The notes under the pieces are model-generated. The model was not told the origin of the DNA and searched no databases. It worked only from the letters and a program-made list of their open reading frames with translations. From Pseudomonadota bacterium (GTDB taxonomy: Bacteria > Desulfobacterota > Desulfobulbia > Desulfobulbales > Desulfocapsaceae), in assembly GCA_018820855.1 (NCBI GenBank), contig JAHJNL010000056.1, positions 1 through 60,447 of the forward strand: a stretch of 60,447 nt of DNA. The letters are read 5' to 3'. Both the position numbers and the translations under genes were made by a program. This document shows positions 1 through 60,447 of the stretch, piece after piece (position 1 is the stretch's first letter; each line of letters opens with the position of its first letter).

Positions 1-129
1 GAAGTTAGAAAAGAAGCAAGTGCGTGGCAGGAACATAGAAACAATAAAAATGCTAAAGTGAATTGGCATTTTACTACTGAGAATGCTCGGATAAAATTAC
101 TGCGTCTTTATCCGACACATGAGAGTTGA
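1..129 (+). mobile_element. 3' end of an IS630-family transposase (cut by window edge)
   Basis: The frame is open from base 1 and stops at 127-129. Its 42 residues carry a short basic helix (EASAWQEHRNN) followed by VNWHFTTENARIKL and RLYP, the usual C-terminal ending of IS630/Tc1-like DDE transposases. The catalytic domain lies outside the window. The right end of the element should fall shortly after the stop; TA dinucleotides near 140 would fit the TA target preference of the family, but the left end cannot be seen, so the terminal repeat is not proven. Confidence 0.75.
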
Positions 130-479
130 CGAGACACTAGTAGTTCCTTCATGATTATGGGAACCTAGCAGATATTGTGATTGTTTAAAGCCCAGGAGAG
201 AGGCGACATGGTAGTAGTGGTGTGCTTTGCCAATATCAGGCTTGATAGTTCCGCGCCCTTCTAAAAAAATACCGCCAATGTTATGCCATGCGGCAGGACT
301 GCCCTGTTTTGCAGTTTGCCTGTAACTAATAAAGTGCTTTCTTACCATCCCTTCGTTATAGGCGACCAGGCCATTATTCACCAGTTCAATAATGTTTGCG
401 CCTTGTTGGCGGCAGGATGTGCTGCAAATAAGAGCAGGGATATAGAAAGCAGCAGGTGTCGCAGGGTATGTAGAAACAT
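97..479 (-). pseudogene. broken Sel1-repeat secreted protein
   Basis: An ATG at 479 with a good Shine-Dalgarno (GAGG, 5 nt upstream) starts a signal peptide with a Leu-rich core (LRHLLLSISLLLFAAHPA), but that frame stops at 378-380. The other frame, readable from about 395 downward, encodes a clear Sel1-type repeat (AAWHNIGGIFLEGRG then ARs replaced by KAHHYYHVASLLGFKQSQYLLG in two parts). A single-base frameshift near 385-400 would join the two. Only one repeat remains, and the last residues run into the neighbouring IS630 element, so the gene looks both frameshifted and truncated by insertion. Sel1 repeats are protein-interaction solenoids; the original role is unknown. A GTG at 381 could in theory start a separate 94-residue protein. 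Confidence 0.55.
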
Positions 480-747
480 GGTTGCCTCATCTATTTGTTT
501 ATCTGATCGTATTTTACGAAATAACTGTTTGCCGGTCAACTTAAATACTAATTCTGCTGGATTGAATCTGGTATGAATCTGATCAATGTTACCTGGCATA
601 ATAAACTCGTGCCCGGACACTACATGTGTATATTTAAAAATTTATCATTTTAGGATGCCATACATTTTATGGTATCTAAGGCATATGATGGTTTTAAAAA
701 AAGATCAGCTAACTTGAAATTTCAGGTGTGAGTTTCGGAGAAGAAAA

Positions 748-1164
748 ATGAAAAGCTATAGAAAGGAATTATGGTTTGAAGTGCCATCCAGGCGAGGGTT
801 TGTGAACATTACCCCGACCGTTGAAGACTGTTTGCGGGAGAGTGGCATTCGGGAGGGGTTAGTTCTTGTTAATGCCATGCATATTACCGCTTCTGTGTTT
901 ATCAATGACGATGAAGCCGGGCTCCATCATGATTATGATGTCTGGCTGGAAAAACTGGCGCCGCATGCCCCGGTTGAGCAGTATCGCCATAACGGTTATG
1001 AGGACAACGCAGATGCCCATATGAAGCGACAGATCATGGGCAGAGAGGTGGTAGTGGCAATAACCGGGGGAAAACTGGATTTCGGTACCTGGGAACAGAT
1101 ATTTTACGGGGAATTTGACGGACGAAGAAAGAAGAGGGTGCTGGTAAAAATTGTCGGAGAATGA
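748..1164 (+). CDS. YjbQ/UPF0047 family protein
   Basis: This 138-residue protein matches the YjbQ/UPF0047 family in length and pattern: an N-terminal strand region ([18 protein letters not shown]), the central segment [18 protein letters not shown] with its conserved His, the block [18 protein letters not shown], and the C-terminal [13 protein letters not shown]. The family is annotated as a secondary thiamine-phosphate synthase because the E. coli member complements a thiE defect, but the physiological reaction is unsettled. A GGAGAAG Shine-Dalgarno sits 6-7 nt before the ATG. It is monocistronic and convergent with lpxC. The function is known at family level only. Confidence 0.9.
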
Positions 1165-1346
1165 TCAGGGGCCTAATGCTGTGATAATTGGCTCTGTTTT
1201 AATATTTTTTTATGCAGGAAGCTTGACCGGATATTCTGTGCCTGTGTCGTTTTCCTACCCGCTAGAGATGATCTGTGCGGGTGGGAAAAACTGACAGGGG
1301 CGAGAATGTGGGGTGAGGCGGGGATCGGTGGGCGTCTTTCTTGCGC

Positions 1347-2351
1347 TCAGCAAGAGGCCTGGGCAACCCTGTTAGGTGTAGTAATGGCAGGGCTGGTGAA
1401 AAAGGGAATAAGTCGATCGCCTACGGCCTTTGTTGAAGATGCTACTTGTTGAAAAACGGAATGTCCTCCGTTTCTTTTCATCTCAATAATTTCCCAGCAG
1501 TCTGATGCCTGGGCAAGGGCTTTCATGAAACCCAGGTGCTGGGTGTGTCCCGAACGGCTGGCAATGACATGGCCGAGAATGGGGCAGCCAATCAGGGCCA
1601 GGTCTCCGATAAGATCAAGGACCTTGTGGCGAATAAATTCATCACTAAAACGGAGTCCACCTTCATTGAGGATACTGTTCCTGTCCCAGTGAATGGCAAT
1701 CACATTGTCCAGGGTTCCTCCCAGAGCAAGGCCGTTGGCCCAGAGTTCCTCGACCTGCTCAACATAGCCAAATGTTCTGGCCTGCGCAATTTCTTCAAGG
1801 AAATTTTTAGAACTGAGATCAAGGGTATAGGACTGTTTTTTTATTAATGTGTCGTCAAAGTGGATTTTGCCGCTGATCTTGAATCCTTCGTAAGGGGTTA
1901 TTTTGATCTCGGATTCTCCGGATTTGAAGACAATCTCTTTGGTTATACGCAGGACTTTACGCATGGCATTCTGTTTTTTCAGGCCAGCACGTTTCAGTAA
2001 CAGCATAAAAGGACCGGCGCTGCCATCCATGATCGGTACCTCTGCGGCATCAATTTCGATGTCTGCATTATCAACACCATAGCTTTGCAGCGCTGCCATG
2101 AGATGTTCTGTGGTTGAGACCAGCATTCCTTCCACGCCGATGGTGGTGGCAAGCCTGGTGTCTACGACATTGTCCATATGGGCAGGAATAAAACCCTTGC
2201 CAATTATGTCAGTGCGGAAAAACCGGATTCCGGAATTTTCTGAAGCCGGTTTGATAGTCAGGTTTACGGTATTGCCTGAGTGTAAACCAACCCCACAGCA
2301 GCTGACTGTTTTTTTGAGTGTATATTGATGAGGATCAAGAGAGTGTGCCAT
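1347..2351 (-). CDS. lpxC: UDP-3-O-acyl-N-acetylglucosamine deacetylase LpxC
   Basis: LpxC is the cytosolic Zn-dependent deacetylase that commits UDP-3-O-acyl-GlcNAc to lipid A synthesis. At 334 residues it is slightly longer than the usual ~305. Family residues are visible: TEH at 81-83 (Zn ligand His83, general base Glu82), the block DAAEVPIMDGSAGPF near 101-115, HKVLDLIGD with Zn ligands His242 and Asp246, and SGH with catalytic His269. The start matches the family N-terminus (YTLKKTVSCCGVGLHSG near 10-26). A 323-bp gap separates it from lpxK upstream on the same strand, so it probably has its own promoter. It confirms a Gram-negative outer membrane. Confidence 0.97.
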   Translation of the reverse strand: MAHSLDPHQYTLKKTVSCCGVGLHSGNTVNLTIKPASENSGIRFFRTDIIGKGFIPAHMDNVVDTRLATTIGVEGMLVSTTEHLMAALQSYGVDNADIEIDAAEVPIMDGSAGPFMLLLKRAGLKKQNAMRKVLRITKEIVFKSGESEIKITPYEGFKISGKIHFDDTLIKKQSYTLDLSSKNFLEEIAQARTFGYVEQVEELWANGLALGGTLDNVIAIHWDRNSILNEGGLRFSDEFIRHKVLDLIGDLALIGCPILGHVIASRSGHTQHLGFMKALAQASDCWEIIEMKRNGGHSVFQQVASSTKAVGDRLIPFFTSPAITTPNRVAQASC

Positions 2352-2674
2352 TGTAGGTCCTTATATAGATAAATGAAACATATGTATTTGAAATCTATAT
2401 ATGCAAAAAATATGCCACCGTAAAAATTGGAGCGCTGGAGGGTTTTTTGTATTGATAAATAACGTTTAATCAGGAGGTTGTGTGGATGTGGCGTCTTTTC
2501 TGTTTTATCCCATAATTGTGGGGAGAATGACACAGCTGCGGGAAAAGTGACATGATTTCAGTGGGTATGGATATTGTCTGTTCTCTCTGTTAACGCTCTT
2601 CAGGAATGGTTTCAGACCGTCATTTGGATTTTCAGTCTTTTCTTTACATCCACCAAATGGAGGTCGGTGTTTAG
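2352..2674. other. intergenic stretch, no gene seen
   Basis: This 323-bp gap between lpxC and lpxK holds no convincing reading frame. It is AT-rich next to lpxC, which fits an lpxC promoter on the minus strand, but I could not single out -35/-10 boxes with confidence. No strong hairpin is apparent. Confidence 0.4.
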
Positions 2675-3757
2675 TTAGTTGTCTTCACAGCAGACAGTAT
2701 AGCGGGAACAGAATTTTTCCACTTCGCCATTGATGAATTCCACAAAAGACGGATCAGGATGGACGTCCATTTTGAGAGCAAAGCAGGGGAGCTGGAAGGA
2801 ATTGCTCTGAAGTTTGATCAGGTCTTTTTCCGTTGTGATCAGGGCTGAAGCACCGCATCGTTCAGCCTGTTTATTGATTTTTTTGAGCAGACCCTGAGAG
2901 TAGGCCTGGTGATCTTTAAGGGCCATGAATCCGGAAAGGGATATGCCGTTTTCTTCCAGGCTATTGCGGAAGAGTTCAGGTTGGGCAATACCGCTGAAGC
3001 CATAAAGAGGTGTTGGCAGGCTGGACAGGTTGTGGAGTTCATCACTTCCTGCTTGGTTTGCCCCAACTGGCTGATACGTAGACAGGAAAACAGGTTTCTG
3101 CGGAAACCGTTGCTGCAGGAGTTCGCGGAATTGAGTGCAGCGGTCCCTGTTTGCATCTGTGATTCCGGTAAGCATAAAGCCATGGCAGCGCTTCAGGGCA
3201 GAAACCGGTTCTCTGAGATCGCCTCCGGGGAATACCCGACTGTTGCCGGCAAGCTTTGCCCCACTGAAGAGGACCAAGTCCAGATCGCGCTGCACCGAAA
3301 GGTGCTGGAATCCGTCATCAAGAAGAAGGATATTGCAGCCCAGCTTGTCGATGGCATGGCGGCAGGGGAGAATTTTCACAATACCGGTAAGAACCGGCAC
3401 CCCTGGAAGGCTTTTGGCTAGAAAACAGGGCTCATCGCCGGCTGCAGAGGCATCGAGGAAAATAGTTTTGCCATCAGAGACCACGTTGACCTTGTTTCCG
3501 GCAGCCCCTCCATAACCGCGGGAGATGATCGCCGGTCTGAGTCCTTTTTTCAGGAGCAAAGAGGCGAGATAGGCAACTACAGGTGTTTTGCCTGTGCCGC
3601 CCATGGTTAGATTACCGACAGAAATTATTGGAACAGGAAGTTGGTAACGATGTTTGAGTCCCTTGAGGTATAACGTTTCCCTGGCTTTCATGACAGCACT
3701 GTATAGAGGACTGAAAGGGCGGCCGAGGAAAAAGAGATTTGAAAAATTATCTGCCAT
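2675..3757 (-). CDS. lpxK: tetraacyldisaccharide 4'-kinase LpxK
   Basis: LpxK is the inner-membrane-associated kinase that phosphorylates the 4' position of the lipid A disaccharide using ATP. The 360-residue protein has an N-terminal hydrophobic/amphipathic region, then the Walker A loop TMGGTGKTP (51-59), the family motif SRGYGG (80-85) and DDGFQH (148-153), all typical of LpxK. Its length is near the family norm. It is divergent from the liv transporter, with 200 bp between them. lpxC, lpxK and lpxB lie within 10 kb of each other, so this is a dispersed lipid A locus. Confidence 0.96.
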   Translation of the reverse strand: MADNFSNLFFLGRPFSPLYSAVMKARETLYLKGLKHRYQLPVPIISVGNLTMGGTGKTPVVAYLASLLLKKGLRPAIISRGYGGAAGNKVNVVSDGKTIFLDASAAGDEPCFLAKSLPGVPVLTGIVKILPCRHAIDKLGCNILLLDDGFQHLSVQRDLDLVLFSGAKLAGNSRVFPGGDLREPVSALKRCHGFMLTGITDANRDRCTQFRELLQQRFPQKPVFLSTYQPVGANQAGSDELHNLSSLPTPLYGFSGIAQPELFRNSLEENGISLSGFMALKDHQAYSQGLLKKINKQAERCGASALITTEKDLIKLQSNSFQLPCFALKMDVHPDPSFVEFINGEVEKFCSRYTVCCEDN

Positions 3758-3981
3758 ATGTCAGTAAGGTAATTATTGTGATACAGTCTTTTAAGGGGTA
3801 GAAAGTGAGGAGAAAAAACGTGACTTTTTAATTATTGTTATTATTCTCGTCTTCCTTTTGACTAAATAGTCGGATCAGGATACTATCATTTGCAAAGAGT
3901 TTCAGCCCTATTCTGTTTTAAGGTCTTCTTTTTTGAAACAGTGAGGGTAAAAATATAATTTCTTATTAACTGGAGATGACA

Positions 3982-5115
3982 ATGCAATCAGGATTAAAGA
4001 AGAAATTGTTTGTTGCAGCCGTTGCCTTAGGATTTGCCATGGCTGTACCGGGTGCTGTTGTTGCAGGAGATACCATTAAACTCGGTGTGGCCGGAGCCCA
4101 GAGTGGCGACCTTGCATCTTATGGCTTGCCCACGGTTAAGGCCGCTGAACTGGTAGTTGCTCAGTATAATGCCAAAGGCGGAATCAATGGCAAGAAAGTA
4201 GAGCTGCTGGTTGAGGACGATATCTGTAAACCCGAAGTAGCCACCAATAGTGCAACCCTTCTGGTGACAAAGGGTGTAGACGTAGTCCTAGGTCATATCT
4301 GTTCCGGAGCCACCAAGGCTGCACTTCCTATTTACAAGGAGGCTGGAATTGTTGTTATGTCTCCATCTGCTACCAATCCTGACCTGACCCAGTCCGGAGA
4401 TTATCCCAACTTTTTCCGAACCATCGCTTCTGATGATGCCCAGGCCAAGACCGAAGTTGACTTCGCGATTGGTACCATTGGTGCCAAGAAGATTGCCGTT
4501 ATTCACGATAAGGGGGATTATGGGAAAGGTCTTGCCGAATTCGCCAAGGTCTTTGTCGAGAAATCGGGGAAAGCTGAGGTTGTCCTTTTTGAAGGTGTAA
4601 CCCCAGGTGCTGTTGACTACACCGCCATTGTCCAGAAGATTAAACGCTCCGGTGCTGATGCGGTTATCTTTGGCGGCTATCATCCAGAGGCCTCTAAGAT
4701 TGTCTCCATGATGAAGAAAAAACGTATGGACATCGTATTTATCTCCGATGATGGTGTGAAAGACGATACCTTTATCAAGGTTGCCGGCGAAAATGCTGAA
4801 GGTGTTTATGCTTCCGGTCCTCAGGATAACTCTAAAAATCCACTTTCCGCCGCATCTATTGAGGCTCATAAGGCGGCTTACAATGCTGATCCTGGTGCTT
4901 TTTATGAGAATGCCTACTCTGCAGCTCTTGCCCTTTTGAATGCCATTGAAAAAGCTGGCTCCACCGACATGGCAGCCGTGGTGAAGGCTCTGCAGACCGA
5001 GAAGGTTGATACACCAGTGGGAACCATTTATTTTGATGAACGGGGTGATGCAGTTGGTGTTGGCTTTGCCATGTATCAGGTGCAGAATGGTCAGTACGTT
5101 GAAGTAAAGAAGTAA
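3982..5115 (+). CDS. livK: branched-chain amino-acid ABC transporter, periplasmic binding protein
   Basis: This is the periplasmic substrate-binding subunit (type I fold) of a HAAT/Liv transporter. I start it at the second ATG (3982), which has GGAG 6 nt upstream; the ATG at 3976 is too close to that site. A Sec signal peptide (KKKLFVAAVALGFAMAVPGAVVAG) precedes the mature start DTIKLGVAGAQSGDLASYG. Later segments such as LLVEDDICKPEVATNSATLL and MSPSATNPDLT are typical of Leu/Ile/Val-binding proteins. The substrate could equally be another amino acid or an amide. A strong hairpin terminator follows, so this gene is probably expressed above the downstream membrane and ATPase genes. Confidence 0.92.
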   Translation: MQSGLKKKLFVAAVALGFAMAVPGAVVAGDTIKLGVAGAQSGDLASYGLPTVKAAELVVAQYNAKGGINGKKVELLVEDDICKPEVATNSATLLVTKGVDVVLGHICSGATKAALPIYKEAGIVVMSPSATNPDLTQSGDYPNFFRTIASDDAQAKTEVDFAIGTIGAKKIAVIHDKGDYGKGLAEFAKVFVEKSGKAEVVLFEGVTPGAVDYTAIVQKIKRSGADAVIFGGYHPEASKIVSMMKKKRMDIVFISDDGVKDDTFIKVAGENAEGVYASGPQDNSKNPLSAASIEAHKAAYNADPGAFYENAYSAALALLNAIEKAGSTDMAAVVKALQTEKVDTPVGTIYFDERGDAVGVGFAMYQVQNGQYVEVKK

Positions 5116-5140
5116 GACAATTTTTTATGTTCGGTTCATG

Positions 5141-5178
5141 CCTGAAACAGAGAAATACCTCTGTTTCAGGCAATTTTT
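5141..5178 (+). terminator. intrinsic terminator after livK
   Basis: A perfect 12-bp stem (5141-5152 with 5159-5170, loop of 6) is followed by a run of seven T. It sits between the binding-protein gene and livHMGF, so it should act as a partial terminator that raises the ratio of binding protein to permease. Confidence 0.85.
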
Positions 5179-5228
5179 TTGATAGATGCAGCCGTTAATT
5201 TATGGTTTCTTCCTGCCTGGGAGTCTTG

Positions 5229-5261
5229 CAGGTAGGCGTATGCTTCGGGCCCGCCTACCTG
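5229..5261. repeat. 10-bp inverted repeat in the livK-livH gap
   Basis: CAGGTAGGCG (5229-5238) pairs exactly with CGCCTACCTG (5252-5261) around a 13-nt loop. There is no T-run, so it is not a classic terminator. It lies 38 bp before livH and could be an mRNA-stabilising or processing hairpin, or a protein-binding site. Confidence 0.6.
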
Positions 5262-5298
5262 ATGTTGAACGCAAATCCTTATAAATCAATCGACTCAT

Positions 5299-6201
5299 AT
5301 GGATTATTTTATTGAACTTTTTTTTGGTGGATTGACAAGGGGTTCCATTTATGCCCTGATAGCCCTTGGCTATACCATGGTCTACGGTATCATCGGGCTG
5401 ATCAACTTTGCTCATGGTGAGATCTATATGATTGGGGCCTTTACCTCTTTCATTGTGGCTACAGTGCTTTCTATCTATGGCTTTCCTCTGTTAGCCATTG
5501 TTGTGATTGCAGCTCTTGCCGCTGCTGTCTGGTCCAGTGCCTACGGCGTAACTATTGAAAAAATCGCCTACCGGCCCCTGCGTCATGCACCGAGATTGTC
5601 ACCACTGATCAGTGCCATCGGTATGTCTATTTTCCTGCAGAATTATGTACTGCTGGCCCAGACTTCCGATTTTCTGCCTTTTCCTGCCCTGATTCCTGAA
5701 TTTGCTTTTATGGAACCCGTGGCCCATATCGTCGGGTCTTCCGATATGGTCATCCTGGTCACCACTGCCTTGGTTATGCTCGCTCTTACCCTGCTGATCA
5801 AGTTTACCCGGATCGGTAAGGCCATGCGTGCCACTGCCCAGGATCGTACCATGGCCATGCTGGTTGGAATTAATGTGGATCGAGTCATTTCAGCGACCTT
5901 TGTCATCGGATCTGCTCTTGCTGCCATTGGTGGGATGCTCATTGCTTCCCATATCGGACAAATTAATTTTTATATCGGTTTTATTGCCGGGATCAAGGCC
6001 TTTACTGCCGCAGTTCTGGGTGGGATCGGTTCAATTCCCGGAGCCGTGTTGGGCAGCCTTGTGCTTGGCTTGACAGAGAGTTTCGCCACTGGCTACGTCT
6101 CTTCTGATTATGAAGACGTTTTTGCCTTTTCTCTTCTGGTCCTGATTCTTATTTTCAAACCCTCCGGTCTTCTTGGGAAGGCTGAAACCAAGAAAGTATA
6201 A
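5299..6201 (+). CDS. livH: branched-chain amino-acid ABC transporter permease LivH
   Basis: This is a 300-residue inner-membrane permease. The N-terminus GGLTRGSIYALIALGYTMVYGIIGLINFAHGEIYM is the LivH hallmark, here cited as consecutive segments GGLTRGSIYALIALGYT and GLINFAHGE. About eight hydrophobic helices follow, with the EAA-like cytoplasmic loop (IGKAMRATAQDRTMAMLVGI) that contacts the ATPases. It is the first gene after the livK terminator and is followed 12 bp later by livM. No strong Shine-Dalgarno is visible before the ATG. Confidence 0.95.
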   Translation: MDYFIELFFGGLTRGSIYALIALGYTMVYGIIGLINFAHGEIYMIGAFTSFIVATVLSIYGFPLLAIVVIAALAAAVWSSAYGVTIEKIAYRPLRHAPRLSPLISAIGMSIFLQNYVLLAQTSDFLPFPALIPEFAFMEPVAHIVGSSDMVILVTTALVMLALTLLIKFTRIGKAMRATAQDRTMAMLVGINVDRVISATFVIGSALAAIGGMLIASHIGQINFYIGFIAGIKAFTAAVLGGIGSIPGAVLGSLVLGLTESFATGYVSSDYEDVFAFSLLVLILIFKPSGLLGKAETKKV

Positions 6202-6213
6202 GCGGATATCAGT

Positions 6214-7437
6214 ATGTTTCCTGTAAATGAATTGAAACGATCTCTTCTGGTCTCAATCTGGTTTGCCTTTCTCACTTTCCCCATCATGGTGATCAAGGTT
6301 GATCCCATAGAACGGATTGTAACCTGGCGCTGGGACAACATGTTTTTTGTTGCTATCGGTAGCTTTGTTCTTTCCATCCTGGTCAAGGTCTATTTTGTGC
6401 GCAAGGAACGTCGTGCCGGGAGTAAAAAGGCACAGACAGCACTCACAGAACCTTTTGTCCATCGCATCCTGCGCGAGCCGAGGTTCCTTTATCCGCTGTG
6501 TCTTGCCTGCCTGGCCTTTGCTATCCTCTTTCCCCACCTCTTTTCTGCTTATCAGACCAACATCATGACCACCGCTCTGATGTATGTGGTCCTGGGTTTG
6601 GGGCTGAATATTGTGGTTGGGGTGGCCGGTCTGTTGGATCTCGGATATGTGGCCTTTTACGCTGTCGGGGCCTATAGCTATGCCCTCCTGAATATGCATT
6701 TCGGCTTGGGTTTCTGGATAGTCCTGCCGATTGGTGGTCTCCTGGCCGCCTTTGTCGGGGTGCTTCTCGGTTTTCCTGTGTTGCGTCTTCGTGGTGACTA
6801 TCTGGCCATCGTTACCCTGGGGTTTGGCGAAATTATCAGGTTGATTCTGGAGAACTGGAATGATTTTTCCCAAGGGCCAAGTGGTATTGCCAACATTTCC
6901 AGGCCCGGTCTTTTCGGTATTGATTTGTCCTTTTCGGCCTCAATCAATTATATCTATTACCTGGTGGTCGGCTTGGTGATCTTCACCATCTTTGTGGTCA
7001 ATCGGCTGCAGAGTTCTCGCCTTGGCAGGGCCTGGCTTGCTCTGCGTGAGGACGAGATCGCCTGTCAGGCTATGGGCATAGACAAGACCAGGACTAAACT
7101 CATTGCCTTCAGCCTCGGTGCTTTCTGGGCCGGACTGGTGGGCGTCATCTTTGCTGCCAAAACCACTTTTGTTAATCCTGCAAGTTTCACCTTCCTGGAA
7201 TCGGCCATCATTCTTTCCATTGTGGTGCTTGGCGGCATGGGATCTATTGTCGGGGTTATCTTGGGAGCCTTGACCCTTATCCTTCTTCCTGAATACCTGC
7301 GTGCCCTCGCTGAATATCGGATGCTGGCTTTTGGAGGTATCCTGGTTGTCATGATGATATTTAAGCCCGAAGGCCTTATTTCCAACGTCCGGCGGAGTTA
7401 TCAATTTAAAAAACTGCCATCTTCAGAAAGTGAATGA
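6214..7437 (+). CDS. livM: branched-chain amino-acid ABC transporter permease LivM
   Basis: This is the second permease (407 residues). The first ~110 residues are an extension with two hydrophobic segments and a basic linker (RKERRAGSKKAQ), as in many LivM proteins. The conserved core follows with GLGLNIVVGVAGLLDLGYVAF, split here as GLGLNIVVG and GLLDLGYVAF, and the ATPase-coupling loop SRLGRAWLALREDEIACQ. It acts with LivH as a heterodimeric pore. livG starts only 3 bp after its stop, so the two are translationally close. Confidence 0.95.
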   Translation: MFPVNELKRSLLVSIWFAFLTFPIMVIKVDPIERIVTWRWDNMFFVAIGSFVLSILVKVYFVRKERRAGSKKAQTALTEPFVHRILREPRFLYPLCLACLAFAILFPHLFSAYQTNIMTTALMYVVLGLGLNIVVGVAGLLDLGYVAFYAVGAYSYALLNMHFGLGFWIVLPIGGLLAAFVGVLLGFPVLRLRGDYLAIVTLGFGEIIRLILENWNDFSQGPSGIANISRPGLFGIDLSFSASINYIYYLVVGLVIFTIFVVNRLQSSRLGRAWLALREDEIACQAMGIDKTRTKLIAFSLGAFWAGLVGVIFAAKTTFVNPASFTFLESAIILSIVVLGGMGSIVGVILGALTLILLPEYLRALAEYRMLAFGGILVVMMIFKPEGLISNVRRSYQFKKLPSSESE

Positions 7438-7440
7438 CCC

Positions 7441-8232
7441 ATGAGTGAAGCAATACTGAATGTAACTAATCTGACCATGAATTTTGGCGGAATAAGGGCG
7501 CTTGATTCCGTGAATATTGATATTTATCCTGGTGAGATTGTTGCCTTAATCGGTCCTAATGGTGCAGGGAAAACAACGTTTTTTAACTGCCTGACCGGTA
7601 TCTACACACCCAGTTCCGGTGAGATCCGGCTCCGTAATCCGGAGACGGGTAAAGAGACCCGACTCAACGGCATGAAACCGAATAGGATTACGGAAAAAGG
7701 TATGGCCAGGACTTTCCAGAATATTCGATTGTTTGCCAATATGAGTGTCCTTGAGAATGTGATGATCGGTAGACACTGCCGGACTCACTCCCTTATTTTT
7801 GGAGCAATTTTTAGAAATCCTGCAACCCGAAAAGAAGAGCGGGAAATCATCGATACCAGTTATAAGATCCTGAAAAAGGTTAAGTTGCACAAACAGGTCA
7901 ACGAACAGGCCAAAAATCTTTCTTACGGTGCCCAGCGTCGCCTGGAGATAGCACGAGCCCTGGCCACTGAACCCTTTCTTCTTCTCCTCGATGAACCGGC
8001 AGCAGGGATGAATCCCAAGGAAACTGAGGCCCTGGTCAGTCTGATTCGCCTGATTTGCAGCGAAGGGCATTCTATTCTTCTGATTGAACATGATATGAAA
8101 CTTGTCATGAGTCTCTCGGATCGAATTTTTGTCATGGACTACGGGAAAAAGATTGCGCAGGGGACACCGGAAGAGGTACGTTCTAACCCTGCTGTGATCA
8201 AGGCCTATCTCGGGGAGGATGTTGATGCTTGA
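7441..8232 (+). CDS. livG: branched-chain amino-acid ABC transporter ATPase LivG
   Basis: This is a 263-residue cytoplasmic ATPase. It has Walker A GPNGAGKTT (38-46), the LivG-type insertion with RTFQNIRLFANMSVLENVM, the signature LSYGAQRRLEIARAL and Walker B LLLLDEPAAGMNP, followed by the switch His in LIEHDM. The signature starts LSYG rather than LSGG, which is common in LivG. It overlaps livF by a few bases. Confidence 0.96.
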   Translation: MSEAILNVTNLTMNFGGIRALDSVNIDIYPGEIVALIGPNGAGKTTFFNCLTGIYTPSSGEIRLRNPETGKETRLNGMKPNRITEKGMARTFQNIRLFANMSVLENVMIGRHCRTHSLIFGAIFRNPATRKEEREIIDTSYKILKKVKLHKQVNEQAKNLSYGAQRRLEIARALATEPFLLLLDEPAAGMNPKETEALVSLIRLICSEGHSILLIEHDMKLVMSLSDRIFVMDYGKKIAQGTPEEVRSNPAVIKAYLGEDVDA

Positions 8233-8932
8233 GTTACGGAATGTGAATGCAGGCTACGGCAATATCCAGGTTCTGCACCAGATTGACTTGATTATCAACA
8301 GGGGAGAAATAATTACTCTGATTGGTGCCAATGGTGCTGGGAAGAGTACCACCCTGATGGCCATTTCCGGGATCGTTCCTGTTCGTTCCGGAAAGATTCT
8401 CTTTGAAGGAGAGCCGGTGCATAAACTGTCTCCGGATAAGCTGGTCGCCAAGGGGATCTGTCAGGTACCTGAAGGGCGGCATATTTTTTCTCAGCTCACT
8501 GTTCAGGAAAATCTGGATATGGGGTCCTTTCTCCGGACTGACAGGAAGGGTATCAAGGAGGACCTTGACTATGTTTTTTCTCTCTTTCCTATCCTGGCCG
8601 AGCGGCGTCATCAGGATGGTGGTACACTGAGTGGAGGAGAACAGCAGATGCTGGCCATGTCGAGAGCACTCATGGCTCGGCCAAAGTTGCTGCTGTTGGA
8701 TGAACCTTCCATGGGGCTTGCTCCCCTGATCATCAAACAGATTTTTGAAATCGTCAAAAAGATTAACAAAGACAATAATACAACTATTTTCCTGGTTGAG
8801 CAGAACGCCAATCAGGCACTGCATATTGCAGATAGAGGCTATGTCATCGAAAACGGAAAAATTACTATCAGTGACACTGCCAAAAATCTGCTGCAAAACC
8901 AGGATATTCAAAAGGCCTATTTGGGAATCTGA
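8225..8932 (+). CDS. livF: branched-chain amino-acid ABC transporter ATPase LivF
   Basis: This is the second ATPase of the transporter (235 residues from this start). I prefer the ATG at 8225, which has GGGAGG 6 nt upstream, over the one at 8219 that overlaps that site. It has Walker A GANGAGKST (34-42), LivF-type VPEGRHIFSQLTVQENL, signature LSGGEQQMLAMSRALM, and Walker B LLLLDEPSMGLAP. It overlaps the end of livG and closes the livHMGF operon; 32 bp separate it from the next gene on the same strand. Confidence 0.96.
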   Translation: MLELRNVNAGYGNIQVLHQIDLIINRGEIITLIGANGAGKSTTLMAISGIVPVRSGKILFEGEPVHKLSPDKLVAKGICQVPEGRHIFSQLTVQENLDMGSFLRTDRKGIKEDLDYVFSLFPILAERRHQDGGTLSGGEQQMLAMSRALMARPKLLLLDEPSMGLAPLIIKQIFEIVKKINKDNNTTIFLVEQNANQALHIADRGYVIENGKITISDTAKNLLQNQDIQKAYLGI

Positions 8933-8964
8933 TTTCTCGTAAGGTCATTAAAGGACATAATATT

Positions 8965-9939
8965 ATGAAAGTAGGAGTTATCGGTGTGGGGTATCTTGGC
9001 AAATTCCACGCCCAGAAGTATGCTGCAATAGAGGGAGTTGAACTTGTCGGAGTCGCTGATGTTGACACTGTTGCTGCTGAGAGTGTTGCCAAGGCGAATA
9101 ATTGTGCGGCCTTTAGCGATTACCGTCAATTGTTAAAAGAGGTGGATGCCGTATCCGTTGTTGTTCCGACCAGCCAGCACCATGCGGTAGCATTGGACTG
9201 TATCGAGGCGGGGGTGGATATGCTCATGGAAAAGCCCATCACCACGACATTAGAAGAGGCTGATGATATCATCGGCAGGGCTGCAGAACGTGGCCTGATC
9301 CTTCAGGTAGGGCATCTGGAACGCTTCAATCCTGCGGTGCAGGCCATGGAACCGTCGCTCACTACGCCGATATTTATCGAAAGTCAGCGTATTTCCACTT
9401 TTAAGAGTCGTGGCGTGGATGTGGATGTGGTCCTTGATCTCATGATCCATGATATTGATATCATCCTCAATATCATTAAGTCTCCGTTGCAGACCATTCA
9501 TACAGTGGGGGCACCGGTTGTTACCGATTTTACCGATATTGCCAATGCCCGGCTTATTTTTGAGAACGGGGCCACCGCTAATGTCACGGTGTCTCGGATT
9601 TCCAGAACCAATAGCCGTCGTATGCGTATATTTCAGCCAGGTGCCTTAATCCATGTGGATTTCGCCAACCGCAAGGTGATGACTGTTAACCTCAAAAAAG
9701 GCGAATTTCAGGAAAATGGAATGCCTAAGCAGGATGTGGTGGTCCGCTCCTTTCCTGAGGGTGATGCTCTCAATTCTGAGATTATGCATTTTGTCGAGAA
9801 TGTGCGCAACAGAACAAGACCTCTGGTCTCCGGTGATGAGGGGAGAAGAGCCTTGGACGTAGCCCTGCAGGTGATGAAACAAATCGGAGAACACCTGAAA
9901 CTTGGGGTCTATGCCGAAATGATGTCGGCAGAAAAATGA
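8965..9939 (+). CDS. Gfo/Idh/MocA family oxidoreductase, GnnA-like
   Basis: This 324-residue NAD(P)-dependent dehydrogenase has a Rossmann motif GVGYLG (7-12), the family EKP (89-91, catalytic Lys90) and GHLERFNP (116-123), then a C-terminal sugar-binding half with LMIHDIDIIL. AAAGGA lies upstream of the ATG. It is placed 34 bp before lpxB. In several bacteria a member of this family (GnnA) oxidises C3 of UDP-GlcNAc so that GnnB can aminate it, giving lipid A with 3-amino sugars. No aminotransferase is seen in this window, so the GnnA role is inference from position only; another UDP-sugar oxidation is possible. Confidence 0.85.
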   Translation: MKVGVIGVGYLGKFHAQKYAAIEGVELVGVADVDTVAAESVAKANNCAAFSDYRQLLKEVDAVSVVVPTSQHHAVALDCIEAGVDMLMEKPITTTLEEADDIIGRAAERGLILQVGHLERFNPAVQAMEPSLTTPIFIESQRISTFKSRGVDVDVVLDLMIHDIDIILNIIKSPLQTIHTVGAPVVTDFTDIANARLIFENGATANVTVSRISRTNSRRMRIFQPGALIHVDFANRKVMTVNLKKGEFQENGMPKQDVVVRSFPEGDALNSEIMHFVENVRNRTRPLVSGDEGRRALDVALQVMKQIGEHLKLGVYAEMMSAEK

Positions 9940-9973
9940 AAATAACATTACCGGCACTGGTAACCTCTAACTC

Positions 9974-11125
9974 ATGAACAACAGGGTTATGATCATTGCC
10001 GGAGAGGCTTCCGGTGATCTGCACGGGGCACGACTGGTAACAGCCATGCAGGCGTGCAGGCCCGAACTCTCTTTCTGCGGTATGGGCGGCCGGGAACTTG
10101 CTGCAGTCGGAGTAGAGATCCTCTTTGAGGCCAAGAAAATTGCGGTGGTGGGAATAGCCGAAGTCTTTTCCCATCTTCCGGATATCCTTACAGCCAGGAA
10201 AATTCTGCGAAAATCCCTTGCTCAGGAACGGCCTTCACTGCTTATTCTCATCGATTTTCCAGATTTTAATCTCATGCTTGCCAAGTTTGCCAAAAAACTT
10301 GGCATTCCTGTTTTTTACTATATCAGTCCTCAGGTCTGGGCCTGGCGCTCAGGAAGAGTCAAGACTATCAGCCAGCGAGTGGATCGGATTGGGGTGATTC
10401 TTCCTTTTGAGGAGGAGTTCTTTCGCAGTCGTGGAGTTGCTGCCGACTACGTGGGGCATCCGCTTCTTGATTCTGTACACAGCTCCACCAGTCGCGAGGA
10501 GTTTTGTCGGAATCATGGTATTGATCCGGAACATATCTGTATAGGTCTTATGCCCGGCAGCAGGAAGAAGGAGATATCTTCCCTCCTGCCTACTTTGCTG
10601 CAGGCTGCCCAACGTTTAAAGGAAAGGAGTGCCAAGCGATTGGTGTTCCTTCTCCCTCTGGCCTCCACTGTGACTGAAGAAGAGATCAGGTCTAACGGCC
10701 TTGATGAGTTCGGCCAGGGCCTTGATGTTCGTCTTATCAAAGAAAAACGACATGATATGATGGCTGCCTGTGATGCCGCTGTCGTTGTCTCCGGCACCGT
10801 TACCCTTGAGCTTGCCATCCTGAATACGCCCATGGTGGTGGTATACAAAGTCTCACCCAGAACCTATTTCCTGGGAAAACTCCTCGTCAATAAAGAGATT
10901 AAACATTTTTCTCTGGTTAATCTCATCGCCGGCAAAGAAGTTGTTCCTGAATTACTGCAGGAAGAAGTCACCCCGGAGAGGATCGACACAGAACTCTCTT
11001 CCATCCTTTTTAATTCAGAGCGTAGAGAAGAGATGCTGCAGGGACTTTCTTACGTACAGGATTGCCTTGGCAAGCCAGGGGCCTCAGATAAGGCAGCCCA
11101 ACTGGCACTCAGCCTGCTGCATTGA
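9974..11125 (+). CDS. lpxB: lipid-A-disaccharide synthase LpxB
   Basis: LpxB is the GT19 glycosyltransferase that joins UDP-2,3-diacylglucosamine and lipid X at the inner membrane. The 383-residue length matches the family. Diagnostic segments include IIAGEASGDLHGA (8-20), LLILIDFPDFNLMLAK, YYISPQVWAWRSGRV and LMPGSRKKEI, with the C-terminal VVSGTVTLELAILNTPMVV donor-binding loop. The Shine-Dalgarno is weak. It follows the Gfo/Idh gene and is convergent with the pseudouridine synthase gene. Confidence 0.97.
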   Translation: MNNRVMIIAGEASGDLHGARLVTAMQACRPELSFCGMGGRELAAVGVEILFEAKKIAVVGIAEVFSHLPDILTARKILRKSLAQERPSLLILIDFPDFNLMLAKFAKKLGIPVFYYISPQVWAWRSGRVKTISQRVDRIGVILPFEEEFFRSRGVAADYVGHPLLDSVHSSTSREEFCRNHGIDPEHICIGLMPGSRKKEISSLLPTLLQAAQRLKERSAKRLVFLLPLASTVTEEEIRSNGLDEFGQGLDVRLIKEKRHDMMAACDAAVVVSGTVTLELAILNTPMVVVYKVSPRTYFLGKLLVNKEIKHFSLVNLIAGKEVVPELLQEEVTPERIDTELSSILFNSERREEMLQGLSYVQDCLGKPGASDKAAQLALSLLH

Positions 11126-11140
11126 TTTTCCCACCAGATA

Positions 11141-12046
11141 TTATTTTGGCGGTTCGGCATCTTTTTTCATATCAAGAATCGAGGCAAAAAAAGAAGGGCT
11201 AAGATCAGCAGGGATCTGATAGCAGTGTTCCTTGCTGTCAAATGGTGACAGGAAGCTGAGTCTCCAGGCACAGAGACGGAGCGTGGAGTGCTTCTCCTTG
11301 AGCAGACTGCGCCCATACTTTGAATCCCCGAGGATGGGATGGCCCCAGTCAGCCAGGTGTCTGCGAATTTGATGTAGTCGCCCGCTGTGCAGGCGGATGT
11401 TCAGAATAGAACTCGTTGCCGATTCTCCCGGGTACGCAGTCAGAATTTCGGTACAGGCCTTTTTACCGTCAAGAGAACCTGTTAACTGTTGGCCCTCTTC
11501 CGGGAGTTGCGGATTTCCCCACACCTCTGCAAAGTAGTTCTTCTCGATTTTGTTTTCCTGAAAGAGTTGTGACAGCAGTCGTGCTGCATTGGAGCTGTGT
11601 GCCAGTAATATCAAGCCCGATGCTTCGCGATCCAGACGATGGATCAGCCTGAATTTCATATGTTGCATCTGTTTTTCTGCCAGATGGAGCAGGGAGCAGT
11701 GGTCACCGTAACGCGTTCCCTGGCTGAAAAGCCAGGGCGGTTTGAACCAGACACTGTATTCCCGTGTCTCTTCTAAACAATGAGGTTCGGGCGGAGTCAG
11801 GGCCAGTATCTTGGGATCGTAAAAGAGCTGAACCCTGTCGCCTGCATTGAGCATGAACTTTGCTTTGCGGATGCGTCGTTCCTTGGCACCCTCTCGCGTG
11901 AGCCAAACGGCACCCTTGGACATGGCAACCTTGATTCTGGATTTGGGGAGCCCGCTTGCATCTGCCAGCATCTGACAGGCAGAACCGGTCAGCGCGGCTG
12001 TAAGACTGCAATGCAGAGATTTTGGTGTCGTGTTTTCATTCATCAT
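11141..12046 (-). CDS. RluA-family pseudouridine synthase
   Basis: This 301-residue RNA pseudouridine synthase has an N-terminal S4-like segment (SRIKVAMSKGAVWLT and NAGDRV, about 36-72) and a catalytic domain whose motif HRLDREASG (136-144) supplies Asp139. Later family blocks GRLHQIRRHLADWGHPILGD and KYG are present. The target, 23S rRNA or tRNA, cannot be fixed from sequence. It overlaps the preceding MoeA-like gene as TAATG, so the two are translationally coupled; that pairing has no obvious functional meaning. Confidence 0.9.
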   Translation of the reverse strand: MMNENTTPKSLHCSLTAALTGSACQMLADASGLPKSRIKVAMSKGAVWLTREGAKERRIRKAKFMLNAGDRVQLFYDPKILALTPPEPHCLEETREYSVWFKPPWLFSQGTRYGDHCSLLHLAEKQMQHMKFRLIHRLDREASGLILLAHSSNAARLLSQLFQENKIEKNYFAEVWGNPQLPEEGQQLTGSLDGKKACTEILTAYPGESATSSILNIRLHSGRLHQIRRHLADWGHPILGDSKYGRSLLKEKHSTLRLCAWRLSFLSPFDSKEHCYQIPADLSPSFFASILDMKKDAEPPK

Positions 12047-13071
12047 TATTTGCCAAAATTACAGACCGGATATTGACACTGTTTGCAATTGCGGCAGAGT
12101 CCGCCGTGTCCCATCCTGGCGAATTCTTCACGACCTATGCTTTCCCCGGTAAGGATTCGCGGCAGGACGAGATCAAATACTGTGATCTTGTGAAACATAC
12201 CGCAGGCCGGTAATCCCAGCACCGGAATGTCTCCGATATGACCGCTCAGGAACATGGCTCCCGGCAGGACGGGGGTGCCGTAATAGCAGTCGGTGGCCCC
12301 GGCTTTGGCGATGCCCATTCTGGTCACATCGTCAGGATCTACGGACATGCCGCCTGAGGTCACAATAAGGTCGGCACCTTTTTCAATACTTGCGCTAATG
12401 GCCTCGCTGATAGTATCGATATCGTCCGGGGCAAAGGTGACGCAGATGACCTCGGAACCCAAAGCCGTAAGTTTTTCCCGCAGTACCTTCTCAAAGCGGT
12501 CCTCAATTCTGCCGGAAAAGACCTCATTGCCGGTGATGACCAGTCCTGCCCTGGCTTTGCGCAGTTCTTTAACCTCGAGGACCGGGGTTGTCTGCTGGGC
12601 TATGACTGTGGCCTGTTCAACAATGTTCCGTTGTGAGATAAGTGGGATAAGGCGGGTGGCAGCAATGGTTTCTCCCTTTTTGACAGGGGTGTTGGTCTGC
12701 AGGGTGGAGCACATCACTTCACCCAGGAGGTTAAAGCGGTAGAGAGCTTCTTCGTTGACTTTAAGGAGTCCGTCACATGCAGCATGGATAGCTATTTTTC
12801 CCTCAACCGGCTCGGCAGAGAGTGTGGTGCCGGGACCGGCAAGGACGTCAGCAAGTAACTGGGCGGCTTCGTTTTCATGGATTTCTTCAGGACCGAGCTT
12901 GAGAACATAGATGTGTTCTTTACCCAGCCGTTTGAGATGTTCCACATCTTCTGCGCGGATAATATGACCTTTTGTAAAGGCCCTTCCCTTGAATTTGTCT
13001 TTTACTATTTCAGTGATGTCGTGGGGTAAAACCATTCCCACTGCCTCATCAACGGCAACTGTTTTTTTCAT
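12046..13071 (-). CDS. MoeA/MogA-like molybdopterin-binding protein with Cys-rich tail
   Basis: I start at the ATG at 13071, which has AGGA 6-7 nt upstream; the longer frame from 13104 lacks this. The 341-residue protein has an N-terminal SAF/linker-like region and a C-terminal molybdopterin-binding (MoCF) domain with VITGNEVFSGRIEDRF near 178-193 and TSGGMSVDPDDVT. It lacks the full MoeA domain set, so it is a stand-alone binding-domain protein. It ends in C326-x2-C329-x2-C332-x4-C337 just before the stop, a likely Zn or Fe-S site. It may work in molybdenum/tungsten cofactor maturation or a formate-related process; the exact role is unknown. Confidence 0.8.
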   Translation of the reverse strand: MKKTVAVDEAVGMVLPHDITEIVKDKFKGRAFTKGHIIRAEDVEHLKRLGKEHIYVLKLGPEEIHENEAAQLLADVLAGPGTTLSAEPVEGKIAIHAACDGLLKVNEEALYRFNLLGEVMCSTLQTNTPVKKGETIAATRLIPLISQRNIVEQATVIAQQTTPVLEVKELRKARAGLVITGNEVFSGRIEDRFEKVLREKLTALGSEVICVTFAPDDIDTISEAISASIEKGADLIVTSGGMSVDPDDVTRMGIAKAGATDCYYGTPVLPGAMFLSGHIGDIPVLGLPACGMFHKITVFDLVLPRILTGESIGREEFARMGHGGLCRNCKQCQYPVCNFGK

Positions 13072-13108
13072 CTGTGTTCCTGTGTAACTAAATTGAGAAA
13101 TCAATATG

Positions 13109-13774
13109 TCATACTCCTCGACTGATATCGGGCCAGAGAGCGACGTGGAGCTGGATTTGCAGTCGCACGGGCAGGCTATCTTCTAAGATCCAGGCAGCCA
13201 GATCAGGAGGCGCGAGTCGTCCCTGTACCGGGGAAAAGAGAAGCGGCAGCAACCCGATCAGTTCATGCTGTGTTACAAAATCCCTTGCCCAGAGGTAGTC
13301 CTTTTTGGAAGCGAGGACAAATTTTAGTTCGCATGATCCTCTTTTCCTCTGCAGTCGTTCTTTGATCAGGCGCATGTTGTCAGGGTGAAAAGAGTTGCTT
13401 GAACCGCTGTCAGGGCATTTGACATCCAGGATTGAAATAACACCATCTGGGATTCTGTCAATGGCTATGGAACCGTTGCTTTCAAGCAGTACTGTCTTGC
13501 CACGCTCAAGCAATCTGCTCAGCAGTTCAGGAGTATTCTCTTGAATAAGCGGTTCTCCCCCTGTTACCTCGACAAGACTACAGGAAAAGCGGTCAATGGC
13601 GGAGACAATGGATTCAATTCCCTGCAGTTGTTCTTCTGTCCAGGTATAGGTGGCGTCACAGTAGTTACAGCGCAGATTACAGCCACCCAGGCGGATAAAG
13701 ACACAAGGGAGTCCTGCATATGAGGACTCACCCTGTATCGAATAGAAGATCTCGGAAATCTTAAGGTCGGACAT
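13109..13774 (-). CDS. queE: 7-carboxy-7-deazaguanine synthase QueE
   Basis: QueE is the radical-SAM enzyme that contracts the ring of carboxy-tetrahydropterin to CDG in queuosine synthesis. I start at the ATG at 13774, giving MSDLKISEIFYSIQGES as in family members; the longer frame is inside queD. The 4Fe-4S motif is C32-x3-C36-x2-C39 in GGCNLRCNYCDATY, with the SAM-binding VEVTGGEPLIQ after it. At 221 residues it fits the family. It overlaps the end of queD by 14 bp and follows it in the same operon. Confidence 0.93.
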   Translation of the reverse strand: MSDLKISEIFYSIQGESSYAGLPCVFIRLGGCNLRCNYCDATYTWTEEQLQGIESIVSAIDRFSCSLVEVTGGEPLIQENTPELLSRLLERGKTVLLESNGSIAIDRIPDGVISILDVKCPDSGSSNSFHPDNMRLIKERLQRKRGSCELKFVLASKKDYLWARDFVTQHELIGLLPLLFSPVQGRLAPPDLAAWILEDSLPVRLQIQLHVALWPDISRGV

Positions 13775-14144
13775 TGGGTCCGTAAAAGATGAGTCCGGAG
13801 TTCTCGGTCTCCCATACTTCCACACTGTACAGGCTGTAGCGATCATGCAGTAATTCAGGCTTCAGCTGGTCAAAGAGGAAGGCAGCAATATGCTCGGATG
13901 AAGGATTTCGATCCTGAAAGGCGGGCAGTTCATTGAGATCCTGATGATCCAGTTCATCGACGATTGCATTGACTTTCTTTTTTAACACTTTGAAATCGAT
14001 TCCCATACCCAGTTCATCTACTTCCGTTGCACGCACAGTAACTCGGATATTCCAGTTATGGCCATGCGGTTTTTCACAATTACCGGGATAGTCACGGAGG
14101 TGATGGGCTCCGGCGAAATGGGTTTTTACAAAAATGTCATACAT
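13761..14144 (-). CDS. queD: 6-carboxy-5,6,7,8-tetrahydropterin synthase QueD
   Basis: QueD makes carboxy-tetrahydropterin from dihydroneopterin triphosphate, the step before QueE. The 127-residue protein shows the family pattern: Zn-binding FAGAHHL (10-16), catalytic Cys23 in NCEKPHGHNW with Zn ligands His27 and His29, MGIDFKVLK near 67, the LDHQDLN block, and a conserved PSSEH. It is the first gene of queD-queE. The 256 bp upstream, shared with the divergent DUF1015 gene, shows no preQ1-type riboswitch that I could recognise. Confidence 0.95.
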   Translation of the reverse strand: MYDIFVKTHFAGAHHLRDYPGNCEKPHGHNWNIRVTVRATEVDELGMGIDFKVLKKKVNAIVDELDHQDLNELPAFQDRNPSSEHIAAFLFDQLKPELLHDRYSLYSVEVWETENSGLIFYGPNVRP

Positions 14145-14400
14145 GTGTTGGTCTCCGTTGCAGGGCTTGGTCAGGGTGCCTTTCTCTATGAAAATAATCA
14201 GAGAAATTCACTGCAAACCTTGAAAATATATCAGGTTAAGTGTTAAAGTTTATGATTCCTGTGGGACATAATTCAATTCTGTCCTCAGCTGACTGAGACT
14301 AAAGTGTTTTGTTTCGATAAGGTGGGCTCGTTTCGTGATGAAAACCTTACCGTTGTCTTAGTGAAAATTCCCTATTGTAGCAAAAAAGGAGCTAATACGC

Positions 14401-15771
14401 ATGGCCTTTATCGCACCCCTCCGGGGCGTTTCTTTCAACGTGGAAAAAGTGGGCAGTCTTGATGATGTCGTCACTCCGCCATACGATGTGATCAGTGAAA
14501 ACGCCGTTGAGTCTTATACGGCCAAAAATCCCTACTCCATGATCCGTCTCGACATTACCAAGAATCCAGGTCCTGGCTCCGAGGGTGATTCCCGGTATCA
14601 GGATGTCGCTGATCTTTTTCATCAGTGGCTGGATCAAGGTGTTCTGCTTCGTGATCATCAACCGGCCCTCTATCTCTATACCGTTCAGTATAAGCATCCT
14701 TCCGGAAAAATGCTCACTAGAAAAGGAGTCGTTGCCCAAGTGAGACTTTCTGAGTTCGGAGAAGGGGTGGTGAAACCTCATGAAGAGACTTTTGCCTCTG
14801 TTATCAGCGATCGCTTGCGGCTGCTTGACACCACCAAGGCCCAATTCAGTCAGATTTTTTCTCTCTATTCCGATGAGGAAAATCGGGTTCTCGATATTCT
14901 CGAAGCAGCCAAAGAAGAGGAACCCATGGGTCGGATTACTGATGGAGACGGTTGTATCCATTCCCTGTACAGGATAACGGATGGGGCGGTTATCATGCAG
15001 GTCCAGGATTTTTTCATGGACAAGTCGCTGTATATTGCTGATGGCCATCATCGCTATACCACTGCTCTTGCCTACAGGCGATTGCAGCGGGAACGCAAAG
15101 AACATTTTTCCGAGAAAGACCCGGCCAACCATATCATGATGTATCTCTGCCCCATGCAGGATCCGGGGTTGTCGATCCTGCCCACGCACAGAGTTCTGAG
15201 CTGGCCCGGGCGACTGACCATGGATGAACTCCGTGTGCGTCTCGATTCCTGGTTCATTCTCGAAGAGATCAGTGGCGGCAGCCGGGAGGTCCTTCTTGCT
15301 GAAGTCCTGGGCAGGATGGATGAGGAAGCACGTAGCTCTTCAGGAAAGGTTTCCACTTTGTTTGGCGTCTATCATCCGGGCGAGGATCGTTGTTTTCTCC
15401 TGACTATGAAGGCAGAGGCCAAGGATCTGATGGCAGATAAGCCTGATCAACTGAAGGAGCTGGACGTGGTGGTGCTTTCTGATGTGATTATCAATCATGC
15501 ATTGGAACTTGATCATCACCGTTGCGAAGAAGAGAACCTGATTCACTATTACAGCGATCCGGACGAGGCCATGGATGTGGCGGTCAAGGAATGCAACGAG
15601 AACAACCAGGTAACACCACTGCTCTTTGTCATGAATGCCACTCGCATCAAGCAGGTCAGGGAGGTGGCTGATGAAAAGCTGATCATGCCCCATAAATCCA
15701 CCTATTTTTATCCCAAGATCATGACCGGGCTCCTCTTTAATATGCAGGTAGAAGGTGAACAGGTAGAGTAA
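14401..15771 (+). CDS. DUF1015 family protein
   Basis: This 456-residue cytoplasmic protein matches DUF1015: N-terminal PLRGVSFNVEKVG with VVTPPYDVISE, then PYSMIRLDI, a central YIADGHHRYTTALAYR and C-terminal KLIMPHKSTYFYPKIMTGLLFN. The DGHHR block with its paired His suggests a hydrolase or metal site (this family is sometimes likened to HipA/ParB-like phosphatases), but no reaction is established. The Shine-Dalgarno AAAGGAG is 9 nt upstream. It is common in anaerobes. Confidence 0.9.
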   Translation: MAFIAPLRGVSFNVEKVGSLDDVVTPPYDVISENAVESYTAKNPYSMIRLDITKNPGPGSEGDSRYQDVADLFHQWLDQGVLLRDHQPALYLYTVQYKHPSGKMLTRKGVVAQVRLSEFGEGVVKPHEETFASVISDRLRLLDTTKAQFSQIFSLYSDEENRVLDILEAAKEEEPMGRITDGDGCIHSLYRITDGAVIMQVQDFFMDKSLYIADGHHRYTTALAYRRLQRERKEHFSEKDPANHIMMYLCPMQDPGLSILPTHRVLSWPGRLTMDELRVRLDSWFILEEISGGSREVLLAEVLGRMDEEARSSSGKVSTLFGVYHPGEDRCFLLTMKAEAKDLMADKPDQLKELDVVVLSDVIINHALELDHHRCEEENLIHYYSDPDEAMDVAVKECNENNQVTPLLFVMNATRIKQVREVADEKLIMPHKSTYFYPKIMTGLLFNMQVEGEQVE

Positions 15772-15794
15772 TCGTCCACTGGTCCCCCCTCTTC

Positions 15795-15857
15795 GCTCGA
15801 CCAGTCAGATTTATATAGCTCTGGCTATAGATTCACCTGCCTGGTCGAGCAAATCTG
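15795..15857. repeat. nested inverted repeats between DUF1015 and methyltransferase genes
   Basis: GCTCGACCAG (15795-15804) pairs perfectly with CTGGTCGAGC (15841-15850). Inside, TATAGC (15814-15819) pairs with GCTATA (15824-15829). CAGATTT (15806-15812) can alternatively pair with AAATCTG (15851-15857), which would compete with the outer stem. There is no T-run. This is a structured intergenic RNA or DNA element of unknown role; it could be a terminator variant or a switchable leader for the next gene. Confidence 0.5.
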
Positions 15858-15972
15858 TGGCCCTGGTAAGCACTTTTAGTGTAGAAAAATGGTAACATAA
15901 GTTGTTTTCTACCTCCCTTGAACTGTTATAAAATAGAAAGGCTTGGCTGAATCGGAACAGATAAACGAATCC

Positions 15973-16722
15973 ATGAAGAGAAGCCGCGATACCCTCTTTG
16001 ACGGGAGTCTGCATTGTCTGCAGCATAGGGATGGCTATCGTTTTTCTCTGGATGCCGTGCTCCTTGCCCATTTCGTTTGTCCCGGCAAGGGTGAAACGAT
16101 TCTGGATCTCGGTGCCGGATGCGGAGTGGTGGGGCTCATCCTGCTTCACCGGGCTTCAGAGCGCATCCGGTCTTTGCTCAGTTTTGAGTTGCAGCCCGAA
16201 CTTGTACAACTGACCCGGGAAAATATCCGTCTCAACCAATTTGAAGCGAAGATGACGGTGGTGGAAGGGGATTTGCGTAATATTCTCAGCCATTGTGGCC
16301 CGGAATCCTTTTCCACCGTTGTCTGCAATCCGCCTTTTTACACCATTGGGAGTGGGAGGCGATCTGTAAATGACCAGGCACTGATTGCCAGACATGAGAT
16401 CGCTTGTACACTGCCTGAGATCCTCGCCGCCGCCGCTGCCGTTGTCAGAAATAAGGGCAGGCTGGTGATGATCTATCCCGCAGAAAAAGTGGGGACCCTG
16501 CTTGGCCTGCTGCCGCAGCAGCGCCTGACTGTCAAACGGATGCAGCTTGTTTACTCCTATCCGGAACCGCCAACCAGTGCACGTTTGCTTTTGCTGGAGG
16601 TCGTTAAAAATGGAGGGGAGGGGGGAGAAGTCCTGCCGCCGTTTTATATCTATAGTCATAAGGACGGTGATTACAGCCCTGCCATGCAGCGGCAGTATGC
16701 AGGAGACTGGACCTATTCCTGA
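15973..16722 (+). CDS. tRNA1(Val) adenine-37 N6-methyltransferase-like protein (TrmN6 family)
   Basis: This is a SAM-dependent N6-adenine methyltransferase of the YfiC/TrmN6 type. The N-terminus DTLFDGSLHCLQHRDGYRFSLD is family-like; DLGAGCGVVG (45-54) binds SAM and NPPF (119-122) is the adenine-N6 catalytic motif. The C-terminus RMQLVYSYPEPPTSARLLLLE is typical. The start is uncertain: the ATG at 15973 lacks a clear ribosome site, and a TTG at 15943 sits too close to GAAAGG. About 249 residues. The exact nucleic-acid target is inferred from family only. Confidence 0.82.
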   Translation: MKRSRDTLFDGSLHCLQHRDGYRFSLDAVLLAHFVCPGKGETILDLGAGCGVVGLILLHRASERIRSLLSFELQPELVQLTRENIRLNQFEAKMTVVEGDLRNILSHCGPESFSTVVCNPPFYTIGSGRRSVNDQALIARHEIACTLPEILAAAAAVVRNKGRLVMIYPAEKVGTLLGLLPQQRLTVKRMQLVYSYPEPPTSARLLLLEVVKNGGEGGEVLPPFYIYSHKDGDYSPAMQRQYAGDWTYS

Positions 16723-16782
16723 GTAAGCGCAGAAAGTAACAAATCCGTTTACTTTTATAATTCTGCAGAGGAACATTTTATA

Positions 16783-18303
16783 ATGTTGGCAATGATCCAT
16801 AGTGGCGCAGTGCAGGGTGTGGATGGTCTCTCAGTGATGGTCGAGGTGGACCTGGCCAGAGGTCTGCCGATGTTTACCACTGTCGGGCTGCCGGACGGAA
16901 GTGTGCGGGAGAGCAAGGAGCGGGTTAAGGCAGCAATCAAGAATTGCGGTTATGAATTTCCGGCAAAGCGAATAACCGTAAATTTGGCACCGGCCGACAT
17001 CAAGAAAGGAGGCGCGGGCTTCGATCTGCCCATTGCCCTTGGTATCCTCACTGCATCAGGACTCTTTGCACCTGAAAAACTTAAACAGTACTGTGTCCTT
17101 GGTGAACTCTCTTTAGATGGTGCTGTCCGTCCGGTTCCAGGGGTTTTGCCTGTCGCCCTTAATGCCAGGGAACAGGGATTAAAAGGCATTTTGGTACCAA
17201 CTGCTAACCGGCTAGAAGCTGCAGTTGTTGGCGGTATTGAAGTGATTGCAATTGATAGCCTTCACCAGGCCGTGGATTTTCTTGCAGGGAAAATCGAATG
17301 TTTTCCTACAGAACTTGATCAGAGTGATCTTCTGGTCTCAAATGCAATCTACAATGTGGATTTTCAGGAGGTAAAAGGCCAGGAACATGTGAAACGGGCC
17401 CTTGAGATCGCAGCCTCCGGCGGTCACAATGTTCTACTTAAAGGCCCGCCGGGATCAGGCAAGACCATGCTGGCTCGTAGACTTGGGACTATTCTGCCTG
17501 ATATGAGTTTTGAGGAGGCCCTGGAAACCACTAAAATCTACTCCATAGTCGGTAAACTCAATGCCGATACGCCCCTGATTGCCAGACGGCCTTTTCGTGC
17601 CCCGCATCATACCATTTCCGATGCGGGTCTCATCGGTGGTGGTCAGAACCCTCGACCCGGAGAGGTGTCACTGGCACATAATGGAGTCCTCTTTCTCGAT
17701 GAACTGCCAGAGTTTAAAAAACATGTTCTGGAGGTCTTACGCCAGCCCCTGGAGGCTGGAGATGTCTCCATCGCCAGGGCCAATCAGACACTGCAATTTC
17801 CTGCCCGTTTTGTCCTGGTTGTGGCGTCAAATCCATGTCCCTGTGGGTATTACGGTGACGTGAAGAGGGAATGTAACTGCACCCCCCAGCAGATTCAGCG
17901 CTATACCGCCAAGGTTTCCGGACCGCTTCTGGATCGCATTGATCTCCACCTTGAGGTTGGAGCCGTTCCTTTCAAAGAGATCAATGATGAGCGCCAGGGG
18001 GAGTCTTCTGCCAAGATCAAGCAAAGGGTGGATGCAACCAGAAAGGTGCAGGAAGTGCGATATGGTGAAAACAAGAGAATCTACTGTAATGCTCAGATGG
18101 GACCAGGGGAAATTGAGCACTATTGTAAACTGGACGATCAATGTATACGACTTCTTGAAAAGAGTGTTGAGAGGCTGGGCCTTTCCGCCCGCGGTTATCA
18201 CCGTATCTTGAAGATAGCCAGAACTATCGCTGACATGGACGGCCGTGAACGGCTGGAACTCTCTCATGTTGCGGAAGCGGTGCAATATCGGAGAAATGGG
18301 TGA
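16783..18303 (+). CDS. YifB/ComM-family Mg-chelatase-like AAA+ ATPase
   Basis: This 506-residue protein has the ComM architecture: an N-terminal Lon-like domain (MIHSGAVQGVDGLSVMVEVDL and RVKAAIKNCGYEFP), an AAA+ core with Walker A GPPGSGKT (221-228) and Walker B VLFLDELPEF, the zinc-like C-x-C region NPCPCGYYGD with CNCTP, and the C-terminal Mg-chelatase domain (RGYHRILKIARTIADM). ComM is a hexameric helicase promoting branch migration during natural transformation; the family is much wider than competent species, so competence is not implied. It overlaps the next small frame. Confidence 0.93.
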   Translation: MLAMIHSGAVQGVDGLSVMVEVDLARGLPMFTTVGLPDGSVRESKERVKAAIKNCGYEFPAKRITVNLAPADIKKGGAGFDLPIALGILTASGLFAPEKLKQYCVLGELSLDGAVRPVPGVLPVALNAREQGLKGILVPTANRLEAAVVGGIEVIAIDSLHQAVDFLAGKIECFPTELDQSDLLVSNAIYNVDFQEVKGQEHVKRALEIAASGGHNVLLKGPPGSGKTMLARRLGTILPDMSFEEALETTKIYSIVGKLNADTPLIARRPFRAPHHTISDAGLIGGGQNPRPGEVSLAHNGVLFLDELPEFKKHVLEVLRQPLEAGDVSIARANQTLQFPARFVLVVASNPCPCGYYGDVKRECNCTPQQIQRYTAKVSGPLLDRIDLHLEVGAVPFKEINDERQGESSAKIKQRVDATRKVQEVRYGENKRIYCNAQMGPGEIEHYCKLDDQCIRLLEKSVERLGLSARGYHRILKIARTIADMDGRERLELSHVAEAVQYRRNG

Positions 18304-18565
18304 TAAATTCACCAAAAATGTATTGCCCGTTGGTATCAGTCCTTTCAATTTGATTGATCCCGAATCGTTTAGGTACCTGAGGTTGAATCAAAAGTTCTTC
18401 CTCACCACTGTTGATCCAGAAAAATCTGTTAACATCATAAGTCGCCGATTTAATGTCGTTCATTGCATGTTTTTGAGCATCGGAGGACTTTTGGTCAATT
18501 CCGGCACCAGTCGTGTCGGACGTTGGCCGGAAAATTTGGGGGTTGTTGTCAGCACTGCAAAATAA
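18296..18565 (+). CDS. small hypothetical protein overlapping comM end
   Basis: An ATG at 18296 overlaps the comM stop by 8 bp and opens an 89-residue frame. I do not recognise it. Codon use looks coding-like, with a segment SFRYLRLNQKFFLTTVDPEK, and there are no membrane segments. It could be a genuine coupled gene or the truncated start of a longer one. The 287 bp that follow before the methyltransferase hold no clear gene. Confidence 0.35.
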   Translation: MGDKFTKNVLPVGISPFNLIDPESFRYLRLNQKFFLTTVDPEKSVNIISRRFNVVHCMFLSIGGLLVNSGTSRVGRWPENLGVVVSTAK

Positions 18566-18852
18566 ACGATCCTGATAAGCTGAAAATATCGTTTTTTTCG
18601 TGATAGAGGTCTGTGGTTATTTGCTTCCGAACCCTCGAAAAGTAAAAGGAATCACTGTGAGCAGCAAAACAATACAATATAGGCGGATCTGGTTGTATTT
18701 CTGGTTAACTCTTGTTAATTTCCCAAATTCAGATCGTTGTATTGCTTGACACAAGCATTTTGATCTGTTGCACCTGTTTGAAATTATACAAATAAAATAT
18801 CTCATGCACTTGTTGTAGGTATATAACAGTCAACTTCAATGGAGATGGACCA

Positions 18853-19464
18853 ATGGGACTGCGGACAAAGACCAAAGCATTTCTTCTGAAAGCCCTGACA
18901 AGCAAAGAGGTTCGTGAAGATTTTGCCCGATGGGAAAGTCTGTATGGCTCTTTTGATCAGGGAGAATATGAAAAATTCTTTTTCGGAGATCTCCCCAGTG
19001 AATCCTGTATGTACCATGGAGAGATCATTAAATGGGCAACGGATCTCCACCCTGAATGTATCCTTTTTGCCGGCGAGAATAAAGAGACCGCGAGTCGGTT
19101 GCAAAAGATCATTCATGCCGGAAAAGTGTTTACAACCGGATTGGTCGATACCGATTTTATGTGGGATTTTGAGAAGAATGCCCCTGTTGTGGAAGAGAAG
19201 TTCGATCTGGTTATCAGTCAGGCGATTTTAGAGCATCTTTTAAACCCATATAAGCATTTGGAAGATTTAAGTAATATCCTTCAGAAAAACGGACATCTCA
19301 TCGTGCATACTGTTATGCCGGGCTTTCTCTATCACCGTTATCCCATTGATGCAGTCAGATTTTTTCCAGACTGGTTTGAGGAGGTAGCGTTAAGAATGAA
19401 TCTGAAAGTGGTCAGAAAGAGGATCAGTGACACCCATATCTTTTATATGTATCAAAAAAGATAG
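18853..19464 (+). CDS. class I SAM-dependent methyltransferase
   Basis: This 203-residue protein keeps only the C-terminal part of the methyltransferase pattern clearly: FDLVISQAILEHLLNP (acidic/SAM-edge motif), then LVSNILQKNGHLIVHTVMP-like strand 5 and FLYHRYPIDAVRFFPDW. The last block is seen in methyltransferases of surface-glycan and sugar clusters. The glycine-rich motif I is weak (CILFAGENKETASRL). There is no signal peptide. GGAG is present upstream. The substrate is unknown. Confidence 0.75.
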   Translation: MGLRTKTKAFLLKALTSKEVREDFARWESLYGSFDQGEYEKFFFGDLPSESCMYHGEIIKWATDLHPECILFAGENKETASRLQKIIHAGKVFTTGLVDTDFMWDFEKNAPVVEEKFDLVISQAILEHLLNPYKHLEDLSNILQKNGHLIVHTVMPGFLYHRYPIDAVRFFPDWFEEVALRMNLKVVRKRISDTHIFYMYQKR

Positions 19465-19570
19465 GAAAATTCGGGAGGATCCATCTGTAACTCCACAACG
19501 TGAATTAGTTCTATTTATTTCCCAGTCCTCCATCAAAAAAAAGGCTGCTCGAATCAAGAACTGGAAATAA

Positions 19571-19606
19571 AAAAAAGAGTCCTCTCGCAATGCGGGGGGA
19601 CTCTTT
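19571..19606 (-). terminator. intrinsic terminator, minus strand
   Basis: AAAGAGTCC (19574-19582) pairs with GGACTCTTT (19598-19606). Read on the minus strand the stem is followed by a T-run (complement of the A-run at 19567-19576), so it would end transcripts of the secreted-protein gene at 19802. The plus-strand side lacks a good T-run. Confidence 0.65.
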
Positions 19607-19801
19607 AAAAGTGGCCAGTAGAAGATGTAACTTGAAGTTTCACTGTATTTCTATACAGGTTGTTTGTGTTGTTCTCAATTCTTGTAACATTATCAAAATA
19701 TTAAGGGGGATGAAAAAATATTTATTGAGAGTTTCCTCTCTGGGCAAATCTTGGCTAACGCTGATTTCCTGCTTTGACCTTGCAAAAATGTTTGAGGATA
19801 G

Positions 19802-20149
19802 CTATCTCAGCACAAACGTGACATTGTCCACTGTTATACTGGTAGCCATGGCCTTGATTATGCCGCTATCACAGAGAAATTCGTAGTAGTCAATGGAGAC
19901 GTAATCGCCATCTGCTAGACAGACATCTTTTTGGTTACACAGGTAGTTGAAACTTATACCATAAACATCAGTGGTGTTGCCTTCACTGTCGAGGACCGTG
20001 ACTACATTGGGCTGGTATGAGATTGAATCAATGGTTCCTTCCACAGTATAGGTGGTGTCTTTTCCACCTTTTGCGCTCACGTTCTGTACGGCGAAGAAAG
20101 TCATTGCAACTGCCAGGATTACAAATACTATCTTGATAGTACGTTTCAT
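19802..20149 (-). CDS. small secreted protein of unknown function
   Basis: This 115-residue protein has a clear Sec signal peptide (MKRTIKIVFVILAVAMTFFA, cleavage near VSA-KGG) and a mature part of about 90 residues that reads like a small beta-barrel (TYTVEGTIDSISYQPNVVTVLD), with two or three Cys in the segment NYLCNQKDVCLADG. GGAGG lies upstream of the ATG. It may be an OB-fold-like or DUF5666-like periplasmic protein. It stands alone, with its own terminator downstream. Confidence 0.75.
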   Translation of the reverse strand: MKRTIKIVFVILAVAMTFFAVQNVSAKGGKDTTYTVEGTIDSISYQPNVVTVLDSEGNTTDVYGISFNYLCNQKDVCLADGDYVSIDYYEFLCDSGIIKAMATSITVDNVTFVLR

Positions 20150-20287
20150 GATTATCCTCCATAGGTTGTAGCTTTTTTCTGTTTTTCTCCGGCCAGCTTA
20201 TGCCCATCCCTTCTTTCCTTGCCTCATAAAAATCAAACGTATAACTTAGCTAAAGGTTACAGCTTTTATATCTTTCCTTCAGTCAGA

Positions 20288-20322
20288 AATAGACCTCCTA
20301 TTCTTCGAATAGGAGGTCTATT
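20288..20322. repeat. perfect 16-bp inverted repeat
   Basis: Bases 20288-20303 pair exactly with 20307-20322 around a 3-nt loop (TTC). No T-run follows on either side. It lies 139 bp upstream of the secreted-protein start on the minus strand. Its length suggests a strong RNA hairpin or a protein-binding palindrome; no gene lies on either side for more than 100 bp. Confidence 0.7.
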
Positions 20323-20522
20323 ATGATTCAGTTAACTGGACGAATTCTCACGGAGCTTCTTCCCATTGCTGTAACGTAAGTTATAGACAAATGGATATTG
20401 GACCCTTATTTCTTTCTAGAGTTATGATTGAAAGTGCTGTTTGAGGAGGACTTGAAAAAAAATGAGGTATCCTGCTGCAACAAATCCGCCAAGATTAAAT
20501 TCCAACAAAAAGAGGAGACGTC

Positions 20523-20868
20523 ATGAGTAAGAATAAAATCATTTCATTTGTAATAACAATCACAAATGAATACGACCTGATACGATCAACAGCGTTCACG
20601 AGAGCCGCTTATACGCTGTAGTTATATTGCTGCTGATGTTTGGATTTTTCTCAGTCAAATCTTGATCAGTTCTGCAGCAGCTACTCAGAACTAACTCTGC
20701 TTGTGTATCAGAACGATGCTTTTCAGCACATGATTATGTGGATCATATGAGATTTCAGCGAGAGTTAGCGACTATTTTTCAATGGCCAATATTCATGCCC
20801 TGTATTGTATTATCGAAGCGGGTAAAAAATGACAGGCAAATCCCTATAACGGGGTATTAAAATTAGCG
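20523..20868 (+). pseudogene. possible decayed small secreted protein
   Basis: A good Shine-Dalgarno (AGAGGAG) precedes an ATG at 20523 that opens 32 codons (MSKNKIISFVITIT...). A second frame then carries a strongly hydrophobic segment (YAVVILLLMFGFFSVKS) at about 20608-20658, a TGA, and a further open stretch to about 20868. The pieces look like a signal peptide and mature part split by frameshift and stop. I do not recognise any family. The rest of 20323-21023 and 21162-21592 shows no convincing gene. Confidence 0.22.
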
Positions 20869-21023
20869 TAACGCCGAAGGGAATAACAGTGGGTTGTATC
20901 ACGATCTTACAACATATGGAAATCGTGGTTTGTCCCTCATTGTTACTATATTATTTTAAACCGTTAATGGCCATGCCGTGGTCGCTGACCATGTAGGGAT
21001 TTGCCGTTTTCACATCTAGCGTC

Positions 21024-21161
21024 CTAAAGAAAACTTCCGTCTGGATAACCGTCACCGGAATTCGGAGCCGCTCCATCCAGACCATAATCACCTCCCATTG
21101 CCACATTTAGGTTTGCGGCCATATAAAGAATAAGAAAGATCAACACGATCCATTTCCGCAT
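21024..21161 (-). CDS. 45-residue secreted peptide
   Basis: A minus-strand ATG at 21161 has GGAGG 7 nt upstream and opens 45 codons: basic start, hydrophobic core (WIVLIFLILYMAANLNVAM), then a Gly/Asp/Pro-rich tail (GGDYGLDGAAPNSGDGYPDG). The structure is that of a small exported peptide or lipoprotein-like remnant without the Cys. No family is recognised. It is isolated in a 1.4-kb region otherwise empty of genes. Confidence 0.5.
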   Translation of the reverse strand: MRKWIVLIFLILYMAANLNVAMGGDYGLDGAAPNSGDGYPDGSFL

Positions 21162-21592
21162 ATATTGCCTCCTTTTGGCAAAAAGTTATAATTGTCTTCC
21201 ATCTTAGGAAACGGTTGTTGAAGGAAATGGTTACACTGGCGAGGCAAAAAAGGAGGAGCCAAGTCTTTATTTATTTTATTCTGATTAACATTCCCTGCAT
21301 TGAGTAAGGTGTTAATAGCATCAGTCTCAACATATTTTTGCTAACTAAAACAAATTATTATCGTCACGATCAGAGCTGAGAAAAAACAGTGAAACAGTTT
21401 CTGGCTTTTCTTCCGGATTAAAAGAGCGACCTTGTGTTTAATGATTGGATTGATAAGATGCAATATGAGGGTTATCTCCTCTATTTTGTTTGTCGCTGAT
21501 ACAATTGTTAACATCCGTAAGCTTCACTTTTACGAGCCTGGTCTCCGATCAGGTCCGGACTCGTTCAGTAACTCTTATCAAGGAGAGGTGTT

Positions 21593-22183
21593 ATGAAAAA
21601 AAATACCATGGTTACCCTGATCATTTTTCTTCTGCCTTTTTTTTTGGCAGGCGTTTCAACTGCTGAAAGCGAACCTGATGTTGAGTTACTTCCTACAATC
21701 ACCCTTACTGTTCCGGAAAATAAAGCACATATCCAGTATCTGGGTCTTAAGGGGGAGCCGGGTACACCGTTTACCCTCGATGAAATTGATGCCGACATAC
21801 TGATGATTGAATTGTTCAGCATGTACTGCCCTTACTGCCAACAGGCCGCTCCGACTGTTAATGAACTCTATAAAAAAATGGAACAGAGCAAGCGGCCGGA
21901 CTTGAAAATTGTGCTCATCGGCATTGGTGCTAATAATACCAATCTTGAGGTTGATACCTTTCGCAAAGGTTTTGATATTCCCTTTCCTCTTTTTTCCGAT
22001 CCGGACATGTTGATATACAATGCTCTTGCCGGCGCAGGGACCCCAGGATTTATCGCATGCAAAAAAGATGGAGAAAACAATGTTATCTTCTTCAGAAAAT
22101 CAGGTGGATTTACTGATCACGCTGAGTTCTTTGAAACTCTGTTGAAGCGTGCCGGAGTGAAAGAGGACGACCATGTTCGCTAG
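21593..22183 (+). CDS. exported thioredoxin-fold protein (TlpA/ResA-like)
   Basis: This 196-residue protein has a Sec signal peptide (hydrophobic VTLIIFLLPFFLAGVS) and a thioredoxin fold with the redox motif CPYC (79-82) after LMIELFSMY. The cis-proline loop GAGTPGFIACK is present. It should act in the periplasm as a thiol reductase or oxidant. GGAGAGG lies upstream of the ATG. It overlaps the following peroxiredoxin gene by 11 bp, so the pair is probably one redox unit in which this protein reduces the peroxiredoxin. Confidence 0.88.
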   Translation: MKKNTMVTLIIFLLPFFLAGVSTAESEPDVELLPTITLTVPENKAHIQYLGLKGEPGTPFTLDEIDADILMIELFSMYCPYCQQAAPTVNELYKKMEQSKRPDLKIVLIGIGANNTNLEVDTFRKGFDIPFPLFSDPDMLIYNALAGAGTPGFIACKKDGENNVIFFRKSGGFTDHAEFFETLLKRAGVKEDDHVR

Positions 22184-22790
22184 CATTGCAGTCTCAGTGT
22201 CGGCCGTCCTGATCATCCTTATGCCTGCTGATATCATCCAGGCCGATGAGCTGAAAAATTTTCGAGAACTCATTTTTGTTCCAGAAACTCTCAAGCCAAT
22301 TGACAGCGAATTGAAGATTAAGGTCGGGGACGCGGCACCAGACTTTATCCTGCCTTCAATTCAGGGGGAACGGGTGAGCTTGAGCCAGTTTAAAGGCAGG
22401 AAAAATGTTGTACTCTCCTTTGTCCCTGCAGCCTGGACACCGGTTTGTTCCGATCAATGGCCCGGCTATGTTTTTGCCAGACAGCTGTTTGAGGTGCAGG
22501 ATGCCATCATTTTAGGCATAACGGTGGATAACATTCCAACGCTCTATGCGTGGACCAGGCAGATGGGAGATGTCTGGTTCCCGGTTCTTTCCGATTTCTG
22601 GCCTCACGGAGTTGTGGCTGACAGCTATGGTGTCCTTAGAAGCGACGGAACCACGGAGAGGGCGCTTATCATAATTGACAAAGAGGGCATTGTCCGCAAT
22701 ATAAAGGTCGAAGACATAAATGTCAGGCCACCTCTCGATTTCATCGTCACATCGCTGAGTCAGCTCAACAAGGAAAAAAAGAGGTTCTGA
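22173..22790 (+). CDS. exported AhpC/TSA-family peroxiredoxin
   Basis: This 205-residue protein has an N-terminal hydrophobic signal (SIAVSVSAVLIILMPADIIQA) and the AhpC/TSA domain starting KVGDAAPDFILPSIQGE. The peroxidatic motif P85-x3-T89-x2-C92 is complete in FVPAAWTPVCSDQW. No obvious resolving Cys is seen later, suggesting a 1-Cys type. Being exported, it would remove peroxides in the periplasm. The start lies within the end of the upstream thioredoxin gene, implying translational coupling. Confidence 0.88.
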   Translation: MFASIAVSVSAVLIILMPADIIQADELKNFRELIFVPETLKPIDSELKIKVGDAAPDFILPSIQGERVSLSQFKGRKNVVLSFVPAAWTPVCSDQWPGYVFARQLFEVQDAIILGITVDNIPTLYAWTRQMGDVWFPVLSDFWPHGVVADSYGVLRSDGTTERALIIIDKEGIVRNIKVEDINVRPPLDFIVTSLSQLNKEKKRF

Positions 22791-22822
22791 TTAAGGGCTA
22801 TCTTGTTTTTTGGATGGTGTTC

Positions 22823-23428
22823 TTATTTTGAGAGGAGGAGATGGAGGATAGGCGTGAGTCCATTGGTGTCTGCAGGTGTTGATATTTCACCTCCTTCACT
22901 GGGGGGGGGCGGAAACACATTTTCGGCAAAGTCGCCGATGTAATTACCAGGCGGGTTGTACTGGCACACCCAAACATTAGACATGTAGGGCCAGTCATTG
23001 CCACAGCCTGTTGCAAAGCCGCAGCCAATTTCTGTAGTTCCTTTCCAGACAACCTGGGTGAAGTGCCCGGTTTCAGAACTAAAACCCGGGTTGTTGTAAT
23101 CATAGAGCGGTTCTTCATCGTACCACATCCGGACGACTTTGCTCTCTCCCATATCATATGTTGCCCAGGCCAGGTTTTCACCATAAGCGGAGCCTGAATG
23201 AGCGGAAGGACAGGTGTCGGCATAGGCCTGGGCACTGGCAGCAACTGTTGCGGACCAGGCCAAGGGAGGCACACCGTGCAGTGTGCGGTAACTGTTATGG
23301 GCTTGCAGCCATCCCTGGATTTCTGTCAGAGAGGCAGCTGTGGCAGATGTTGACCAGAAAAGGACCAGTGTGACTCCCAGCAGGTTGAGCCTTTGTGAAG
23401 ATATGGTATGTTTTTTTTCTTGTTGCAT
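22823..23428 (-). CDS. secreted CAP-domain (SCP/PR1) protein
   Basis: From the ATG at 23428 the protein (201 residues) has a Sec signal (LNLLGVTLVLFWSTSATAA) and a CAP domain: LQAHNSYRTLHGVPPLAWS, the active-site-like AHSGSAYGENLAW, GHFTQVVWKGTTEIGCG and VWVCQYNPPGNYIG. His and Glu of the CAP cleft are present. The first in-frame TTG at 23554 is less likely. A run of nine G (22901-22909) encodes the Pro tract PPPP before the last ~25 residues. CAP proteins bind lipids or act as proteases; the role here is unknown. Confidence 0.87.
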   Translation of the reverse strand: MQQEKKHTISSQRLNLLGVTLVLFWSTSATAASLTEIQGWLQAHNSYRTLHGVPPLAWSATVAASAQAYADTCPSAHSGSAYGENLAWATYDMGESKVVRMWYDEEPLYDYNNPGFSSETGHFTQVVWKGTTEIGCGFATGCGNDWPYMSNVWVCQYNPPGNYIGDFAENVFPPPPSEGGEISTPADTNGLTPILHLLLSK

Positions 23429-23554
23429 GATGGCAAGGGGTGAGATTGACTCAGCTTTCAGTCTGATAGCACTGATAGAAAATAGACACAGCCAGAATGG
23501 ATTGACTCCTGCGTTCATGGCAAGAATAACTTCGGGAAAATATTTATAGGGCAA

Positions 23555-23867
23555 TTAGATCCTAGTCTGAGCAAAATTGTCAATTCCTTTTCCCTCAGCA
23601 TAATCAGAAAATATCACTATTCAGCGGCAAGTACCATTGTCATGATAAACAAGTGGTAAGAACTAAGCTCTTACCGAATATTATTTTCTATAAGAGTATC
23701 AGTATGTAGGCAACGTGAAAACAGGGTGATGTCTTGTTTTATTTGAGAAGTGGCATTTTTTGTGATTTTGGGGAATACCTTTTGAAATAACTTGATTTTT
23801 TGTTTGGCTTGCTGCTAGCATACGAGGGGAGAATAAAACTTAAATCTTAAAAAAAAGGGGAAGAGTA
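23555..23867. other. intergenic stretch, no gene seen
   Basis: This 313-bp AT-rich gap lies between the divergent CAP and omptin genes. One short inverted repeat (GGTAAGA 23655-23661 with TCTTACC 23669-23675) is visible. No reading frame of interest was found; promoters for both genes should lie here. Confidence 0.35.
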
Positions 23868-24869
23868 ATGAGCCAGTTAACGCTTTCTGCAGGTCTGGTC
23901 ATAGGCCTCACAACATTGGCGGCACTGCCTGTCAGTGCAGGCACCAACAGCATTAATGTTGAACCGGTGGAAGTCATCACCGGGGTGGCCAGAGCCCAGT
24001 TGATGATTGGTGTCGAATCCTGGTCAGGCGACAATACGTACCAGATAGGGAACCCGGTGCAATGGTTTGATGGCACAGTTGATCAAGGTTATTTTCCATT
24101 CAGTGAGCTTGCTTTTCCACTGGATATAGCCATGGCGACAGCACGGGCCAATGTGGAATTTTATGATACCTGGATGTTCATGGCCTCCGTAAAAAAGAAT
24201 ATCACGGATCCCAGTGATCAGATGATTGATAAGGACTGGATCACAGATTCAAACCCCAATCAACTTGACGTTTATTCCAATAGTAATATTACTGATTTTG
24301 ATGGATATGAGTTCGATTTCAGTTTGAAATACAAATTCCTACAAGGTGATAACTGGTCACTAAATGGTGGTGCTGGATATCTCTATCAGAACTGGCAGTA
24401 TGAGGCATCGGTTGTCAGGCAGTACTCACCATCCGGTATGGAAGGGTTTGACTATGTGGGTGATGGCAGTCCCGCAATTCGTTACACACTTGAGTATAAT
24501 ATTCCCTACTTACAGGTGGGTGGTAAGGTCAAGCTTGGCAAGCAGTTCAGTCTGCTCTCCAATATCAGTTATTCTCCCTGGGTGGATGCAGAAAATGTTG
24601 ATCAGCATATGCTCCGTTACAAGGTGAACAAAGGCAATCTGGATGGTTATTCATGGATGTTTAAGGTAGAGGGACAGTTTGACTTTACCGAGAACTGGTT
24701 TATGACCGCCTCATATGACTACAAGAAGATGAAAGTCGATGGTACTATGGCTGCAGAGTTTGCAAGTTTTTATGAGTATATCTATGGTGTTGTTCCAAAC
24801 CACACAGTATGGGAAGAGATAGAGTCAGAACAACATGCCTGGGCTGTCAATGTGGGATATCTCTTCTAA
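23868..24869 (+). CDS. omptin-like outer-membrane aspartyl protease
   Basis: This 333-residue beta-barrel protein has a signal peptide ending VSAG and then a barrel pattern that follows OmpT/Pla. The omptin catalytic pairs are both visible: Asp121 and Asp123 in DKDWITDSNPN (OmpT Asp83/Asp85 in a DQDW-SSNP context) and Asp245-x-His247 in AENVDQHM (OmpT Asp210/His212 in NDEH). Other omptin-like blocks are GYLYQNWQYEA, RYTLEYNIPYLQVGG and SYSPWVDAENVD. It ends in the aromatic residue of a barrel (GYLF). It is a candidate surface protease, rare outside gammaproteobacteria. A strong terminator follows. Confidence 0.8.
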   Translation: MSQLTLSAGLVIGLTTLAALPVSAGTNSINVEPVEVITGVARAQLMIGVESWSGDNTYQIGNPVQWFDGTVDQGYFPFSELAFPLDIAMATARANVEFYDTWMFMASVKKNITDPSDQMIDKDWITDSNPNQLDVYSNSNITDFDGYEFDFSLKYKFLQGDNWSLNGGAGYLYQNWQYEASVVRQYSPSGMEGFDYVGDGSPAIRYTLEYNIPYLQVGGKVKLGKQFSLLSNISYSPWVDAENVDQHMLRYKVNKGNLDGYSWMFKVEGQFDFTENWFMTASYDYKKMKVDGTMAAEFASFYEYIYGVVPNHTVWEEIESEQHAWAVNVGYLF

Positions 24870-25024
24870 TGCCATATAGGTATTTTTTGCTTATCCGTGA
24901 ATAGAAAATAAAATTCTGATAATAAGTATAAGGGTTATTGGTTAACTGTTGACTGTTGCTACCCCTTAAAAACTTACAGAAAAGGGTCCTTTCAAGCAGA
25001 TATTCCTGGATAGAGCTCTTTGTT

Positions 25025-25066
25025 AAAGGCGGAAGATGCTTGTTGCATCTTCCGCCTTTTTGTTTT
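25025..25066 (+). terminator. strong intrinsic terminator after the omptin gene
   Basis: A 15-bp stem (25025-25039 with 25045-25059, loop TTGTT) is followed by TTTTTGTTTTT. It lies 160 bp after the omptin stop. It also separates this plus-strand unit from the minus-strand cytochrome b gene. Confidence 0.88.
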
Positions 25067-25126
25067 TCCTGTAAGAGGGAATTTATCCTAAAAAATGGTT
25101 CCTTATTACGCTCCCCTTGTCTGTTT

Positions 25127-25169
25127 GAGCGATGTGGAAAGCCGCGCTTGCGGCTGAAATCGTTTCTAC
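25127..25169. repeat. degenerate REP-like element
   Basis: On the minus strand this reads TAGAAACGATTTCAGCCGC followed by its hairpin partner; AGCCGC (25140-25145) pairs with GCGGCT (25150-25155). It resembles the element at 59201-59245 (TAGGAGCGGATTTAGCCGC), so the two look like diverged copies of one REP-type repeat family. Confidence 0.5.
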
Positions 25170-25236
25170 AGATTGTCGTCGCCAGGTGCTTTTTTATTAG
25201 CAGTGACCAGGGGGGGAACCAAGCCCGCCATCTCAT

Positions 25237-26112
25237 TTATCGGTTCAGGCCGATTGTTGTCAATAGTGTATAGATCAGTAACCAGACCACCGTATACAGG
25301 AGGTACCAGCGGTATCCCTTGTGTTTCCTTTGCAATAGGGCGAGGCTAAGAAGTAAAGAAGAGGGAAAGAGGAACCCAGCGAGAATAGGGGGGAGGTATA
25401 TCAGGAGTTCCTGCAGACCCAGGAAAAACCATGGCCCGGAGATATGGAAGACTCCAAGGTGCTCTGGTTCAAAAGGGGCGGCAATAAAGAGAGAGAACAG
25501 CAGGGTGCCGATGGTCAGCGGGAGGTGCTGGGAAAAAGAAACCGTATATTTTTTTATATGAAACCAAGCCAACCATCCCCAGAAGATACCAAGTCCGATT
25601 ATATGATTGACGTATATCCTTTTCATCCCATTATCGGAGATGGAGAAAAAAAGGTCATTTATTGGTTGTCCTATGAAGGGGAGGTCAAGAAGTATGGCCT
25701 CTGCTATCAGGCCGGCTGAAGATCCGGTACTGTCGCCGCGCAGAATGTATCCGGTAAAAAGGAGAAGCAGACCTATCGGAAGGGTGGCGGTCAGTTTGAT
25801 CCATTGTTTCGTGGAATAGGTCTGGGCCTGCTCAAATACAGCTATCATGTGGACAATGGAAAAGAGGAAAAAGAGCTGACTGGAATAAAAATGCAGTGAA
25901 CGGAAATAAGCCCCGAAAGGAACCAGGAGATCCATGGTTGATATTGAATAGAGGGGTGTTTCCGGGCTATACTGCAGTGCAACAACTACTCCGGATAAAA
26001 CAGAAATGTAGAGTGAGATGAGTGACCAGCCCCCCCATCGAATTTCTCTGAATATCTTTAGGATGGCTGTCACTGTATTCCGGATATCAAATGCTGACAA
26101 TATAGCCGCCAT
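25237..26112 (-). CDS. cytochrome b (b6-type) of a Rieske/cytochrome b complex
   Basis: This 291-residue membrane protein has about seven or eight helices. The four haem ligands of the b6/b family are spaced correctly: His74 and His88 (14 apart) and His170 and His185 (15 apart, as in b6 rather than mitochondrial b). The helix C region SSAGLIAEAI replaces the classical WG quinol-site pattern, and FEPEHLGV may stand for PEWY-like. Subunit IV-like helices follow. It lies 25 bp inside the end of the Rieske gene. No cytochrome c1 or f is nearby. Confidence 0.85.
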   Translation of the reverse strand: MAAILSAFDIRNTVTAILKIFREIRWGGWSLISLYISVLSGVVVALQYSPETPLYSISTMDLLVPFGAYFRSLHFYSSQLFFLFSIVHMIAVFEQAQTYSTKQWIKLTATLPIGLLLLFTGYILRGDSTGSSAGLIAEAILLDLPFIGQPINDLFFSISDNGMKRIYVNHIIGLGIFWGWLAWFHIKKYTVSFSQHLPLTIGTLLFSLFIAAPFEPEHLGVFHISGPWFFLGLQELLIYLPPILAGFLFPSSLLLSLALLQRKHKGYRWYLLYTVVWLLIYTLLTTIGLNR

Positions 26113-26527
26113 CGTCTTTTAACTTTTCCACTTTGTAGCGAAGCAGTTCTTTTTCGGCTGGACCATGCAGGACCTTTCCCTCAAGTGAAAAACGACTCTG
26201 GTGGCAGGGGCATTCCAGTATCCCATCTTTTTCCCGATAATTGATGGTGCAGCCAAGGTGGGTACAACGCCTGGAAAGAGCCCATGTTTTTTCACCATTG
26301 TCAAAAAGGATATAATCCGCTCCAAGGTGAAATCCTCCGATGGGTAATGGCGCAGGGATTTCGACAATCCTGGGTTTACGCGGAATAGAATATCCCAAGA
26401 AACGGAAGAGCGGATAGAGGGCGGCAAGGCCTGCACAAAAGAAAAGAAAACGTCGCCGTTTTCCGTGCGAGTGAATTGTGTTTGTGTTTACTGGAGGTGT
26501 CATCAAAGAGTCGGAGAGCGAAGTCAA
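26087..26527 (-). CDS. Rieske 2Fe-2S protein
   Basis: This 146-residue protein has an N-terminal anchor helix (FLFFCAGLAALYPLFRFLG) and a Rieske domain. Both cluster motifs are complete: C88-T-H90-L-G-C93 and C106-P-C108-H109, so the 2Fe-2S ligands (C88, H90, C106, H109) and the disulfide (C93-C108) are all present. It should pass electrons from quinol to a periplasmic carrier. Its start overlaps the coaD stop as ATGA, and cytochrome b follows with a 26-bp overlap. Confidence 0.92.
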   Translation of the reverse strand: MTSLSDSLMTPPVNTNTIHSHGKRRRFLFFCAGLAALYPLFRFLGYSIPRKPRIVEIPAPLPIGGFHLGADYILFDNGEKTWALSRRCTHLGCTINYREKDGILECPCHQSRFSLEGKVLHGPAEKELLRYKVEKLKDDGGYIVSI

Positions 26528-27024
26528 GATTTGGCGAACGCTGCCTTTAGATGTCGATTGACATGTTCCGGCACCAGATCGCTGACATCTCCACCATGCC
26601 TGGCAGCATCTTTGATGATAGATGAACTGATATATATCCAGCGAAATCCTGGCATGAGAAAAATAGTATCTACTTCCCGTTCCAGCTTTTTGTTCATGAG
26701 GGCGAGCTGAAATTCGTAGTCAAAGTCTGAAACAGCTCGTAAGCCGCGGATTATGGCCTTTGCTTTTCTTTTTGCTGCATATTTCACTAAAAGTCCAGAA
26801 ACACCAGTGACTTCTATTCGGGAATAGTCGTCAGGGAAACATTGCCTGGCCATCTCCAGCCGTTCTTCCAGTGAGAAAAGAGGGGTTTTTCCCGGATTAA
26901 TGGCAATGGCAATGACGACCTTGTCAAAAATGTTCAACGCGCGGTCGATGATGTCCAGATGTCCCATGGTAATGGGATCAAAGGTTCCAGGATAGACAGC
27001 GAGGGTTTTTTTTGATGGAGGCAT
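26524..27024 (-). CDS. coaD: phosphopantetheine adenylyltransferase CoaD
   Basis: CoaD adenylates 4'-phosphopantetheine in coenzyme A synthesis. The 166-residue protein shows the nucleotidyltransferase start YPGTFDPITMGHLDII (TxGH at 19-22), GVSGLLVKYA, KAKAIIRGLRAVSDFDYE and the ISSSIIKD motif, all characteristic. The length is normal. It lies 6 bp after rsmD, the common rsmD-coaD pairing, and overlaps the Rieske gene by 4 bp. Confidence 0.97.
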   Translation of the reverse strand: MPPSKKTLAVYPGTFDPITMGHLDIIDRALNIFDKVVIAIAINPGKTPLFSLEERLEMARQCFPDDYSRIEVTGVSGLLVKYAAKRKAKAIIRGLRAVSDFDYEFQLALMNKKLEREVDTIFLMPGFRWIYISSSIIKDAARHGGDVSDLVPEHVNRHLKAAFAKS

Positions 27025-27030
27025 GATAGT

Positions 27031-27636
27031 TTAAATATTAGAGTGCTGCCTGATCTCTTTCGGCGTGTAAAACCAGAAAGCAGTGTCACCGTAACGTCTG
27101 TGGTCTGAAAGAACAAGATGGGAAAAGGAGTCGGGTAATACTTCTCCGCTAGTCTCCTCGGCAATGATTAGTGTGTTTGGCCCACAGAGGTCGCTATTGT
27201 TAATGTTTTCCAGTGTTTCTTTGGCAAGCCCCTTACCATATGGCGGGTCCAGAAAAATAAGATCAAAAAATGGCGGAGCAGGGTTTTTTCTGAATTTCAG
27301 GTTCAGGCCGCGGCGGAGATCGTGTTTGATAATGATAAGTGCCTCTTGTAGAGAAGGGTCCATGTTCTGCAGGCAGAGTGAACAATTTTTTCTAATCAGC
27401 TCTAGTGCCTTACCATGATGATCCACAAAAACGACCTGTCTGGCGCCTCTGCTCCAGGCTTCAAGGCCCAGTGCCCCGGTTCCGGCAAACAGGTCAAGGA
27501 CAAGGGCAGAAACGATTCGCTCTCCGATGATACTGAATATGGCTTCTTTTGCCCGGTCTGCAGTAGGACGAATAGTTTTTGACTGGCCCGGAGAATAAAG
27601 GGTTCTTCCCCGAGCCTGGCCACTGATTATCCGCAA
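27031..27636 (-). CDS. rsmD: 16S rRNA (guanine-966 N2)-methyltransferase RsmD
   Basis: RsmD methylates G966 in the small ribosomal subunit. The 201-residue protein has MRIISGQARGRTL at the start, RPTADRAKEAIFSII, LDLFAGTGALGLEAWSRGA for SAM binding and LIFLDPPYGKG as the catalytic motif. The start is a TTG directly after the asd stop (no gap), so it is translated by coupling. coaD follows. Confidence 0.95.
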   Translation of the reverse strand: MRIISGQARGRTLYSPGQSKTIRPTADRAKEAIFSIIGERIVSALVLDLFAGTGALGLEAWSRGARQVVFVDHHGKALELIRKNCSLCLQNMDPSLQEALIIIKHDLRRGLNLKFRKNPAPPFFDLIFLDPPYGKGLAKETLENINNSDLCGPNTLIIAEETSGEVLPDSFSHLVLSDHRRYGDTAFWFYTPKEIRQHSNI

Positions 27637-28665
27637 TTATTTATATTTCCGAACAAAGGCCTCAGCGATCTGAACGGCGTTCAGGGCAGCACCTTTGAGG
27701 ATATTATCAGACACAACCCACATGTTGATACCGTTGGCGATGGATTCATCTTCACGAATCCGGCCCACAAAAGTTTCAAATTTCCCGGCACAGTCTATGG
27801 CCAGAGGGTATTTTCCGTTTTCAGGGTCGTCCACCAGTTTTACACCAGGAGCTGTTGCCAGCAGTTCTTTGACCTCGGCAGCACTGATCTTGGTCTTGGT
27901 TTCGATGTTTATGGCCTCGGAGTGTCCATAAAAGACCGGTACCCGGACAGCGGTTGCCGTAACGCCGATGGAGGCATCTTCAAAAATTTTTCTGGTTTCG
28001 TTCACCATCTTCATCTCTTCCTTGGTATATCCATTTTCCATGAAAATATCTATCTGAGGAAGACAGTTAAAGGCTATTTGATGCGGATACACCGAGACTT
28101 CCATGGGTTTGCCGGCAGCATAGGCAAGAGCTTGGTTATGCAGTTCTTCAATAGCCTTGGCACCGGTTCCGGAAACGGCCTGGTAGGTGGAAACAACGAT
28201 TCGTTTAATACCAACCTTGTCGTAGATGGGTTTCAGCGCAACCATCATTTGAATGGTGGAGCAGTTCGGATTGGCTATAATCCCGTGATTGGTATACTGG
28301 GCAATGGCATGACCGTTTACCTCGGGAACAACGAGTGGAATCTCAGGATCCATGCGATAGGCACTGGAGTTGTCGATAACTACTGCTCCCGCCTTGGCTG
28401 CTGCAGGAGCAAAGTCAAAGGAACGGGTTGCACCTGCCGAAAAGAGGGCGACGTCAATATCGGTGAAGGCGTCTTTGCTAAGCAACTGCACCTCAATTTC
28501 TTTATCTTTAAAAGTGATCTTCTTTCCAATAGAACGCTCTGAGGCGAGAAGCCGCAATTCATTGATGGGAAAGTCACGCCGTCTCAGTACGTCAAGCATG
28601 GCACCGCCTACTGCGCCAGTGGCACCGGCTATGGCAACATTATACTTTTTCTTATTATCACTCAT
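27637..28665 (-). CDS. asd: aspartate-semialdehyde dehydrogenase
   Basis: This enzyme makes aspartate semialdehyde for lysine, threonine, methionine and diaminopimelate. The 342-residue protein has NVAIAGATGAVGGAML (8-23), VIDNSSAYRMDPEIPLVVPEVN and the catalytic Cys135 in ANPNCSTIQ, with VSTYQAVSGTGAKA after it, and the later GHSEA block. The length fits. GGAT lies before the ATG. It follows the pssA terminator and is coupled to rsmD. Confidence 0.97.
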   Translation of the reverse strand: MSDNKKKYNVAIAGATGAVGGAMLDVLRRRDFPINELRLLASERSIGKKITFKDKEIEVQLLSKDAFTDIDVALFSAGATRSFDFAPAAAKAGAVVIDNSSAYRMDPEIPLVVPEVNGHAIAQYTNHGIIANPNCSTIQMMVALKPIYDKVGIKRIVVSTYQAVSGTGAKAIEELHNQALAYAAGKPMEVSVYPHQIAFNCLPQIDIFMENGYTKEEMKMVNETRKIFEDASIGVTATAVRVPVFYGHSEAINIETKTKISAAEVKELLATAPGVKLVDDPENGKYPLAIDCAGKFETFVGRIREDESIANGINMWVVSDNILKGAALNAVQIAEAFVRKYK

Positions 28666-28803
28666 TTTGTATCCTTATTCGTATTACAGGGGGAAATGTT
28701 TGTAACCTGAAAATGATAACATTTTCAGGGGATGTTAAATTGTAAAGAAAAAGAAACTAACAAATTTTTTCAGTGGGAGCAATATGCATTGTTTCAGGAA
28801 TAA

Positions 28804-28844
28804 AAAAAGGCGAATCCGATTGAAACAACCGGATTCGCCTTTTT
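28804..28844. terminator. bidirectional intrinsic terminator between pssA and asd
   Basis: A 15-bp stem (28804-28818 with 28830-28844) carries A5 on one side and T5 on the other, so it works on either strand. In context it ends the ilvB-ilvN-psd-pssA message and separates it from the asd unit. Confidence 0.85.
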
Positions 28845-28862
28845 AAAAAAGAGAGGAATGGG

Positions 28863-29621
28863 TCAGCGATCCCGGTTTCGTAATGGCAGATTTGATTTTT
28901 TCATACTTCTGACTCTTTTGAAAAGGGCATGGCCAGGTCCCGAGAGCAGGTAGCCCAGGAACAGAGTGAAAATCATGATATGAGGTTCTGCTGCAATGAG
29001 CATAAAGAGCAGGAGAAAACCGACAAGGATCTGAAAGCGGTTTACCTTGATCTGAGGCACCTCTTTAAAGCTATAGTAGGTGTGTGTGGACACCATCAGG
29101 TAAGAAAGGATATAGACGAGTAAGAGCAGAGATATGTGTTTGACCTCGCCGGTAATCCCAAGAAAATTACAAAAAAGGATGGATGCAGATATCATGGCGG
29201 CAGCAGCCGGACAAGGTAGGCCAACAAAGTTTTTTGATGTTGAACCAACATCCTGAGAGTTAAAGCGGGCAAGACGTAACGATGTCATGGCCACATAGAG
29301 GAAGGCGGCCAGCCAGCCATAACGGCCATAGGGGTGAAGAGCCCAGAGAAAGACAACAACTCCAGGAGCAACACCAAAGGAGATCATGTCGCAGAGTGAG
29401 TCCAGTTCTACTCCGAACTGGCTTGTTGTTCCGGTCATTCGTGCCACACGGCCATCCAGTCCATCAAATACGGCAGCCACAAGAATAGCAACGGCAGCTG
29501 TCTTGAACTCGCCGTTAATTGCAGCAATGATTGCATAAAAGCCACAGAATGAACTGGCCAGAGTGAACATACACGGCAATGGGTAAAAACGATTGCTCAT
29601 GTTTTGAGAATTATCTTCCAT
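28863..29621 (-). CDS. pssA: CDP-diacylglycerol--serine O-phosphatidyltransferase PssA
   Basis: PssA makes phosphatidylserine from CDP-diacylglycerol and serine. I use the ATG at 29621, with GGAG 7 nt upstream. The CDP-alcohol phosphotransferase motif is complete: D56-G57-x2-A60-R61-x8-G70-x3-D74-x3-D78, in the segment DGRVARMTGTTSQFGVELD (shown in part). Six to eight hydrophobic helices follow. It acts just before phosphatidylserine decarboxylase, whose gene is immediately upstream, and is followed by a terminator. Confidence 0.95.
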   Translation of the reverse strand: MEDNSQNMSNRFYPLPCMFTLASSFCGFYAIIAAINGEFKTAAVAILVAAVFDGLDGRVARMTGTTSQFGVELDSLCDMISFGVAPGVVVFLWALHPYGRYGWLAAFLYVAMTSLRLARFNSQDVGSTSKNFVGLPCPAAAAMISASILFCNFLGITGEVKHISLLLLVYILSYLMVSTHTYYSFKEVPQIKVNRFQILVGFLLLFMLIAAEPHIMIFTLFLGYLLSGPGHALFKRVRSMKKSNLPLRNRDR

Positions 29622-29720
29622 CAAATATACTCCAAAGAAGATGAAGGGAATTAATATCTACCTTTATATATTTATTGTATGTCTTTTTGAAATAAAAGCA
29701 AAATAAGAAAGTTTTTTTCG

Positions 29721-30365
29721 TTAGGAGAATGAAGCAAGTGCTGTTTCCCCGGCACGTACTTTCTGCCCGATTTTAACTTCAATTTTACTATTTATTGGCA
29801 GGTATAGATCCACACGTGATCCAAAACGGATGAGACCAAAACGTTTACCGCGCTGCACTGTGTCTCCAGGTTCGAGCCAGTTGATTATTCTTCTGGCAAT
29901 AAGTCCGGCGACCTGAATAAAAACCATGCGCTCTCCGTTTTCTGTTTGCAGGATAGCGGCGCAGTGTTCATTGAGCAGTGCGCCTTTGTCACTGTCCGCA
30001 GAATAGAACTTGCCGGGTGTGTACCGGATCGCCTCAATTGTTCCATTAACCGGGATACGGTTGACATGAACATTGAAGACGTTCATGAAAATGGAAACTT
30101 TGATGACCTGCTGCTGCAGGTATTTATCATCAAACTGCTCTTCAATGATAATGATTTTTCCGTCTGCCGGAGAAAGCAGGGCATCAGGTGGAGCAGGGCT
30201 CATTCTCTCCGGATCACGGAAAAAAGCAACAATAAAGGTTGTCAGAAAAAGACAGGGCCAGGCCAGAAAATCATACCCAAGTATGGCTGTAATCAGGGTG
30301 ATAAAGGCAGAAAAGCCAATGAAAGGATAGCCTTCCAGAGCAACAGGAATCCGGGGGGATGTCAT
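29721..30365 (-). CDS. psd: phosphatidylserine decarboxylase
   Basis: Psd makes phosphatidylethanolamine. It is a 214-residue short-type proenzyme: N-terminal hydrophobic helices, RDPER (50-54), SPADGK (65-70), MNVFNVHVNRIPVNG and FGSRVDLYLP near the C-terminus. Gly182-Ser183 of the FGS motif is the expected self-cleavage site, giving the pyruvoyl group on Ser183; this replaces the LGST of the E. coli form. It lies between ilvN and pssA. No clear ribosome-binding site is visible. Confidence 0.95.
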   Translation of the reverse strand: MTSPRIPVALEGYPFIGFSAFITLITAILGYDFLAWPCLFLTTFIVAFFRDPERMSPAPPDALLSPADGKIIIIEEQFDDKYLQQQVIKVSIFMNVFNVHVNRIPVNGTIEAIRYTPGKFYSADSDKGALLNEHCAAILQTENGERMVFIQVAGLIARRIINWLEPGDTVQRGKRFGLIRFGSRVDLYLPINSKIEVKIGQKVRAGETALASFS

Positions 30366-30398
30366 AGTGTTTTTATATAGGAATTGAAGAAGTTATTA

Positions 30399-30446
30399 CA
30401 CGCCAAAAGCAGGTTACGACTCATGTCGCTACCTGCTTTTGGCGTG
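30399..30446. repeat. perfect 16-bp inverted repeat between ilvN and psd
   Basis: Bases 30399-30414 pair perfectly with 30431-30446, and the loop contains a further CGAC/GTCG hairpin (30417-30420 with 30425-30428). On the minus strand it is followed by TAATAACTT, not a T-run. It could act as a weak terminator or as an mRNA processing/stability element separating amino-acid from lipid genes in the same transcript. Confidence 0.6.
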
Positions 30447-30487
30447 ATCCGGCTTTTAAGTGTCAGGAACGACAGTCAGTTACCGGA

Positions 30488-30970
30488 TTATTTCTTTGGG
30501 GCCCGTGCCATGGCAATGGTACCGGTACGGACGATTTCTTTGATCCCGATGGGACGGAGAATATCAATAACTGCCTGGATTTTTGACGCTGAGCCAGTAA
30601 GTTCCACGGTATATGTTTTGGGGCTGACATCGACGACTTTACCGCGAAAGATATCGATAACGCGTAAAACTTCAGCACGGGTTGATGCCTCGGCCTTGAC
30701 CCGGATGAGAACCATTTCCCGTTCTACATATTCACTTTCACTGATGTCAGTGACTTTAATTACATCAATGAGTTTATGCAGTTGTTTGGTGATCTGTTCA
30801 ATGATGGCGTTATCACCACTGGTAACCAGGGTGAGACAGGAGATGGTGGAGTCGAGGGTCTCTGCAACACTGAGGCTTTCAATGTTGAACCCACGGCCGC
30901 TGAACAACCCGGTGACCCGGGAAAGTACGCCCGGCTTGTTTTGAAGAAGGACTGATATCGTATGTTTCAT
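30488..30970 (-). CDS. ilvN: acetolactate synthase small (regulatory) subunit IlvN
   Basis: IlvN is the ACT-domain regulatory subunit of acetolactate synthase, mediating valine feedback. The 160-residue protein begins with the ACT domain (HTISVLLQNKPGVLSRVTGL and SGRGFNIESLSVAETLD), followed by the C-terminal domain with ELTGSASKIQAVIDILRP. The length is normal for the long-type subunit. AGGATAAACCG precedes the ATG. It lies downstream of ilvB. Confidence 0.96.
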   Translation of the reverse strand: MKHTISVLLQNKPGVLSRVTGLFSGRGFNIESLSVAETLDSTISCLTLVTSGDNAIIEQITKQLHKLIDVIKVTDISESEYVEREMVLIRVKAEASTRAEVLRVIDIFRGKVVDVSPKTYTVELTGSASKIQAVIDILRPIGIKEIVRTGTIAMARAPKK

Positions 30971-31000
30971 CGGTTTATCCTGTACAAAAAATATGTTTAT

Positions 31001-31020
31001 GAGGCACCCGCAGGTGCCTC
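31001..31020. repeat. intercistronic hairpin between ilvB and ilvN
   Basis: GAGGCACC and GGTGCCTC form an 8-bp stem with loop CGCA. There is no strong T-run in the direction of transcription. It probably adjusts mRNA stability or the ilvB/ilvN ratio. Confidence 0.5.
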
Positions 31021-31052
31021 AAAATTATAATGCAAGAAGACAGTGGTGTAAA

Positions 31053-32750
31053 TCAGACCAGAAGCATTTCCGTGGTGGCCTTACCAGCAGGTACCATGGG
31101 GAAGACGCCTTCTTCTCTGGCGATACGGAAGTCCATAAGAACGACGTTGTCTATTGATAATGCCTCTTTAATGACGCTTTCCACTTCGCTGGTTTTCGTG
31201 GCACGAAGTCCAACAGCGCCATAGGCCTCAGCCAGGGCGACGAAATCAGGAGTTACTTCCATGACGGTTGCGGCATACCGTTTGTCATAAAACAGCTCCT
31301 GCCACTGACGAACCATGCCCAGGTAGTTGTTGTTCAGGAGACAGATTTTAACCGGGCACTTATACTGTTTGGCAGTGGCCAGTTCCTGAATGTTCATCTG
31401 GATGGAACCGTCACCGGCAACATCAATAACCATAGCATCAGGGAATGCCATTTTGGCACCAATGGCAGCCGGCAGGCCATAACCCATGGTTCCAAGACCA
31501 CCGGAAGTAACAAGGCGTCTGGGTTTGCTGAATTTGTAGAACTGGGCTGCCCACATCTGGTTCTGGCCGACCTCAGTGGTGATGATAGCATCACCATTGG
31601 TCAATTCGTCAAGTTTTTCGACAACGTATTGAGGCTTGATGATTTCACCCTCATTCAGATAGGCCATGGGGTGTTTTGTGGTCCAATCTGCGATGGTCTC
31701 GAGCCAAGGTGCGTGTGTTGCCGCAACTTCTTCAAGGTTGTGTCCACAGGTGGTGAACCAATTGTTCATTGCAATGAGGGCATGTTTGCAGTCGGCGACA
31801 ATAGGAATATCAACCGCCACATTTTTACTGATCGATGTAGGGTCGATATCAATATGGATGATTTTGGCGTGGGGAGCAAAGGCATCAACCCGACCGGTTA
31901 CCCGGTCGTCAAAACGGGCACCCACAGCAATCAAAAGATCACTTTTGGCCACCGCCATGTTTGCGGTATAGCTTCCATGCATGCCGAGCATGCCCATGGA
32001 AAGGTCATTGCGGCCGGGAAAACCGCCCAGACCCATGAGGGTCATGGTTACCGGTATTTTCAGTTTGTTGGCAAGTTCGGTAAGTTCTTCGTTGGAATCG
32101 GAAAGAATTACTCCGCCACCAACATAGAGGACAGGCCGCTTGGCTTTCAGGATCTCTTTACATGCCTTTTCGATCTGTCCCATATGTGGTTCATAAGTGG
32201 GCTGATAGTTCTGCATGCGGATGGGCTTTTTCTCATCAAAATCAACCATGGATGCAACGATATCCTTTGGGAGATCAATAAGAACCGGGCCGGGTCGGCC
32301 GGTGCGGGCGATGTGGAATGCTTCACGTATGGTAGGAACAAGGTCTTCAGCCTTGCTTACCAGGTAATTATGCTTGGTGCAGGGCCTTGTGATACCGACA
32401 ATATCAACTTCCTGAAAGGCATCGTTACCAATGAGCGGTGTCGGAACCTGACCGGTGAGAATGACCAGGGGGATGGAATCCATATAAGCTGTGGCAATGG
32501 CTGTTACTCCATTGGTGGCACCAGGGCCCGAAGTAAGAAGGGCAACCCCGACTTCACCGGTTACGCGGGCAAAGCCGTCAGCAGCATGTACGGCACCTTG
32601 TTCATGACGAACAAGAACATGAGTGATGTCAGAGTCGTAAAGGTCGTCGTAGAGGTCGATAACTGCTCCTCCGGGAAAACCGAAAATCGTCTTAACCCCT
32701 TCTTCCTTGAGGCATTTTATAATGGCAATCGAGCCTTTAAGTTTTTCCAT
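31053..32750 (-). CDS. ilvB: acetolactate synthase large (catalytic) subunit IlvB
   Basis: IlvB is the ThDP- and FAD-dependent catalytic subunit making acetolactate or acetohydroxybutyrate for valine, leucine and isoleucine. I start at the ATG at 32750, which has GAGGG 3-5 nt upstream; the longer frame begins at a TTG. It has VKTIFGFPGGAVIDLYD, RHEQGAVHAADGFAR (ThDP Glu), LTSGPGATNGVT and the ThDP motif GDGSIQMNIQEL. At 565 residues it fits. It leads an ilvB-ilvN-psd-pssA transcript. A clear promoter lies about 190 bp upstream. Confidence 0.96.
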   Translation of the reverse strand: MEKLKGSIAIIKCLKEEGVKTIFGFPGGAVIDLYDDLYDSDITHVLVRHEQGAVHAADGFARVTGEVGVALLTSGPGATNGVTAIATAYMDSIPLVILTGQVPTPLIGNDAFQEVDIVGITRPCTKHNYLVSKAEDLVPTIREAFHIARTGRPGPVLIDLPKDIVASMVDFDEKKPIRMQNYQPTYEPHMGQIEKACKEILKAKRPVLYVGGGVILSDSNEELTELANKLKIPVTMTLMGLGGFPGRNDLSMGMLGMHGSYTANMAVAKSDLLIAVGARFDDRVTGRVDAFAPHAKIIHIDIDPTSISKNVAVDIPIVADCKHALIAMNNWFTTCGHNLEEVAATHAPWLETIADWTTKHPMAYLNEGEIIKPQYVVEKLDELTNGDAIITTEVGQNQMWAAQFYKFSKPRRLVTSGGLGTMGYGLPAAIGAKMAFPDAMVIDVAGDGSIQMNIQELATAKQYKCPVKICLLNNNYLGMVRQWQELFYDKRYAATVMEVTPDFVALAEAYGAVGLRATKTSEVESVIKEALSIDNVVLMDFRIAREEGVFPMVPAGKATTEMLLV

Positions 32751-32933
32751 GAACCCTCGTCCTTTCAATGTTGAGGTTTTTAGTGCATTATAGATAATTT
32801 TCTTGCTTTTAATGAAGATAAATTAAAAGTGAAATTATTATTATAATTACGGTCAACTGTTGAGACACCTATCCTTTAGGGTTTAGAAAAGTTGTCATCG
32901 GTACAGGCAACATCTGTTTGTCGAAAAGAATAA

Positions 32934-32962
32934 AATATATCTTTCAATGAGGTGGATGTCAA
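32934..32962 (-). promoter_or_regulatory. sigma-70-type promoter of ilvB
   Basis: On the minus strand TTGACA (32962-32957) and TATATT (32939-32934) are separated by exactly 17 bp. Transcription should begin near 32927, leaving a leader of about 177 nt before ilvB. A 14-codon frame in that leader (32913-32869) is not rich in branched-chain codons. Confidence 0.7.
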
Positions 32963-33048
32963 TATGGAAGGTGTGACTGTTTTGCATACAAAGTAAAAAG
33001 CTTAGGAATTATGAGCAAAAAACACAAGATTTATTGCCAGGGGAATCG

Positions 33049-33074
33049 TTTTCCCGGGAAAAAGGTGCTTGACA
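33049..33074 (+). promoter_or_regulatory. 14-bp palindrome and -35 box upstream of the leuA leader
   Basis: TTTTCCCGGGAAAA (33049-33062) is a perfect palindrome and could bind a dimeric regulator. Six bases later a consensus -35 TTGACA (33069-33074) occurs; the best matching -10 is GATTAT at 33090 (15-bp spacing). If that promoter is used, the transcript starts near 33101, 38 nt before the leader peptide. Confidence 0.5.
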
Positions 33075-33138
33075 ACAGTCGATTCCAATGATTATCTATT
33101 GAGATCTTCTATTAAAAATATTTATAAAGAAAAATATC

Positions 33139-33219
33139 ATGTGCAAAAAACATCTCCTAGCTCTCGTCCTATTGACCCTGTTTAGGGAATCGACTGTGGT
33201 AGAGACCGGAGAGTTGTGA
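33139..33219 (+). CDS. leuL: leucine-rich leader peptide of leuA
   Basis: An ATG at 33139 opens a 26-codon frame: MCKKHLLALVLLTLF then REST, ending at TGA 33217-33219. Residues 6, 7, 9, 11, 12 and 14 are leucine, and the codons include CTC, CTA and TTG. It is followed by a terminator hairpin 36 nt after the stop and by leuA. This is the hallmark of ribosome-stalling attenuation: scarce charged tRNA-Leu stalls the ribosome within codons 6-14. The Shine-Dalgarno (AAAGAAAA) is weak. The frame is too short for standard gene callers. Confidence 0.75.
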   Translation: MCKKHLLALVLLTLFRESTVVETGEL

Positions 33220-33282
33220 AACATAGATTGTCATAGCAACAAAAATTCGTCAAGGGCCGCAGTGAGAAACTGCGGCCTTTTT
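33193..33282 (+). promoter_or_regulatory. leu transcription attenuator (antiterminator/terminator switch)
   Basis: Terminator: GGCCGCAGT (33255-33263) pairs with ACTGCGGCC (33269-33277), loop GAGAA, then TTTTT. Antiterminator: ACTGTGG (33193-33199), inside the leader peptide just after the Leu codons, can pair with CCGCAGT (33257-33263), the terminator's 5' arm, with one G-U. The two structures exclude each other. A ribosome finishing the leader peptide at 33219 covers 33193-33199 and lets the terminator form; a ribosome stalled on Leu codons leaves it free and allows read-through into leuA. Confidence 0.78.
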
Positions 33283-33486
33283 CGTTTCAGGTCAGTTTCA
33301 AGCTTGTTCGGCACAGAAAAAAAGTAATTATTCAAGTGCATAAAAAAATCTTCATCAAACCTTGGAAGGTTACAGTGCAGGAGTCCTCCAAGTGTTTGCA
33401 GTCAAGCTCTTCAGCTATGTATGTCGGACGGCTTGACTGTGAACAGATGAAGTGATGCTGAATAGTTACAGAAAAGAGGAAAAGGT

Positions 33487-35166
33487 ATGAGAGCAGAAGC
33501 AGTGAGAAAATACAGGCCTTATCCCGTGGTGGATCTTCCCGATCGGACCTGGCCGGCAAAAACAATAACTAAGGCACCGAGCTGGTGCAGCGTTGACCTC
33601 CGTGATGGGAACCAGGCCCTGATTCAACCTATGGATCTGAAGAAGAAGCTTGAGCTTTTTCAGTTGCTGGTAGATATCGGTTTCAAAGAGATTGAGGTGG
33701 GCTTTCCATCAGCATCACAGGTGGAGTATCAATTTACCAGAACTCTGATTGAAAATAAGTTGATTCCGGATGATGTCTTTATTCAAGTACTGACTCCTGC
33801 TCGAGAGCATCTTATTCAAAAAAGTTTCGAGGCCTTGAAAGGTGCAAAACGGGCGGTAGTTCATCTTTACAATTCAACTTCTACTCTGCAGCGGCGTGCT
33901 GTTTTTCAGATGAGTAGAGAAGAAATCATTGCACTTGCTGTCCAGGGCGCAAAGATTATCAAGGATGAGGCCGCAAAATATCCAGAAACTGATTTTCGCT
34001 ACGAGTATTCTCCGGAAAGTTTTACCGGCACAGAACTTGATTTTGCACTTGCCATCTGTGAAGCGGTTATGAATGTGTGGGAGCCGACACCTGACAGACC
34101 TGTTATTATAAATCTTCCGGCTACAGTGGAGATGGCCACTCCTAATGTCTATGCTGACCAGATTGAGTGGTTTTGCCGGAATATGAAAAATCGTGACGCT
34201 GCTATAATCAGCCTGCATGCCCATAATGATCGTGGTTGTGCTGTTGCTGCAACCGAGCTTGCTCTGATGGCCGGCGGAGACAGGGTCGAGGGTACACTTT
34301 TTGGCAATGGTGAACGGACCGGTAATGTGGATGTTGTTACCCTTGCCCTCAATATGTTTACCCAGGGAATCGATCCCGAGTTGGATTTGCATGATATCAG
34401 CCGTGTGATCAGCGTGTCCGAAGATGTTACTGACATTCCGGTTCATGTTCGACATCCTTATGCCGGAGAACTGGTGTATACCGCTTTTTCCGGGTCGCAT
34501 CAGGACGCAATCAATAAGGGAATAACTCTTTGCGAGCAGGATAAAGAGTGCAGGTGGGAAGTGCCTTATCTGCCGATCGATCCAACTGATCTGGGCAGAA
34601 CCTATGAGTCGATAATCCGTATCAACAGCCAGTCAGGAAAGGGTGGTGTGGCCTATGTGATGGATAGAGAGTTCGGGGTGAAGATGCCAAAGGATATGCA
34701 CCCGGAGTTCGGCGCCATTGTTCAGAACGTTACCGACAAGGTCGGCCGGGAAGTTCAGCTTTCCGAGGTTTGGGAGGCCTTTGAAAAAGAGTATTTGAAA
34801 ATCCGCTCTCCTTATTCCCTGAAAAAGTTTAACGTTATCAAACGTCATATTGACCGCGATGAGCAGGGCTCCATGGCCGAGATTGAAGCCGTTATTGCAG
34901 ATGAGGGTGTTGAAAAGACAATTGCAGCAAAGGGCAATGGTCCTTTGGACGCATTTTGTGAGGCCCTGCGCAGTCAGCTTAGCGGAGATTTTACCCTGTG
35001 CCAATATCATGAGCATGCCTTGACCAAGAGTTCAAGCTCCAAAGCAGTGGCTTTTATTCAGATAGAGATGCCCGATGGCAGGAAAAAATGGGGTGTAGGC
35101 ATGGATACCGATATTATCGTGGCTTCCATTAAGGCGGTACTGAGCGGTCTGAACAGAATTCGTTAG
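33487..35166 (+). CDS. leuA: 2-isopropylmalate synthase LeuA (long type 2)
   Basis: LeuA condenses acetyl-CoA with 2-oxoisovalerate, the first leucine step. This 559-residue protein is the long LeuA2 type seen in actinobacteria: it starts RKYRPYPVVDLPDRTWPAK and has SVDLRDGNQAL (Arg39, Asp40) and the metal-binding HAHND (His244, His246), plus GTLFGNGERTGN, then a C-terminal regulatory domain ending KWGVGMDTDIIVASIKAVLSG. GAGG lies upstream. It is preceded by the leu attenuator and followed by a hairpin. It stands alone, without leuBCD. Confidence 0.95.
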   Translation: MRAEAVRKYRPYPVVDLPDRTWPAKTITKAPSWCSVDLRDGNQALIQPMDLKKKLELFQLLVDIGFKEIEVGFPSASQVEYQFTRTLIENKLIPDDVFIQVLTPAREHLIQKSFEALKGAKRAVVHLYNSTSTLQRRAVFQMSREEIIALAVQGAKIIKDEAAKYPETDFRYEYSPESFTGTELDFALAICEAVMNVWEPTPDRPVIINLPATVEMATPNVYADQIEWFCRNMKNRDAAIISLHAHNDRGCAVAATELALMAGGDRVEGTLFGNGERTGNVDVVTLALNMFTQGIDPELDLHDISRVISVSEDVTDIPVHVRHPYAGELVYTAFSGSHQDAINKGITLCEQDKECRWEVPYLPIDPTDLGRTYESIIRINSQSGKGGVAYVMDREFGVKMPKDMHPEFGAIVQNVTDKVGREVQLSEVWEAFEKEYLKIRSPYSLKKFNVIKRHIDRDEQGSMAEIEAVIADEGVEKTIAAKGNGPLDAFCEALRSQLSGDFTLCQYHEHALTKSSSSKAVAFIQIEMPDGRKKWGVGMDTDIIVASIKAVLSGLNRIR

Positions 35167-35183
35167 CCCTGGGAACAAGGTAA

Positions 35184-35226
35184 CAGGAACTCCACAGTGC
35201 AATTGTCATTCACTATGGAGTTCCTG
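35184..35226 (+). terminator. hairpin after leuA
   Basis: CAGGAACTCCA (35184-35194) pairs with TGGAGTTCCTG (35216-35226), extended inward by four more pairs after one mismatch. No T-run follows, so it may be a weak terminator or a 3' stabiliser. Confidence 0.5.
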
Positions 35227-35269
35227 ATTACAAAATGGTAATAAGGGGAAGTGGCGCCAAGAGATTGAC

Positions 35270-35449
35270 TCAGGCGTAAAAATCTATCCTTCCCTGCTTG
35301 TCGCTAGCCACCTGTTCTACGGCTTTTGGTGCGTCTGATTGTTTCGATTGTTCTGTCTTTTCAAGGGTTTTCTGCAGGATAGCCTGTTCTACATTTGCCT
35401 TGTTTGATGCCATTCCCCGTGCAGCCATTGAGCTTGAGCCTATTTCCAT
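35270..35449 (-). CDS. 59-residue protein, YjfB-like
   Basis: The real start is the ATG at 35449, with AGGAGG 6 nt upstream. The 59-residue product (MEIGSSSMAARGMASNKANVEQ...) is polar and helical, with no membrane segment, and ends IDFYA. The pattern resembles the small YjfB-like proteins that end in a short aliphatic/aromatic tail and are sometimes called motility proteins, but similarity is weak. It is divergent from the cupin gene. Confidence 0.55.
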   Translation of the reverse strand: MEIGSSSMAARGMASNKANVEQAILQKTLEKTEQSKQSDAPKAVEQVASDKQGRIDFYA

Positions 35450-35544
35450 ATTGTCCTCCTTTGCAATTGAATAGCAAGTGTTATGGTGATTATTGCAAAG
35501 TTTATTCCATGCAAGAAAAATAATTTCCTTTAAGAGGTGAATTA

Positions 35545-35862
35545 ATGAAATGCCTTCGTCTGTCAGAAACCAGAGAATTTGATGCAAAGAAGTTTAAACG
35601 TTTTCTGCTTCATGATTCTCCCTACTTCAGGATTTTAAATTTTAATCTGCAGGCAGGACAGATTTTTCCTGTTCATCGTCATGCGGCAGATGGACAGGTC
35701 AGTATTCACGTTATTGAGGGAAAGGGGTTTTTCTTAGGAGAAGGTGATACCGCTCTGCCAGCAGAGACAGGTGATATTTTAGTGTGTGATATCAATGAAC
35801 CCCATGGGGTATCGGCTGAGACGGATATGCGTATTCTGGTCACTATTGCTCCGCCATTTTAG
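35545..35862 (+). CDS. small cupin-domain protein
   Basis: This 105-residue single-domain cupin has the metal motif HRHAADGQVSIHVIEGKG (His ligands at about 44 and 46, acidic residues replaced in part) and the second strand set GDILVCDINEPHGVSAE with the late His. It should bind a metal and a small substrate. GAGG lies upstream. There is no partner gene, so the substrate is unknown. Cupins of this size often act as dioxygenases, isomerases or sensors. Confidence 0.85.
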   Translation: MKCLRLSETREFDAKKFKRFLLHDSPYFRILNFNLQAGQIFPVHRHAADGQVSIHVIEGKGFFLGEGDTALPAETGDILVCDINEPHGVSAETDMRILVTIAPPF

Positions 35863-35988
35863 CTAGTGGTCGTGCGTCGTAGGCGGCAGTTGGAACCAAC
35901 AGTCTACAGGTTCATTTATATATTGTGAACAGAAGAATATTGAAGCAAGGAAGTGGTTAATAATTTTGAGGCGCAAAATTGTGTTGGC

Positions 35989-36831
35989 TTATTTGTTCCA
36001 AAAATAAAAACCGATGCCGCCGGCTGCCAGCCAGATATTGGTGATGTTGGAGACGGTGATGTTGAGCACGGCGGCCAGAGGTTTGTTACGGCTGAGCAGA
36101 GCCAGACAGGACTTGAACTCCGGCCAGGAGGTGAGTGTGGCCAGGACTAGAAAACCGATTACCCCTTTTGGCGCCTTGGAATGCTCGGCTGCAAAAGAGA
36201 CCACAGGGTCGAGGAAAAAGCCGGCCCCGCAAAGCAGGATAATTGCAGGGAAAAACCAGGGTCTGGCCTCGGGGTGATACATTTCATCACTCTCTTCCTC
36301 CCCTTCCTTTGGTCTGAAGAAAAAGAGAGGAATGGTCAGCAATAAGGCGGTAATTAACCAATATATATATAATGACTTGTCCAGCAAATAAAAACTTATG
36401 GCCAGGGTTGCAGTTGAGAGGGTGGTAGCCAGGCTGTAGATGGGTTTTGTTTTGAAGGTCTGCAGAGTCCTGCCGCAGATGATGGCAGCTGTGAGGAGCA
36501 GGATCGGGTTCATGAAATTTGACCCTAGCGGGGTGGAGGCAGCAAAAAGGACATCGCCGGCTGCCAGGCCGGCAATGAGGCAGAGTGCCTCCGGACCATT
36601 GGTGATAAATCCGGTGACGGTGCCGATTCCTTTGATGTGTTTGATGGACTCAATGATGATCTCTACGGACAGGCCGATAATCATCATTTCAACAATAATA
36701 CCACAGGCACCGATAAAGGAAAGTTGTACATTGCCATGAAAGAATAGGGCGCTGCCGCAGAAAAAGGCCAGGACCAGAAGCCAGACCACCAAGTCCAGGG
36801 GCGTTACAGAGTCCAGCATTAACTGTTTCAT
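35989..36831 (-). CDS. sodium/calcium exchanger-like membrane protein
   Basis: This 280-residue protein has about ten hydrophobic helices and two alpha-repeat-like segments of the CaCA superfamily: TNGPEALCLIAGLAAGDVLFAASTPLGSNFMNP in the first half (cited in parts: TNGPEALCLIAGLAAG and STPLGSNFMNP) and LATLTSWPEFKSCLALLS with VSNITNIWLA in the second. The canonical acidic residue in each repeat is retained (Glu in GPEAL and WPEF). It may exchange Ca2+ or another cation for Na+ or H+. It overlaps the selenoprotein-like gene by 4 bp (ATGA). Confidence 0.75.
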   Translation of the reverse strand: MKQLMLDSVTPLDLVVWLLVLAFFCGSALFFHGNVQLSFIGACGIIVEMMIIGLSVEIIIESIKHIKGIGTVTGFITNGPEALCLIAGLAAGDVLFAASTPLGSNFMNPILLLTAAIICGRTLQTFKTKPIYSLATTLSTATLAISFYLLDKSLYIYWLITALLLTIPLFFFRPKEGEEESDEMYHPEARPWFFPAIILLCGAGFFLDPVVSFAAEHSKAPKGVIGFLVLATLTSWPEFKSCLALLSRNKPLAAVLNITVSNITNIWLAAGGIGFYFWNK

Positions 36832-37079
36832 GAGCGGAGCACTCTTTGCAGGAACTCCTGCAGTTTGTCTCGGTTGAGCAGAATTCCGCTCACTTGTTCA
36901 GCGCCACATTTGAGAGTGGGGATAAATTTGACACCGTCCTTTAAAGCACGCAACGGGCTGGTCATTACCTCAACTTCTTCCAAATGTACATCATTCATAT
37001 TCAGTAACAGCTCGTCCAGAGCCTTTTTTGCCATGCGGCAGCGGGGTCAGAGGGTGGAATGATAAAAGGTCAGATTCAT
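36828..37079 (-). CDS. thioredoxin-fold selenoprotein (UxxC) with in-frame TGA
   Basis: From an ATG at 37079 the frame reads MNLTFYHSTL, then TGA (37047-37049), then PRCRMAKKALDELL and continues open to a stop at 36828. With TGA read as selenocysteine this is an 83-residue thioredoxin-fold protein with motif U11-P-R-C14 and a cis-Pro loop (KFIPTLKCG). Homologous small redox proteins carry CPRC here, so Sec replaces the first Cys. A short hairpin (TGCC-GCAT-GGCA) begins 8 nt after the TGA, a possible weak SECIS. AAAGGAG lies 14 nt upstream. Standard callers would start after the TGA at 37034 and lose the active site. It overlaps the exchanger gene by 4 bp. Confidence 0.75.
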
Positions 37080-37258
37080 GGTTTGTGGCGCCGCTCCTTT
37101 TTCGATGTTATGTGATATTCTAAAGTGTTATGGGGCATTTTGACACTTGAATAAATAGATGTTTTGTATCGATATTAGTTGACAAAAGGTTCTTGTACAC
37201 AGTACACCGAAAGCTGGAATATGATCAATGAAAGTTTTAGACTTCAGGGAATTCGACA

Positions 37259-38215
37259 ATGTCTGCACCTCTTACTATTATCACCGATCAACGCTACCTC
37301 GAGCATGATACAGGTGGAGGGGAGCATCCGGAAAGTCCGGTCAGACTTCAGGTCATCTCTCAGGCTTTGGAGGCAAGTTCTTGTTTTGCCGACATTGCCT
37401 TTGCTGCTCCTCGTGTCGCTGAGCGGGAATGGCTTGCCAAAGTCCATACCGAAGACTGGCTTTTTCGTTTTGAGGAAGCAGTTCTTGCCGGTCGAACCTA
37501 CATTGATCATACCGATAACCAGATCTGTTACGATTCCTATGATATCGCCTGCCTTTCTGCAGGTGCCGGACTAGCCGGTATAGATCTTATAGAAGAAGGA
37601 AAAGCCCACAATATCTTCTGCCTGGTTCGTCCTCCAGGGCATCATGCCGAACACAACATTCCTTTTGGTTTCTGTTTTTTCAATAACTGTGTTGTCGCAG
37701 CCAGATACTGGCAATATTGTTATGGTAAAAAGCGAATCCTGGTTTTTGATTTTGACGGCCATCATGGAAACGGTATCCAGTCTGCCTTCGAAGATGAGGC
37801 CGCAGGCTACTATATAAGTATCCACGAACATCCAAGCTTCAGTTATCCTGGTACCGGTTATGCAGATGAACATGGAATGGGAGAGGGTAAGGGCACAATT
37901 CTTAACCTCCCTCTGTCTCCGGGGGCTGGTGACAGTCAGGTCGTAAAACTTCTTCAGGATGTCATCCTCCCAAAACTTGAAGAGTGGCAGCCGGACGCGA
38001 TCATTGTTGCAGCCGGATTTGACGCTCATCGAGAAGATGAGATGACGGGGCTTCTCTACTCCACGGAACTTTACCATACCATAGGCTTGGTCATGCGTGA
38101 CTGGGCTGAGCGTTTTACTGAGGGTAGAATTCTCTCTATTTTAGAGGGAGGTTATGAACTCTCTGTGCTCGGAGACTCGGTGGAAGCTTATGTCAGAGGA
38201 CTTCTGGGCAGATAA
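37259..38215 (+). CDS. histone-deacetylase-family (AcuC-like) deacetylase
   Basis: This 318-residue Zn-dependent deacetylase has the HDAC pattern: EHPESPVRL, RPPGHHAEHN (His128, His129), DFDGHHGNG (Zn ligands Asp166, His168), and AAGFDAHREDEM with the third Asp, then LEGGYELSVL. In Bacillus, AcuC of this family deacetylates and so reactivates acetyl-CoA synthetase. Here it leads a cluster with a CBS-ACT protein, an acyl-CoA synthetase and a GNAT-fused CoA transferase, which supports the same role. AGGGA precedes the ATG. Confidence 0.92.
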   Translation: MSAPLTIITDQRYLEHDTGGGEHPESPVRLQVISQALEASSCFADIAFAAPRVAEREWLAKVHTEDWLFRFEEAVLAGRTYIDHTDNQICYDSYDIACLSAGAGLAGIDLIEEGKAHNIFCLVRPPGHHAEHNIPFGFCFFNNCVVAARYWQYCYGKKRILVFDFDGHHGNGIQSAFEDEAAGYYISIHEHPSFSYPGTGYADEHGMGEGKGTILNLPLSPGAGDSQVVKLLQDVILPKLEEWQPDAIIVAAGFDAHREDEMTGLLYSTELYHTIGLVMRDWAERFTEGRILSILEGGYELSVLGDSVEAYVRGLLGR

Positions 38216-38243
38216 TCAGTTCTTTTACCCATAAAGGCGAACC

Positions 38244-38882
38244 ATGTATATTTCACGACATATGACAGCTGATCCTGTTACTGTTTCTTCGGCCATGTCT
38301 CTTCCCGAGGCCAGGGCTTTACTTAATGACTTCCGTTTTCGGCACCTGCCCGTGGTTGATGAAAACGGTGCCTTGTTAGGGATGCTGACTGATCGTGATC
38401 TGCGATCCGCTTATCCTTCATCGGTTCTCACAGACAGTGAGCGGCGATTGGTTTACGAAAAAGTGGAAAAGACGACTGTTGCCGAGATCATGTCCACCGA
38501 TTGTGTCACCTTGAGACTCGATTCTACCCTCGATGATGCCCTTTTTCTCTTTGATCGCGATCAGATGGGTGCTCTGCCGGTGCTGGATGGAGAGAGAGTG
38601 GTTGGCGTCTTTTCCATCAGAGATCTGACGACAGCGTATAAAAAACTCTTTGGCGTCGGAGAAAAAGGATCTATGCTCATAGGTATTGATGATGATGGCA
38701 GTCATGGTATCATGACGCGGATCGTAAATCTTCTGGAAGAACAGAATATTCCCTTTACCCGATTGATGCGTGTTTATGACGAGAGAAAGGGCAATACTAT
38801 TTATCTGCGGATCAATACATTTAAAATTGCAAAAGTATATTCACTCCTGGAGGATGCGGGGCTAGCTGTAAAAAGGGCATGA
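38244..38882 (+). CDS. CBS-pair plus ACT-like regulatory protein (AcuB-like)
   Basis: This 212-residue protein has two CBS motifs (about 5-55, with HLPVVDENGALLGMLTDRDL, and about 78-128, with ALPVLDGERVVGVFSIRDL) followed by an ACT-like C-terminal domain (SMLIGIDDDGSHGIMTRIVNLLEE). The CBS-CBS-ACT order is that of AcuB from Bacillus, a partner of AcuC. It should sense adenine nucleotides or an amino/acyl ligand. It sits between the HDAC and synthetase genes in a tight operon. Confidence 0.88.
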   Translation: MYISRHMTADPVTVSSAMSLPEARALLNDFRFRHLPVVDENGALLGMLTDRDLRSAYPSSVLTDSERRLVYEKVEKTTVAEIMSTDCVTLRLDSTLDDALFLFDRDQMGALPVLDGERVVGVFSIRDLTTAYKKLFGVGEKGSMLIGIDDDGSHGIMTRIVNLLEEQNIPFTRLMRVYDERKGNTIYLRINTFKIAKVYSLLEDAGLAVKRA

Positions 38883-38932
38883 TTTCATAAGCGAAATGCT
38901 CACCTGTTCTTCAAAAAAAATAAGGTATTGTT

Positions 38933-41041
38933 ATGACTATTGATATACTTTTTCATCCCAAGAGTGTCGCCGTTGTCGGAGCCTCAAGAACAGCCGGAAA
39001 GGTTGGTCATGATATCCTGGCCAATATGATCCGAGACGGTTATCAGGGGACAATTGTTCCAATCAATCCTTCTGCCGACGAACTGCTCGGTCTTCCCTGT
39101 TTTCCATCCCTTCATGAATACGGAAAAGAGGTTGAGCTTGTGGTGGTAGCTGTTCCGCAGCCTCAGGTCAAGGACGTTGTGAAAGAGTGTGTGAAGGTAA
39201 AGGCCAAGGCGGTGATAGTTACCAGTTCGGGATTTCGGGAAATAGGTCCGGAAGGATTTGCTCTGGAACAGGAGCTCGTTGAGTTCTGCAGGCGTCATGA
39301 CATCCGCATCCTGGGACCGAACTGCCTGGGGTTGATTAATACAAAAAATCAATTAAATGCCTCTTTTGCCGGAGCCATGCCCAAATCTGGTGGAATCTCC
39401 ATTTTTTCCCAATCCGGTGCTTTGTGTACTGCTATGCTTGATCTTGCAGCAGAACGGCATCTCGGCCTCGCCAAGTTGATCAGCATCGGTAATAAGGCAG
39501 ATATCTCTGAGGTGGATATCCTCTCCTATCTGGCCAAAGATGAAGAGACAAAAGTAATAGTAGGGTATCTGGAAGATATCTCTACCGGCAAAAATTTTGT
39601 AAAAGCTGCAGAAGAAGCCTCAGCTCAGAAACCTGTGATTATTCTAAAGGCAGGCACCACTGCTGCTGGATTGAGGGCAGCGGCATCTCATACCGGGGTG
39701 CTGGCAGGCGCTGATACCGCCTATGGTGCAGCCTTTAAACGGTCCGGAGTGGTACGGGCAGACAATTTCGAAGCGCTTTTTGATTATGCCACAGCCCTTT
39801 ATATGCAGCCTCTTCCAAAAGGTAATAATATTCTTATCATTACCAATGCAGGTGGTCCCGGAACCATGGCTGCCGATGCCGTGGAACGTGCCGGAATGCG
39901 TGTGGCTGAACTGGATCGTAATACGGCCAGCGCCCTGCGTGATCAGCTTCCTCGTGTTGCCAGTGTCGGCAATCCCATCGATGTCTTGGGTGATGCTGAT
40001 CCTGAACGTTACGTGGCCGCCATTGAGGCGGCCCAATCTGATCCTGCTGTGGATGCCATCCTTGTGATTCTCACTCCTCAGGCCATGACTCGCCCTGCAG
40101 AAACCGCCCAGGCCATAGCAAATACCATTGACGGCACTAAACCAGTGGTGGCTTCTTTTATGGGAGGAACCGATGTTATGCCCGGACGGAAGGAACTGGC
40201 CGCAGCCGGTCTTCCGGATTATGAATCTCCGGAGCGGGCTGTCTCAGCCCTCAGAGGAATGCGTGAATATGCGGCCTGGCAACAGCGGCCACCCCGAAGA
40301 GTAACCCGTTTCCGGGTTAACAGAAGGAGGGTGGAGCGCATCCTCTCCCGACGCCAGCGAATTGGTCTGTTGCAGTTGGGTGAGGTCAAAGGCAAGGATG
40401 TTCTGGGGGCCTACGGATTCCGGATTCCCTCAGGATCTCTTGCCTCTTCCTCGGAAGAGGCAAGAGAAATTGCAGACCGTATCGGTTATCCGGTAGCCAT
40501 GAAGATTGTTTCTCCGGATATTGTCCACAAGAGTGACCTGGGTGGAGTGCACCTTAACGTGGCTAACGGGGAGGCCGCCGAAGATATCTATGATCTCATG
40601 ACCATAAAGATTGGCAAGAAGGTACCGGATGCAAAGATTGAAGGGGTTTACGTGGAAAAGATGGCATGTAAAGGACTGGAAGTCATTATCGGTATGACTC
40701 GTGATCCCCAGTTCGGTCCTATGCTCATGTTCGGTCTTGGCGGAATCTTTGTCGAGGTGATGAAGGATGTTACCTTTCACCTTGCACCTATTACGAAACA
40801 GGAGGCCATTCAGATGCTCATGTCTACCAAGTCTTATGCTATGCTTGAGGGACGGCGTGGCAATAAGGGTGTGGATATTGCAGCCATTGCCTCGGGCCTC
40901 CAGCGCATAAGTCAGTTGACTACAGACTTTCCGCAGATTCTGGAATTAGATATCAACCCGTTTATTGTCGGCGACTTTGGTTCTGAACCAGTGGTAGCGG
41001 ATGTACGAATGACTCTGGCTCCATTGCCGGAAGAGAAGTAG
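38933..41041 (+). CDS. ADP-forming acetate/acyl-CoA synthetase (fused alpha-beta)
   Basis: This enzyme interconverts acyl-CoA + ADP + Pi and acid + CoA + ATP. It is 702 residues. The CoA-binding Rossmann domain starts FHPKSVAVVGASRTAGKVG, the succinyl-CoA-ligase-like domain includes SQSGALCTAMLDLAAERHLG, and the phosphorylated His is His253 in AASHTGVLAG. An ATP-grasp beta domain follows from about 485 (FRIPSGSLASSSEEAREIA, VAMKIVSPDIVHKSDLGGV). In anaerobes this enzyme makes ATP from acetyl-CoA or activates acetate. It is a likely target of the neighbouring acetylation genes. Confidence 0.92.
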   Translation: MTIDILFHPKSVAVVGASRTAGKVGHDILANMIRDGYQGTIVPINPSADELLGLPCFPSLHEYGKEVELVVVAVPQPQVKDVVKECVKVKAKAVIVTSSGFREIGPEGFALEQELVEFCRRHDIRILGPNCLGLINTKNQLNASFAGAMPKSGGISIFSQSGALCTAMLDLAAERHLGLAKLISIGNKADISEVDILSYLAKDEETKVIVGYLEDISTGKNFVKAAEEASAQKPVIILKAGTTAAGLRAAASHTGVLAGADTAYGAAFKRSGVVRADNFEALFDYATALYMQPLPKGNNILIITNAGGPGTMAADAVERAGMRVAELDRNTASALRDQLPRVASVGNPIDVLGDADPERYVAAIEAAQSDPAVDAILVILTPQAMTRPAETAQAIANTIDGTKPVVASFMGGTDVMPGRKELAAAGLPDYESPERAVSALRGMREYAAWQQRPPRRVTRFRVNRRRVERILSRRQRIGLLQLGEVKGKDVLGAYGFRIPSGSLASSSEEAREIADRIGYPVAMKIVSPDIVHKSDLGGVHLNVANGEAAEDIYDLMTIKIGKKVPDAKIEGVYVEKMACKGLEVIIGMTRDPQFGPMLMFGLGGIFVEVMKDVTFHLAPITKQEAIQMLMSTKSYAMLEGRRGNKGVDIAAIASGLQRISQLTTDFPQILELDINPFIVGDFGSEPVVADVRMTLAPLPEEK

Positions 41042-41049
41042 GGGAAATC

Positions 41050-42927
41050 ATGGAATACGATGCGAATTGGAAAGAAACCTATAAAGACATGATCATGACC
41101 CCGAAGCGTGCCCTGTCTCATTTGAAATCAGGGCATCGGGTGTTTCTCGGCACTGGCTGCGGTGAACCCACGGTTCTCGTTGAGGCCATGACCAAGATGG
41201 CAGGAAATCTGGCAGATGTGGAAATTGTCGAGCTTCTGACCAAGGGAAATGCCCCCTATGCCGACAAAAAATTCGCCACTTGTTTCAAAATAAATTCCTT
41301 TTTTATCGGCCATAATGTTCGCGATGTTATTCAGGAGGGGAGAGGAGATTATACCCCCATTCTTATGTTCGACATTCCCCGTCTTTTTAATTCCGGACAG
41401 CTGCCCCTGGATGTGGCTCTGATTCAGGTTACCCCTCCGGATGCCCGGGGAAAGATGAGTTTAGGCGTGTCCGTGGATATTGTCAAAAGTGCCTCTGAAA
41501 ATGCCTCTCTGGTCATTGCCCAGGTCAATCCGCAGATGCCCTGGACCAGAGGGGACAGCCTCATTGACGTGTACGATCTCGATATCCTGGTGCCAGCAGA
41601 TGTTCCGCTCCTGGAACGCAAATCTCAACCAGTGCACCAGGTCAGTGCACAGATTGCCGAACTGGTTGCAGCCCTTGTTCCCAGCGGCTCTACAGTGGAA
41701 TTTGGTATCGGCAGAGTTCCTGGAGTCGGGCGGATCTCACAGGCAGTCATGGCGGCGCTCAGAGGGAAAAAAGATCTGGGGATACATACGGAAATGATTA
41801 CCGATGATCTTCTTGATCTGATCAAGTCAGGAGCTGTGACCGGTAACAGGAAATCCACAGATCGTGGGAAGATTGTGGCCAGTTTTTGTATGGGAACCAA
41901 GGAACTCTATGACTTTGTGGATGACAACCCTCTTTTTTCCTTCAGGCCAACAGAATATGTAAATGATTCAAATGTGATCGGCAAACAGAATCGCATGGTT
42001 TCCATCAACATGGCTCTGGAAATTGATCTCACAGGACAGGTCTGCTCGGATTCGGAAGACGGTGTCTTTTATTCAGGAGTTGGGGGGCAGGTAGACTTTA
42101 ATCGGGGGGCAGCCCGTTCCGAAGGGGGAAGGGCCATTATCACTATGCCTTCGACCACCCGGGACGGTAGGTCCAGAATTAATGCCCGGTTGAGCAGTGG
42201 ATCCGGGGTAGTGGTGAGCCGAGCTACGGTTCATTACGTGGTTACTGAATACGGAGTGGCATATCTGCACGGGAAATCAGTGCAGGATCGGACATTAGCC
42301 CTGATTGCCATTGCCCATCCAGATCATCGTGAACGGCTTTTGAAAGACGCGATTGAGGCCAAATTTATTCGTCAGGATTTTATTCAGGTCGAAGGGAAAT
42401 TCGTGGTGGCACCTCAGGATATGATGAAGACCACTTATCTCATCGATGATGGAACCCAGATTCATTTCAGGCCAATCCACCCCACGGATGAGCCGTTGAT
42501 GCGTGATCTGCTTTATGCCCTCTCCCAGGAAACCCTGTACTATCGTTTCATGAGTCATAATCAGCGGTTCGGACAGCGTGAGATACAGAATTTTGTCTAT
42601 GTGGATCATCGCAAGGATGTGGCCATTGTCGGTACCTTGCCCGAGGCCCATGGTGACAATATGGTAGCAGTCGGCAGGTATTATCTTGATGAGAGTACCA
42701 ATCAGGCGGAGGTTGCTTTTATTGTCCATGACGAGTGGCAGAACAAGGGACTGGGAACCTTTCTGTTCCGACACCTGATTACCCTTGCCAAGGCAAGCGG
42801 TATCGCCGGTTTCACAGCAGAGGTCCTGCGTGATAACAAGCGGATGCAGGCAATATTCAACCACTCTGGCTATAAGGTGCAAAGTGTTGTGGAAGAGGGC
42901 GTTTACAGCTTCAAGATAGAGTTCTGA
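41050..42927 (+). CDS. acetyl-CoA hydrolase/CoA-transferase fused to a GNAT acetyltransferase
   Basis: This is a 625-residue fusion. Residues 1-460 are a CoA-transferase/acetyl-CoA hydrolase of the Cat1/Ach1 type (LGTGCGEPTVLVEAM, PLDVALIQVTPPD, VEFGIGRVPG, GVGGQVDFNRGAARSEGG, VVSRATVHYVVTEYGVAYL). From about 465, a GNAT domain (IHFRPIHPTDEPLMRDLLYA, WQNKGLGTFLFRHLI with the acetyl-CoA-binding loop, and FNHSGYKVQ). AcuA, the Bacillus lysine acetyltransferase for Acs, is also a GNAT. So acyl-group transfer and protein acetylation may sit on one chain. It lies 8 bp after the synthetase gene. Confidence 0.9.
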   Translation: MEYDANWKETYKDMIMTPKRALSHLKSGHRVFLGTGCGEPTVLVEAMTKMAGNLADVEIVELLTKGNAPYADKKFATCFKINSFFIGHNVRDVIQEGRGDYTPILMFDIPRLFNSGQLPLDVALIQVTPPDARGKMSLGVSVDIVKSASENASLVIAQVNPQMPWTRGDSLIDVYDLDILVPADVPLLERKSQPVHQVSAQIAELVAALVPSGSTVEFGIGRVPGVGRISQAVMAALRGKKDLGIHTEMITDDLLDLIKSGAVTGNRKSTDRGKIVASFCMGTKELYDFVDDNPLFSFRPTEYVNDSNVIGKQNRMVSINMALEIDLTGQVCSDSEDGVFYSGVGGQVDFNRGAARSEGGRAIITMPSTTRDGRSRINARLSSGSGVVVSRATVHYVVTEYGVAYLHGKSVQDRTLALIAIAHPDHRERLLKDAIEAKFIRQDFIQVEGKFVVAPQDMMKTTYLIDDGTQIHFRPIHPTDEPLMRDLLYALSQETLYYRFMSHNQRFGQREIQNFVYVDHRKDVAIVGTLPEAHGDNMVAVGRYYLDESTNQAEVAFIVHDEWQNKGLGTFLFRHLITLAKASGIAGFTAEVLRDNKRMQAIFNHSGYKVQSVVEEGVYSFKIEF

Positions 42928-42970
42928 GGTAAAGAAAGCGTTAGGGGCTAAGCATCTCGTGAGCTATAAC

Positions 42971-42999
42971 TTAGCAAAAGACACCTTGTCTTTTGCTAA
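42971..42999. terminator. hairpin at convergent gene ends
   Basis: TTAGCAAAAGACA (42971-42983) pairs with TGTCTTTTGCTAA (42987-42999) around CCT, a perfect 13-bp stem. It lies 43 bp after the CoA-transferase stop and overlaps the 3' end of the minus-strand orphan frame, so it can serve both. Confidence 0.7.
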
Positions 43000-43259
43000 A
43001 AATAAGTTACTGAACCATCAATCTGTATCTGTTCAATATCCTTTAACTGGAATTTCGAGTAAGTGAATGCTGCCTGTGGCTCGTCGTTGAGCAGGCAGGT
43101 GCCGTAATAATTTTGCTTTCCAGCTAACCTTACTTTACTCCTGCCTCGTATTCGTTCCTCACAGTTACGCTTTTCGATACAGTCTTATCTGCTTGGCAAA
43201 AAGCCTGTCTGAAATATGTTTTCAGGTACCGGTACCTCAGAGCCATAATAGTCCTCCAT
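42996..43259 (-). pseudogene. small orphan gene with one in-frame TAA
   Basis: An ATG at 43259 with a nearby GGAGG-like site opens 88 codons in one frame, interrupted only by TAA at 43185-43187 (codon 25). Before it: MEDYYGSEVPVPENIF; after it: CIEKRNCEERIRGRSKVRLA, QNYYGTCLLNDEPQAAF, and LKDIEQIQIDG before the stop. Codon use and charge look like a real protein, so a recent nonsense change is plausible. No family is recognised. The rest of 42928-43367 holds only the hairpin and the CsoR-type promoter. Confidence 0.35.
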
Positions 43260-43307
43260 AGTTTTATTGTTTCCTCACCCGTCCTATCAAAAACCGATCA
43301 ATAAGGG

Positions 43308-43341
43308 TTGACATTATGGATATTTTACATAGGGTATACCC
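43308..43341 (+). promoter_or_regulatory. CsoR-type operator and -35 box
   Basis: TTGACA (43308-43313) is followed by a perfect palindrome GGGTATACCC (43332-43341) within ATAGGGTATACCCCTAT. Similar G/C-block palindromes are operators of CsoR/RcnR repressors. It lies 26 bp before the repressor gene, so it probably autoregulates and may also control the exporter downstream. Confidence 0.65.
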
Positions 43342-43367
43342 CTATATACTAAAAAGGAGTGGCGGTT

Positions 43368-43646
43368 ATGGGATTATGCGGAACAGACCAGGATAAAAAG
43401 CGCCTGGTGACACGACTCAAGCGAATCGAAGGTCAAATCAGGGGGGTCTCCAAGATGATTGAACAGGATAAGGACTGTATGGATGTCCTTCGTCAGGTTA
43501 CTTCGGTGTCTGGTGCCATGCGTGGTGTGTGGCTGCAAATTGTTGGTGATCATATCCGTGGATGTGTCCAGAATGCCAGTCTGGATATGGCCAATCGTGA
43601 TCAGCTCATTGATGAGTTGATGGAACATTTAGGAAAAATACGATAA
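43368..43646 (+). CDS. CsoR/RcnR/FrmR-family metal-sensing repressor
   Basis: This 92-residue all-helical repressor starts at the ATG at 43368, 9 nt after AAGGAG. Ligand positions are Cys37, His62 and Cys66 (KDCMD and GDHIRGCVQN), the C-H-C signature of Cu(I)-CsoR and Ni(II)-InrS, with an extra Cys4 at the N-terminus. RLKRIEGQIRGV is the family DNA-contact helix. The next gene is a DmeF-like exporter, so it most likely represses export until cobalt, nickel or copper rises. Confidence 0.9.
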   Translation: MGLCGTDQDKKRLVTRLKRIEGQIRGVSKMIEQDKDCMDVLRQVTSVSGAMRGVWLQIVGDHIRGCVQNASLDMANRDQLIDELMEHLGKIR

Positions 43647-43905
43647 TTCAATGAAGTTCGCATGCCATTCTGATTGTCATTGCGTACAGCATTGCTGTTG
43701 AACACGTATTGGAAGGATAACTCCAACGTGACTGGTTTGGTTAATAGGCTGAAGGCCAAGCAATGCAATGGATGTCATTCATAATCTGTCTGGATGAAAA
43801 ACAATAATTATTTTACTCGGAAAATGTTTTCTTTTTTCTCACTGTTCAGTCTCTTAGCTGAAGTCTGAACATGTTCCATTCTTCTTCCATACCTTACGGT
43901 TTGTT

Positions 43906-44853
43906 ATGCATATCTTATCTCAACGGGATTTAAACCATAACCACATTTTCGATCCGTGCAGCAAAAGCAATGAACGGAAAACCATGGCAGTTATCATTCT
44001 TACCTTCATCACCATGGCAGTAGAAATCGCCACCGGAATTCTCACCGGTTCCATGGCCCTTCTGGCAGATGGCTGGCACATGGGGACACACGTCTTTGCT
44101 CTTGGCATCACCTGGTTTGCCTATGTCATGGCCAGGCGATATGCCAATACCAGCACGTTTAGCTTTGGTACCGGCAAGTTTGGTGTTCTGGCAGGGTATA
44201 CGTCTGCACTGTTTCTAGGTGTTACCGCAGTGTATGTGATAGTTGAATCCGGCAAACGCTTTCTGCATCCCGTGGATATCGGTTTTAATGAGGCAATCAT
44301 AGTCGCTATTATCGGTTTGTTGGTCAATGTGCTAAGCGTTTGGATGCTCCAGAGTGATGGCGATGAGCACGACCATGGAGACCAGCATGGCCATGCTCAT
44401 CACCATGACCATAATCTAAAAGCTGCCTATCTTCATGTCTTGGCAGACGCCCTAACATCGGTCTTGGCTATCATTGCCCTGCTGTCAGGAAAATACTTTG
44501 GTCTGGTTTTTCTTGATCCGGTCATGGGTCTGGTTGGAGGAGTACTTATCGGGAGTTGGTCTTGGGGGCTTCTTAAATCCAGTGGCTTCATTCTTCTTGA
44601 TGGAACTCAGGATGATAAAATAAAACAGGCCATCATTGAAGCTATTGAAGCTGACCAGGATGCCAAAATTGCTGATCTTCACCTGTGGAAGATCAGCTCA
44701 AATAGTTATGGCGTTCTTCTCACACTGGTTGCCAGTACTCCCCGTTCACCGGAAGAGTACCACAGTCGTCTTGACCATATTCAGCATCTGGATCACATTA
44801 CTATTGAACCACATAGCTGCATGGATGACAAATGTGTATGTCGAGAATTGTGA
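43906..44853 (+). CDS. dmeF: CDF metal exporter, DmeF-like
   Basis: This 315-residue cation-diffusion facilitator has six helices. TM2 has the metal-site pattern ALLADGWHMGTHVFALG (a His/Asp tetrad variant as in DmeF), TM5 has HVLADALTSVLAIIALL, and the loop before it is His-rich (DEHDHGDQHGHAHHHDH). The C-terminus ends in a Cys cluster (SCMDDKCVCREL). DmeF proteins expel Co2+ and Ni2+. The start at 43906 is the first ATG but the ribosome site is weak. It follows the CsoR-type gene by 260 bp. Confidence 0.85.
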   Translation: MHILSQRDLNHNHIFDPCSKSNERKTMAVIILTFITMAVEIATGILTGSMALLADGWHMGTHVFALGITWFAYVMARRYANTSTFSFGTGKFGVLAGYTSALFLGVTAVYVIVESGKRFLHPVDIGFNEAIIVAIIGLLVNVLSVWMLQSDGDEHDHGDQHGHAHHHDHNLKAAYLHVLADALTSVLAIIALLSGKYFGLVFLDPVMGLVGGVLIGSWSWGLLKSSGFILLDGTQDDKIKQAIIEAIEADQDAKIADLHLWKISSNSYGVLLTLVASTPRSPEEYHSRLDHIQHLDHITIEPHSCMDDKCVCREL

Positions 44854-45002
44854 TATATTGCAAAACAAAAACGTAAAAAAACAGCAAAAGTGATTACCTG
44901 AAAAAGGAGCGAAGTCTTGTCCTTATTGATTCTGTCAATTTCGTGGAGTGAAACGAGAGGGCAGCGACAGGCATAAGCAGAGTGTCGACAAGTGAGGGAG
45001 GG

Positions 45003-45115
45003 GCAGCCATGTAATACAGTTACGTAGTCTGTCTGTCTGCTTGCGCCGTAACATCAAGGGCTTACCTTGTCGGCCCTGTCTTGATATTATCTCTGAGTTA
45101 CGGCATATCGGCTGC
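45003..45115. other. nested inverted-repeat element, possible structured RNA
   Basis: Three stems nest: GCAGCC (45003-45008) with GGCTGC (45110-45115); GCCGTAAC (45045-45052) with GTTACGGC (45097-45104); and inside it ATCAAG (45053-45058) with CTTGAT (45080-45085) plus GGC/GCC. Nothing codes in 44854-45382. No known riboswitch or small RNA was recognised. It could be an RNA element on either strand or the scar of a mobile element. Confidence 0.4.
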
Positions 45116-45382
45116 AGAAAGAGAGCTACCGGCTTGTGGATAGTCATTGTCTGAAGGATAAATATCCGTTATATTGTTTTGACATCAACAAAATTGATTT
45201 CACTCTTTCATTTTATAGATTAACTTATTAGCTTCATCCGTTTTGCTTATGGAGAAGTAACGCTGCGCTTTGATGAAACATCTCAGGTAGCGCTTACGCA
45301 TAAACATACAAGGTTAAAACAACTCCTGACAGAGAGACAGGAAAGTGCCTGTATAAAAGTTGAACACAAAAGAGGAGAGTAT

Positions 45383-45685
45383 ATGCAAGGTGCGGAGTAT
45401 ATGATTAAACGGGCTGAATACCGAAAAGAAAAGGAAGCCCATCTCTTTGACCAGGTCATTAAGTGGGCTCTTGAAGATAACGATGAACTCATAGTAACAA
45501 TTGTTCAGCGTGCTTTCGCTGATGATTATGCAGAACACTGGTTGACTATTCACCCGACCAGTTCCTTTTCAGGTCTTACCGGTTATTACATGGATATTAT
45601 CGCCAATGAAAAAGAATTGAATGCCAATGAACGGCGTCTCCTCAACAACAGGTTGACTGCTTACAGTAAACGATTGCTCGCATAA
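45383..45685 (+). CDS. hypothetical 100-residue protein
   Basis: An ATG with GAGGAGAG 5 nt upstream opens 100 codons. The product is charged and probably helical (KRAEYRKEKEAHLFDQVIKW near the start), with FADDYAEHWLTIHPTSSFSGLTGYYMDIIANE in the middle, cited as AEHWLTIHPTSSFSGLTGYY, and a basic C-terminus. There are no membrane segments or signal peptide. I do not recognise the family. It stands alone after the nested repeat region. Confidence 0.6.
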   Translation: MQGAEYMIKRAEYRKEKEAHLFDQVIKWALEDNDELIVTIVQRAFADDYAEHWLTIHPTSSFSGLTGYYMDIIANEKELNANERRLLNNRLTAYSKRLLA

Positions 45686-45909
45686 GTTTACTGTATAGAT
45701 GAACGTATCCCTTTTTTGTGCACCAGAGCAAAGGGGGATAACATAAGGTCTCGCCTGACTTCTTTCATCAGCCGGTTTTTGCTTTTTCGTTTTCTTTGAT
45801 CAGGTCCCGCAGGTTTGTTGGCAGAGGCTCGGGAAACAAAATTGAGAAGGGGCTATTTTCCAGGTGTTCTTTCAAAAAACCTTTCCCGAAAAAGCGGTAA
45901 AAAATAAGA

Positions 45910-46401
45910 TCGACCGTCATTAGCTGGATTTTACCTTCTCCGGAGACAACACGGCAGGAGCGGGCAGGTCAAAAAAAACGGCCTTCAAGACGTTGGGTGC
46001 ATACCAGGGCCATGGGTGAGGACTTTAACAACACCATCCGCAACCATCTTTTAGTACACCTTGCAGCAGAAAACATTCCGACGCTCTCGCCCATGCTTTC
46101 TCCTCTCTGGAGTCGGTCTGATCAGGGGCCATACGCTCCCTGTTCAAACTGGTCGGAGTGACACGCGGTCTATGCAGCAGGCCTTGGCACATTTGGCCTG
46201 TGTGACGGTTTGATTACTCCTGTGGGCAAGGCGGTGCGGGTGGGCTCTGTGATTGCAAAGAGCATCATTCCTCCTTCTCCACGACCCTATACCGACCATC
46301 ATGCCTATTGTCTCCATTTCGGCAATAATACCTACGCCTGTGGCCTGTGTCAGGCAGGTGTCCCCTGTATGGATAGAGTCCCGGATCATTCAGAAGGTTA
46401 A
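45910..46401 (+). pseudogene. decayed QueG-like (epoxyqueuosine reductase-related) Fe-S gene
   Basis: One frame reads TVISWILPSPETTRQER, RRWVHTRAMGEDFN, APCSNWSE, then TGA at 46159-46161, then HAVYAAGLGTFGLCDGLITP, RPYTDHHAYCLHF and YACGLCQAGVPC to a stop at 46401. This follows the QueG-related 4Fe-4S family, where the TGA position is normally Arg (WSERH). The ~50 residues between the DHHAYC block and the final CGLC motif, which carry the 4Fe-4S cysteines, are missing, and the N-terminal third is scrambled upstream of 45910. It is a dead gene. Confidence 0.7.
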
Positions 46402-46570
46402 ACCGGATTCAGCATCCATTCCTTGTCGATGGGTATCTTCTGCCTCACGTTTTACAGGGGGTATAAAAACTCGGATCTCTTTCAACCGGCCCCTGCGTTT
46501 ATCTTGCGTGCTGGAAGAAAACGGGAGTTAACCCTCTTTTCTATTCAGACTGTAACATAGTTACATTTTG

Positions 46571-47347
46571 TTATTGCAGCAGGGTATCTAGAATTTTCTG
46601 TGTTATGTGTCCTTCAACCCATCCCGCTAGTAACAGACTGGTTATGACAATCAGAATAATTTTTTGTAAGGGGAGTCCAGCTTTATAGCTGTCTATAGTT
46701 TCGAAAATTTCCTTTGTCATGTTTCCTCTGGCTTTTTCCTTAATTAATAAATGTGCAGAAAAAGCTGCTGCTCCGGCCAAGGAAATGGTTGGAATTTCAA
46801 TTATTCCATGCGGAATGAAGGAGACAAAGCCGATAAAATAAGAGCCGAACATGTAGGTTGATGTTGAGACAGTCAGGCCGCTTTCTATGCCAAGCAATAT
46901 CATTCCCAACCAGGGGACCATAAGCCACACATATAATCTGCGAAGCGACTCGTCCTCTATTTTTAAACATCCCGGCAGAAAACAGAACAGCTTCATTCTT
47001 TTTCTGCCACAGAATGCTTTTCGTATATGTTGTGGGAATAATCCAATGTTGTGGGGATTAAAGAGTGGTGCAGTATAAAGAAAAGAAATCGTTAGTAATG
47101 CACCCAGAGTATTCCAGATAAATATTAAGATTCCTCTGTCGATCCCCATTTCCGCTCCGGTCTCCAAAATCGGAAATGCATAAGAAAGGCGCTTAGTAGA
47201 AAATTCCCATATTATTTCCGGGGCAATATTGAGACCTTTTATAAAAAAAATTCCTGCAGCAAAGCTTATGACAAATGAAATGAGATATGCAAAAATCAGT
47301 CTTATCCAGGCGCTATAAAAAAGGGATTTGTTGTTTTTGTTAAACAT
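46571..47347 (-). CDS. SpoIIM/DUF95-like membrane protein
   Basis: This 258-residue protein has about five or six hydrophobic helices and the DUF95/SpoIIM hallmark SFIPHGIIEIPTISLAGAAAF near 170-190 (cited in parts: IPHGIIEIP and LAGAAAF), plus an N-terminal helix and FSTKR-type loops. SpoIIM in Bacillus is a peptidoglycan/engulfment protein, but the family is widespread in non-sporulating bacteria with no known role. It is isolated, opposite in strand to the pseudogene. Confidence 0.8.
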   Translation of the reverse strand: MFNKNNKSLFYSAWIRLIFAYLISFVISFAAGIFFIKGLNIAPEIIWEFSTKRLSYAFPILETGAEMGIDRGILIFIWNTLGALLTISFLYTAPLFNPHNIGLFPQHIRKAFCGRKRMKLFCFLPGCLKIEDESLRRLYVWLMVPWLGMILLGIESGLTVSTSTYMFGSYFIGFVSFIPHGIIEIPTISLAGAAAFSAHLLIKEKARGNMTKEIFETIDSYKAGLPLQKIILIVITSLLLAGWVEGHITQKILDTLLQ

Positions 47348-47465
47348 TAAGTATCATCTGATTCAGCTCCTAGAAAAGCTTTGAAAGCAGCAATGGATTG
47401 ATTATGTGAAGACACCTTCCCTGAGTGACCTCGAAGAGATCAAGTGGAAGGGCCGAAACAGTCCA

Positions 47466-48317
47466 TCACTTTTTGAAAATCTTATAAATGGCCGAAAAAT
47501 CTTCCTGTGCGATGTCCTCCTCAAAGGTTCGACTATAGAGCTGTTTGGTTATAGCTCCGGTGAAAAGTGGTTTGTGAAGGCTATTGGCCAGGTCCAGGAG
47601 ACAGTGCAGATCCTTGGCAATCAGGGCGCAGGAAAAGTGAGTGGAAAAATCTTCTTCCAGAAGTTTTGTTTTTTTGGCGTTCAATACAAGTGAGCTGCCA
47701 CCTCCCACCGAGAGTATTTCGAGTATATCCCCTTTGCTGATACCTGCATTTTCACCCAGTGCAGTGGCCTCGGCCAGGGTGGCCATAAAGGTGCCAAGCA
47801 CTAGGTTGTTGATCAGTTTCATCTTTGTGGCCAGGGCAGGTTCCTGGAGATAGAATATGTTACTGCCGATATTTCGCAGTATTTCCTGGACACGATCATA
47901 GGCGATTTTTCGACCACTGACGAGGACGGTCAGCTTGCCCTGTGATGCTGGAACAACACTGCCGAGGACAGGTGCTTCCAGGTAGTCTCCGCCAGCCGAG
48001 CGGCACATGTCGTGAAAGGCCGGCACATCACTGTAATGATTGGTTGTCAGGTCAATAACGATCTTTCCGGTGAGGTCGGCAGACAGCAGGCTGCTGGTTC
48101 CGGTCAGCACCTCCCGTACCGCCTCAGAGTCAAAGAGACATAAAAAAATTATTTCCGTTTTGCTGAGGACGGCTGCCGCAGAAGTGACCACCTCGGCCTT
48201 CAATCCTTCGGCCTTGGCAGGGGTTCTGTTGTATACGACCAGTGAATGGTCGCACTCAATGAGTCTGGTGGCAACGGCTTTTCCAAGATGGCCAAGTCCA
48301 ATAAATCCTATGTTCAT
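47466..48317 (-). CDS. NAD(P)-dependent beta-hydroxyacid dehydrogenase
   Basis: This 283-residue enzyme starts with the Rossmann motif GFIGLGHLGKAV (4-15) and has the substrate-binding block GGDYLEAPVLGS near 108-119 and the catalytic-Lys helix TKMKLINNLVLG. The HIBADH/tartronate-semialdehyde/succinic-semialdehyde reductase group shares this pattern. A reduction of an aldehyde or keto acid is likely; the substrate cannot be fixed. It overlaps the polyferredoxin gene by 4 bp, so the two share a transcript. Confidence 0.88.
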   Translation of the reverse strand: MNIGFIGLGHLGKAVATRLIECDHSLVVYNRTPAKAEGLKAEVVTSAAAVLSKTEIIFLCLFDSEAVREVLTGTSSLLSADLTGKIVIDLTTNHYSDVPAFHDMCRSAGGDYLEAPVLGSVVPASQGKLTVLVSGRKIAYDRVQEILRNIGSNIFYLQEPALATKMKLINNLVLGTFMATLAEATALGENAGISKGDILEILSVGGGSSLVLNAKKTKLLEEDFSTHFSCALIAKDLHCLLDLANSLHKPLFTGAITKQLYSRTFEEDIAQEDFSAIYKIFKK

Positions 48318-49903
48318 GACATGCTCCTTTTCTGTAAGTTGTCTTTTTCGTTGTATGCGCCATACCCATATTCCTCATCCCCTGATGTGGTGCTGGTGCT
48401 CAGGACTCGAACAGCGGAATGACCGGGAAGGGGACATTTGTTTTCGCAGATGCCACAGCCAATGCAAAGTTCCGGAATAACGTAGGGTTGTCTTAAGTCA
48501 ATTGATTCTCCATTTTGCTTGACTACTGTGACCTCCTCAAATTTGATGGCTTTGTCATGGGTAGGACAGTGTTCCTCACAGACAATGCAGGGGCTGTTGT
48601 CAGCGAAGGGCAGGCAGCGTGCCTTGTCAAAGACAGCTCTGCCGATGACAAAGGCTTTCTTCTCAGAGTGGCTCAGGTTGTGGATAGCCCCGGTGGGACA
48701 GACCTGGCCGCACAGGGTGCAGTTTAATTCACAGTAACCGATGCGGGGGATAAGCCTCGGGGTAAACATGCCCTCATAGCCGCTCTCCATAAAACAAGGC
48801 TGTAGCGCGTTCTGGATACAGACTTTCATGCACTCACCGCAGCGCACGCATTTGGAGAAAAACTCTTCTGCATCAGCCCCTGGTGGGCGAAGTAAGGTGG
48901 GGCGGGGAAGTCTGTCGCCGGCATTTACCTGGGACAGCAGAGGCAGGGCCATACCTGCCAGCCCGGCACCAATAAAGGCGCGACGGCTTATATCAATTTG
49001 CAGCCGGTTGTCCGGCAGGAGAAAGCGAAACCTGGACGGCTGATTGACACAGTTGTCCACGCAATCCATGCAAAGATTGCACTCCTCATGTCGTATGTGT
49101 CGACTCGTCGGGTCAAAGGCACCCATTCTGCAAGAAGGTGCGCAGTGCTGACACTCCTTGCAGGATCGTCCCGGAAAGCGGCGAAAAAGAGAAAAGCGGG
49201 AAAAGATCGCCAGCAACGCACCCAGTGGACAGAGATTGCGACACCAGAAACGTTTACCCAGTTTTTCCAGAGCCACCACTGCGATGAGAATGGAGGTAGA
49301 CAGGGTACTCAATAGAAAGAATGATTGCCTGTGAGGCAGCACGCTGTCCCGCAGGGCTGTATAAATTGGTTCGCTAAGGTTACTGAGCCATTGTGGTGCA
49401 TAACGGTAGATTGGATCAAAAAAGCCACTGACCAGCAGGTTGAAGACCGGATCAACGCCTACGGTCATCCCCCGGATCAGAATAGAAAAGGGGTCGAAAA
49501 AACCGACCAGTTGTAAGCCGAAGAGACTTGAAGTCAGAATAACTGCCAGCAGGATGTATTTGACCAGGCGCAGTAACCGATTGGGCTGAAGGGAGGGATG
49601 GATTACTTTGCCAGCTCCGTCCAGCAGGGTGCCCATGGGACAAATCCAGCCACAGAATACGCGCCCGAAAACAACGGTCAGGGCAATGATAACCAGAGAC
49701 GGCAAGAGAAGAGAGATAAAGGTCTTGGTGGCCAGGAGCACCGTTGCTGCCACCAGCGGATCCCAGCGGAAAAAGATGTTGACCGCATAGGGGATCTCGT
49801 CAAGGCCTGAGTAATCGGTGAGGCGAAAGAGAAGAAGAAAAAGGAAAAGGAAGAGGACCTGGGATAGTTTGCGGCAGGTGCGCAGGGTGATTTGGGTCGC
49901 CAT
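48314..49903 (-). CDS. NapH/NapG-like polyferredoxin fusion
   Basis: This 529-residue protein joins two parts. Residues 1-300 have six helices with NapH-type Fe-S motifs (CGWICPMG at 84-91, CRNLCPLG and CKECQHCAPSCRMG). From about 310 comes a NapG/MauM-like part with an internal twin-Arg-type start (SRRAFIGAG) and several 4Fe-4S CxxCxxCxxxCP motifs (CVRCGECMKVC, CTLCGQVCP, CIVCEEHCP, CIGCGICENKCP). It should move electrons from quinol to a periplasmic acceptor. It partners the DUF362 gene 7 bp upstream. Confidence 0.9.
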   Translation of the reverse strand: MATQITLRTCRKLSQVLFLFLFLLLFRLTDYSGLDEIPYAVNIFFRWDPLVAATVLLATKTFISLLLPSLVIIALTVVFGRVFCGWICPMGTLLDGAGKVIHPSLQPNRLLRLVKYILLAVILTSSLFGLQLVGFFDPFSILIRGMTVGVDPVFNLLVSGFFDPIYRYAPQWLSNLSEPIYTALRDSVLPHRQSFFLLSTLSTSILIAVVALEKLGKRFWCRNLCPLGALLAIFSRFSLFRRFPGRSCKECQHCAPSCRMGAFDPTSRHIRHEECNLCMDCVDNCVNQPSRFRFLLPDNRLQIDISRRAFIGAGLAGMALPLLSQVNAGDRLPRPTLLRPPGADAEEFFSKCVRCGECMKVCIQNALQPCFMESGYEGMFTPRLIPRIGYCELNCTLCGQVCPTGAIHNLSHSEKKAFVIGRAVFDKARCLPFADNSPCIVCEEHCPTHDKAIKFEEVTVVKQNGESIDLRQPYVIPELCIGCGICENKCPLPGHSAVRVLSTSTTSGDEEYGYGAYNEKDNLQKRSMS

Positions 49904-49910
49904 ACTGTAC

Positions 49911-50825
49911 CTATACCGTCCGGATATCCATTTTATTGAGATCCATCTCTCCCAGTCCCATTTCTGCGGCAGCCCTGGTGGAATCTATCTCATCAGGTTT
50001 GAGGCCAAACAGGGTGGTGGCGTAGGCGTCGGCAGCCACCGGATCGGGTGAAGCCAGGACTGTATCGAGTACCTTAACGTCTTTGAGGCTACCGCCCTGG
50101 GGACCGTTGCGGAGAAGAATTCTGGTGGCGTCTATGATGGTCAGGTTGGCGCGGATTACCGTGTTCAGGTCGGCAAGGTTCTGTCCCATGTTGCCGTGGA
50201 TTTTGCCGCGGTTGCCGCCAATTACCCCCATGGTGTTCTTCATACCGAGGGTGAGTCGCGCCAAACCATGGTGTTTGGCCACCGGGATATTGATATAGCA
50301 GTCGGCCTGCAGGGCATCCTTGTAAAAGGACCACTTGTTGATGGATTTTCCTTTTTCAATGGTCACAGGAATGAATTTTCTCTCATCGATGTAGTTACAT
50401 TGAACCTTGCGGCTGTCCATGGCGTCAAGGGCCGGTTTGATGCCGCTGTTCACATAGCAGCGCCGTTCTTCGTTGCAGGTGCGGTCAAAGACCTGCACTG
50501 TTTTTGCTCCGGCCATAATGGCCAGTTCCACCACCGCCCTGACGATTTCCGGATGGGTGTTTGCTGCCTGTTCAGGACGTCGATCCCAGCCTATATTGGG
50601 TTTGATGACCACATGGTCGCCGGGTTTGACAAAGGCAGCCATTCCTCCCAGGGGCTGCAACACCGAAGATACCAGAGACGTATAGTTCTTTCCGGTGCCA
50701 ATGCTGAGTATCGGAGCCACTGCTTCAGCAGCCAGCAGATCGGGGGTGATCCGGAATACCGGTTCTGCGAGGAGGATGCCGCTGGAAAACACCGCTACCT
50801 GTTTTAAGAAATTGCGTCTGTCCAT
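49911..50825 (-). CDS. DUF362 protein with Tat signal
   Basis: This 304-residue protein starts with a twin-Arg signal (DRRNFLKQ, hydrophobic VAVFSSGILLAEPVF). DUF362 motifs follow: KPGDHVVIKPNIGW, MAGAKTVQVFDRTCNE, KHHGLARLTLGMKNTMG and the late DPVAADAYATTLFG. The family often pairs with ferredoxin-like proteins and is thought to act in redox or iron-sulfur chemistry; the reaction is unknown. It is the first gene of the two-gene unit. Confidence 0.88.
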   Translation of the reverse strand: MDRRNFLKQVAVFSSGILLAEPVFRITPDLLAAEAVAPILSIGTGKNYTSLVSSVLQPLGGMAAFVKPGDHVVIKPNIGWDRRPEQAANTHPEIVRAVVELAIMAGAKTVQVFDRTCNEERRCYVNSGIKPALDAMDSRKVQCNYIDERKFIPVTIEKGKSINKWSFYKDALQADCYINIPVAKHHGLARLTLGMKNTMGVIGGNRGKIHGNMGQNLADLNTVIRANLTIIDATRILLRNGPQGGSLKDVKVLDTVLASPDPVAADAYATTLFGLKPDEIDSTRAAAEMGLGEMDLNKMDIRTV

Positions 50826-51062
50826 CTTTACTCCTTTATGGTGGTCGGTCTTTCTTTATCTTATTCCTTACGCAGTAGAAAAAATTTATTATCAATATAC
50901 AATGGCAGGAAACACTACTAGTGTACGTCGGGTTCTTCTTAAATTCAACTGGAACTAGCAGGCTGGTATCTTAACGTGTGCACTCCCGGAGAGATATCTG
51001 TCGCCTGATTAGTAATACTTGGCTGTCAGCAGCTATTTCCCGAATTAGGCTACTCTGGATGC
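50826..51062. other. intergenic stretch, no gene seen
   Basis: Between the DUF362 gene and the nrfA terminator no convincing reading frame, tRNA or palindrome is seen. A promoter for the DUF362-polyferredoxin unit should lie here on the minus strand. Confidence 0.35.
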
Positions 51063-51103
51063 AAAAAGCCCCGGCCGGAATGAGTTCCGGTCAGGGCCTT
51101 TTT
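51063..51103. terminator. bidirectional terminator after nrfA
   Basis: AAAAAGCCCCGGCCGGAA (51063-51080) pairs with TTCCGGTCAGGGCCTTTTT (51085-51103), with one or two mismatches. On the minus strand it ends in TTTTTG and lies 33 bp after the nrfA stop. It also insulates the DUF362 operon. Confidence 0.85.
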
Positions 51104-51135
51104 GAACATCCGGTAACTCCGGGCAGAAAGAAGAT

Positions 51136-52623
51136 TTAATTTGAGTAAGAGCTTTTGTCACTCATGCCCTTGCGGGAGTCAAGGTTCAGAGTCCCGTTCT
51201 TGACTGCCTGTTGGTTCCACTCCTGAAGCAGGGTGGCCTTGAACTGCTGCTTTTCAGCGACCAGCTTGGCCAAAGGCACGCCGGCGAGTCCCTGGGCCTT
51301 TTCTTTGGTGGAAAAATCCGGAGCCATGTATTCAACAGCCCCATACTTGGCAAGGATCTTGACCAGTTTCAGACGTGCGGACTGAGCAATTTCATTAGAC
51401 ACGGCCAGTAGACGCAGGGTTTCTTCAGGGGCATGGAAAAAGGAAGCATGACTGGCGATGGAGTAATCCCAGCGCCACTGGCCGTGCCTGATATCCTTGA
51501 GAATATCGGCCATCTCAGCCTCAGTTGCTCCCAACTCCCAGGCTTTACCAGCTTCGAGATGGGCCTTGGCCAGGTTGTCCATGCCTATCTCCATCAACTG
51601 CTCCTTGCGCTGCAGTTTCTGTTCAACAATGGTTCGGAATTCTTCTTCAGACCTGTCATGACAGTTGAGGCAGGTGTCCCCGATATCGTTGAGCGGGCTC
51701 TGGAGGTTATGATCGGAGTACTTTTTGCCGTCTTTGTTCTTGCTTGGCATATGGCAGTCGGCGCAGGAGACATCACTGCGGGCATGAATACCGGTCTTGT
51801 AGAGCTCGTAACCGGGGTGTTGGGCTTTGAGCATCGGCGTCTTGCTGATTTGGTGGGTCCAGTCTTTGAACTCTATTTCATCATAGTATTTTTCCATGGC
51901 TTCGGCGCTGAGCCCATTGGCCCAGGGGAGAGTGACTACGGCTGCGGTCTTCTGGTTACCGTCTTTGTCAGTCCATTCCGTTTTCTTGAAGTAGTACTCA
52001 ACATGGCATTGGGCACAGGCCAGGGAACGCATGTCATTCCGGGTGATCTCCTCGAGCTTCACACCGCTGGCTACTAATGCTGTTTTAAGGTAGGGACGGG
52101 ACAGGGCCAACTCGCTGGTCTGACTGTCATGGCAGTCGGCACAGCCTATGGGATTGACGATCTCGTCACCGTACTTGGCCCATTTGCCGGTAAAGTACTC
52201 CATCTCACCTACTTTCTCCAGCATGCGCGGCACATCCGGAGATTTGCAGCTCCAGCAGGCCGTGGGCATCGGTCCGGTTATTGGTCCTACCGGGGCACCT
52301 GTACGCAGAGAGTTGATGTTGTCCTGGACGGCGTAGAAATGGCCGCGTGGGGCATTATAATCCTTGGCAAAACCATATCCGGCCCAGAGTACAGCCAGTT
52401 GCGGTTTTTTGGCGAGCATATCATCGATCCGTTCACTCTGGATTGTTTGTTTCCAGGAATCATACTGCAGAGGAAAATGCTGAGCCCAGGCCTCGTTATG
52501 GCTTTCCACACCTTCTTTTTTGACCATTGTCGTGGCCGTGGCCGTCATGGTGGTGACTGTCAGAGTCATAGCGGTAATAGCCAGTGTCGAGCCCATCAGA
52601 AATGCCTTGTACCTATTCTTCAT
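51136..52623 (-). CDS. nrfA: pentaheme cytochrome c nitrite reductase NrfA
   Basis: NrfA reduces nitrite to ammonium in the periplasm. I use the ATG at 52623, with AAGGAG 6 nt upstream; the longer frame has no such site. The 495-residue protein has a Sec signal and five haem motifs: CWSCK at 123-127 (active-site haem with Lys ligand), CADCH at 161, CAQCH at 203, CADCH at 287 and CLNCH at 318. HMPSKN and other NrfA residues around the fourth haem are present. No nrfH was found in the window, so its electron donor is elsewhere or different. Confidence 0.96.
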   Translation of the reverse strand: MKNRYKAFLMGSTLAITAMTLTVTTMTATATTMVKKEGVESHNEAWAQHFPLQYDSWKQTIQSERIDDMLAKKPQLAVLWAGYGFAKDYNAPRGHFYAVQDNINSLRTGAPVGPITGPMPTACWSCKSPDVPRMLEKVGEMEYFTGKWAKYGDEIVNPIGCADCHDSQTSELALSRPYLKTALVASGVKLEEITRNDMRSLACAQCHVEYYFKKTEWTDKDGNQKTAAVVTLPWANGLSAEAMEKYYDEIEFKDWTHQISKTPMLKAQHPGYELYKTGIHARSDVSCADCHMPSKNKDGKKYSDHNLQSPLNDIGDTCLNCHDRSEEEFRTIVEQKLQRKEQLMEIGMDNLAKAHLEAGKAWELGATEAEMADILKDIRHGQWRWDYSIASHASFFHAPEETLRLLAVSNEIAQSARLKLVKILAKYGAVEYMAPDFSTKEKAQGLAGVPLAKLVAEKQQFKATLLQEWNQQAVKNGTLNLDSRKGMSDKSSYSN

Positions 52624-53138
52624 TATTCTCCTTCTTCGGGTGAAATAACTGCAAATCACTTTCCAGCATTTTGCTTGAAAGCGGCTAATGAAATGATCCT
52701 CAGTAATGTGGACGCACATTGTAGGATCACTCGGCAAAATTGTGCACAGTGGAAATTCATTTGAAAAAATTGTTCATCTGTTTTCCCTGATTGGAGGAAC
52801 GACCTTTTTCATAAGAAGGTCGAGCACAGACACAAGTTTACTGTATCACACGTTCTGCATGCAAAAGAAGATATTTACACTCAAAGAAAAAAAAGAGGAA
52901 CGGCTTGATTATACGTATTATTTTTGTTGTATTGTGAATCTCTTGCCGTATGCGGTCAAGGGTGCAATACGGATATCGACAGTTTGGGCGGGGTACCTGG
53001 AGTTGGACTTGAAAACACACAGGAGCAATGGCTCTTTCCGGCATAAATGAGCAAAGCTGCACCAGTTGCAAAAGAACCGGGTGGACTTGTTTTCAGTGAC
53101 GCACCTTCTTGTTATTGAACTTGTGTTCATCTCATAGG
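52624..53138. other. intergenic stretch upstream of nrfA
   Basis: About 515 bp without a recognised gene. It contains GACCTT/AAGGTC near 52801-52820 as a short inverted repeat. The nrfA promoter should lie at its left end. I saw no FNR-type palindrome here. Confidence 0.35.
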
Positions 53139-53169
53139 AACGAGGGGGGGGACAGAAGCCCCCCTCGTT
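53139..53169. terminator. GC-rich hairpin after the cytochrome peroxidase gene
   Basis: AACGAGGGGGG (53139-53149) pairs with CCCCCCTCGTT (53159-53169). There is no T-run on the minus strand, so termination would be weak; it may be a 3' stabiliser. It includes a G8 run. Confidence 0.55.
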
Positions 53170-53189
53170 TGCCTGCCTACAGACTCTCC

Positions 53190-54569
53190 TTATAAAGAAC
53201 GCAGGAAGGCGACCAGGTCGGTCTTCTCCTGGTCCTTCAAGTGAAGTTCTTGGATAAGATTGAAATACTCCACCGTATCCTCAAGGGTGAAACATCTCCC
53301 GTCGTGCATGTAGGGGGGAGAGTCCTTGATACCTCGCAAGGGGAATGTCTTGATAGGACCGTCGTGGGCCATCATCATTCCATTTGCCATTTCCATCTTG
53401 TAAAACCGCTCAGCCTTGAGATCATGCATGCTGTTGTCTGTGTAGTAGGGAGCTGGGTGGCATGTGGAGCATCGGGCCTTGCCGTTGAAAATTTCTTCGC
53501 CGCGCAGTTCACTGGGGGTAGCCTTGGCTTGATCAAGTTCGCCATAAATGTCGAGCTTGGCTGCCGGTGGAAAATCAAGCAGTGCCAGGAATTCAGCCAT
53601 GAAATGTACCTGTGATCCTCTCTCAAGAACATTTACCCCTTTTTTTGCAGCCATGCACTGGTCGCCGTCGAAGTAGGCTGCGCGCTGCTCAAATTCGGTG
53701 AAGTCTTCTACTGTTTTCAATGCCCGCTGGGAACCGAAGAGTCGCTGCACATTCACTCCTCGCAGGGTAGGGGTTTCGATGCGATGTCTGAATTCCTGCG
53801 GCCTGATGTCGCCAACAAGATGGTTTGCACCGTTGGTATGACCATTGGCATGACAGTCGAAACAGGTTACACCCAGACTGGGCCTGTCGGTACGCCGGTC
53901 TTCTGTCGCGTTGAATTGCTGTTGGGGAAACTGAGTTACCAGGAGGCGCAGGCCTTCGAGCTGTTTGGGATTCAGGATACCGTTAAAAATCTCATAGTAA
54001 TTGTCGATGGTAACGAGTCGTCCCTTTGCCACATCACCAAGGTCGGGGCGGGTGGTCAGGAAAATTGCCGGGGCTGGGTCCGGCAGGATATGCTCGGGCA
54101 GATCGAAATCCAAGTCAAAGCGAACCAGCCGCGGTAAAGCCTTTGTGATCATCTCCGGGAAGAGCATGCCTCCCTCTGCGTGATCAGCAAACGGCAGGGG
54201 TTTGTACGGGAACACTCCCTTTGCTTTGATCTGTTCGGGGGTCATTTTGTCGAGAGCGCCCCAGGTTGATCCTTGAAGGTTAGCTGTCGGTCCAAGTGGG
54301 AGGGGCTTTCCTCCTGACATGACGTCTTTGGCGGTCTTCTTTGCAAGGTCATAGCGTGAGGTTAATAACTCCTTTTGCAGGTTGGCGCGCTCACCTTTCA
54401 CCGCCATGCGTGATGCTTTGATTTGATCAAAGGTCTCGGTCTGATTCGTTGGTCCATAGCTGGAAATGACTTTCCCCTGCTGTGCAAAAACGACCGTAGA
54501 CGTGGCCCCTACAAGCAACATAATGCAGACTTTAATCGACTTAATAAGCAGATTATTTTTTTTGTTCAT
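53190..54569 (-). CDS. diheme cytochrome c peroxidase family protein
   Basis: This exported protein (459 residues from the ATG at 54569, which has AAAGGA upstream) has a Sec signal (SIKVCIMLLVGATSTVVFAQ) and two haem motifs, CFDCH at 236 and CSTCH at 367, with the MauG/CCP pattern around the second (GEEIFNGKARCSTCHPAPYYTDNS, cited in part) and FPLRGIKDSPPYMHDGR near the C-terminus. Bacterial CCPs reduce peroxide; relatives in Desulfobacterota can be electron-transfer cytochromes. A GEMM-I riboswitch with its terminator lies about 430 bp upstream in the same direction. Confidence 0.88.
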   Translation of the reverse strand: MNKKNNLLIKSIKVCIMLLVGATSTVVFAQQGKVISSYGPTNQTETFDQIKASRMAVKGERANLQKELLTSRYDLAKKTAKDVMSGGKPLPLGPTANLQGSTWGALDKMTPEQIKAKGVFPYKPLPFADHAEGGMLFPEMITKALPRLVRFDLDFDLPEHILPDPAPAIFLTTRPDLGDVAKGRLVTIDNYYEIFNGILNPKQLEGLRLLVTQFPQQQFNATEDRRTDRPSLGVTCFDCHANGHTNGANHLVGDIRPQEFRHRIETPTLRGVNVQRLFGSQRALKTVEDFTEFEQRAAYFDGDQCMAAKKGVNVLERGSQVHFMAEFLALLDFPPAAKLDIYGELDQAKATPSELRGEEIFNGKARCSTCHPAPYYTDNSMHDLKAERFYKMEMANGMMMAHDGPIKTFPLRGIKDSPPYMHDGRCFTLEDTVEYFNLIQELHLKDQEKTDLVAFLRSL

Positions 54570-54996
54570 TTCACAGTCCTTTGTTTTTTTTATAGTTGTC
54601 TTTCTGACCACTCGTTACCAAACAGCTTTTTTCACATCACCTCCTTGTTTTTTTATATTTGATGAGCAGAAAAGTACTCCTGTAAACTTAGTCAGCTCAA
54701 GGTCGTAACTGATGGCACTGAAGCGATAGCATGCAATATTATCTCCGCAGGATTCATGAACGGTGTACCTGATACTTGCTGATAGAGGTGAATTGTTTTG
54801 GTGGATCCGCCTTACTCGGGTATTGGTGGAACCGTTTCAACATGAAAAGAGATAAAGAAAAAAAGTGAATATCTGTGTGACGCTGCCTGTTCCTTCTCTG
54901 TCTTCTTGTTAGAGGCCTGATACACAACTGTTGTTAGTATGGTGTTTCTTCTGGATATCGATTTTGGTGAGGTGGATTGTCCTTCTTCGGCAAAAT
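54570..54996. other. leader region between the riboswitch and the cytochrome gene
   Basis: This ~430-bp stretch would form the mRNA leader if transcription starts upstream of the riboswitch. It has no clear gene; a strong AAGGAGG is followed only by a six-codon frame near 54640. Its length between a riboswitch terminator and the start codon is unusual. Confidence 0.4.
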
Positions 54997-55034
54997 AAAA
55001 AAAAACCGAACCACCTCATTGCAAGGTAGCCCGG
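54997..55034 (-). terminator. terminator overlapping the riboswitch aptamer
   Basis: On the minus strand CCGGGCTACCT (55034-55024) pairs with AGGTGGTTCGG (55016-55006), 11 bp with three G-U pairs, followed by T9 (55005-54997). The first arm is also the 3' part of the GEMM-I aptamer, so aptamer folding should block the terminator, giving an ON switch. Confidence 0.85.
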
Positions 55035-55095
55035 CTGTCTGATGCAGATCCGTAGCTTTCCGTCCCTGCCTCACGACAGGTTTGGCATTGTCTTG
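55021..55095 (-). promoter_or_regulatory. GEMM-I (cyclic dinucleotide) riboswitch
   Basis: The minus strand shows the GEMM-I core in order: CAAACC, hairpin CCTGTC-GTGA-GGCAGG with a GNRA tetraloop, GGGACGGAAAGCTACGGATC, a second stem closing with AGACAGCCGGGCTACC. These match the conserved bases of c-di-GMP-I/cGAMP riboswitches. The discriminating base upstream of CAAACC cannot be assigned by eye, so the ligand is c-di-GMP or 3',3'-cGAMP. The downstream gene is a c-type cytochrome, as with cGAMP riboswitches in Geobacter. Confidence 0.85.
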
Positions 55096-55279
55096 TATTA
55101 ATTGAACCGAAATTGCTCTTATAAGAATTCTATAACAATACCTGACAATAAACAATGGCACAATGTGGTACGCGCGGAGATACTTTTGAGAAATTCTTGA
55201 ACCGGCTCCAGTGCAATTTCCAATTTACCTGTATCCGCACTGAGATGCCGTATGGCTGGTGAGAAGTTTGCATATACCC

Positions 55280-56953
55280 CTACTTTGAGGAAGTGGGCGT
55301 TTCGTCTTTTTTGGGCTGTTCTTGGATCAGTTTATCCGGAAGTGCTCCCAGCTCCAGGGCCGGGCTCCAATTGAGCCAGGCATCATCCGCGTCGGAATGG
55401 AGGGTGAAGTGGTGACCGTTGGCTACACGGTTTCCCATATCCTCTTTTTCCGGGGTACTGAACGAGATTCCTCCATCCAGAATTGCTGCCATGGATTCGG
55501 TACTGATTTTCATCGATGTCATCAATCCTCCCTTGATGCGGAGGCCGCTGATGTTCCAGAACATGGTATTTTCCCGAATCAGGTTAACGTAGGGTTCATG
55601 GATGTTGAGATAGATGAGCACATTCTGGCCGGTGGCTGAGAGTTCGTAGCCGGTTGTATGACCGACCTGTACCTGGCGATAATAAACCGGTTTGTCGTAT
55701 CCGAGGGAGCCAAGACGGTCTGTTTGCAGGATGAGGTTCAGTCCGTTACTCTCAGGCAGATTTACCGGTCTTGCATCGCGTACCTGAAATACTTTTGCAG
55801 GCTTACCACTGCCGGGGATCAGGTTAAGATAAGGTCCCCTGATTACCGTATCAAGGTTGGAGACCCCAGCCAGACTGAACCTGGGGCTGACAGCCCATAT
55901 ATAGGTATTTTCGTTGAGCAGGCGATTCAGGGATTTATCGATATGGGCTTTTGCCCTGACAGTTTTGAGATCATCCTCAAGCTCTATCTGGGTAACTGCT
56001 CCGATTTTAACGCCCTGATAGCGGATGTCAGCACCGGTCTCCAGTCCGTGATCAACAGAAAAGGTAAGCTGTATTTCAATGTCATCGGCTTGTTGAGCCG
56101 TTTGCTGGTCTTTGAAAAGAGGAAATTCTTTTGTCTTGTCGTCAATTGTTTTCCCTCCGGGAACGGTTTCCACACTGACACCACCCCTGATAATGGCCTT
56201 GATCGGTTCGACCTGTAAGGAAATTTTTGGCAGATCTGCCTGGAGCTGAATACCGCTGCTGAGATAAAAACGACTGTTTGTGGTGATATGACTCATGAAT
56301 TGCGGATAGATGATGATCTTGGTTTCTATGGAACCATCTTTCTGCAGGGTTTCGGAGATTACCTCTCCCACTTCAACTTTTTTGAAGAGTACAGGAGAAG
56401 TCGGAGAAAGGGAAGTGGAGTGGGGGGATTGCAGGGTCAGGTGCAGTCCTGGTACGCGTTCCGAGAGAGGCGGTGGTTCGTCAAGGGCGTTAAAAAAATG
56501 GGATTGATCTGTTTTGATTCCGGGCTGAACTTCAAAGTAACTGCCGCTGACCAGAGTATCAAGCCCTGTGATGCGATTCATTGATACTTCTGGGCGGACT
56601 ACCCAGAATTTGGTGTCGCTTGTCAGCTTTTCCTTTGCTTCTTTGGCCATTTCTATCCGGGCGTCAATGTGTTGCAGGTCAGGAGTCACTTGAAATCCCT
56701 TCAATGTTCCCACAGGGAGTCCTTTGAACATCACTTGAGTTTTGCCGATAGTGAGACCGTTGGCATCTTTTATCCGTACTGTGATCATTATTCCGGATTC
56801 CTGGAAATCTTTGTAAAGGAGCCAGCCTCCGATGAGAAGGGCGACAAGGGGAAGGATCCAGATGGGAGAAATGCCTTTTTTCGTTTTAACGATTGGACGT
56901 TCCATAATATGTGTTGAGGTAGAGGCTGAAGGTTGATGTTTGTTGTCAGGCAT
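55280..56953 (-). CDS. pqiB: PqiB-like MCE/MlaD-family protein
   Basis: This 557-residue inner-membrane protein has one N-terminal helix (ISPIWILPLVALLIGGWLLY) and MCE domains in the periplasm: GITVRIKDANGLTIGKTQVMFKGLPVG-like (residues about 75-95, cited in parts: DANGLTIGKTQVMFKGLPVG), then GADIRYQGVKIG and a third. MCE proteins form hexamers that carry lipids between membranes. I start at the ATG at 56953. Two PqiA-like genes precede it with overlaps, giving pqiA-pqiA-pqiB. No PqiC lipoprotein gene follows. Confidence 0.9.
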   Translation of the reverse strand: MPDNKHQPSASTSTHIMERPIVKTKKGISPIWILPLVALLIGGWLLYKDFQESGIMITVRIKDANGLTIGKTQVMFKGLPVGTLKGFQVTPDLQHIDARIEMAKEAKEKLTSDTKFWVVRPEVSMNRITGLDTLVSGSYFEVQPGIKTDQSHFFNALDEPPPLSERVPGLHLTLQSPHSTSLSPTSPVLFKKVEVGEVISETLQKDGSIETKIIIYPQFMSHITTNSRFYLSSGIQLQADLPKISLQVEPIKAIIRGGVSVETVPGGKTIDDKTKEFPLFKDQQTAQQADDIEIQLTFSVDHGLETGADIRYQGVKIGAVTQIELEDDLKTVRAKAHIDKSLNRLLNENTYIWAVSPRFSLAGVSNLDTVIRGPYLNLIPGSGKPAKVFQVRDARPVNLPESNGLNLILQTDRLGSLGYDKPVYYRQVQVGHTTGYELSATGQNVLIYLNIHEPYVNLIRENTMFWNISGLRIKGGLMTSMKISTESMAAILDGGISFSTPEKEDMGNRVANGHHFTLHSDADDAWLNWSPALELGALPDKLIQEQPKKDETPTSSK

Positions 56954-57575
56954 CCCAGAGTAGCCTGGGGTCAAAGGTCATGGCAGCAAACATGGAACAC
57001 ATGACCACAGCAGTAAAATACGTGGCAGCAGGGCCGGCCTGGGTTGAGGTGAAGGTGCCAAAATCAACGAGTGCTGACATTAATGCGATGACAAAGATAT
57101 CGAGCATGGACCAGCGACCGACAAATTGAATAAAGCGAAAAATTATGGTCTTATGACGAAGCCAGGTCTTCCATTTGAATCGGATGGAAAGGAGAATAAG
57201 GATCATGCCGATTATTTTAAAGAGGGGGACCAGAACAGAAGCAATGAAAATAATGAGGCCTATGCCGTATTCTCCTGAATGAAAAAAATAGAGGATGCCG
57301 TCCATGATAGTCGAATGTTCCTGGGAGCCCAAAAAATCTACACGCATGATGGGCAGCAGGTTTGCCGGAAAAAGGAGGATGGCAGCTGTGAGAATCAGAG
57401 CCCAGGTTCGTGGCACAGCATTGATGTTTCGATAGTGTATGGAGGCGTCACAGCGTGGACAGGCCAGGACACCATGTTCAGGTGTCTTGTCTGCAGTAAC
57501 CAGTTTTCCGCAGTCGTGGCAGCACATGAGTCCTGCAGCCATTGCCGTTTGTCTGGAGTGGAATTCAGTTGTCAT
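56946..57575 (-). CDS. PqiA-like membrane protein (second half-type)
   Basis: This 209-residue protein starts with two CxxC pairs (CCHDCGK and CPRC, a zinc ribbon) and then has four helices, with LFPANLLPIMRVDFLG and VLVPLFKIIGMILILLS, and RWSMLDIFVIALMSALVDFG as PqiA hallmarks. In E. coli PqiA is a single chain with two such halves. It overlaps pqiB by 8 bp and the previous half by 11 bp. Confidence 0.88.
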   Translation of the reverse strand: MTTEFHSRQTAMAAGLMCCHDCGKLVTADKTPEHGVLACPRCDASIHYRNINAVPRTWALILTAAILLFPANLLPIMRVDFLGSQEHSTIMDGILYFFHSGEYGIGLIIFIASVLVPLFKIIGMILILLSIRFKWKTWLRHKTIIFRFIQFVGRWSMLDIFVIALMSALVDFGTFTSTQAGPAATYFTAVVMCSMFAAMTFDPRLLWDA

Positions 57576-58209
57576 GAGACAGGGGTTCCTGGGAGAAGGT
57601 CTTTATTTGTTCTATATCACGCCAGAAGGTTCTGGAATCCAAAGCGGATGCGGAGGCAATGGTGGTTAGGACAAGAAAGAGAAAACAGAAAAAGCCAAGG
57701 TCGTAATGGATGGTCGCCATACTGCTGATCTTGATAATAGTGACAAATACACCGATTAGATAGATCTCTGGCATGCCCCATTCGTCAAGGTGATGAGCCG
57801 TTCGAAGGAGGTAGGGAAGCGACGGGCTGTAAATGCGCAGTTTGATCTGTAAGGCTACGGAAAAGAGGAGACTCAGCTTAAAGAGAGGGAAAAAAATACT
57901 GGTGAGAAAGACCATCACCGCTACAAAAAAATATTTCTGGTGGTAAAAACTGAGAAAGGCGCTGAATATAGAGCCGCTCTTGCTCATACCCATGGCATCC
58001 AGGGTCAACAGAGGCAGGAAGATAGCAGGAGTGTAGGCAATCAGGCCGCTGAAGGTGATGGCAATGACTTTGGTGACAGAGTCTGTTTTCTGCTGATACA
58101 TGGGGGTATTGCATCTGGGGCAGTACACTTTTTTTCCAGCAGGTGCTTCCACCTTTTGCATGAGCAGATCGCATACAGGGCAGGCTGTGAGTGCTGTGGA
58201 AGGAATCAT
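57565..58209 (-). CDS. PqiA-like membrane protein (first half-type)
   Basis: This 214-residue protein has the same order: CPVC and CPRC zinc-ribbon pairs near the start, then helices with LIAYTPAIFLPLLTLDAMG, TSIFFPLFKLSLLFSVALQI and DEWGMPEIYLIGVFVTIIKIS. It is the first gene of pqiA-pqiA-pqiB and probably supplies lipid or paraquat-stress membrane transport with PqiB. It overlaps the next gene by 11 bp. Confidence 0.88.
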   Translation of the reverse strand: MIPSTALTACPVCDLLMQKVEAPAGKKVYCPRCNTPMYQQKTDSVTKVIAITFSGLIAYTPAIFLPLLTLDAMGMSKSGSIFSAFLSFYHQKYFFVAVMVFLTSIFFPLFKLSLLFSVALQIKLRIYSPSLPYLLRTAHHLDEWGMPEIYLIGVFVTIIKISSMATIHYDLGFFCFLFLVLTTIASASALDSRTFWRDIEQIKTFSQEPLSHDN

Positions 58210-58441
58210 TTTTTTTATTGGTGAATGGAAAGAGGTGATTATTGACTCGAGAATTTAAAACTGTAGCATAATTTTCTGTAAAGCTAAAGTGAATCTGTTT
58301 CTCGTGTTCTTGCATGTCTGCTTGTCTCTCACCTTTGTTTGATATGGGAAAAGAGATGCTTGATGCAGGCGAATACAGTATATAATGGGAAGAATAATCA
58401 AAAAACGATGTGCTTCTGTAGAGGCCGGAAAAGGAGAAGAG

Positions 58442-59137
58442 ATGGGGCTGGTGCCGGCAACAGGGAGAAAGAACAGGGTACGGCAAACATCCTGCAAGCA
58501 ATGCGGAATCTGCTGTACCAAAGGAGGCGCTGCCCTGCATGGAGAGGATCTTTTTCTGTTGCGCGAGGGCCTGATCCCGCGCCAGGATCTTATCACTATC
58601 CGCAAGGGGGAGTTTGCGCACAATCCTCGTACAGACAGGGTACAACCGACAAAGGTTGAGATTGTCAAATTACGGGGAACGGGCACGGAGTGGACCTGCT
58701 GCTACTACGATCCCCTCACAAGGGGCTGTTCTATTTATGAAAAACGTCCTCTGGCATGTAAGACTCTGAAATGCTGGGATCCTGAAGAAAGCCTTGCCCT
58801 GGTGGAAACAGATCTTCTTTCCCGACTGGATATTCTTGAAGAAGATGAACCGTTGCAGGAACTGGTCAGAGCACATAACAGTACCTGTTCCCTCCCTGAT
58901 TTTGTCTCTCTTTCCCGTGCTCTTGAGGAAGATACGGAACAAACAGTTGCTGACTTGGAAGCATCGGTCAATACTGACTTGAGTTTTCGTAATAAAGCTG
59001 TCGAAGATTCCGAGGTTGTTCTCAGGGAAGAACTGTTTTTATTGGGCAGGCCGTTGTTTCAGTTGCTGCAGCCTTTTGGCCTGCACGTCTTTCAAGAGGG
59101 CAATTGTTTGCGTCTCCAATGGAAGAGAAACACGTAG
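58442..59137 (+). CDS. YkgJ-family CxxCxxCC protein
   Basis: I use the ATG at 58442, with GGAG 5 nt upstream. The 231-residue product has the YkgJ/DUF-type motif C18-x2-C21-x2-C24-C25 (CKQCGICCT), then CCYYDPLTRGCSIYEKRPLAC with more Cys, which together bind zinc or iron-sulfur. The C-terminal half is acidic and helical. Family members are often called zinc/iron-chelating domain proteins without known reaction. It is convergent with the ferredoxin gene. Confidence 0.85.
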   Translation: MGLVPATGRKNRVRQTSCKQCGICCTKGGAALHGEDLFLLREGLIPRQDLITIRKGEFAHNPRTDRVQPTKVEIVKLRGTGTEWTCCYYDPLTRGCSIYEKRPLACKTLKCWDPEESLALVETDLLSRLDILEEDEPLQELVRAHNSTCSLPDFVSLSRALEEDTEQTVADLEASVNTDLSFRNKAVEDSEVVLREELFLLGRPLFQLLQPFGLHVFQEGNCLRLQWKRNT

Positions 59138-59200
59138 GAGAAGAAACTCTACACGTTGCAGCGGCTGCAGCCGCGAACAGTCCCCCAGCAGCTGGAACAG

Positions 59201-59245
59201 AGGAGCGGACCGCGCCAGGCCCCGTTCGCGGCTAAATCCGCTCCT
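59201..59245. repeat. REP-like element
   Basis: AGGAGCGGA (59201-59209) pairs with TCCGCTCCT (59237-59245), with inner CCGCG/CGCGG. The minus strand reads TAGGAGCGGATTTAGCCGC, the classical REP head. A 14-bp palindrome GCGGCTGCAGCCGC (59161-59174) lies just before. It resembles the element at 25127-25169. Confidence 0.65.
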
Positions 59246-59249
59246 ATAA

Positions 59250-59286
59250 AAAAAGCCTGATCGGTCACCTGAATAGTGTGACCGAT
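59250..59286 (-). terminator. intrinsic terminator of the ferredoxin gene
   Basis: ATCGGTCAC (59260-59268) pairs with GTGACCGAT (59278-59286), and on the minus strand the stem is followed by CAGGC then TTTTTTT. It overlaps the first base of the stop codon of the gene. Confidence 0.85.
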
Positions 59287-60029
59287 TACCAGTTCTTTCG
59301 TTCCAGGACTGTGCCCTGAGTGGAAATGGTGATCTGCTCCACGGGGACACTTTTGCCTGCACGCTCCATGGCCTGTTTGATGATTCCGTTCATGGAAGAG
59401 CAGCATGGCACTTCCATGATCAGGATGGTAAGGCTGTTGAGGTTACAGTTGGCGATAACCTCGCTAAAGCGCTGGACATACATTTCAGCGTCATCAAATT
59501 TGGGACAACCCATCATTACTATTTTGCCGGTAAGAAAATCCTGCTGGAAGTTCGGTGCCGATACTGCGCAACAGTCTGCTGCAACCAAAAGGTCAGCACC
59601 CTGAAGAAAGGGAGCAGTGTGCGGAACCAGACGGATCTGCACCGGCCAATGTGTCAGCGCCGAGGCACCGCCTCCTGCCCCCATAATCGGTCTGTTGGCT
59701 CCCTGACATGGAGTCTGGGGCGCAAAGGTCTTGATCTGGGCAGAGGGACAACCGGAGGGCTTGGGGGGTGTTGCCTTGTACTTTTGCTCTGCCAGGTGTT
59801 TTTCCACGGCTTCTTCGTCGAAGTCCTCAGCCTCTCGTTCGATGATCTGCAGGGCCCCGGTGGGACAGGAGCCGAGACAGGCGCCAAGGCCGTCACAGAG
59901 TTTATCTGACACCATCCTGGCCTTGCCGTCGATGATGACCAGAGATCCTTCTGCACAGTCAGGTACGCAAAGGCCGCAGCCGTTACAAAGTTCTTCGTCA
60001 ATCTCGATAATTTTTCGCATGATTTTCAT
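59286..60029 (-). CDS. 4Fe-4S ferredoxin-domain protein with C-terminal extension
   Basis: This 247-residue protein starts with a two-cluster ferredoxin domain: the first is complete (C15, C18, C21, C25 in CNGCGLCVPDC) but the second reads CDGLGACLGSC (C45, C51, C55), missing the second Cys, so it may hold a 3Fe-4S or an unusual cluster. A C-terminal domain of ~170 residues has Cys-rich patches (VAADCCAV, MMGCPKF, VPCCSSM). Similar ferredoxins often sit with hybrid-cluster protein. GAGGA is upstream of the ATG. Confidence 0.85.
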   Translation of the reverse strand: MKIMRKIIEIDEELCNGCGLCVPDCAEGSLVIIDGKARMVSDKLCDGLGACLGSCPTGALQIIEREAEDFDEEAVEKHLAEQKYKATPPKPSGCPSAQIKTFAPQTPCQGANRPIMGAGGGASALTHWPVQIRLVPHTAPFLQGADLLVAADCCAVSAPNFQQDFLTGKIVMMGCPKFDDAEMYVQRFSEVIANCNLNSLTILIMEVPCCSSMNGIIKQAMERAGKSVPVEQITISTQGTVLERKNW

Positions 60030-60104
60030 ATCAGTATCCTCGTTGAATGAAGGGGAAGTGTTGTTTCTCTATGCTTCCACTCTATCACATTATCACACTA
60101 TCTC

Positions 60105-60118
60105 CTTGACCTGGGTCA
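60105..60118 (-). promoter_or_regulatory. FNR/HcpR-type palindrome upstream of the ferredoxin gene
   Basis: TTGACCTGGGTCAA is a perfect TTGAC-N4-GTCAA palindrome with FNR-box spacing, 76-89 nt before the ferredoxin start. CRP/FNR-family regulators such as HcpR use operators of this type for hcp and ferredoxin genes in sulfate reducers. Confidence 0.6.
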
Positions 60119-60273
60119 AAGAGATGTCTTTTTTTTGAAAATAGTTATCAATCATGGCGGCAATATGTGCGGTACAGATATTATCGTCTCGGGAAACGTG
60201 ATTTCCATCGGTAAATGGTAACGAATAGAAACAAGCCACAATTTTTCATAGGCTGCCGGAAGAGTAGTCAACT

Positions 60274-60312
60274 ATGTCTGATGAAAACAGTTCGCAGCTG
60301 AACGAAGCGTTG
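60274..60312 (+). CDS. first 13 codons of an interrupted gene
   Basis: ATG at 60274, with GGAAG upstream, starts MSDENSSQLNEAL. Directly after the 13th codon the sequence turns into GTGCG and a group II intron-like 5' end. The same frame stays open to the window end, so an uninterrupted gene is possible, but its translation looks like that of an intron rather than a protein. The product is unknown. Confidence 0.4.
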
Positions 60313-60447
60313 GTGCGCCAAGCGCAGCTTGGCGCTTCTTATAGGGTGCCCTGCCTTTGTTCCTGGGCAGGAAGTCCCCATCGGGTAAAGCCTAACCAGC
60401 AGCCCGTACCGAGTGTTGCGCGACTCGCGGAGCCGGAAGATCGGCGA
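60313..60447 (+). mobile_element. 5' part of a group II intron (cut by window edge)
   Basis: It begins GTGCG, the usual group II 5' end, followed by a 9-bp hairpin (60315-60323 with 60327-60335) and domain-I-like text TTATAGGGTGCCCTGCC, AAGTCCCCATCGGGTAA and GAGCCGGAAGATCGGCGA. Reverse transcriptase and domain V would lie beyond the window. It appears inserted after codon 13 of a gene starting at 60274. Confidence 0.6.

Follow-up and report, generated by a model that had tools for sequence, protein, structure and literature searches.

The window, the whole stretch of 60,447 nt analysed here, carries on its minus strand a sequence resembling a GEMM-I riboswitch, followed downstream by a gene for a diheme c-type cytochrome. 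The locus raised the question of whether this element is a riboswitch, which ligand it would sense and whether the cytochrome is its target. The riboswitch is genuine; it is an ordinary representative of an established class, and its type of mechanism is likewise known. At a probability of about 65%, we read it as a c-di-GMP-I riboswitch that turns transcription ON, with read-through into the cytochrome gene and possibly into the gene for the nitrite reductase NrfA.

The aptamer lies at 55021-55095 on the minus strand. In a cmscan of the 60-kb window it passed the gathering cut-offs of two Rfam models, RF03167 (c-di-GMP-I-GGC; 63.5 bits against 59, E 1.1e-12) and RF01051 (59.4 bits against 35). 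The RF01051 search had been proposed as a check in the preliminary description, and both models bore out its claim of a GEMM-I riboswitch. At gathering thresholds, the window gave no further match except one from the same clan that overlapped and scored lower. Model R1 scored the aptamer at 85.6 bits, the window copy being among the 12 sequences from which R1 was built.

The core motifs that had been claimed were all found on the minus strand. These were CAAACC at 55084-55079, the P2 hairpin at 55065-55080 with a GUGA (GNRA) tetraloop, seen in the sequence and in the pairs of the covariance model (CM) alignment, GGGACGGAAAGCTACGG at 55066-55050 and AGCCGGGCTACC at 55036-55025. Across 43 aligned copies, 96.5% of the pairs in the aptamer structure were standard, and 15 of the 19 pairs showed changes on both sides. 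Neither covariation value was matched by any of 500 shuffles, in an alignment fitted to the model, with a bias in its favor.

A terminator stem-loop was predicted at 55004-55036 (minus strand) and was contained in the minimum free energy (MFE) fold of the full switch (-37.9 kcal/mol). Its 3' arm lies at 55015-55004, and a T9 tract occupies 54997-55005. The terminator segment folded at -20 kcal/mol (z -4.39), and none of 200 shuffles was equally stable. The stem and the T9 agreed with the preliminary description; its exact count of 11 pairs did not, as the programs gave 12 to 15.

The 5' arm of this terminator, 55036-55021, is the 3' strand of the aptamer, an overlap of 16 nt that had likewise been claimed. 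Because the last 16 nt of the aptamer form this arm, the two folds are mutually exclusive, and ligand should switch transcription ON. The same logic had been put forward before, and as a prediction it fits the overlap and a layout like that of the pilM riboswitch. Without ligand, the aptamer 3' strand would pair into the terminator and RNA polymerase would stop at about 54997. If c-di-GMP were bound co-transcriptionally, it would keep this strand in P3, and the polymerase would read on through the 427-nt leader to transcribe the diheme cytochrome gene and possibly nrfA. A sigma-70-like promoter was looked for 5' of the switch on the same strand and not found.

Folding also predicted a competing hairpin at 55035-55079 (minus strand), formed by the P2 strands with the apical and 3' parts of P3. 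This hairpin (55079-55035) would exclude the aptamer fold and would be compatible with the adjacent terminator. The MFE fold of the window aptamer, at -26.7 kcal/mol, contained none of the 18 native pairs; the native fold reached -14.9 kcal/mol as the CM fold, or -19.4 kcal/mol with 18 pairs in our own model. At a related locus, L056, the MFE of the counterpart RNA retained all 19 native pairs. Both results are what a decaying window copy would give, in which the hairpin blocks the aptamer and transcription terminates whatever the ligand.

We nevertheless consider such decay quite unlikely. The aptamer and terminator are more conserved, relative to L056, than their surroundings, and P1b and P2 were predicted to fold during synthesis of the first 50 nt. 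An MFE without any native pair was found in 4 of 65 copies, the window being joined by L148, L196 and L013, the last a doubtful, weak match of 27.5 bits. The energy model, moreover, excludes tertiary contacts and the ligand. From the early prediction of P1b and P2 and from what lies outside the energy model, the competing hairpin may tune the switch rather than disable it. A doubtful extension of this would have a c-di-GMP ON switch, with its ligand threshold raised by the extra hairpin, govern the periplasmic MauG/BCCP-like diheme cytochrome and possibly the nitrite reductase. The redox gene would then be on only at high c-di-GMP.

The ligand pocket of this class includes the bases G20, A47 and C92 in Vc2 numbering, and the cGAMP riboswitches (GEMM-Ib) are marked by A at position 20. 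The window aptamer has G at this position, not the A of GEMM-Ib. By alignment column, all 12 aptamers of the genome, the window copy included, have G20 and A47; the reading of C92, in the 3' CTACC, was made by eye. Position 46 had changed to G jointly with the change of 21 to C. The genome contained 42 GGDEF matches (PF00990) in 40 stretches, six of which could not be aligned. At the diagnostic residue, which is Asp in canonical GGDEF enzymes and Ser in Hypr enzymes according to PMC6456294, all 34 readable domains had Asp. From G20, A47 and these Asp residues, the likely ligand is c-di-GMP, not cGAMP.

The C21-G46 pair is probably shared with the Geobacter cGAMP aptamers. The platform of the window copy is also the same as that of pilM, a cGAMP switch, and the position equivalent to G20 is presented in PMC9262584 as a selectivity factor and not a hard filter. 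These points would favor cGAMP sensing of the kind known from the Geobacter GEMM-Ib switches, which the preliminary description had brought up. Set against G20 in 12 of 12 aptamers of this genome, and a Hypr-type residue in none of the 34 readable GGDEF domains, we regard it as highly improbable and did not retain it.

The subclass was judged by position 47. The consensus lines read GACGCAAA in RF01051 and GACGCGAA in RF03167, and the window reads GACGGAAA. The use of G47 as the mark of the GGC class is our reading of the two consensus lines. Since position 47 is A in the window, the GGC-marking base is absent, and the GGC class was rejected although RF03167 scored best. All 13 RF03167 matches of the genome had A47, and 12 had C-G as the 21-46 pair. 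On the strength of A47 in all 13, these apparent GGC matches would be better read as ordinary c-di-GMP-I aptamers.

The genome searched (4.82 Mb, 106 contigs) contained 12 RF01051 matches, all above the cut-off, and 13 RF03167 matches, 11 of them above. Among the 56 genomes searched, 33, including this one, had an RF01051 match, and the richest three had 21, 21 and 24. We read 65 copies, of which 64 were distinct. They comprised the 12 of this genome with the weak L013, one from each of 29 other genomes including G006 (the genome of L056), G006 being represented by 19 of its 21 in all, and two tandem pairs. In these pairs, each aptamer has its own overlapping terminator (L198 of G023, 2105-2559; L199 of G018, 2533-2735); many tandem c-di-GMP-I switches have been described (PMC9481103).

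Most of the distinct copies (53) were G20/C21-G46/A47; the others were G20/G21-C46/A47 (8), A20/G21-C46/A47 (2) and G20/U21-G46/A47 (1). Terminators of -12 kcal/mol or better with the 5' arm within the aptamer 3' end were scored as overlapping. Such a terminator was found in 50 of 53 C-G copies, 0 of 10 G-C copies and 0 of 1 U-G copy, against 28/1060, 4/200 and 0/20, respectively, for shuffled 3' flanks. Because the copies are related, this is one shared design and not 50 independent cases. The design of the window switch, with aptamer and terminator overlapping, is common to most of the C21-G46 relatives. The orientation of the 21-46 pair tracked the expression platform (for example, L001-L012 compared with L147-L152), probably through shared ancestry.

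The predicted leader extends from the end of the terminator to the likely ATG at 54569 (54570-54996, minus strand). Its length of 427 nt is close to the 430 nt stated earlier. No open reading frame of at least 80 aa was found in it on the minus strand. A structured leader was ruled out, as 54560-54996 (437 nt) folded no better than shuffles (z +1.75). Two blocks, 54916-54882 and 54865-54838 (minus strand), were nearly identical to L056, the whole leader being about 69% identical; they consist of purine and pyrimidine tracts that are partly complementary. The stretch containing both gave z -0.33, with 73 of 200 shuffles folding as well. A repeated leader was also rejected. In the four genomes searched for it, there was one match in this genome, matches at three places of a single locus in G006, and none in G003 and G023. 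Of 20 genomes from the genus, only this one and G006 had matches reaching the leader.

The predicted target, at 53190-54569 on the minus strand, encodes a 459-aa diheme c-type cytochrome with a signal-like N-terminus, its start being the ATG that aligned with L056. It is the next long reading frame downstream on the same strand, as described before, and its two CxxCH motifs were invariant in 32 relatives. No Pfam family matched at 1e-3, and a search relaxed to E 10 gave only weak cytochrome matches, the best at 0.032. The best NCBIfam model, MauG, gave 47.6 bits against a cut-off of 443.85, and NCBIfam scores were far under the cut-offs in all 32 members scanned (cut-offs as shown for the window protein). 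The C-terminal third aligned with the diheme peroxidases of PDB entries 1iqc, 3o5c and 1nml. The AlphaFold model, made with 32 sequences, was too poor for any conclusion on the fold (mean pLDDT 50.0, pTM 0.44). By these comparisons the protein is only a distant relative of MauG and the diheme peroxidases (BCCP). The earlier label of peroxidase thus stood at the level of the superfamily and failed at that of the family, where matches either fell far short of the cut-offs or covered the C-terminal third alone.

Relatives of the cytochrome were numerous in the genome collection; the best 80 of 513 were 62-94% identical and came from many phyla. A superoxide-dismutase-like gene was near the relative in 12 of the 80 loci (1e-10), at varied positions. 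In L057, such a gene (named by eye) lies directly upstream, at 2904-3755 (+). NrfA was near the cytochrome in 1 of the 80.

In the window, the ammonia-forming nitrite reductase NrfA lies at 51136-52737 (minus strand; NF008339, 683.6 bits against a cut-off of 595). The reading frame as listed begins with TTG, and the true start is probably further in. A scan of 50800-53250 found no terminator-like site between the cytochrome and NrfA on the minus strand, and one weak promoter-like site at 52959-52931. From this, co-transcription is possible, and NrfA is a possible member of the cytochrome transcription unit. In L056, two other genes lie between them. The upstream neighbor, outside the switch, is a PqiB-like MCE protein at 55280-56974 (minus strand), which gave 156.6 bits with the MlaD Pfam family and 402.5 bits, below the cut-off of 525, with the PqiB model.

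The link between switch and cytochrome was examined at 84 other cytochrome loci. Eighty of these belong to the collection, with 1 kb or more of upstream sequence in 65 and under 1 kb in 15; four came from relatives, among them L137, a second occurrence of the L056 locus whose flank is too short to include the switch. The aptamer model found a copy at L056 only, 2.5 kb upstream and with a beta-propeller gene in between. No conserved switch-cytochrome link was found at these loci, the count being 1 in 84. The cytochrome is still likely to be the selected target of the switch, with the uncertainty that the same count brings. In L057 and L138, where the aptamer model found no switch, homology begins about 80 nt 5' of the cytochrome start. 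As these 80 nt are shared by loci in which no switch was found, a separate promoter may serve the cytochrome gene.

L056 and G006:C16 are one and the same stretch of contig. The order in L056 is a pqiB-like gene, the switch, a long leader, 54 nt matching the cytochrome start, and the gene of an SBBP beta-propeller protein of 532 aa; then the leader end is repeated, and the full cytochrome comes last. Thus, the start of the same cytochrome gene is found downstream of the switch there too. Identity between the window and L056 was 67/75 in the aptamer and 21/23 in the terminator arm. The upstream stretch gave 107/175, the closing part of the pqiB-like gene 53/71, and the two main stretches of the leader 80/116 and 156/226; near the cytochrome start, where just 19 bases could be aligned, 17 agreed.

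Direct repeats of 83 nt (82%) and 54 nt (89%) flank the SBBP gene in L056. With the order of switch, SBBP gene and cytochrome, these repeats allow a working switch whose proper target is the secreted SBBP protein. Recombination between them would have removed the SBBP gene here, and the cytochrome would have come to lie behind the switch by chance. In line with this, the L003 switch of this genome precedes a matching SBBP reading frame, and many genes downstream of this class resemble surface proteins. The first repeat of L056, however, holds the first 54 nt around the cytochrome start, suggesting an arrival of the SBBP gene between a switch and a cytochrome that had until then been neighbors, and the locus was seen in two genomes only. 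We interpreted the arrangement as an older switch-cytochrome pair with a probable SBBP insertion in G006. Deletion here is the main alternative, and SBBP as the proper target is a rather unlikely one.

Nine proteins behind the other switches of this genome were scanned with Pfam. Six matched, being winged-helix domain, DUF6812, T2SSE-type ATPase, Hcp, TSP3/MopE-motif and carboxypeptidase-regulatory proteins; the other three had no Pfam family. When the longest reading frame starting within 1.3 kb downstream was taken, a crude choice of gene, CxxCH was present in 4 of 65 copies: the window (2), L163 (6), L167 (9) and L166 (1). GEMM-I switches upstream of multi-CxxCH frames thus occur in G023 (L163) and G052 (L167). 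Near the L001 switch of this genome and a transposase-like frame, a reading frame on contig C82 (L225 2473-3111, +) has a signal-like N-terminus and, by eye, a ubiquitin-like stretch. With the window switch, the reach of c-di-GMP would widen from the pilus and surface-protein genes behind the other switches to a periplasmic redox protein.

According to PMC6456294, GEMM-Ib switches in Geobacter stand before cytochrome, pilus and polysaccharide genes. In G. sulfurreducens, 17 GEMM-I switches have been counted. The available part of PMC10599522 draws no link between a c-di-GMP riboswitch and cytochrome c peroxidase. In the literature searched, outside which most subscription papers fall, titles and abstracts gave no c-di-GMP riboswitch before a cytochrome c peroxidase, and no GEMM-I report was found for Desulfobulb- taxa. 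With the present case, a periplasmic heme protein would join the targets of c-di-GMP riboswitches. This genome and G006 also form a related pair with a different gene directly behind a switch. The predicted target is lineage-specific; the class and the type of mechanism are already known.

With the c-di-GMP-I aptamers of RF01051, the window copy shares a score above the cut-off, the core motifs, the GNRA-capped P2, G20 and A47, and it differs in the 21-46 pair, which is C-G instead of the G-C of the model. RF03167, the model of the c-di-GMP-I-GGC class mentioned in PMC11124144, is its best-scoring Rfam model, but has G in the consensus at position 47, where the window has A as in RF01051. The encoded protein shares two CxxCH motifs and an alignable C-terminal third with the diheme cytochrome c peroxidases and MauG, while falling outside Pfam at 1e-3 and far below the NCBIfam cut-offs. 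The closest parallel in layout is the cGAMP-responsive pilM riboswitch of Geobacter metallireducens, an ON switch with mutually exclusive aptamer and terminator in which the aptamer 3' strand is likewise used by the terminator (PMC9262584). The window switch differs from it in its predicted ligand, c-di-GMP, and in its downstream gene, a cytochrome.
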